23,543 nucleotides of DNA from a virus. Location: the IMG/VR virus record IMGVR_UViG_3300031578_000339, positions 1-23,543 of that record, one strand, 5' to 3'. This document shows, piece after piece, positions 1-23,543 of the stretch. The notes below the pieces were generated by a model. It saw only the letters and a program-made list of their open reading frames with translations. It searched no databases and was not told where the DNA came from. Position 1 is the first letter of the stretch; every line of letters begins with the position of its first letter. Both the position numbers and the translations under genes were made by a program.

Positions 1-114
1 TGCAAAATCGCCATTATTGAGCTAAAAACGCAGAATAAATCTTCATATTTTATCGAAATAATTTAATTATTATTATTGCGGTTTGATGTGGATATGTTAA
101 TTTGTGATTACATC

Positions 115-138
115 CTCAATAGGATTACAACTATTGAG
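115..138 (+). other. Perfect 8-bp stem-loop
   Basis: CTCAATAG (115-122) pairs with CTATTGAG (131-138) around an 8-nt loop. The left arm can instead pair over a long range with 445-455, where the match extends to 11 bp, so the two pairings exclude each other. Confidence 0.7.
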
Positions 139-141
139 TCT

Positions 142-162
142 CCAGAGTCTTCGGACTACTGG
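142..162 (+). other. Stem-loop with C-UUCG-G tetraloop
   Basis: CCAG-AGTC (142-149) pairs with GACT-A-CTGG (154-162) with a single bulged A at 158, closed by a TTCG loop with the C-G closing pair that makes this tetraloop exceptionally stable in RNA. It is a good indicator that the + strand is transcribed into a structured RNA. Confidence 0.7.
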
Positions 163-369
163 ACTGTTATATGGTGCTGTCGGAGTCGTACGACCGATGA
201 CATCGGCTGAGTTTTGGTAATGTCCTAAGTTGAAATTTTTTTTATGAATTGAATAAGTGAATAAGCTCTTTACAAAATAAATAGCGGTTGACGTGAAATG
301 GTCTTCGTCACTCTTTCAAGCAAGTAAACCGGACTCAGCGAACCGAGTTACCCGGGTTTGCCATCAAGA

Positions 370-394
370 TGGAGCCAACGGGAATCGAACCCGT
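370..394 (-). other. tRNA/tmRNA 3'-end fragment, possible attachment-site core
   Basis: Read on the - strand, 394-378 forms a perfect T arm (5-bp stem ACGGG/CCCGT around the loop TTCGATT), followed by the acceptor strand TGGCTCC and discriminator A (377-370). The CCA tail is not encoded. No matching 5' acceptor GGAGCCA occurs at the expected distance on the - strand, and no D or anticodon arm can be folded, so this is not a complete tRNA. The 3' end resembles that of many tmRNA (ssrA) genes, a frequent phage integration target. An attP or junction core is therefore likely, although no integrase gene lies in the window. Confidence 0.55.
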
Positions 395-416
395 ACCTTT
401 AGGTGCCAAGCCTTTA

Positions 417-442
417 AGTGGAAACCATTCACTCTTTTTTTT
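417..442 (+). terminator. Putative intrinsic terminator
   Basis: AGTGGA (417-422) pairs with TTCACT (428-433) around a 5-nt loop, including one G-T wobble, followed by C and eight T (435-442). The stem is modest, so termination may be partial. If active, it would separate a 5' RNA from the downstream hairpins. Confidence 0.45.
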
Positions 443-537
443 CGCTATTGAGGATTTAATAAAAAAATGAAATTAGGACACTACCGGTGCTGTTAGAGTC
501 GTGACCAGTAACAGATTAAGGTTGAGACTACGCGGGT

Positions 538-570
538 CTTGGCTATGCTGTTATTGCTGGCAGCACCAAG
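538..570 (+). other. 10-bp two-segment stem-loop
   Basis: CTTGG (538-542) pairs with CCAAG (566-570), and TGCTG (546-550) pairs with CAGCA (561-565). A 3-nt bulge separates the two helices on the left side, and the loop is 10 nt. Confidence 0.6.
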
Positions 571-723
571 AATATTACAGCAGGGATGCTAATGATATAC
601 AATATACCAAGAAAAAGAAAAAAGCAGGGCGTGCCGCTGTGCCTGGAATAACACAAACAGCGGTTATATTTGTAATTAACGGCAAGGACGCTGATTATGA
701 TAAAAGATAAATCAGATTTGAAG

Positions 724-773
724 GCGGTTTGGGATAAATTCACTTCCAGAGTTTATCCCTGCCGCTTTTTTTT
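724..773 (+). terminator. Strong intrinsic terminator
   Basis: GCGG (724-727) and GGGATAAA (731-738) pair with TTTATCCC (752-759) and CCGC (762-765), giving 12 bp with a small internal loop, followed at once by eight T (766-773). It marks the 3' end of a + strand transcript that contains no good protein gene, supporting a non-coding RNA upstream. Confidence 0.85.
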
Positions 774-928
774 ATTGGCTGAAATCGAGGGGATTCCGGT
801 AGAAAGTAGGCCAAGATATAAAGCTGCTCTTTGATAATAAAATATGGCTGTGAAAATTATCGTTTTAGGCTATCGTAAAGCCTGAGGTTTTATACTGCAA
901 GACACAGAAACAAAGGAAGTGATTTACA

Positions 929-1050
929 ACTTGATTTACTACAAGTGAAGGCTCTGGAAGCGACCTGGCTAATAGTTTTAGCCTGCAACCTTCGACCGGA
1001 GAGACTCGGATTCACAGCTAAATAGGGGAATACGCTCTCCCGCCCTGTTT
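929..1050 (+). promoter_or_regulatory. Structured leader with alternative helices
   Basis: Seen: a 5-bp hairpin (929-933 with 942-946) and a 6-bp hairpin GGCTAA/TTAGCC (967-972 with 978-983) inside an outer helix (952-957 with 996-1001, one wobble, plus AAG/CTT at 958-960 and 990-992). The segment GGAGAG (998-1003) can alternatively pair with CTCTCC (1035-1040), followed by a T-rich stretch. Two exclusive pairings ahead of a gene chain suggest a cis-regulatory leader or riboswitch-like element. I do not recognise a known class, and the region 774-1173 has no gene. Confidence 0.35.
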
Positions 1051-1118
1051 TATTATCGAAGCAGTTTTCGTTAATTATTTACTTGACGTATATTTTATGG
1101 AAAACTTCCTTTTGGGGA

Positions 1119-1144
1119 TATAAGTCGCGCTGCGCTTACTTATA
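1119..1144. other. 7-bp hairpin before the first gene
   Basis: TATAAGT (1119-1125) pairs with ACTTATA (1138-1144), with an inner GCG/CGC stem (1127-1129 with 1133-1135). It lies 30 nt upstream of the first likely start codon. There is no T tract, so it is not a typical terminator; a processing or regulatory role is possible. Confidence 0.4.
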
Positions 1145-1173
1145 AAATCAAGAGGTATTACCTGCAAGACATT

Positions 1174-1620
1174 ATGTTATTAACTAATGATATAATTAAA
1201 GCTGGCGCAAGTATAAACCAAGGTTGGAGTTTAAGGCAAATAAAGCTACTTGGAGCTAAGAGTTTCAAAAAAGGCTGGAAGTGGCGAATTATAGGTACAA
1301 ACGTGCCTAAAAAGGATATTGAAGAATTTTTGGCATTGAAAAATAAGCATTTAGGCGAGCTTGAGCCAACGATAGACGATTCAAATAGGCAGGAATGGCT
1401 CAAAAAAATACATAGACAGAATCCTTGGCTTAACGAGCCTGAGCCACAATTATTCTCTGAAGACCAAATGCACAAAGAATGTGAAACTTGTGGAGATACA
1501 GGAAATGTTCTTGAGCCACGCAAAGATTGTCCAGGTGTAGATTGGGAGCCTTGTCCTGATTGTTTACCTAATGGATGGCCTGAGCCTATGGACAGCATAA
1601 GACAGGAAATAAATGGGTGA
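1174..1620 (+). CDS. Hypothetical phage protein with two CxxC pairs
   Basis: This 148-residue protein of unknown function is the first gene of the early small-gene chain. The N-terminal 60 residues are basic and could be helical. Near the C terminus, CETC and CPDC (about residues 103-106 and 127-130) are spaced like a zinc knuckle, with a DnaJ-like CxxCGDTG element, so metal binding is plausible. The ATG at 1174 is preceded by AAGAGG at 1150-1155, rather far upstream, so the start is uncertain. The stop overlaps the start of the next gene by 8 nt, implying translational coupling. The last codons also carry the ribosome site of that next gene. Confidence 0.65.
   Translation: MLLTNDIIKAGASINQGWSLRQIKLLGAKSFKKGWKWRIIGTNVPKKDIEEFLALKNKHLGELEPTIDDSNRQEWLKKIHRQNPWLNEPEPQLFSEDQMHKECETCGDTGNVLEPRKDCPGVDWEPCPDCLPNGWPEPMDSIRQEING
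1592..1616 (+). repeat. Initiation-site direct repeat, copy 1
   Basis: A 25-nt segment from ACAGCATAAG through the AGG ribosome site to ATGG recurs at 1859-1884 with one extra A. Both copies place ATG at the same point. This copy lies inside the end of the preceding gene and starts the 84-residue gene. Confidence 0.75.
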
Positions 1621-1867
1621 TATAGTAATAAAAGCAGTAACGCGCAGAATAGGCAAGAAGTCTAAAAGTCCAGATAAAAGACCCGCAAGGCAGAGATATT
1701 GGATAACTCGGAAGCTGGAAGAGCGGAAAGTAGGTAATTTGATGAAATACTGTGGAATGAGCAAACAACAGGCATACAATTTTTGGCATAATGGTAATAT
1801 TGAGAAGAACGGCCTGGGACGCAGGATGGGCAGAGTTAAAGACGGATATTTAAAGAAAACAGCATAA
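1613..1867 (+). CDS. Small basic hypothetical protein
   Basis: This 84-residue, strongly basic protein has no recognised family. Residues around 45-60 (KYCGMSKQQAYNFWHNGNI) could form the second half of a helix-turn-helix, so nucleic-acid binding is possible. The start ATG at 1613 has ACAGG at 1602-1606 as ribosome site and overlaps the previous stop by 8 nt. It probably belongs to the same polycistronic message as its neighbours. Its function is not known. Confidence 0.65.
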   Translation: MGDIVIKAVTRRIGKKSKSPDKRPARQRYWITRKLEERKVGNLMKYCGMSKQQAYNFWHNGNIEKNGLGRRMGRVKDGYLKKTA

Positions 1868-1884
1868 GACAGGAAAATAAATGG
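1859..1884 (+). repeat. Initiation-site direct repeat, copy 2
   Basis: This is the second copy of the segment at 1592-1616, identical except for one additional A in the spacer before ATG. It spans the end of the 84-residue gene and starts the 52-residue gene at 1881. Confidence 0.75.
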
Positions 1885-2039
1885 ATAACATAAAAAGGCT
1901 CAAAACAGAGCGAATAGACATTTACAAGCCCATATTACCGATGAGCCATAACATAGATGGCCACGAGGACAGAATGAAGGCTTTGGTTAAAAGAGAAAAA
2001 GAAAGAAATGAGCAAAAAAAAGAAATGTCCGTTTTGTAA
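1881..2039 (+). CDS. Small charged hypothetical protein
   Basis: This 52-residue protein (starts MDNIKRLKTERIDIY) is rich in Lys, Arg and Glu toward its C terminus and probably helical. Its start uses the repeated AGGAAAATAA-ATG initiation signal. It overlaps the next small gene by 32 nt in another frame. No family is recognised. The well-formed ribosome site and the tight packing argue that it is real despite its size. Confidence 0.5.
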   Translation: MDNIKRLKTERIDIYKPILPMSHNIDGHEDRMKALVKREKERNEQKKEMSVL

Positions 2040-2145
2040 TGAGGAATTGGTATTTAGCAGCCGGATAGAATATGAAGAATACTGGAAATGTCCATGTTGT
2101 GCGTATTGCAAAACAATAATCTCGCCTGAAATAGACGGAACATAA
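2008..2145 (+). CDS. Small zinc-ribbon-like protein
   Basis: This 45-residue protein has a basic N terminus (MSKKKK), then CPFC at residues 7-10 and CPCC plus a further Cys at residues 28-34, an arrangement typical of a small zinc ribbon. It probably binds zinc and perhaps nucleic acid or a protein partner. GAAAGAA lies just before the ATG, a weak ribosome site, so translation may be coupled to the overlapping upstream gene. The next gene starts 2 nt after its stop. Confidence 0.55.
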   Translation: MSKKKKCPFCNEELVFSSRIEYEEYWKCPCCAYCKTIISPEIDGT

Positions 2146-2146
2146 A

Positions 2147-2314
2147 ATGAACACAAAAGGGCTTGTTTTAAGTAAACCCACCAAAAAGCAATTACAGGCA
2201 TATTCTTTAGTTGTTGTTCAAGGCCATAACCACAACCAGGCTGCAAAAATAATGGGATTGTGTCGCTCGGAGGTTACACGACTAATTTTACGTATCAAAC
2301 GTAATATAAAGTAG
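2147..2314 (+). CDS. Small helix-turn-helix protein, sigma-region-4-like
   Basis: This 55-residue protein begins MNTKGLVLSKPTKKQ. Residues about 17-52 read as a helix-turn-helix: a helix around QAYSLVVVQ, then NQAAKIMG, and a recognition helix SEVTRLILRIKR, resembling the region-4 or LuxR-type fold of DNA-binding proteins. A DNA-binding role, for example a small late regulator or a packaging-site recogniser, is possible but not shown. Only a weak ribosome site precedes the ATG, and translation is probably coupled to the gene ending 2 nt upstream. Confidence 0.55.
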   Translation: MNTKGLVLSKPTKKQLQAYSLVVVQGHNHNQAAKIMGLCRSEVTRLILRIKRNIK

Positions 2315-2403
2315 TTAGATGAATAACCGTGAGAAAAAATGTAACATTCACATCTATATATAGAGGAGAGGGGTTACAACGTATTACCTGGGGACAGCCA
2401 CAA

Positions 2404-2547
2404 ATGATTGTAGTGGCCAAAATGGATAGACGTTGCCCCAAATGCGGAATGAAAGAAGACAGAGATATAGGATTAGATTTAGGCTTTAATGGAGACAGAA
2501 AACACATCTTCGGGGGATTGTGCTTTAACTGCGGCTGGAGCTTCTGA
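2404..2547 (+). CDS. Small zinc-ribbon-like protein ahead of terminase
   Basis: This is a 47-residue protein with CPKC (residues 11-14) and CFNC (near the C terminus), a two-knuckle zinc-ribbon pattern. The ATG at 2404 is chosen because GGGGA at 2390-2394 gives good spacing. The frame is open back to a GTG at 2329 (72 residues), and GAGGAG at 2361-2366 lies inside that extension, so the longer form cannot be excluded. It sits 12 nt before the terminase small subunit. Function is unknown; metal binding is likely. Confidence 0.5.
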   Translation: MIVVAKMDRRCPKCGMKEDRDIGLDLGFNGDRKHIFGGLCFNCGWSF

Positions 2548-2559
2548 TGGAGCTTGTAA

Positions 2560-3186
2560 GTGAGCAAGAAAGCTAAAAAGAAGACAGCTAAGAAGAAAGG
2601 CAGACCAGCAGTATATCAACCAAAATATGTGAAGATAGCAGGGGAGTTATGCAGAGAGAAGGGTTACACCGACAAGAACCTGGCAGACCATTTCAAGGTT
2701 TGCGAAGGCACAATCAACCGTTGGAAAAATGAGTTTCCTAATTTTTATGAGTCCTTAAAAAAGGGGAAGGATGATTTTGATTCACGAGTAGTTGAGCAAT
2801 CACTTCTAAAGCGAGCAGTGGGTTATAGTTACGTAGAAACTACGAGGGAATTACAGGCTGACGAAAGTGAGGAAGCGTTCGAGAGTGCATATTTCCCAGG
2901 TACACCATCTTTAATCCATAAAGAGGAAAAAGAAAGTTCTACTCAGACATTAGCTGTAACCAAAAAAGTAACCAAACACATGGCCCCAGACGTTACTGCT
3001 CAAATATTCTGGTTGAAGAACAGGAAGCCGCAACGCTGGAGTGATATGAAAGAGATTGAACACCGAATTGAGGATATTACCAAGCCCCTCACCCTTGAAG
3101 AAATGAAAAGGCGTATTTGTGAGGCTGAGGCGGCCGGGGACGGCATAGACAAAAGGAGCATAAACGGTGGTAACGGCACTTCTTGA
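2560..3186 (+). CDS. terS: Terminase small subunit
   Basis: This 208-residue protein probably recognises the phage packaging site and brings the DNA to the large subunit. A Lys-rich N terminus (residues 1-15) is followed by a helix-turn-helix region at about 30-60 (YTDKNLADHFKVCEGTINRW), typical of small terminase subunits. The central part, with its aromatic-rich GYSYVETT stretch and APDVTAQIFWLKNR near residue 145, also fits the family. The start is GTG at 2560 with TGGAG 9 nt upstream. It overlaps the large subunit gene by 20 nt, which supports the assignment by context. The low-similarity nature of this family keeps the call from being certain. Confidence 0.82.
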   Translation: MSKKAKKKTAKKKGRPAVYQPKYVKIAGELCREKGYTDKNLADHFKVCEGTINRWKNEFPNFYESLKKGKDDFDSRVVEQSLLKRAVGYSYVETTRELQADESEEAFESAYFPGTPSLIHKEEKESSTQTLAVTKKVTKHMAPDVTAQIFWLKNRKPQRWSDMKEIEHRIEDITKPLTLEEMKRRICEAEAAGDGIDKRSINGGNGTS

Positions 3187-4918
3187 AGATTACAAGCGGA
3201 CTTCTTTAGGCTGGCAGTCGGAGAACCTGAGGATAATTGATAAGAAGGCCATGCTCGTGCCTCTTAATCACAACAAGGCCCAGCTCAAGGTCAACAATGC
3301 CATGGCCCTCCAGATGAAGCACAATTTACCGATTATGCTCATCATCCTCAAGGCCAGGCAGAGGGGTATATCAACGAAGATAGAAGCGGACATATTCGAG
3401 AGAATTAACCGCAGGGAAAACGCTCACGGGTGCATTGCGTCGGCTGACAAGGACTCCACTGAAAAAGTTTTTAGAATGTGCGAGACGTTCCAACAATCTA
3501 TGCCTCTTGAATTAAAGAGACTTACAGACAGGGCCTCAGCGAAAGAGATACGTTACAGGCCGCCTCATCGTTCATCTATGCTCTGCCAGACTGCCGGCAA
3601 GAAGGTACTGGGGCGTGGTGGTACAACTCAGTATGTTCATGCCACAGAAGTAGCTTTCTGGGAAAACGCTGCTACACAACTATTAGGTTTGAGGCAAGAA
3701 GTGCCTAATGACCCGGATACAATGATTGTACTCGAATCTACCGCAAATGGCGTTGGAGGGGCTTTTTACGATGAATACTGGGCTGCTGTTGCCCGCCTAA
3801 GGGATGATCCCCATAATTATCGGGGATATCTACCCATTTTTCTATCCTGGCAGGACGAGGAAGAATACCAAGAGCCGCTACCCAAAGGATGCAAGACTGT
3901 ACCCAATATGACATCGGATATGGAGGAGTACGTCAAAGAAGGGATGGCTATGGGCATTTCTCTGAGCCCAGAGCAGATATACTTCGCCCTCTTGACTATT
4001 CAAAACCGATGTGGTGGAGACATATCAAGGTTCAAAGCGGAGTATCCCAGGACGGCAAGGGAAGCGTTCCAGAGCACAGGTCGAATGGTCTTTAACCCAA
4101 TCGACCTTGATACAATGGCCCAAGCGTGTAGAGAGCCCTCGGCGCAAGTAGAGTTTTTTGAGATTGAAGGCAAGGTCAAGTATCGGCACGTCAACCGCAG
4201 GCAGAACTGCTGGTATGTCTGGATGTGGCCGACTAAGAACCATAGCTATTGTTCTTTTGGCGATGTGGCCGAGGGGTTACTATCAGACTCCAATGATGCC
4301 AAGAGTGACCCGGACCGCTCTGTGGCTGCCATATTAGACCGTAATCATTTTCACGTATCTGCGACATACTACGGACGCCCGGACACAATCGAGTTTGCCG
4401 ACCAGATGATAATGGCCTCTAAATTTTATAACTATGCCTGGTCAAGCCCGGAGATGAACTCAATAGGCCAGAGCATACTCGATGCGTTCAAGCGTGCCGA
4501 TTATCCGTTCATCTACCAACGCGAGCACAAAGAGGAGACGGTACAGCGTGAAGACTCTAAGAAGCTCGGTTGGAAGACAACTACATTGACTCGTAAGCCA
4601 ATGATAGCCGACCTCCAGAAAGTTACGCAGGAGCACGAGCTTATAGTCTTTGATGTTCGGTTTATTGATGAGATGAGGGTATTTGTCTGGAACTCACAGG
4701 GCAAGCCTCAGGCAGAGACAGGTGAGCATGATGATTGTGTTATCACCTTGGCAGGCTTGATTCAATTACACCAGAGATGCCCGCTCAACGAGGACTTGTC
4801 CTGGGACCGCGAGGACACCGAACCTATACGACCAATATCAGTAATGGGTGCGACCGAGCCGGAAGATGATGAGGACGGGCTTGATTTATTGTACGAAGAT
4901 ATGAGCGATTATGAATAG
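3167..4918 (+). CDS. terL: Terminase large subunit
   Basis: This 583-residue protein is the ATPase/nuclease motor that pumps DNA into the procapsid and cuts it. The deviant Walker A motif LKARQRGIST is at residues 61-70, the Walker B region YVHATEVAFW at 156-165 with catalytic Glu161, and the coupling motif ESTANG at 190-195. The RNase H-like nuclease half shows FGDVAEG (Asp366), PEMN around 428-431, and HDDC (Asp522/523) near the C terminus. Length is normal and both enzymatic halves look intact. The GTG start at 3167 has AGGAG with good spacing. The frame stays open beyond its TAG stop into a SEC-C motif (see 4919-5029). It is probably co-transcribed with terS. Confidence 0.95.
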   Translation: MVTALLEDYKRTSLGWQSENLRIIDKKAMLVPLNHNKAQLKVNNAMALQMKHNLPIMLIILKARQRGISTKIEADIFERINRRENAHGCIASADKDSTEKVFRMCETFQQSMPLELKRLTDRASAKEIRYRPPHRSSMLCQTAGKKVLGRGGTTQYVHATEVAFWENAATQLLGLRQEVPNDPDTMIVLESTANGVGGAFYDEYWAAVARLRDDPHNYRGYLPIFLSWQDEEEYQEPLPKGCKTVPNMTSDMEEYVKEGMAMGISLSPEQIYFALLTIQNRCGGDISRFKAEYPRTAREAFQSTGRMVFNPIDLDTMAQACREPSAQVEFFEIEGKVKYRHVNRRQNCWYVWMWPTKNHSYCSFGDVAEGLLSDSNDAKSDPDRSVAAILDRNHFHVSATYYGRPDTIEFADQMIMASKFYNYAWSSPEMNSIGQSILDAFKRADYPFIYQREHKEETVQREDSKKLGWKTTTLTRKPMIADLQKVTQEHELIVFDVRFIDEMRVFVWNSQGKPQAETGEHDDCVITLAGLIQLHQRCPLNEDLSWDREDTEPIRPISVMGATEPEDDEDGLDLLYEDMSDYE

Positions 4919-5029
4919 GAGAATAAAAAGAACGTACAAATCCCAACGAAGTTAAGACGTAATGCCCCCTGCCACTGTGGTTCGGGGCGCAAGTACAAGA
5001 AATGCTGTGAACAGAAGGAGCTAAAAGCT
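4919..5029 (+). other. SEC-C zinc-motif coding segment without a start codon
   Basis: Directly after the TAG of the large terminase gene, the same frame stays open and encodes NAPCHCGSGRKYKKCC (4961-5008), a textbook SEC-C metal-binding motif. It then continues in frame into the gene at 5030. No ATG, GTG or TTG lies between the stop and the motif. A separate ATG at 4911 starts a 14-codon frame that ends just before the motif in a different frame. Readthrough, a frameshift, a rare start codon, a decayed gene or a sequence error could each explain this. Confidence 0.6.
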
Positions 5030-5563
5030 ATGGAAGAAGAAAAACAGATTGTAACGCCACACAGTCTCAAGAATGAATTTCGAGATGAAGTCAGAGACCC
5101 TTACGCCGGTATCCCCGCACATGAGCTCGTCACCCGGGACACGGTTGTTCTATTGATTGAGCTGAGATTCCGCAAGGAAGCTATTGAGGCGGACTACGCA
5201 CATTTCGAGGCAGCTATTGAAAGAGGGAAGGATGTGCGCAATGCACTTATGACCTTGCCAAAATCACCATACAAGGAGGCCGTCTTAGCAGACATTGAAG
5301 CACAGATTAAGGCCCAAGCAGATAAGGCCAAGACAATAAGATTACCAATGTCGCTGAACCTTACCTTGCTGGCTTTGGAAGAGCTCTTTGAGCAACCTGG
5401 ACCACCAATAGAAGACGCTGAACTTAATGCAATGGGCGTTGCCACTGAACAAGAAGATTTAGCTGACGATGATGCTGAAGACGAGCTGACCATCCCCGAT
5501 GAACCAGAGGAGACGGACGAAGACGACAACGATGAAGACGATAATCCAAACGAAGCGATATGA
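5030..5563 (+). CDS. Acidic hypothetical protein
   Basis: This is a 177-residue protein. Residues 1-130 are probably mostly helical; the last 45 residues are almost entirely Asp, Glu, Pro and Asn, giving a very acidic disordered tail. Such tails occur in scaffold- or chaperone-like virion assembly proteins, but no family is recognised. The ATG at 5030 has AAGGAG 8 nt upstream, so it is a credible start. In the same frame, however, an upstream SEC-C motif (4961-5008) could be the true N-terminal part. It lies between terminase and the exported-protein block. Confidence 0.7.
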   Translation: MEEEKQIVTPHSLKNEFRDEVRDPYAGIPAHELVTRDTVVLLIELRFRKEAIEADYAHFEAAIERGKDVRNALMTLPKSPYKEAVLADIEAQIKAQADKAKTIRLPMSLNLTLLALEELFEQPGPPIEDAELNAMGVATEQEDLADDDAEDELTIPDEPEETDEDDNDEDDNPNEAI

Positions 5564-5613
5564 ATGAGATAACAATTTGAAGTGTCCCGTTTAACAAACA
5601 GGCTTTTATTGTT

Positions 5614-5814
5614 ATGAATGACTACATCCCCATAATCTGTTTTGTAGCCGGTATTGTGACGGGGGCCGGGCTGATGTATATCGGCTTCAAGTTGGGCTTT
5701 AGAGCTTCTTTTGAGATACGCCAGAGCAAAGACTTCCCGGAGGAGGAAGGCAAGGGCCTATTCAAGAAGTCCAAAGACCTTGCTGAGTTTGAATTACTGA
5801 AGGATGAAGAATGA
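5614..5814 (+). CDS. Small single-span membrane protein
   Basis: This 66-residue protein has one hydrophobic segment at about residues 5-26 (IPIICFVAGIVTGAGLMYIG), followed by a charged, probably cytoplasmic, tail. It could be a spanin- or holin-related membrane protein, or a membrane partner of the exported proteins that follow. Sequence alone does not decide. The ribosome site before ATG is weak. Its TGA stop overlaps the ATG of the beta-helix gene in an ATGA arrangement, indicating translational coupling of the two. Confidence 0.6.
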   Translation: MNDYIPIICFVAGIVTGAGLMYIGFKLGFRASFEIRQSKDFPEEEGKGLFKKSKDLAEFELLKDEE

Positions 5815-8006
5815 GAAAGATTCTCATAATATTTCTGATGGTTCTAAGTGCTGAATGTTGCTTTGGCGTCACGAATTACTTTGTAGCTACCAACGGCAAC
5901 GATGATACTGGGGATGGTTCAATTGGCACTCCCTGGGCAACTCTTGACAAGGCGAGAACAGTAGTCCAGGGAAATACTGATTGCATTGTTAATATACGGG
6001 TAGGTACGTATTATCTAACCAGCACATTTACTTTGGACGCAGATGATTCGGGGGCTGATGGATTAAAGAATATTTGGCAAGCCTATGAAGATGAAGTTGT
6101 TTATATCAAAGGCTCAAAGACCATTGCCTATGGGGATTTCTCTGTTTATAGTGGTTCCATTTTAACCGCCGATGTTACTGCATATAGCATCAGTGACCCA
6201 TGCCAAGTGTTCTTCAATGGCACGAGATGCCGAAGGGCGAGGGTTCCTAATTTTAATGCTGCTAATCCATATTCGAGTATGTTTCCATTATATCCAGCCT
6301 CAGATACATCAGGCGATGGTGATAATTTCAAATACACAGCAGGAGATGTTTCTCCTGCAACTTGGACGAATGTTACGGATATTGAAGTTGATATGCACGG
6401 AGGCTGGTGGAATATATGGAAGCAGGTAGCCAGCATAAACTCGGAAACTCGTACAGTCACCTTACAAAGTGCATTGAAATCAACAATAATAACTGGTCCA
6501 CCCAATAGATATTATTTCAATAACGTATTTGAAGAGTTGGACGCTGCTGGTGAATGGTATCTGGATGGTATAGACTTTTATATCTGGCCTCTTGATACAT
6601 GGGATGCCGGAGATGTAGTTACAATAGATTATACTGAAGATTTAATATCACTTGATGGTGTTGATTTTGTAACTCTTGAATCGCTGAATATTGGGGAGTG
6701 TAAAGGTGAAGCAATAACCTTACATGATGCGGAAGATGTAGATGTCAACGGTTGTACGATAACTAACTGTGAAGAAATGGGAGTATCTATTACTGATGGT
6801 TATCGTTGTAAAGTTCGCAATAGTGCAATTAACAATACAGGGCATTGGGGCGTTTATGTAACAAATGATATTAGTTATCGAAAGAATCTTACAAGTTGTG
6901 CCCATGAGATTAGTGGTAACACTATTCATAATACCGGATGGTTCAGGAAGGGTTCGACCGCTGGGGCGATAAATATCTGGAGAGCAGTAGGCGTTACTGC
7001 AAGTCATAATGAAATTTATAACGAACCACGAATTGGAATCCGTGTTTCGGAGGGAAATGATAATGTAATAGAATATAATTACATTCACGAAGTTAATCGT
7101 GAGTCATGCGATTCTGGTGGTATCTATGCTTTGTCAACCTTCTGGCAACAACTTGGCAATGTTATTCAATATAATTATATTTACGATGTAGGAGGTTACG
7201 GATGGGATGGGGATAGCTTTGAAACTAATTATCAGGGCTATGCGATATACTTGGATGATTTCGCATCAGGTTATACTATCTACAAAAATATTATAAGGCC
7301 ATTTGGAGATGCTGGAATTTTACTTCATGGGGGTCGTCATAATACGATAACCGAAAATTACATCTCTGATTATATAACCAACCCAGCAGTACCTATTTAT
7401 TTTTCTGGTATAACCAATGAGAATGCTTCTTTACCTGGAATGTGGACTCAACTTAAGCAAGTTGAAGAATCGGAAGATGGGTGGGATGGAGCGGCATATT
7501 TATCAGCTTATCCTTGGATGTTTGATGTAAAAGAGCCAGTATGTGACCAAAATGACATAATGAGCTACAATGTCTTTACTGACAATGTAATAATCACCAA
7601 TAACTATGATAGACCTGTTTACAAAGTACGATGGCTTGATGAGCCCAACTCAGTCATCAATAACAATATTATTTATCCAGGCACTTACACGAAGTATATA
7701 TATGTGTATGGTGATACCACTGGCCCCAAAACTTGGGCTTACTGGACTGCTAAGGGTTTTGATATAGATACAAATGATATATCGGTGACTTACGATCCAG
7801 ACCCAACCAGCCTTTCATTGTACGTGAATACAGGGACAATTGCTGCTGATTACTCTCTTGCCAATGACAAGACGCATATAGACCCGAATGGCGTTACCCA
7901 TTCAGTCTCAATAAATTTGAGTCCATTTGAATATGATATTATGTTCGAGTGGCCAAGAAATGTATATTTATTTGCAAAGCTTTTTAGGAGAAATCAAAAT
8001 GAGTAA
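5811..8006 (+). CDS. Exported right-handed parallel beta-helix protein
   Basis: This is a 731-residue protein. Residues 1-20 (MRKILIIFLMVLSAECCFGV) look like a Sec signal peptide. Then NYFVATNGNDDTGDG...PWATLDKA is the usual N-terminal opening of pectate-lyase-like beta-helix proteins. Residues about 280-540 contain repeated Asn-rich coils (such as HNEIYNEP, IEYNYIHEV and IQYNYIYDV) typical of parallel beta-helix (PbH1/NosD-type) repeats. In a phage this fold is usual for tailspikes that bind or cleave surface polysaccharide, so a receptor-binding or depolymerase role is likely. Catalytic residues are not identifiable. A signal peptide is odd for a virion protein. It overlaps the next gene's start by 8 nt. 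Confidence 0.85.
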   Translation: MRKILIIFLMVLSAECCFGVTNYFVATNGNDDTGDGSIGTPWATLDKARTVVQGNTDCIVNIRVGTYYLTSTFTLDADDSGADGLKNIWQAYEDEVVYIKGSKTIAYGDFSVYSGSILTADVTAYSISDPCQVFFNGTRCRRARVPNFNAANPYSSMFPLYPASDTSGDGDNFKYTAGDVSPATWTNVTDIEVDMHGGWWNIWKQVASINSETRTVTLQSALKSTIITGPPNRYYFNNVFEELDAAGEWYLDGIDFYIWPLDTWDAGDVVTIDYTEDLISLDGVDFVTLESLNIGECKGEAITLHDAEDVDVNGCTITNCEEMGVSITDGYRCKVRNSAINNTGHWGVYVTNDISYRKNLTSCAHEISGNTIHNTGWFRKGSTAGAINIWRAVGVTASHNEIYNEPRIGIRVSEGNDNVIEYNYIHEVNRESCDSGGIYALSTFWQQLGNVIQYNYIYDVGGYGWDGDSFETNYQGYAIYLDDFASGYTIYKNIIRPFGDAGILLHGGRHNTITENYISDYITNPAVPIYFSGITNENASLPGMWTQLKQVEESEDGWDGAAYLSAYPWMFDVKEPVCDQNDIMSYNVFTDNVIITNNYDRPVYKVRWLDEPNSVINNNIIYPGTYTKYIYVYGDTTGPKTWAYWTAKGFDIDTNDISVTYDPDPTSLSLYVNTGTIAADYSLANDKTHIDPNGVTHSVSINLSPFEYDIMFEWPRNVYLFAKLFRRNQNE

Positions 8007-8736
8007 AAGAACAAAAAACAAAGTGATGAGATGTGGCAAGATAACGATAGTTACTCTTTGTCTGATGTTGGCAGTGGGATTTGGATTTCTTACAGCGTTT
8101 TGGCCAATACAGAAAGCCAATGCAGCAGATATTACTAAATCACAAGGTGAATTGTATGCCTGGACATTGCTGGATGATACTGCTGGTGTTCCATATCTTG
8201 AAACAGGTGTGCATACGTACACCGATACGCTATCTTCCGTGCTTAATGTTGCTATGGTGAATGTAGGAGCTGTTGCCGACTCTGGTTCTGTTGGCTTTAA
8301 GATATTTGTTAGATACGGGGCGGCAGATGATGGATGGCGTGAATGGATAAACCTTCAAGCAGATGTAGCCGTAGCCGTAACTATTGATGTTGATGCAGAA
8401 GCAGCATCAGCACAAGCAGTAATACCGTTATCAGCAACAACTAACTTTGATGAACCTGCTCAAATAGGCAAAACTTTCTTTTTGCGGGATGCTACTTTAG
8501 CAAATTCAGAATTAGTGATATGGGGTGGTGTTTTTGAGAATGATGTTTCCATTACTGTCATTGACAATTTAGTGAGAACACACGCAGACACAGCAGATAT
8601 TTATCAAGTTGTAAAACAATGGAATATCCGGTTGCCAAACGGCAATGACGAAGCAAAGGTTGTATTTTATAATCAGGATGCGGATGCTAATTATGCCTGC
8701 CGTGTGGATTACGCTAATGAGGACGACATTGAATGA
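7999..8736 (+). CDS. Exported hypothetical protein
   Basis: This is a 245-residue protein. The ATG at 7999 is chosen over an upstream in-frame ATG at 7927 because AGGAG at 7986-7990 fits it and it begins with a clear signal peptide: MSKRTKNK, a hydrophobic core at about residues 15-35, and an ANAAD cleavage site near residue 40. The mature part is rich in Ala, Val, Asp and Thr, likely beta-sandwich, with no recognised family. Its stop overlaps the LamG gene start (ATGA). Position and export signal suggest it acts with the neighbouring exported proteins. Confidence 0.7.
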   Translation: MSKRTKNKVMRCGKITIVTLCLMLAVGFGFLTAFWPIQKANAADITKSQGELYAWTLLDDTAGVPYLETGVHTYTDTLSSVLNVAMVNVGAVADSGSVGFKIFVRYGAADDGWREWINLQADVAVAVTIDVDAEAASAQAVIPLSATTNFDEPAQIGKTFFLRDATLANSELVIWGGVFENDVSITVIDNLVRTHADTADIYQVVKQWNIRLPNGNDEAKVVFYNQDADANYACRVDYANEDDIE

Positions 8737-9662
8737 AAAAGCTAATCACAACATTACTACTTATCTTTCTACTTGCGAGCGTAGCTTCTGGGCAATGGTT
8801 ATATTCACAGCAAAAGCCTCCTCTGGGCAGCCAGATAGACCGGGGAAATTCTCTTACTAACGGTCTTGTTTATGCCTCGTTTTTCCTTGAGGGTTGTGGC
8901 AATAAAGTATTTGACCTATCAGGGAATAATTTACAGGTAAAAGCCTGGAATGGCACTCCGTTATGGATTGCTGGCAATAGAGGGCCATCGTTAGAATTTG
9001 CCAAAGCAAGTTTTGAATATGTTGAGGTTTCAAATTCGCCAGTCATCTCTTTTGGAGCCGGAGATTTTACTGTCGTAGTTGAATTTGTTAAATATACAGC
9101 CTCTGTAGGTTGGACTAATATTTCGATTGTTAATAAATGGAATAGTAGTGGTTCTGCCGGTACGAATGAATGGGCATTACAATCGAGTATTACAGGGGAT
9201 GATGATAAGCCATGTTTTTCTATAGAATACGAAAATACCATTGTTAATGCTAACTCGGCTACCGCTTTAACATTGGGTCAATACTATCAACTTATAGGGG
9301 TCAAAGATTCTACGGGGATTCATTTATATAGAAATGGCATCTTAGATGTCGAAAATCTATGCGGTCAACAAACAATCAATACGGTTGCAGCCAGAGATTT
9401 GAATATTGGTCGAATAGATGCAAGTGCTGTCAATTATACATTAGATGGAGCAATTTCTTACATATATCTTTTCAACCGTGCCTTATCCTCCACTGAAGTT
9501 CAGCAACTCTATAATCCATTCTGCGTATTCCAGACAGATTACACAAGCCTTTGGCAGAGTGCTTTGGGAGAAGAAATTCCAGGGACATGGAGCGTTGCTT
9601 TGTTAGGTGATGCTAAATCAGCCGGAAAAAGTGCAGGCAAAAGTGCAGGTAAACAAGACTAA
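8733..9662 (+). CDS. Exported LamG/concanavalin-like protein
   Basis: This is a 309-residue protein. Residues 1-20 (MKKLITTLLLIFLLASVASG) are a clear signal peptide. Residues about 45-265 fit a LamG jelly-roll: an opening strand VYASFFLEG, KVFDLSGNN, SLEFAKASFEYVEV, FTVVVEFVK, then YRNGILD, LNIGRI and the closing LDGAISYIYLFNRAL-S-EVQQLYNP typical of bacterial LamG domains. It probably binds glycans on the host surface or the capsid surface. The C terminus ends in three SAGK units (KSAGKSAGKSAGKQD). It is co-translated with its upstream neighbour through an ATGA overlap. Confidence 0.85.
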   Translation: MKKLITTLLLIFLLASVASGQWLYSQQKPPLGSQIDRGNSLTNGLVYASFFLEGCGNKVFDLSGNNLQVKAWNGTPLWIAGNRGPSLEFAKASFEYVEVSNSPVISFGAGDFTVVVEFVKYTASVGWTNISIVNKWNSSGSAGTNEWALQSSITGDDDKPCFSIEYENTIVNANSATALTLGQYYQLIGVKDSTGIHLYRNGILDVENLCGQQTINTVAARDLNIGRIDASAVNYTLDGAISYIYLFNRALSSTEVQQLYNPFCVFQTDYTSLWQSALGEEIPGTWSVALLGDAKSAGKSAGKSAGKQD

Positions 9663-9674
9663 AGGAGACATATA

Positions 9675-11282
9675 ATGTTTAGAAAAAGAAATTTGGTTAT
9701 TGTAATCATTTGTATTTTGTCAATTCTCGGAGGCATAATCGCTAATGCCGCTGAAATTGTAGCAAATCATGCTGATGACCAGTCATTCTACATGGTTATG
9801 TATGACAGGAACGGCGACCCGAATACAAGTATCACTGTCACAACCCTAAATATGTTTTATGTGGAAGATGGTGCTACATCGGTAAGTGTGGGGGCATGTT
9901 CCGATTTGACTGCCGAGAATGCAGCACATACAGATGGTGGTGCTTACGAAATAGGCACATCCGGTCTTTATCGTTTCGATTTTCCAGATGCCGCCTTCGA
10001 TGGTGGTATAAACAAACGAGTGACCCTCTGGATTACCGACGATATTACGGGAACGAGAAATTCATATCTTACCGTAATGCTTTCTCCACCAGTGAATATC
10101 GATGCTATCGACAGCAATAATCTTGCTTCTCAAAATGCCCATGCTTTCTATGGTAATGTCGGAGCGGGAGACCCCTACGAAAGATTCGAGGATATGTTTG
10201 ACACTACCAAAGTGAGCATTGCTACTATATACAGCGACCCACATACTCAAGCCAACTTAGAGACGTATTCTCAGACGGGTGCTGATGCAGCTTTGGTGGC
10301 TCTTGGCCTTGACCATCTTACAGTATCTACCGGTGTGGCTGCCGGGGGTGACTTGACAACCTATGTCGCGGATTTATCAATTCTCGGTCATTTAATATCT
10401 AATGCGGATACTTCAACTTATAGTTCTGCCACTGATAGTCTTAAAATCTTGAGTGATAATCAAACTACGATTGCGGGATATACGGATGACATAGGCGTTG
10501 CCGGTGTGGGGCTTACTGAAGCTGGGGGGGATGGCGACCACTTAACTGCAATCAACTTGCCAAATCAGACCATGGACATCACGGGCAGTTTGTCTGGAGC
10601 GGTAGGTTCTGTAACTGGAGCTGTTGGAAGTGTGACGGGTGCGGTTGGTAGTGTAACCGGGGCAGTAGGTTCTGTAACCGGAGCCGTAGGTAGTGTGGCA
10701 GGAAATGTTGATGGAAATGTATCCGGTTCAGTTGGGAGCAATCTTGATTTAGATTCTACGGCAGAATTTGATGCTTATAATGCAACTGTGGTGACAGCAG
10801 TAGGCGTTATTGAAACTGCTGCTACTGCTGCTAAGACGGCTGCGGAGAAAATAGATACAGCATCTGAGTTGAGGACGTTACTTGTAGGGACTAATCTTCC
10901 TCTGGCTGCTGGGCTTAATTACACAACCATTGCGACTTTGGCAAGCCAAACCAGTTTCACATTGACGGCAGGTTCGGCGAACAATGATGCGTATAACGGT
11001 TGCACAATCATTATTCAGGACGTTTCAACTGCGGCACAAGTGGCGGTTGGAACAGTTAGTGATTATACAGGTTCCTCAAAGACTGTGACTTTAGGCGCTG
11101 ACCCGCTTGCTGCTTTCGTAATGGAAGCTACAGATAAGGTGTTAATATTGCCGGGAACATCCATATCAGTAGCGGCTTTAGCTGATATTGGCGATGCTGT
11201 CCGTGGAGAACCCCTAACGAGCGCCGAAACGGTCAATACGCTTGGCTGGTACATAAGGTTAGTAGGCGATTTACAATTCTAA
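9675..11282 (+). CDS. Exported repeat-containing virion-type protein
   Basis: This is a 535-residue protein. Residues 1-26 (MFRKRNLVIVIICILSILGG onward, cut near ANAAE) are a signal peptide. Residues about 35-135 form a beta-rich domain with GGAYEIGTSGLYRFDFPDAAF, a pattern seen in many phage neck or fibre proteins. Residues 308-342 are five GAVGSVT heptads, followed by a GNVDGNVSGSVGS stretch, as found in fibrous phage proteins. A C-terminal beta domain (AYNGCTIIIQD...) follows. It is probably an accessory fibre or head/neck decoration. AAAGGAGA lies before the ATG. Function is inferred from composition only. Confidence 0.75.
   Translation: MFRKRNLVIVIICILSILGGIIANAAEIVANHADDQSFYMVMYDRNGDPNTSITVTTLNMFYVEDGATSVSVGACSDLTAENAAHTDGGAYEIGTSGLYRFDFPDAAFDGGINKRVTLWITDDITGTRNSYLTVMLSPPVNIDAIDSNNLASQNAHAFYGNVGAGDPYERFEDMFDTTKVSIATIYSDPHTQANLETYSQTGADAALVALGLDHLTVSTGVAAGGDLTTYVADLSILGHLISNADTSTYSSATDSLKILSDNQTTIAGYTDDIGVAGVGLTEAGGDGDHLTAINLPNQTMDITGSLSGAVGSVTGAVGSVTGAVGSVTGAVGSVTGAVGSVAGNVDGNVSGSVGSNLDLDSTAEFDAYNATVVTAVGVIETAATAAKTAAEKIDTASELRTLLVGTNLPLAAGLNYTTIATLASQTSFTLTAGSANNDAYNGCTIIIQDVSTAAQVAVGTVSDYTGSSKTVTLGADPLAAFVMEATDKVLILPGTSISVAALADIGDAVRGEPLTSAETVNTLGWYIRLVGDLQF
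10596..10700 (+). repeat. Five tandem 21-nt coding repeats
   Basis: Five consecutive 21-nt units encode GAVGSVT (the last GAVGSVA). The protein repeat is almost perfect, but the DNA differs mainly at third positions, so the repeat is old and kept by selection on the protein. Confidence 0.85.
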
Positions 11283-11292
11283 AGGAGAAATT

Positions 11293-11805
11293 ATGTTAGT
11301 AGAATTTTGGCGAAGAGCATGGGACGCATTGAGGTCTAATGTTGAAGACGATGATACCACGCTCATTACGACCTTTGAACACAATAACGCCACGTATTTA
11401 GCAAACAAATGGGACATCCCGAAGGACATAAGCACCATTGTAATCGCTTTCTGGGGCAAGGATACGGAGGACGACACCGGCTCTTATGCCCTGTTTGGCA
11501 GGGGCAAGATGAACGGCCCGATAGAAGCGGTGGCCGCCGGCAATCTGATTCTCGGAGCCCAGCTTATCACTAACGAGCCTATTCTTAATACCGCCGAGAC
11601 AGCATACTGGGTCGATTCTATCACCAATACTATCGAATGGATAAAGACCCCGATTATCAAGAACAATGGGAATGATGGCATTTGCTATCTTTGTGTCGAT
11701 GCCAAGCACCTTGCTGACGTATATCTTCAAATTGTCAATGTCGGTGGCACTTCCCCGGAAATGACCGAACTAAATGCCATAATATCCGGAATGGCAGAGG
11801 CTTAG
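11293..11805 (+). CDS. Hypothetical virion-module protein
   Basis: This 170-residue protein begins MLVEFWRRAWDALRSNVEDD and is well initiated (AAAGGAGA, 6 nt before ATG). It contains many Trp and acidic residues and ends in a helix rich in Ala and Met. No signal peptide is present, unlike the four genes upstream. It sits just before the portal gene, so a head or neck role is plausible, but I do not recognise the family. Confidence 0.7.
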   Translation: MLVEFWRRAWDALRSNVEDDDTTLITTFEHNNATYLANKWDIPKDISTIVIAFWGKDTEDDTGSYALFGRGKMNGPIEAVAAGNLILGAQLITNEPILNTAETAYWVDSITNTIEWIKTPIIKNNGNDGICYLCVDAKHLADVYLQIVNVGGTSPEMTELNAIISGMAEA

Positions 11806-11843
11806 AAAACCCTTTTAGAAGAAGGAGCCTGAGATGAAAATAT

Positions 11844-13895
11844 ATGGACCCAACAGAATCAACTACACACGGACCGGCTCACACGGCCCCGGATAACAAT
11901 CCAGACCTCAACGCATTTCTCGATGACATTCGTAATGCGGGTATGTCGGAAACCAAGAAGTTTCAGACTATTTGGCATACCGCCATACAATACGCCTGGG
12001 GGCAGCAGCTTCAAAATTGGAAGCTCAAGGAGAATTGGGAATACATTGTCGTCAACCGCATTTACCCCTTGATGTTTCAGACAATAGCGAAGCTCGCTAA
12101 CAATCACCCCAAAATCCTTACGCAAGTTTGGGATGATGAAAAGGAGGGGGCAACCGAATACGCTGAGAAGTGGGCTGGCCATCTTCAATATCTCTGGGAA
12201 TCTCCCTACGAACTCTCCATGAGGCTGAAACTTATTAAGGGTCTCCTTGACTGCGCCGTTTTCGGATACATGGTGGGCAAGACCATGTGGGAGCCAAAAC
12301 CGAGAGGAGGATGGGACGATACAAGCAAGAGCTGGACGGGTAAGGTGACGGAGGTCTTTATCCATCCGGCAATGTTCTGGTGCGATCCATCGGCTGAGAA
12401 TTTGGAAAATGCCGAGAACTGCGGTTCCAAGAGGAGGGTCAAGCTCGAATGGGCGACTAATAGGTGGCCGGAGCACAAAGAAGCTATTGAGGCGGAGGCT
12501 TATACTTCCACAGACCCTAAATACACTTCCAGCGATTTGATTTCCTACGAAGACCAGAAAGGCTCTACCCTTTCTGTTTCTCGACAGAATATGTTCTCAA
12601 GAATGGTCGACCTCATTCTTAATTCGGGCAAGGGGACAGCGAGCGGGCTTGATGGCGGGGATAAACAGAAGTACGTAGATATTGAGGAAATCTACTGGCG
12701 TGACTACTCCGAAGTTCACAAAAAGATTGAAGATAACATCCCTGAAGAAGACTTGGAGAGACAGGGCAAGATAATCAAAGAGGAAATCACAGGTCTATTC
12801 ATAGACCCTCAGACCAAGAAACCCCTTGAGGAATGGCCGACCCAGGTAACTGAGGAATACGATGAGCCCAAGTTTCCGAATGGTCGTTTCGTTCTGAGGA
12901 TAGGTCTTACAATTCTCAATCCCAAAGAAGAAGACCAGGTTTACAAGGAAAGCCGCTGGCCGTTCAACGTGATGCCGTATCACGTGCTTCCTCATATGTG
13001 GCAGGGTGGTAACGCTGTAGAAATGAGTCGGAACAATAACGACTTCCTCAACATAACGATGAGCGCAATGGTCAACCAGGTCAGGAGGACGGCAGACCCA
13101 ACAAAAGTCATTGAGGCCGGGGCGTTGGCAAAAGGCCGTGACGGTAAGGTAAGGAGTAAGATAGACTCTATAACCGGGCTTGGCAGGATTATCATAGCGA
13201 CTCGTGGCAAAATAAAGGCGATACAGAATCTTGTGTATCCCCCCCTCGATGCTTCCGTACCAATGCTGGCAGAACTCTTAAAGAAGGACATAGACGACCA
13301 AAGTTTCATGCAGGATGTCGCCCGGGGCGCAGCACAAAAAGGACAGCAGACAAAGGCTGAAATCGTAAGACTCAATCAGAACTCTTTGGACTACGTGGGA
13401 TTACAGGGCGTTTTCCTTGATAAGTGGATTGACGAAACAGCGACCTTGATAGCCGAAATCTGTCAGAGTCACTACGAGCCCGACAGACTGATGAAGATGA
13501 TAGCGGATGACGTTAAGAGTGGAATGAAGGCCGAGCAGGAGAGCTTGGACGTTAGGTTCGATGTGAATATCGAGCCTGGCTCGACCCTTCCCTTCGATGA
13601 AGAAAAAAAGCAGCAGGAGTACGCAGCGGCCTATCAGTTACTTGAAAATCCCATACCAAACCCGATGATAGAGGATATGCTGAGAGTCCTGAACATCTCG
13701 AAAAGAAAAGAAATTTTAGAGAAATATAAGGGCTTGCAGTTATTCCGACAGTTCATTATGATGGGCCAAATGTTAAGTCAGTTAGAACCTGAAAAAGTGC
13801 AGGCGTTTATTGAGGCTTCGGGAGTGCCGCAGCTCCAGCAGCTTGCACAGTTACTTATGCAGGCGGGTCAATTAGCACCGCAAATGAAGATGTAG
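11844..13895 (+). CDS. Portal protein
   Basis: This 683-residue protein probably forms the dodecameric ring at one capsid vertex through which DNA passes. Evidence: length, position between terminase and scaffold/capsid genes, and portal-like stretches PFNVMPYHVLPHMWQGGNAV and EMSRNNNDFLNITMSAMVNQ (residues about 375-415), then a long helical region near 470-560 and a Gln/Leu-rich helical C terminus, as in large P22-type portals. Start: ATG at 11844, but the AAGGAG at 11821-11826 fits better an ATG at 11834 that opens a 20-codon frame only. Translation initiation is therefore unusual. Confidence 0.85.
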   Translation: MDPTESTTHGPAHTAPDNNPDLNAFLDDIRNAGMSETKKFQTIWHTAIQYAWGQQLQNWKLKENWEYIVVNRIYPLMFQTIAKLANNHPKILTQVWDDEKEGATEYAEKWAGHLQYLWESPYELSMRLKLIKGLLDCAVFGYMVGKTMWEPKPRGGWDDTSKSWTGKVTEVFIHPAMFWCDPSAENLENAENCGSKRRVKLEWATNRWPEHKEAIEAEAYTSTDPKYTSSDLISYEDQKGSTLSVSRQNMFSRMVDLILNSGKGTASGLDGGDKQKYVDIEEIYWRDYSEVHKKIEDNIPEEDLERQGKIIKEEITGLFIDPQTKKPLEEWPTQVTEEYDEPKFPNGRFVLRIGLTILNPKEEDQVYKESRWPFNVMPYHVLPHMWQGGNAVEMSRNNNDFLNITMSAMVNQVRRTADPTKVIEAGALAKGRDGKVRSKIDSITGLGRIIIATRGKIKAIQNLVYPPLDASVPMLAELLKKDIDDQSFMQDVARGAAQKGQQTKAEIVRLNQNSLDYVGLQGVFLDKWIDETATLIAEICQSHYEPDRLMKMIADDVKSGMKAEQESLDVRFDVNIEPGSTLPFDEEKKQQEYAAAYQLLENPIPNPMIEDMLRVLNISKRKEILEKYKGLQLFRQFIMMGQMLSQLEPEKVQAFIEASGVPQLQQLAQLLMQAGQLAPQMKM

Positions 13896-13911
13896 AAGAA
13901 GGAGAACCGAA

Positions 13912-14115
13912 ATGATTGATTGGGAAGACGACAACAAGACCATCTTTTCGGGTGATTTGGATTCAGAAGAAAGAGCTGCCGTCAAGTCGGGCGAGAAAAG
14001 AGGCGAGCGCGTAGCAATGGAAGAAGACCCGAAAAGGTTTGGTTTGGCGAGACAAAGAGCTTTAAGTAGGAAGAAGCACGAAGAAAATTACGTAAGGATA
14101 TTTGGACATGAGTAA
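13912..14115 (+). CDS. Small charged hypothetical protein
   Basis: This 67-residue, very charged protein has an acidic N-terminal third (MIDWEDDNKTIF) and a basic helical C-terminal half. It has a good ribosome site (AAGGAG) before ATG and lies 16 nt after the portal gene. It could be a small head-assembly factor. No family is recognised. Confidence 0.65.
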   Translation: MIDWEDDNKTIFSGDLDSEERAAVKSGEKRGERVAMEEDPKRFGLARQRALSRKKHEENYVRIFGHE

Positions 14116-14132
14116 AGAAGGAGAAACAAAAA

Positions 14133-14291
14133 ATGGAATATCCTATAGACGAAAAGCATTGCAAGGGTTGTCAGTGTTTGAATTGCAAAGCAAAAGATTG
14201 TCATACTTGGTGCAAGCCTGAGAATCGACACGCTTGTAGTAAGTACCAAGTGACTTTGTGTAAGACCCAAAAAGGGCCTATGATAACGTAA
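14133..14291 (+). CDS. Cys-rich mini-protein
   Basis: This 52-residue protein has eight Cys (residues 10, 13, 15, 18, 23, 27, 35 and 43) plus several His, starting MEYPIDEKHCKGCQCLNC. Such density implies zinc binding or a disulfide-rich fold. AAGGAG lies 8 nt before the ATG at 14133. It sits between portal and scaffold genes, right before a terminator. No family is recognised. The good ribosome site, the context and the Cys pattern support a real gene. Confidence 0.6.
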   Translation: MEYPIDEKHCKGCQCLNCKAKDCHTWCKPENRHACSKYQVTLCKTQKGPMIT

Positions 14292-14323
14292 TTGTGAAGA
14301 AATAGTAACTTAACTAATTGAAC

Positions 14324-14370
14324 GCCCCCGCAAGTGGCTTTTTTTATACCCGCGTTTAGCGGGTTTTTTT
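14324..14370 (+). terminator. Tandem intrinsic terminators after the portal group
   Basis: A perfect 6-bp stem ACCCGC (14348-14353) with GCGGGT (14359-14364) and a 5-nt loop runs into T residues to 14370. A weaker GC-rich hairpin with seven T (14324-14345) precedes it. Transcription may be partly stopped between the portal group and the scaffold/capsid group. Confidence 0.8.
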
Positions 14371-14495
14371 ATTGGGAAATTCTGGATGGTGTGTAGCCAT
14401 TCAGTTCGACGCAGACAGCCAAACAGACAGGAGCTAAAGGGCCAGTCTGCAATAGATTCCGGAAAGAGACAAGTGCTCAAACAAAGGAGAAAATT

Positions 14496-15296
14496 ATGTT
14501 GAGTAAAAAGAGAATTTTGACATTGGCCGCAAAGTACGGCCCGTTTGTAAGATTTTATCCAGAAGGTCCAGAAGGTTCTGAAGGTAAACCGCCGGAAGTT
14601 AAGGAAGGCGATAAACCTGAGTTGAAAGAGAAAGAGGAGTTCGAGAAGACCCGCCAGAGGGCCGACCAGGAGGCGGCAAACGCAAGGAAGGCAAGAGAGG
14701 AGCTTAACGAGACGCAGGAAGTTCTTGAGACTGCTCGCTCGGAGAACGAATCTCTTAAAGAGAAACTTGCCGAGGCCGAATCCAAAGCTGTCCAGGCCGG
14801 AATCAAGGACGTTGAGCTTGACGAATCCGAATATCAGGGGACCGACCTTGCTCTGGTAAGGGCCATAAAAATCCTTAACCAGAAGATAGACGTCAAGGAC
14901 AAAAAAATTGACAACCTTGAAAAGAAGGCGACTGGTTACGAGGAGCGGGAACGGCAGGAGCAAGCCAAGATTGCCCGAAACTCTGTTTACGAGGAGCTTC
15001 TAAGCGACCTAGATGGTGAATACGGAGCCGATTGTCGCAACGATGCCGTTAAGAAATTCGATGAACTGGGTAAAAAGGGCGACATTCCCAAAGGCAACCC
15101 CGCAAAAGCGGCCCGAATAATGGAAAAATGTTACAAAGAGGTCAAGACGGCCAAGTCAAAAGAAACAAAGAAATCTCTAACACTCGACACGGGTTCGGGA
15201 GGCGGCGGCGCTCCGAACCTGTCAGGTTTTAAGTTCAAAAGCGGACAGTCGCTGGACGAAGCTGTTGACCAGTACACGGCTGCCACTAAGAGTTAA
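14496..15296 (+). CDS. Putative scaffolding protein
   Basis: This is a 266-residue protein. After a short N terminus and a Gly/Pro/Glu-rich linker (PEGPEGSEGKPPEVKEG), residues about 45-155 form an unbroken charged coiled coil rich in Glu, Lys, Ala and Leu. A helical segment and a Gly-rich, basic C terminus follow. A coiled-coil protein immediately upstream of the major capsid gene is the classic place and shape of a head scaffold, which guides capsid assembly and is then removed. AAAGGAGA lies before the ATG. The assignment rests on position and composition. Confidence 0.75.
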   Translation: MLSKKRILTLAAKYGPFVRFYPEGPEGSEGKPPEVKEGDKPELKEKEEFEKTRQRADQEAANARKAREELNETQEVLETARSENESLKEKLAEAESKAVQAGIKDVELDESEYQGTDLALVRAIKILNQKIDVKDKKIDNLEKKATGYEERERQEQAKIARNSVYEELLSDLDGEYGADCRNDAVKKFDELGKKGDIPKGNPAKAARIMEKCYKEVKTAKSKETKKSLTLDTGSGGGGAPNLSGFKFKSGQSLDEAVDQYTAATKS

Positions 15297-15307
15297 GGAG
15301 ATAATCA

Positions 15308-16384
15308 ATGAGTTTTCATCAGGATTTGAACAACCTCACACGAGACTTGCACGATTCTACGTGGGAGGTTGAGTATATGAAAAAGAACCCGATTCTGGCT
15401 CTTATGCTGGAACGGGGTAACATGAAGTTCAGTGGCGGTGCGCGTTACTACAAGAATTTAGATACGGGCACTCACGAAGACCTCGCGCAAGACTACGAAG
15501 TTAATGATGTCCTAACCCACGGGGTCAAGGACACGACCGCCACCGCTTATTTCCGCAAAAAGAAAATGCAATTCCCCGTCCAGATAGACGTTGACGAGGA
15601 GATGGAGAACGCCAAGCAGACGCCTGATGGCACGCAGCTTCAAAACCTTGCTAAATACCGGGTCAAGAAGGCGAACGAGGGTATGCGTATCCACTTGCGG
15701 AAAAAAATGTATATGGCAATGAGCCAGAGTAAGGCACCTTCCGACACCAATAAGTATATGCAGGGTCTTAATAGCGCCCTCGAAGTTGATTCCACCTACG
15801 GGACGATTACCAGGACTTATAGTGCCGGAACAAGTGCCGATACGGGATTCTACTGGCAACCGATGGGCGGAGTCATCACTTCGGCTGTTCAGGCGACTTC
15901 AGTTGCTATCAGCATTTCGCAGATGCGTACCTGGTTTGAGCCTCTCGAAGACATCGAAAGTGATAACACCGACCTTGTTACCATACTCGGCGGTACGCTC
16001 TGGCTGTCACTTCAGTCCGAGGCGGAGGCCAGGTCAATGCCTTATAAAATCGAGAAGAACCGCACTGCCCGTCAGGGCTTTACGGAGATGGTTCTCGATG
16101 GCAGAAGGATAATCAAAGACCCGTTCCTCAAGAGCGCCAATAATACGGCAATGGGCGAGACGACCGCGGCTGCGCAGGCACTTGAGGGCAGGGTTTACGG
16201 CCTGAACCTCAAGGACTGGGACTTCTACATTCACCCGGACAACAAGTTCAAAATGACGGATTTCTTCGACCAGAAGAAAATCGCCGGTGGGTCTGACTTC
16301 ATACTCGCCAGAATCTTGTTCAAGGGCAACCTTGTCTGCTGGCATCCGAACAGCCAGCTTTATTACGAATTAGTGACTCCGTAA
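15308..16384 (+). CDS. Major capsid protein
   Basis: This 358-residue protein probably has the HK97 fold. Supporting features are its size, its position directly after the scaffold gene, an N-terminal helix (SFHQDLNNLTRDLHDSTWEV), the central KKMQFPVQIDVDEEMENA and helical spine-like MRIHLRKKMYMAMSQ, and the C-terminal domain ending in a strand FILARILFKGNLVCWHPN typical of phage capsid subunits. AAGGAG lies 10 nt before ATG. It is followed by a terminator, consistent with a strongly expressed final gene of a sub-operon. No specific capsid family is named. Confidence 0.85.
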   Translation: MSFHQDLNNLTRDLHDSTWEVEYMKKNPILALMLERGNMKFSGGARYYKNLDTGTHEDLAQDYEVNDVLTHGVKDTTATAYFRKKKMQFPVQIDVDEEMENAKQTPDGTQLQNLAKYRVKKANEGMRIHLRKKMYMAMSQSKAPSDTNKYMQGLNSALEVDSTYGTITRTYSAGTSADTGFYWQPMGGVITSAVQATSVAISISQMRTWFEPLEDIESDNTDLVTILGGTLWLSLQSEAEARSMPYKIEKNRTARQGFTEMVLDGRRIIKDPFLKSANNTAMGETTAAAQALEGRVYGLNLKDWDFYIHPDNKFKMTDFFDQKKIAGGSDFILARILFKGNLVCWHPNSQLYYELVTP

Positions 16385-16444
16385 CGAATGACGTAACTTG
16401 GAACGTGGCGTTATTTAGTGAAATATTTTTCTAAACAATAAACA

Positions 16445-16468
16445 GCCGGATTTTCCGGCCTTTTTTTT
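16445..16468 (+). terminator. Intrinsic terminator after the capsid gene
   Basis: GCCGGA (16445-16450) pairs with TCCGGC (16454-16459) over a TTT loop, followed by C and eight T. The T tract leads directly into the AGGAG ribosome site of the next gene. Confidence 0.85.
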
Positions 16469-16481
16469 AGGAGTATCTATT

Positions 16482-17039
16482 ATGACAGTCGGAATTTTGT
16501 CAACAGAGTTTTACCTCATCGACAACTGGCCCGGTGAGCCAACGAATGGCCCGAACCCCGCAAACTGGACCACGCCATCGGCGACAGAGGATTTTGAACT
16601 CGGTACTAAGCGTATGATTTACGATGCCACCAACAATGGCTGGGCAACGCTCATGTTCCTGAAGTTTGTCGATGGAGCGGTTCCGGAAGCAACAATCAGA
16701 GACACTTGTGGTATGCACACAGCGGCGGCGGCTTCGGGAGATTACTTCTGCGTAAACGATGACGCCAGCGAAGTATCGCTGACAGGGCCGATAGCCATTG
16801 CTCTTGCTTCAGTGACAACCGCCCTGCCTTATGCGTGGTTCTGGGTAGGCGGCGTTTGTCCGGAAGATACCATTCCGGGGCTTAACGATGCGGCATACGT
16901 AACAGATGGCGGCGTAAATACAGCCCAGTCGTACATGGTATTGGCCGCCAGCGCGAGTTACGCTCGGTTCCATATTGCGACCGCTACGGACATTGCGAAC
17001 TTTTCCGCCTTCAGTCTGGTATCAGACACCACAAGTTAA
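16482..17039 (+). CDS. Hypothetical capsid-accessory protein
   Basis: This is a 185-residue, Ala/Thr/Gly-rich, probably beta-structured protein without signal peptide. It starts at ATG 16482 with AGGAG just after the capsid terminator. Proteins of this size directly following the capsid gene are often decoration or head-stabilising proteins, which is the likeliest role. No family is recognised from the sequence. Confidence 0.7.
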   Translation: MTVGILSTEFYLIDNWPGEPTNGPNPANWTTPSATEDFELGTKRMIYDATNNGWATLMFLKFVDGAVPEATIRDTCGMHTAAAASGDYFCVNDDASEVSLTGPIAIALASVTTALPYAWFWVGGVCPEDTIPGLNDAAYVTDGGVNTAQSYMVLAASASYARFHIATATDIANFSAFSLVSDTTS

Positions 17040-17076
17040 ACCTTCAATCATTAACCTTTTGAAAGGAGGTTTATAA

Positions 17077-17373
17077 ATGGCTGCATTTGATAATGGTATT
17101 CAAAAGATGGTAACTCTTGCCGGAGTTCGCATGGAGGAAGGCGCTGGCGTCACTATTGCCAATGTCCCTACGACTGCGAATCTGTCTAAACAGACGTTTA
17201 CTATAGCTACAAAGCTAAAAAAGGTGCTTGCTGGTTTTGGCATAATGGACACTGATGGTATGGTGGCCATTGCAACTACCGGAGCGCCTTCAAATGGTCA
17301 GGTTACATTTACCAGATTTGCACCTGTAGAAACCAGTGCCGACACGCTTACTTACATCTTGTTTGGATACTAA
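17077..17373 (+). CDS. Hypothetical capsid-accessory protein, strongly initiated
   Basis: This 98-residue protein starts MAAFDNGIQKMVTLAGV and has many short beta-prone stretches; it might be a decoration protein. The ribosome site AAAGGAGG is a near-perfect match to the 16S tail, suggesting very high expression, as expected for a multicopy virion protein. Its last 26 nt overlap, on the opposite strand, the end of the first HNH gene, and a terminator follows. Confidence 0.7.
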   Translation: MAAFDNGIQKMVTLAGVRMEEGAGVTIANVPTTANLSKQTFTIATKLKKVLAGFGIMDTDGMVAIATTGAPSNGQVTFTRFAPVETSADTLTYILFGY

Positions 17374-17863
17374 GATCGCTTCTTCTTCTGAGATTGGAGT
17401 GACCCTTCGGGGTCGCTCCTTTCTTATTATGGAGTTTACTGTGGCATACATTGCAAACAGCAACGACATCCAACCGATGCTCTGGTGCATAACCACGATA
17501 ATGATGGTATTGCTTTGCAGACTTTCCGCAGGAGCATTGCAAGGAATTAGGACGGGGCAATTTGCCAATTTGAACAGCACATTGTACGGCACTTACAGCT
17601 TTTTCATATTCAGGATGAATAATTCTATATCGGTTCATACATTTATTAAAAGTGTTTTTACCTTTTGGACTTTGTTTATAACGTTTTTGTGCGTTTTTGC
17701 CTTTCTCGGTTTTGCGATATTGTTGCTGATATTGTTTTTTGCAGGTTTTACATTGAGGTTGAAGACCATCTTTATCCCTTTTTCTGTGGGATTTATGAAA
17801 CTCAGAAGGCGATTTGAAATGCTTGCAAGTGCAACATCTTTTGGTTACGATAGTTTCAGACAT
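17348..17863 (-). CDS. HNH-type homing endonuclease, copy 1
   Basis: This is a 171-residue protein. Zinc-binding Cys pairs lie at residues 10-13 and 38-41; the middle is a basic linker with YRKTEKGKNAQKRYKQSPKGK repeats. The C-terminal HNH core runs from CSC (110-112) through YHHYRGYAPEHRLDVVAVCNVCHSKLH (about 119-145), with the HH pair and CxxC-H of bba-metal nucleases. It should nick or cut DNA and promote its own spread. The ribosome site GGAG lies before the ATG on the - strand. It is antisense to the late genes, has its own promoter (17937-17964) and leader hairpin, and is related to the second copy at 19733-20353. Confidence 0.85.
   Translation of the reverse strand: MSETIVTKRCCTCKHFKSPSEFHKSHRKRDKDGLQPQCKTCKKQYQQQYRKTEKGKNAQKRYKQSPKGKNTFNKCMNRYRIIHPEYEKAVSAVQCAVQIGKLPRPNSLQCSCGKSAKQYHHYRGYAPEHRLDVVAVCNVCHSKLHNKKGATPKGHSNLRRRSDLSIQTRCK
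17396..17425 (+). terminator. Intrinsic terminator with TTCG loop
   Basis: GGAGTGACCC (17396-17405) pairs with GGGTCGCTCC (17410-17419), ten pairs with one wobble, around TTCG. A T-rich tail follows. It lies inside the 3' coding end of the antisense HNH gene, so that gene's C-terminal residues are encoded by the hairpin. Confidence 0.85.
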
Positions 17864-17898
17864 GGCTTTTCTCCTATAAAGAAAAGTTTATGTTTAGG

Positions 17899-17929
17899 GC
17901 CGGTTGCAGTTTACACGACTGCGGTCGGC
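17899..17929 (-). promoter_or_regulatory. 5'-leader hairpin of HNH copy 1
   Basis: On the - strand, GCAGT pairs with ACTGC around the loop CGTGTAA, inside an outer GCCG/CGGC helix. The second HNH copy keeps loop and outer helix but has GCAAG/CTTGC, two compensatory changes, so the RNA fold is selected. The hairpin begins about where the promoter's transcript should start. Confidence 0.75.
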
Positions 17930-17936
17930 TCGCTTT

Positions 17937-17964
17937 ATTGTATAGGCAGTAAAGAGAATGTTAA
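17937..17964 (-). promoter_or_regulatory. Promoter of HNH copy 1
   Basis: On the - strand, TTAACA (17964-17959) lies 16 bp upstream of TACAAT (17942-17937). The same -10 and spacing recur before the second HNH gene. Confidence 0.65.
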
Positions 17965-17992
17965 ATAAAAAAATTATTTAGGAGAAGAAAGA

Positions 17993-18766
17993 ATGGACAC
18001 AAAAGTGCTTGAGACATTGAATTACAGGCGCAAGGCTTATGTAACAACACTTAAAAGCTCAAACGGGGAAGAAATGAAGTTACCAAGTCCACAGAAAGCG
18101 CTCTATAGCACAATGCACAACAGCCACAAGGGATATAGATATGTAAACCAGGGAATAAAGACGGCCTGCGACTGGATTCATCTGCTGCGAGACGGAAGGG
18201 GTGAAATTCATAATCCCTGGACAGACACGCCTATTACTGTGGTTGAGCTTGGATGTGGCAATGGCATACTTTGTAGTTTGCTGGTGGATATGTGCTTCGA
18301 TGTTACCGGAGTTGACATATATGAAGGCAAAATTATTTATAACAGGAAGGGATATAAGTTTATTGAGCACGACCTAACCAAGTTCCCTTATCCCTTCAAG
18401 GACAATGAGTTTGATTATTGTTTGTCTTTTGATGTTCTCGAACACTTGACTGAAAACGAAATTGCCGCCGTCCTAAGAGAAATGGCACGAATAAGTCGCG
18501 GTATTTTCCTTAAAGTATCGTGTCATGGAATACCGCCGCTCCACATTACGATTAAAACTCCCGGATGGTGGATGAACCAGTTGACAACAAATTGTCCTGA
18601 TTTTTCATGGCAGCTATTGAGGAATTTTGAACGGATTGCGGTAGATAATGGCCGTGTAGGTAGTACCGTTAATACATCATCGGATATTCGGCCATTCAAG
18701 AACGGCGAAAAAATCACCTATGCTCCCTTGTTTCATGGCAAAAGGGGTGTAATTGATGAAGATTAA
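17993..18766 (+). CDS. SAM-dependent methyltransferase
   Basis: This is a 257-residue class I methyltransferase. Motif I VVELGCGNG (residues 83-91) binds S-adenosylmethionine, the acidic Asp108 in VTGVDIYEG contacts the ribose, and FDYCLSFDVLEHL (140-152) is the motif seen in small-molecule and glycan methyltransferases of the UbiE/Methyltransf_11 type. The substrate cannot be read from sequence; its partnership with a radical SAM enzyme and a glycosyltransferase points to a sugar or surface polymer. The start has AGGAG well spaced before ATG. The end overlaps the radical SAM start by 11 nt, so translation is coupled. Confidence 0.85.
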   Translation: MDTKVLETLNYRRKAYVTTLKSSNGEEMKLPSPQKALYSTMHNSHKGYRYVNQGIKTACDWIHLLRDGRGEIHNPWTDTPITVVELGCGNGILCSLLVDMCFDVTGVDIYEGKIIYNRKGYKFIEHDLTKFPYPFKDNEFDYCLSFDVLEHLTENEIAAVLREMARISRGIFLKVSCHGIPPLHITIKTPGWWMNQLTTNCPDFSWQLLRNFERIAVDNGRVGSTVNTSSDIRPFKNGEKITYAPLFHGKRGVIDED

Positions 18767-19808
18767 ACTCTTTTTATGCGGCGGCGAAGATCCTGTAAGT
18801 GAATATCCACTTGGACTTGGCTACTTAAAGTCAAACTGTACCGGCGATATAACCATCGTCAAAGACAGGGCCGAACTTGTGGATTGCGATTTAATTGGTC
18901 TGAGCTCTACCGTAGGCGGATTGGTTGAAGCCATAGACATCCTGACGAACACAGACATTCCGGTAGCTATCGGCGGGCAAGGTACTATGTGGGATGGGTT
19001 GGATGATTACCCGTTTAAGTATATTATTCATGGCGAAGGCGAAAGGGCGTTGCAGGAGATTATTGACGGCAAGGTGAACGGCGATAAGCACATAAGATTC
19101 AATAATATGCCTGACCTGGACACCTTATGTTTTCCAGACAGAGGCAAATGCGGGGAAGAAGTCCCTATTCTTACGAGCAGGGGTTGTCCCTATAATTGCT
19201 ATTTCTGCTCGTCACATAATTATTGGGGCAGGACCAGATGGCACTCTGCGGAGTATTTTCTTGATGAAGTGGATTTTATTAAGTCGAACTATCCGAAGTC
19301 CTGGATTTTATACATCATGGACGATTTGTTCATAGTCAATCTGGAGAGGTTCAACAAGATATACGAGCAATGGATGAAAGACGGGCTTAATACCAGATTT
19401 AGCTTAAAGGGCTTCGTCAGGTCCAAGTGGATGACCCTGGAAAGAGCTACAAAGATGAAAACTATGGGGTTCGGGAGCGTTCGTTTCGGTGCTGAGTCCG
19501 GCAGTAACAGGATGCTTAAAATTCTCAACAAACAGGAAACAGTTGAGGACCATCAGAGGTGCGTGGATATATGTAAGCAGGTTGGTTTGAATGTATGCTG
19601 TTCACTGATGCAGTATCTACCGGGCGAGACTATCGAGGACAGGATACTAACAGACGAGTTCAGGAAGAAGAACAATCGTACCTTGTGTATATCCGGCAAT
19701 TATAAGTTCCAAAGATTTCCGGGCACACACTTTTATGACGGAAGCAGTCCATTAGAGGGGGACTGGAGAACCCGAGGTGCGGTTAAAAAAGAACGAGTCT
19801 TACCATGA
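18756..19808 (+). CDS. B12-type radical SAM enzyme, probably truncated at the 3' end
   Basis: This is a 350-residue protein. The N-terminal part (to about 125) resembles a cobalamin-binding fold (LIGLSST, VAIGGQGT, IHGEGERAL). The [4Fe-4S] motif CPYNCYFC supplies Cys144, Cys148 and Cys151, followed by FGAESGSNRML and LPGET, which are typical radical SAM core stretches. It likely performs a methylation or rearrangement on an unactivated carbon. ATG 18756 is preferred to TTG 18753 because AGGGG is well spaced. The last codons (about from 19733) overlap the antisense HNH copy 2, and the TGA stop appears to come from that insertion. Confidence 0.85.
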   Translation: MKIKLFLCGGEDPVSEYPLGLGYLKSNCTGDITIVKDRAELVDCDLIGLSSTVGGLVEAIDILTNTDIPVAIGGQGTMWDGLDDYPFKYIIHGEGERALQEIIDGKVNGDKHIRFNNMPDLDTLCFPDRGKCGEEVPILTSRGCPYNCYFCSSHNYWGRTRWHSAEYFLDEVDFIKSNYPKSWILYIMDDLFIVNLERFNKIYEQWMKDGLNTRFSLKGFVRSKWMTLERATKMKTMGFGSVRFGAESGSNRMLKILNKQETVEDHQRCVDICKQVGLNVCCSLMQYLPGETIEDRILTDEFRKKNNRTLCISGNYKFQRFPGTHFYDGSSPLEGDWRTRGAVKKERVLP

Positions 19809-20353
19809 CACTTATTGCAGACAGGAATAACGTCAAGCCAAAATTTAGGCTCATATCCCTTGTGGTGGTGATAGTGTTCTGCCTGTGTGGGACAATAATG
19901 ACACTGCAAGGTATTAACTGGAGGCAATTTGCCAACCCTAACAGCATAGGCCACGGCGTTCTTTGCTTTAAGTTGTCCGGGATGCCGAGCAATATAACAT
20001 TTGTGAGTCGCTTTGCGTTTTTCGGGATGTTGAGTTCGATAAAGTTTGCGAGCGGCTTTGCATTTTTGGCTTTGTTCATAACGTGCTGCAGTGGCCTTGC
20101 CTTTCTCACTTTGTCTGTAACGGTGTTTTCTCCCAAGATTAAGATTAGTTGCTTTCCCTTTTTCACTTTGACGATAGCGTTCTTGTGCGATTTTACCCTG
20201 TTCTGTTTGTCTATATTCTTTTCCATAGCTCGAGTAGCAAATTTTGCAACGATTCTTATAACCATCTTTGTTATGTGGTTGTTTGAAAAATTCAGCAAGT
20301 GGTTTTGTTTGCTTGCAAGTGTTGCAGGTTTTTGTTTTAATTGGTTCAGACAT
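19733..20353 (-). CDS. HNH-type homing endonuclease, copy 2
   Basis: This is a 206-residue protein with the same plan as copy 1: MSEPIKTKTCNTCK start, CKIC at 36-39, a longer linker with three YRQSEKGKAT-like repeats (about 59-100), and an HNH core from CHYC (151-154) through YHHHKGYEPKFWLDVIPVCNKCHGK (about 161-185). Its final 20 or so residues are encoded by the opposite strand of the radical SAM gene, implying insertion into that gene. It has the ribosome site GGAG, its own promoter (20424-20451) and a leader hairpin. It is antisense to the late genes. Confidence 0.85.
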   Translation of the reverse strand: MSEPIKTKTCNTCKQTKPLAEFFKQPHNKDGYKNRCKICYSSYGKEYRQTEQGKIAQERYRQSEKGKATNLNLGRKHRYRQSEKGKATAARYEQSQKCKAARKLYRTQHPEKRKATHKCYIARHPGQLKAKNAVAYAVRVGKLPPVNTLQCHYCPTQAEHYHHHKGYEPKFWLDVIPVCNKCHGKTRSFLTAPRVLQSPSNGLLPS

Positions 20354-20385
20354 GGTTTTCTCCTTATAAGAAAATCGTGTTTAGG

Positions 20386-20416
20386 GCCGATTGCAAGTTA
20401 CACGCTTGCGGTCGGC
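20386..20416 (-). promoter_or_regulatory. 5'-leader hairpin of HNH copy 2
   Basis: On the - strand, GCAAG pairs with CTTGC around CGTGTAA, within an outer GCCGA/TCGGC helix. Compared with copy 1, two base pairs of the inner stem have changed in a compensating way while the loop is identical. Confidence 0.75.
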
Positions 20417-20423
20417 TCGCTTT

Positions 20424-20451
20424 ATTGTAACAGCAATAAGGTGAATTTCAA
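20424..20451 (-). promoter_or_regulatory. Promoter of HNH copy 2
   Basis: On the - strand, TTGAAA (20451-20446) lies 16 bp before TACAAT (20429-20424), matching the arrangement at copy 1. The similarity of the two cassettes extends through this promoter. Confidence 0.65.
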
Positions 20452-20489
20452 ATATAAATCTGAAAATTTTTAGAAGAAGGAGTAACAAA

Positions 20490-21803
20490 ATGAAAATTGG
20501 AGTTTACACATTAACTAACCAAAGGGACAAGTTCATTGACCATCTTTTAGCGGAAAAGTTGCGCCAATATGGTCATACTGTTTTGATACGCAACTTTGTA
20601 TATGGCGCAAGAGAATCGGTATATTATGAAAAGCCTGATGTGATTGTGGTTCCGTTTCCGGGAGGGCAGTACAAGTACGACTTTGTTAAGCTCTGCAAGA
20701 AATGGGGTATAGTGGTTATTGTCCGGCGTGGCGAGGCCGGTCAGGGACGAGAGCAGTTTGAGAAACTTAGCGATGATTACAAAACGGTCATTCTCGGTAA
20801 CTGGGATTATAGTCCTTACGTTGATTTGGAATTGACGTGGGGGCAGGAGTTTTCGGACATCATTGCAGAACAAAGTAATATGCCTGCCGAGAAGATAAAG
20901 GCTTGCGGTGCTTTTGCCTTTGACCCATATTTCCAACCCGACCACAGGAGGAATGAGAATCACGAAAAGACCATTCTCTTTGCAACGGGCTTCTCAACAG
21001 CCGATTGCAGGAGTGAGTATTGCGAGACTGGATTGCCTGAAGAATCAGACTACCACGAAAAATTATATGCCATACACCGAAAGGCAAGGGATAAATGGAT
21101 TGATGCCATCAAGAAGCTGGTGAAGTGGTTTAGTTTGAACTGGCGATTTGAATTGAAAGTGCGTCCGGGCGAATCTGTTGCCGAGTACAAAAAAATGCTG
21201 CCTGATTGTGTTAAGATACATCCAGAAGATACTCCATCGTCTATTGTGCTTTGTGATGTTGATGTTCTTGTCCATAGCGGCTCAACAATGGCAATCGAAG
21301 CCCACTTGCTCGGCATACCATCATTCAACTTTTGTAATGTCAATCCCGATCCGCTTCTCTCTATGGCAAGTCCGAGGTTAGAGACTTACGAGGAGCTTGA
21401 ATGGAATCTGGCGAGGGCTGTTGTAGGCCAGTCGAATATCAACGAGTCTGTTTTCAATGAACTACAGGAACATCTTTACGGCACGATTGACGGCAAGGCT
21501 TGCGAAAGGGCGTCTAAGTACATTCACGAGTATGTCAGTAGCAAAAAGATTAAGACGAAAATTCCGAATAGCTGGCCGAAAAAACCGACATATCTTGTTG
21601 AGGGTGTTCACCTGAAACAGCAAGAAGGGGATGTGCGATGGACTTGTCCATGCTGCCGTAATATTTATTACGGTCCGGTTGCCGGAATCTTGAACTGCCC
21701 CTGGTGTTCTATGAAAATCGAAAGAACACCGATAAGGCCAGAGACAGAAAGGCCCGCAGGAAAGATAAGGGTAACTCGAAATCTTGAATCGGTGCTGAAA
21801 TAG
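20490..21803 (+). CDS. GT-B-like surface-carbohydrate glycosyltransferase
   Basis: This is a 437-residue protein. An N-terminal Rossmann-like half (MKIGVYTLTN, VIVVPFPGGQ) and a C-terminal half with LKVRPGE (222-228) and VLVHSGSTMAIEAHLLGIPS (259-278) match the donor-binding pattern of GT-B or CDP-glycerol/Kdo-transferase-like surface carbohydrate enzymes. A C-terminal zinc ribbon follows (CPCC at 386-389, CPWC at 403-406), not a usual part of that family. It probably transfers a sugar or phosphopolyol to host surface polymer or virion. AGAAGGAG lies before ATG. It belongs with the methyltransferase and radical SAM genes. Confidence 0.75.
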   Translation: MKIGVYTLTNQRDKFIDHLLAEKLRQYGHTVLIRNFVYGARESVYYEKPDVIVVPFPGGQYKYDFVKLCKKWGIVVIVRRGEAGQGREQFEKLSDDYKTVILGNWDYSPYVDLELTWGQEFSDIIAEQSNMPAEKIKACGAFAFDPYFQPDHRRNENHEKTILFATGFSTADCRSEYCETGLPEESDYHEKLYAIHRKARDKWIDAIKKLVKWFSLNWRFELKVRPGESVAEYKKMLPDCVKIHPEDTPSSIVLCDVDVLVHSGSTMAIEAHLLGIPSFNFCNVNPDPLLSMASPRLETYEELEWNLARAVVGQSNINESVFNELQEHLYGTIDGKACERASKYIHEYVSSKKIKTKIPNSWPKKPTYLVEGVHLKQQEGDVRWTCPCCRNIYYGPVAGILNCPWCSMKIERTPIRPETERPAGKIRVTRNLESVLK

Positions 21804-21816
21804 AAGGGAGAATATA

Positions 21817-22716
21817 GTGGCAAAAACGGGAGCCGAGTTAATAGATACAATAAGATTGAGGTCGGGGCGTGATACCGACACGAAACTAATCACGGAAGAT
21901 TTCGTCTTAGACTGTCTCAACGAAGCCCAACTCCATATTGTCCGTAACTGTCCGAGACTTATCGACTTTGACAAAAGCGATACCACGACATACCGGGTAG
22001 CTACTTGGAGCACAACGGCTACAACGGTTACGGCAATAGCCAGGTCGTCCGGAACGGTTACTGTTACCGCATCAGGGCATAGTCTTGAAGTTGGTGATAT
22101 TGTAACTGTTGCTGATTGCACAGGTACGGTCGATTTTGATGGTAACTTTGAGGTTCTATCGGTGTCTGGTACTGCTTTTACTTACTTCCAGAACGCTGCT
22201 GATGAGACAGGGGCCGTCTTTGGTACTGTTGTCCAACTCGCAGCTAAACCCACATACGACATCAGCACTCTTGACCCCGCCCATATAGGCGGTATCTGGA
22301 TTCTCAATGGGGCCAGTACCCGGCAGGCGGGTTTGAAATACCGACCTCTTGAATACTTCAGAAATAAATACGAACCTGTTTACGAGGAGTCACCGTCCGA
22401 ACCTACGGAATACACAAGGCAGGGCGACAACATCATTTTCAACTGCCCGATAGCGAGAGACTACCAAGGTTTGAATTTGAGGATTGATTATACGGCATGG
22501 GCTACGGCATTAGCCAATGGTGCTGTGGCCTCAGAAATAACCGGCGCAGATAAAGGATTGATTCTTTTCTCTTTGGCTGAAATATATGACGAGTTGGCAT
22601 TAGGTATGCCGCGTTTCGAGTCAAAGGCGTTAAAGACCAGGGTATTGTTCAATAACTGGTTAGATGAGTTCAAGGATTATCAGGAGTTATGTTTTGAGGA
22701 GCTTTACGATGGCTAA
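21817..22716 (+). CDS. Head-tail adaptor-like protein with inserted beta domain
   Basis: This 299-residue protein starts with GTG (AGGGAG just before). The N-terminal helices (AELIDTIRLRSGR...FVLDCLNEAQLHIVRNCP) and C-terminal helices (GLILFSLAEIYDELALGMPR onward) match small phage head-tail connector/adaptor proteins that dock under the portal. Residues about 65-145 form a separate beta domain with SGHSLEVGDIVTVADCTG and FEVLSVSGTAFTYF, a module common in phage virion proteins, apparently inserted into the adaptor. Its end overlaps the next gene by 8 nt. Family name is inferred. Confidence 0.7.
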   Translation: MAKTGAELIDTIRLRSGRDTDTKLITEDFVLDCLNEAQLHIVRNCPRLIDFDKSDTTTYRVATWSTTATTVTAIARSSGTVTVTASGHSLEVGDIVTVADCTGTVDFDGNFEVLSVSGTAFTYFQNAADETGAVFGTVVQLAAKPTYDISTLDPAHIGGIWILNGASTRQAGLKYRPLEYFRNKYEPVYEESPSEPTEYTRQGDNIIFNCPIARDYQGLNLRIDYTAWATALANGAVASEITGADKGLILFSLAEIYDELALGMPRFESKALKTRVLFNNWLDEFKDYQELCFEELYDG

Positions 22717-23543
22717 GAAAACACTTCTAATTTTAGCATTTCTTTTTTGTGGTTTAATTTGCATTTGGGGAGGAACTCATGATCCTTGGGATGGAACGGT
22801 ATGGGACGTTACCTCACCCGATATCGACCAGCCACACGGCAACGCCTACAAGGAGTTATACGACCTAAGAAAAGGCGTGGCGCTTCGTATGAACAAGGAG
22901 CACGAAACGCTTGCTACCAGTTCGGCGGGGGGCGTACATAAGCAGGGCTCGGCCAGGGCGTTCTTTCAGGATGCTGCACCGACAACGCAGGTAAATGGCG
23001 ATGCTTTCGATTCCGGCGATTTAGGTTCTTTGTGGTTCGATTCAAACGCCTCTCCCGATAATCAGTTCAATGTCCTAACGGCGACTACTCCAACGTGGAC
23101 GCCTATCTCGACCGAGGTAATTGCCGTACTTCTTGCGGCTAATCGCCAATTTGCCGGTACTCTTACGGTGGATGGTGCAACTACACTCACAGGAGCCGTA
23201 GGGTCTGCTGCGTCAATAACATTAGGGGCCGGTGCTGACCTTATAGGCTCATCCACTTCTGACATTACAATTGGTGCTAATAAATTCACGGTGGCGGGTG
23301 CGACCGGCAATACTCTTGTCGCAGGGACATTTACATCTACGGGTGTGGCTACTGTTGGCGATGGTTCACTACTCAAAACTTCAGCGGCGCCGACTACGGA
23401 TGCTATGATTGCCAATAAGAAATATGTAGATGATGCTCTTGGACAATCTTCTCAAGTAACAGGAACTTCTAATATTTCCAATGTAACTGGCGATTGGGCG
23501 GACATGGCCAATATGTCCATAACATTAACAACGGTAGGCGGTA
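22709..23543 (+). CDS. Exported tail-fibre-like protein (partial, runs off the window)
   Basis: At least 278 residues are visible. It starts MAKKTLLILAFLFCGLICIW, a signal-peptide-like or lipoprotein-like segment. Then DQPHGNAYKELYDLRKGVALRMNKEHET and GSARAFFQDAAPTTQVNG match the N-terminal pattern of phage fibre or neck proteins (an R-K-x(n)-K-EH region followed by KQGSARAFFQD). The rest is Thr/Ala/Gly-rich beta structure with DGATTLTGAVGS-type repeats and a NKKYVDDAL motif frequent in tail fibres. GAGGAG lies 9 nt before ATG. The 3' end is missing. Confidence 0.75.
   Translation, partial: MAKKTLLILAFLFCGLICIWGGTHDPWDGTVWDVTSPDIDQPHGNAYKELYDLRKGVALRMNKEHETLATSSAGGVHKQGSARAFFQDAAPTTQVNGDAFDSGDLGSLWFDSNASPDNQFNVLTATTPTWTPISTEVIAVLLAANRQFAGTLTVDGATTLTGAVGSAASITLGAGADLIGSSTSDITIGANKFTVAGATGNTLVAGTFTSTGVATVGDGSLLKTSAAPTTDAMIANKKYVDDALGQSSQVTGTSNISNVTGDWADMANMSITLTTVGG

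Follow-up and report, generated by a model that had tools for sequence, protein, structure and literature searches.

Nuclease genes and their promoters

The stretch of DNA analysed here (hereafter the window; 23,543 nt, IMG/VR virus record IMGVR_UViG_3300031578_000339) carries two HNH endonuclease genes, both located on the minus strand: copy 1 at 17348..17863 (171 aa) and copy 2 at 19733..20353 (206 aa). Their products match the "endonuclease" family PHROG 2340 (E 1.4e-19 and 1.3e-18, respectively), and no Pfam HNH model scored above the cut-off for either of them. The two proteins share 44% identity and their genes are widely divergent. In the copy 1 protein, an N-terminal zinc ribbon is followed by YxQSxKGK repeats and a C-terminal HNH part. 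The structure model of the nuclease (pLDDT 93.6) shows a weak resemblance to HNH enzymes, with Hpy99I (for the zinc part), the GVE2 HNH and the Gme HNH as the best chains (Z 5-6), and Foldseek alone gave no significant match for this model in the PDB.

Genes for a methyltransferase, a radical SAM protein and a protein of 437 aa with a Cys-rich C-terminal segment are located at 17993-21803 (plus strand), amid the phage structural genes. Elsewhere in the window (10584-10702, plus strand), a virion-type protein contains at least four tandem repeats of 21 nt, encoding GSVTGAV repeats.

A previous, sequence-only reading of this locus had proposed that each nuclease gene has its own promoter with a TACAAT box at 16-bp spacing, and this is what we found: TTAACA-16-TACAAT at 17937..17964 for copy 1 and TTGAAA-16-TACAAT at 20424..20451 for copy 2 (both on the minus strand). 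The predicted mRNA starts lie at approximately 17931, which is the first base of the leader hairpin H1, and at approximately 20418, respectively. These promoters are the two best sigma-70-like sites of the region, but the total number of such sites (seven) equals that of shuffled sequences (8.3), and they are therefore credible only because they are common to both copies and their relatives. In 36 leaders of the family, H1 starts with a purine and is directly preceded by a pyrimidine. No direct repeat shared by the two cassettes is longer than the leader (81 nt, 83% identity), which comprises three helices: outer H1, inner H1, and H2, which is formed around the Shine-Dalgarno sequence.

Distribution and covariation of the leader

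Relatives were collected by protein-profile scans of IMG/VR and GTDB genomes, which gave approximately 120 locus hits (some places being represented twice), and a covariance model trained on seven leaders identified 37 leaders in the fetched loci. These precede 37 HNH genes, i.e. the two of the window, 34 of other environmental phages and one on a Sedimentisphaerales MAG contig, the one locus that the profile scan of the GTDB genomes provided. With one RNA model applied to the fetched loci, all 37 leaders end on the start codon of the HNH gene. A phage record with two leader-bearing HNH genes (L103) was reached by means of a 14-base leader pattern, for which it was the only real hit among 120 matching stretches.

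A second RNA model, run on whole phage records, yielded four further, held-out leaders, which precede two HNH genes of the family, one fusion (L336) and one decayed cassette (L339). In the fusion, the leader is followed by a 270-aa open reading frame, in which the zinc-ribbon N-terminus of the family is joined to a different nuclease (HNH_3; Pfam match above the cut-off) whose C-terminal segment resembles a helix-turn-helix. This suggests that the leader and the N-terminus are mobile as one module. The decayed cassette has retained H1 and the promoter, and a deletion has fused its leader to the C-terminus of the nuclease (EHFLDVIPVCV).

Many relatives of the nuclease do not possess the leader: it was absent from the leaderless IMG/VR relatives examined and from the further HNH hits obtained in genomes with the protein profile. 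Single-protein scans of IMG/VR returned no relatives and, in 392 Planctomycetota genomes, the weak RNA-model hits other than L172 had no HNH gene behind them. One candidate leader-bearing relative (L123) was rejected as a chance match. Among the 4227 covariance models of Rfam, none reached its gathering score in the window, and ten related loci gave a sub-threshold match to R1162 alone (E 0.99).

The leader-bearing cassettes are antisense to both flanking genes in 28 of 30 cases, in comparison with 12 of 33 for the leaderless relatives (Fisher p 1.8e-6); these counts are ORF-based and the two exceptions may be miscalled. The downstream phage gene usually begins within approximately 60 nt of the leader. 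Presence and absence of a cassette between related genomes was observed in one pair: in L240 the cassette is placed directly after the terminase gene, and the window, whose terminase is 79% identical, has no cassette at this site (4900-5050).

Within the aligned stems of the 37 leaders, 95% of the cells are paired and 132 cells show double-sided changes (34.6 in shuffles); the leaders are kin, and such cell and sequence counts do not represent independent events. The covariation score is 0.576, in comparison with 0.174 in shuffles and 0.025-0.174 in slid controls (in which pairing drops to 31-49%), for an alignment that was fitted to a structure-assuming model and leans towards that structure; the codon 2 and promoter tests presented below were made without it. 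The outer stem GAGCCG/CGGCTC varies by phage (GAGCCA/TGGCTC, AAGCCG/CGGCTT and GAGTCG/CGACTC were found). A pseudoknot between the H1 loop and the linker, judged by eye, showed no covariation.

On the basis of the two window copies, the compensating arms GCAGT/ACTGC and GCAAG/CTTGC had been taken as direct evidence of a selected RNA structure tied to a homing-type nuclease. The arms are indeed present. Two copies alone are thin evidence, but over 37 leaders the covariation is overwhelming, and the connection with this type of HNH nuclease holds; other members of the family also carry the hairpin with compensating changes, as the earlier reading had required of itself. The loop CGTGTAA, identical in both window copies as described, is not invariant in the family (copy A of L103 differs).

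Strand of the structure and a predicted promoter within the coding sequence

The hairpin had originally been placed in the leader of the HNH mRNA. On this strand its stem is interrupted by an internal gap (3x3 in copy 1, 2x2 in copy 2), whereas on the opposite strand all 15 bp pair without interruption, with G·U pairs, in both copies. The respective stem energies are -20.3 and -23.8 kcal/mol on the opposite strand versus -12.1 and -14.0 kcal/mol on the HNH-sense strand, and this uninterrupted helix of lower energy was a first hint that the strand had been misread. Family-wide, the aligned stems contain 4 G-U and 24 A-C cells when read in the sense direction, the A-C cells being G·U pairs on the opposite strand. 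In 34 leaders, the internal 3x3 block is 77% paired antisense versus 36% sense, and the part that extends over the start codon reaches 87% pairing antisense versus 63% sense.

The pairing involves the second codon of the nuclease gene. On the antisense strand, the first base of codon 2 and leader column 84 form a pair in 36 of 37 cases (shuffle mean 18.7; 0/20000), with L126 as the only exception, and also in 3 of 3 held-out leaders. Ala2 and Thr2 accompany C84, while Ser2, Pro2 and Phe2 accompany A84; in the Pro2 and Thr2 cases pairing occurs on the antisense strand only. The pair between column 83 and codon 2 is formed in 37/37 leaders antisense (35 as G·U) versus 2/37 sense.

Read on the plus strand of the window, the element comprises two hairpins. 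Hairpin A (17858..17895 in copy 1, 20348..20382 in copy 2) covers the complement of codon 2, the start codon and the Shine-Dalgarno sequence, and is thus complementary by position to the ribosome-binding site and start codon of the HNH gene. Hairpin B, at 17897..17931 in copy 1 (15 bp, 5-nt loop) and 20384..20418 in copy 2 (all 15 bp paired), is the previously described hairpin seen from the other strand. That hairpin is real, but it forms only half of a conserved element of two hairpins, the other half, over the ribosome-binding site and start codon, having been overlooked.

A candidate promoter for an RNA of this strand is embedded in the coding sequence itself: TTGCAA-17-TACGAT at 17823..17851 in copy 1 and TTGCAA-17-TTTAAT at 20313..20341 in copy 2 (both on the plus strand), with the A at 17858 and the A at 20348 as the respective putative +1 positions. 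In both window copies hairpin A starts exactly at this +1. The family pattern, TTGCA-N17-TATGAT followed by A, lies within HNH codons 5-14. The -35 box (TTGCA) stems from an invariant Cys-Lys, 17 nt upstream of the -10; the -10 box, which is TATGAT in 18 genes and a variant such as TACGAT or TATAAT in most of the rest, consists of codons 5-6 read on the opposite strand; and the +1 A, 6 nt downstream of the -10, corresponds to the third base of codon 2. The -10 box is weak in some members (TTTAAT in window copy 2; TTGAAT in L266, L328 and L337).

The choice of synonymous codons follows this pattern. At codon 6, Ile is encoded by ATA in 24 of 24 cases (background 0.28) and Val by GTA in 6 of 7 (0.13); at codon 5, 24 of 31 Ile codons are ATC (0.29). 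Ala2 is always GCT (20/20; background 0.33), and the third base of codon 2 is T in 36 of 37 genes. When all conserved codon columns are ranked by their bias, columns 2, 5 and 6 fall within the top five. When the N-termini were recoded synonymously in 3000 trials, the observed -10, -35 and +1 scores were never attained (0/3000 each), and a family-wide synonymous-site test gave z = 4.8 for the -10, 4.1 for the -35 and 7.2 for the +1 A. After clustering at 55% protein identity (34 clusters), a third-base A at residue 6 was found in 27 of 28 informative clusters. Early codons can also be constrained for other reasons. The base-pair statistics, the promoter signals embedded in the coding sequence and the codon 2 covariation all point to selection acting on an RNA of the opposite strand, and not on a hairpin of the HNH mRNA leader as had been assumed.

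The two remaining columns of the most biased five, 199 (Leu TTG) and 21 (Ser TCN), also show a strong synonymous bias and lie far from the leader.

A putative counter-transcript and competing explanations

Downstream of hairpin B there is a U-rich tail, GCTTTATTGTA, at 17932..17942 in copy 1 (where it overlaps the HNH -10 box) and at 20419..20429 in copy 2 (both on the plus strand). In the family, this sequence (G-Y-T-T-T-A-T-T) is also the complement of the -10 region of the HNH promoter. Judging from the sequence, the strong hairpin B with its U-tract looks like a weak terminator; the tract is short (a mean of 4.7 T in 8; at least 3 T within the first 6 in 28 of 36), which makes termination at this point uncertain.

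Of the roles suggested earlier for the leader structure (regulating expression, binding the nuclease or guiding mobility), we favour the regulation of expression, and we consider it reasonably probable that the HNH cassette encodes a cis-antisense RNA of approximately 75-80 nt, which would block translation of the nuclease in the manner of IS10 RNA-OUT. According to this model, the cassette would consist of an HNH gene with its own sigma-70-type promoter and a counter-transcribed RNA. The RNA would start at the A inside codon 2, from the opposite-strand promoter in codons 5-14, fold into hairpin A and then hairpin B (the complement of the HNH mRNA 5' end), and probably terminate at the weak U-tract, which covers the HNH -10 box; the length stated above would follow from this. 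Pairing of the HNH leader with this RNA would prevent ribosome binding, so that the nuclease would be kept low where the element is established, with a burst on entering a phage without it. The sequence comparisons themselves show the strand preference, both hairpins, conservation of the two promoters, covariation of codon 2 with the leader and antisense placement of the cassettes; production of the RNA, its end point, the repression of translation and the spread of the cassette by its own nuclease are steps that we infer. The computed duplex gain is -94 and -82 kcal/mol within the own cassette versus -50 and -41 kcal/mol with the other copy. We see an even chance for a broader proposal, namely that the element represents a new antisense RNA family, encoded at the start (first 14 codons) of the mobile HNH nuclease genes in uncultured phages, which has shaped residue 2 and the synonymous codons, and which limits nuclease expression as a copy-number-like, allele-specific control of homing. 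If true, this would show how a selfish nuclease spreads without damage to its phage, and would provide both a compact natural on/off module and a clear example of a protein sequence that is constrained by an overlapping RNA gene.

In the strongest rival explanation, the promoter and hairpins of the antisense strand serve the downstream phage gene: the inserted cassette would provide this gene with a promoter and with a 5' UTR that is structured and stabilising, and would thereby also be hard to lose. We regard this as rather unlikely, although much is compatible with it: the cassettes are antisense to the operon, with a phage gene usually close behind the leader; the U-tract is weak, and a read-through RNA into the phage gene would bear the same hairpins; and a review of T4 reports endonuclease genes that harbour promoters of the genes downstream and whose retention is favoured in this way (PMC2988022). 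Moreover, a strong terminator-like hairpin is present on the plus strand (17396-17419) after a small structural gene, within the C-terminal codons of copy 1 and upstream of its cassette, and the downstream genes may therefore need a promoter there. What such a role leaves unexplained is the start exactly at codon 2, the exact coverage of the HNH ribosome-binding site and leader, and the covariation of residue 2 with the leader; besides, a 15-bp hairpin with a U-rich tail is a poor opening for a message. Any transcript from the embedded promoter would be antisense to the HNH start, and the counter-RNA and the supply of downstream genes are thus not exclusive. An improbable alternative is that the hairpins work in the HNH mRNA, where H1 would stabilise the 5' end and H2 would mask the Shine-Dalgarno sequence, in the style of T4-type homing endonucleases, which offer a precedent. 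Almost every leader does have its Shine-Dalgarno sequence within H2, sense-strand pairing of the H2 core reaches 97% and the predicted mRNA start coincides with the first base of H1, but the opposite strand pairs better everywhere, including the pair of column 83 with codon 2, and the coding-embedded promoter would have no explanation.

RalR/RalA is a known pair of a DNase toxin and an RNA antitoxin, and the architecture of the cassettes would be compatible with a type I toxin-antitoxin system, composed of a toxic nuclease and an antisense RNA as antitoxin. We give this little credence, because several divergent intergenic cassettes per phage, decayed remnants and domain swaps suit selfish mobile nucleases better. 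It is just as hard to credit that the element acts as a DNA palindrome, forming single-strand hairpins by which the cassette would recombine or transpose. Strand-asymmetric hairpins do occur in HUH-type elements, and G-T is tolerated in DNA hairpins too, but the element is confined to the gene's 5' end and overlaps two canonically spaced promoters, none of the genes examined was seen to encode an HUH or Y1 protein, and the single filled/empty site pair points to cassette ends at positions other than those of the hairpins.

Antisense control has its classic examples in transposases and plasmids. The counter-RNA proposed here is reminiscent of the RNA-OUT/RNA-IN system of IS10 (Tn10), in which an RNA of approximately 70 nt (RNA-OUT is a 69-nt counter-transcript) begins inside the gene of the mobile enzyme, is complementary to its translation start and ends near its promoter (PMC5006887). 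The HNH cassettes differ in encoding a nuclease within phage operons, in having two hairpins and in the maintenance of the promoter by synonymous codons, and we claim no homology. ISPpu9 also has a mobile-element enzyme under the control of a leader structure and an antisense sRNA, Asr9; however, Asr9 activates translation, and the element and enzyme are different (PMC8450116). RNA-structure control of phage homing endonucleases is exemplified by the hairpins masking the ribosome-binding sites of T4-type I-TevI, segB and mobE, and segD is, like the HNH cassettes, antisense to its neighbours; the T4-type hairpins differ in acting on the sense strand, with middle or late promoters, and no counter-transcript is described for them (PMC2988022). 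The antisense RNA CfrI of cyanophage S-PM2 is likewise tied to a homing endonuclease gene but, as cited, it maps to the interval from psbA to the F-CphI gene and is linked to psbA instead of the nuclease start codon (PMC12197685). Among open-licence PubMed Central papers, we found no prior report of a dedicated counter-RNA that targets a homing-type nuclease at its start codon.

In isolate phages, operon genes of the PHROG 2340 or endonuclease VII-like kind encode proteins with approximately 30-36% identity to that of L270. These relatives differ from the cassettes in being co-oriented with their neighbours: they are ordinary genes situated close to recombination and replication functions, beside SSB, Erf or primase genes, and overlap or closely follow the upstream gene. 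In the phage record L103, a 1483-aa open frame (6097-10548, plus strand) runs antisense through the entire HNH cassette into a tail-type gene.
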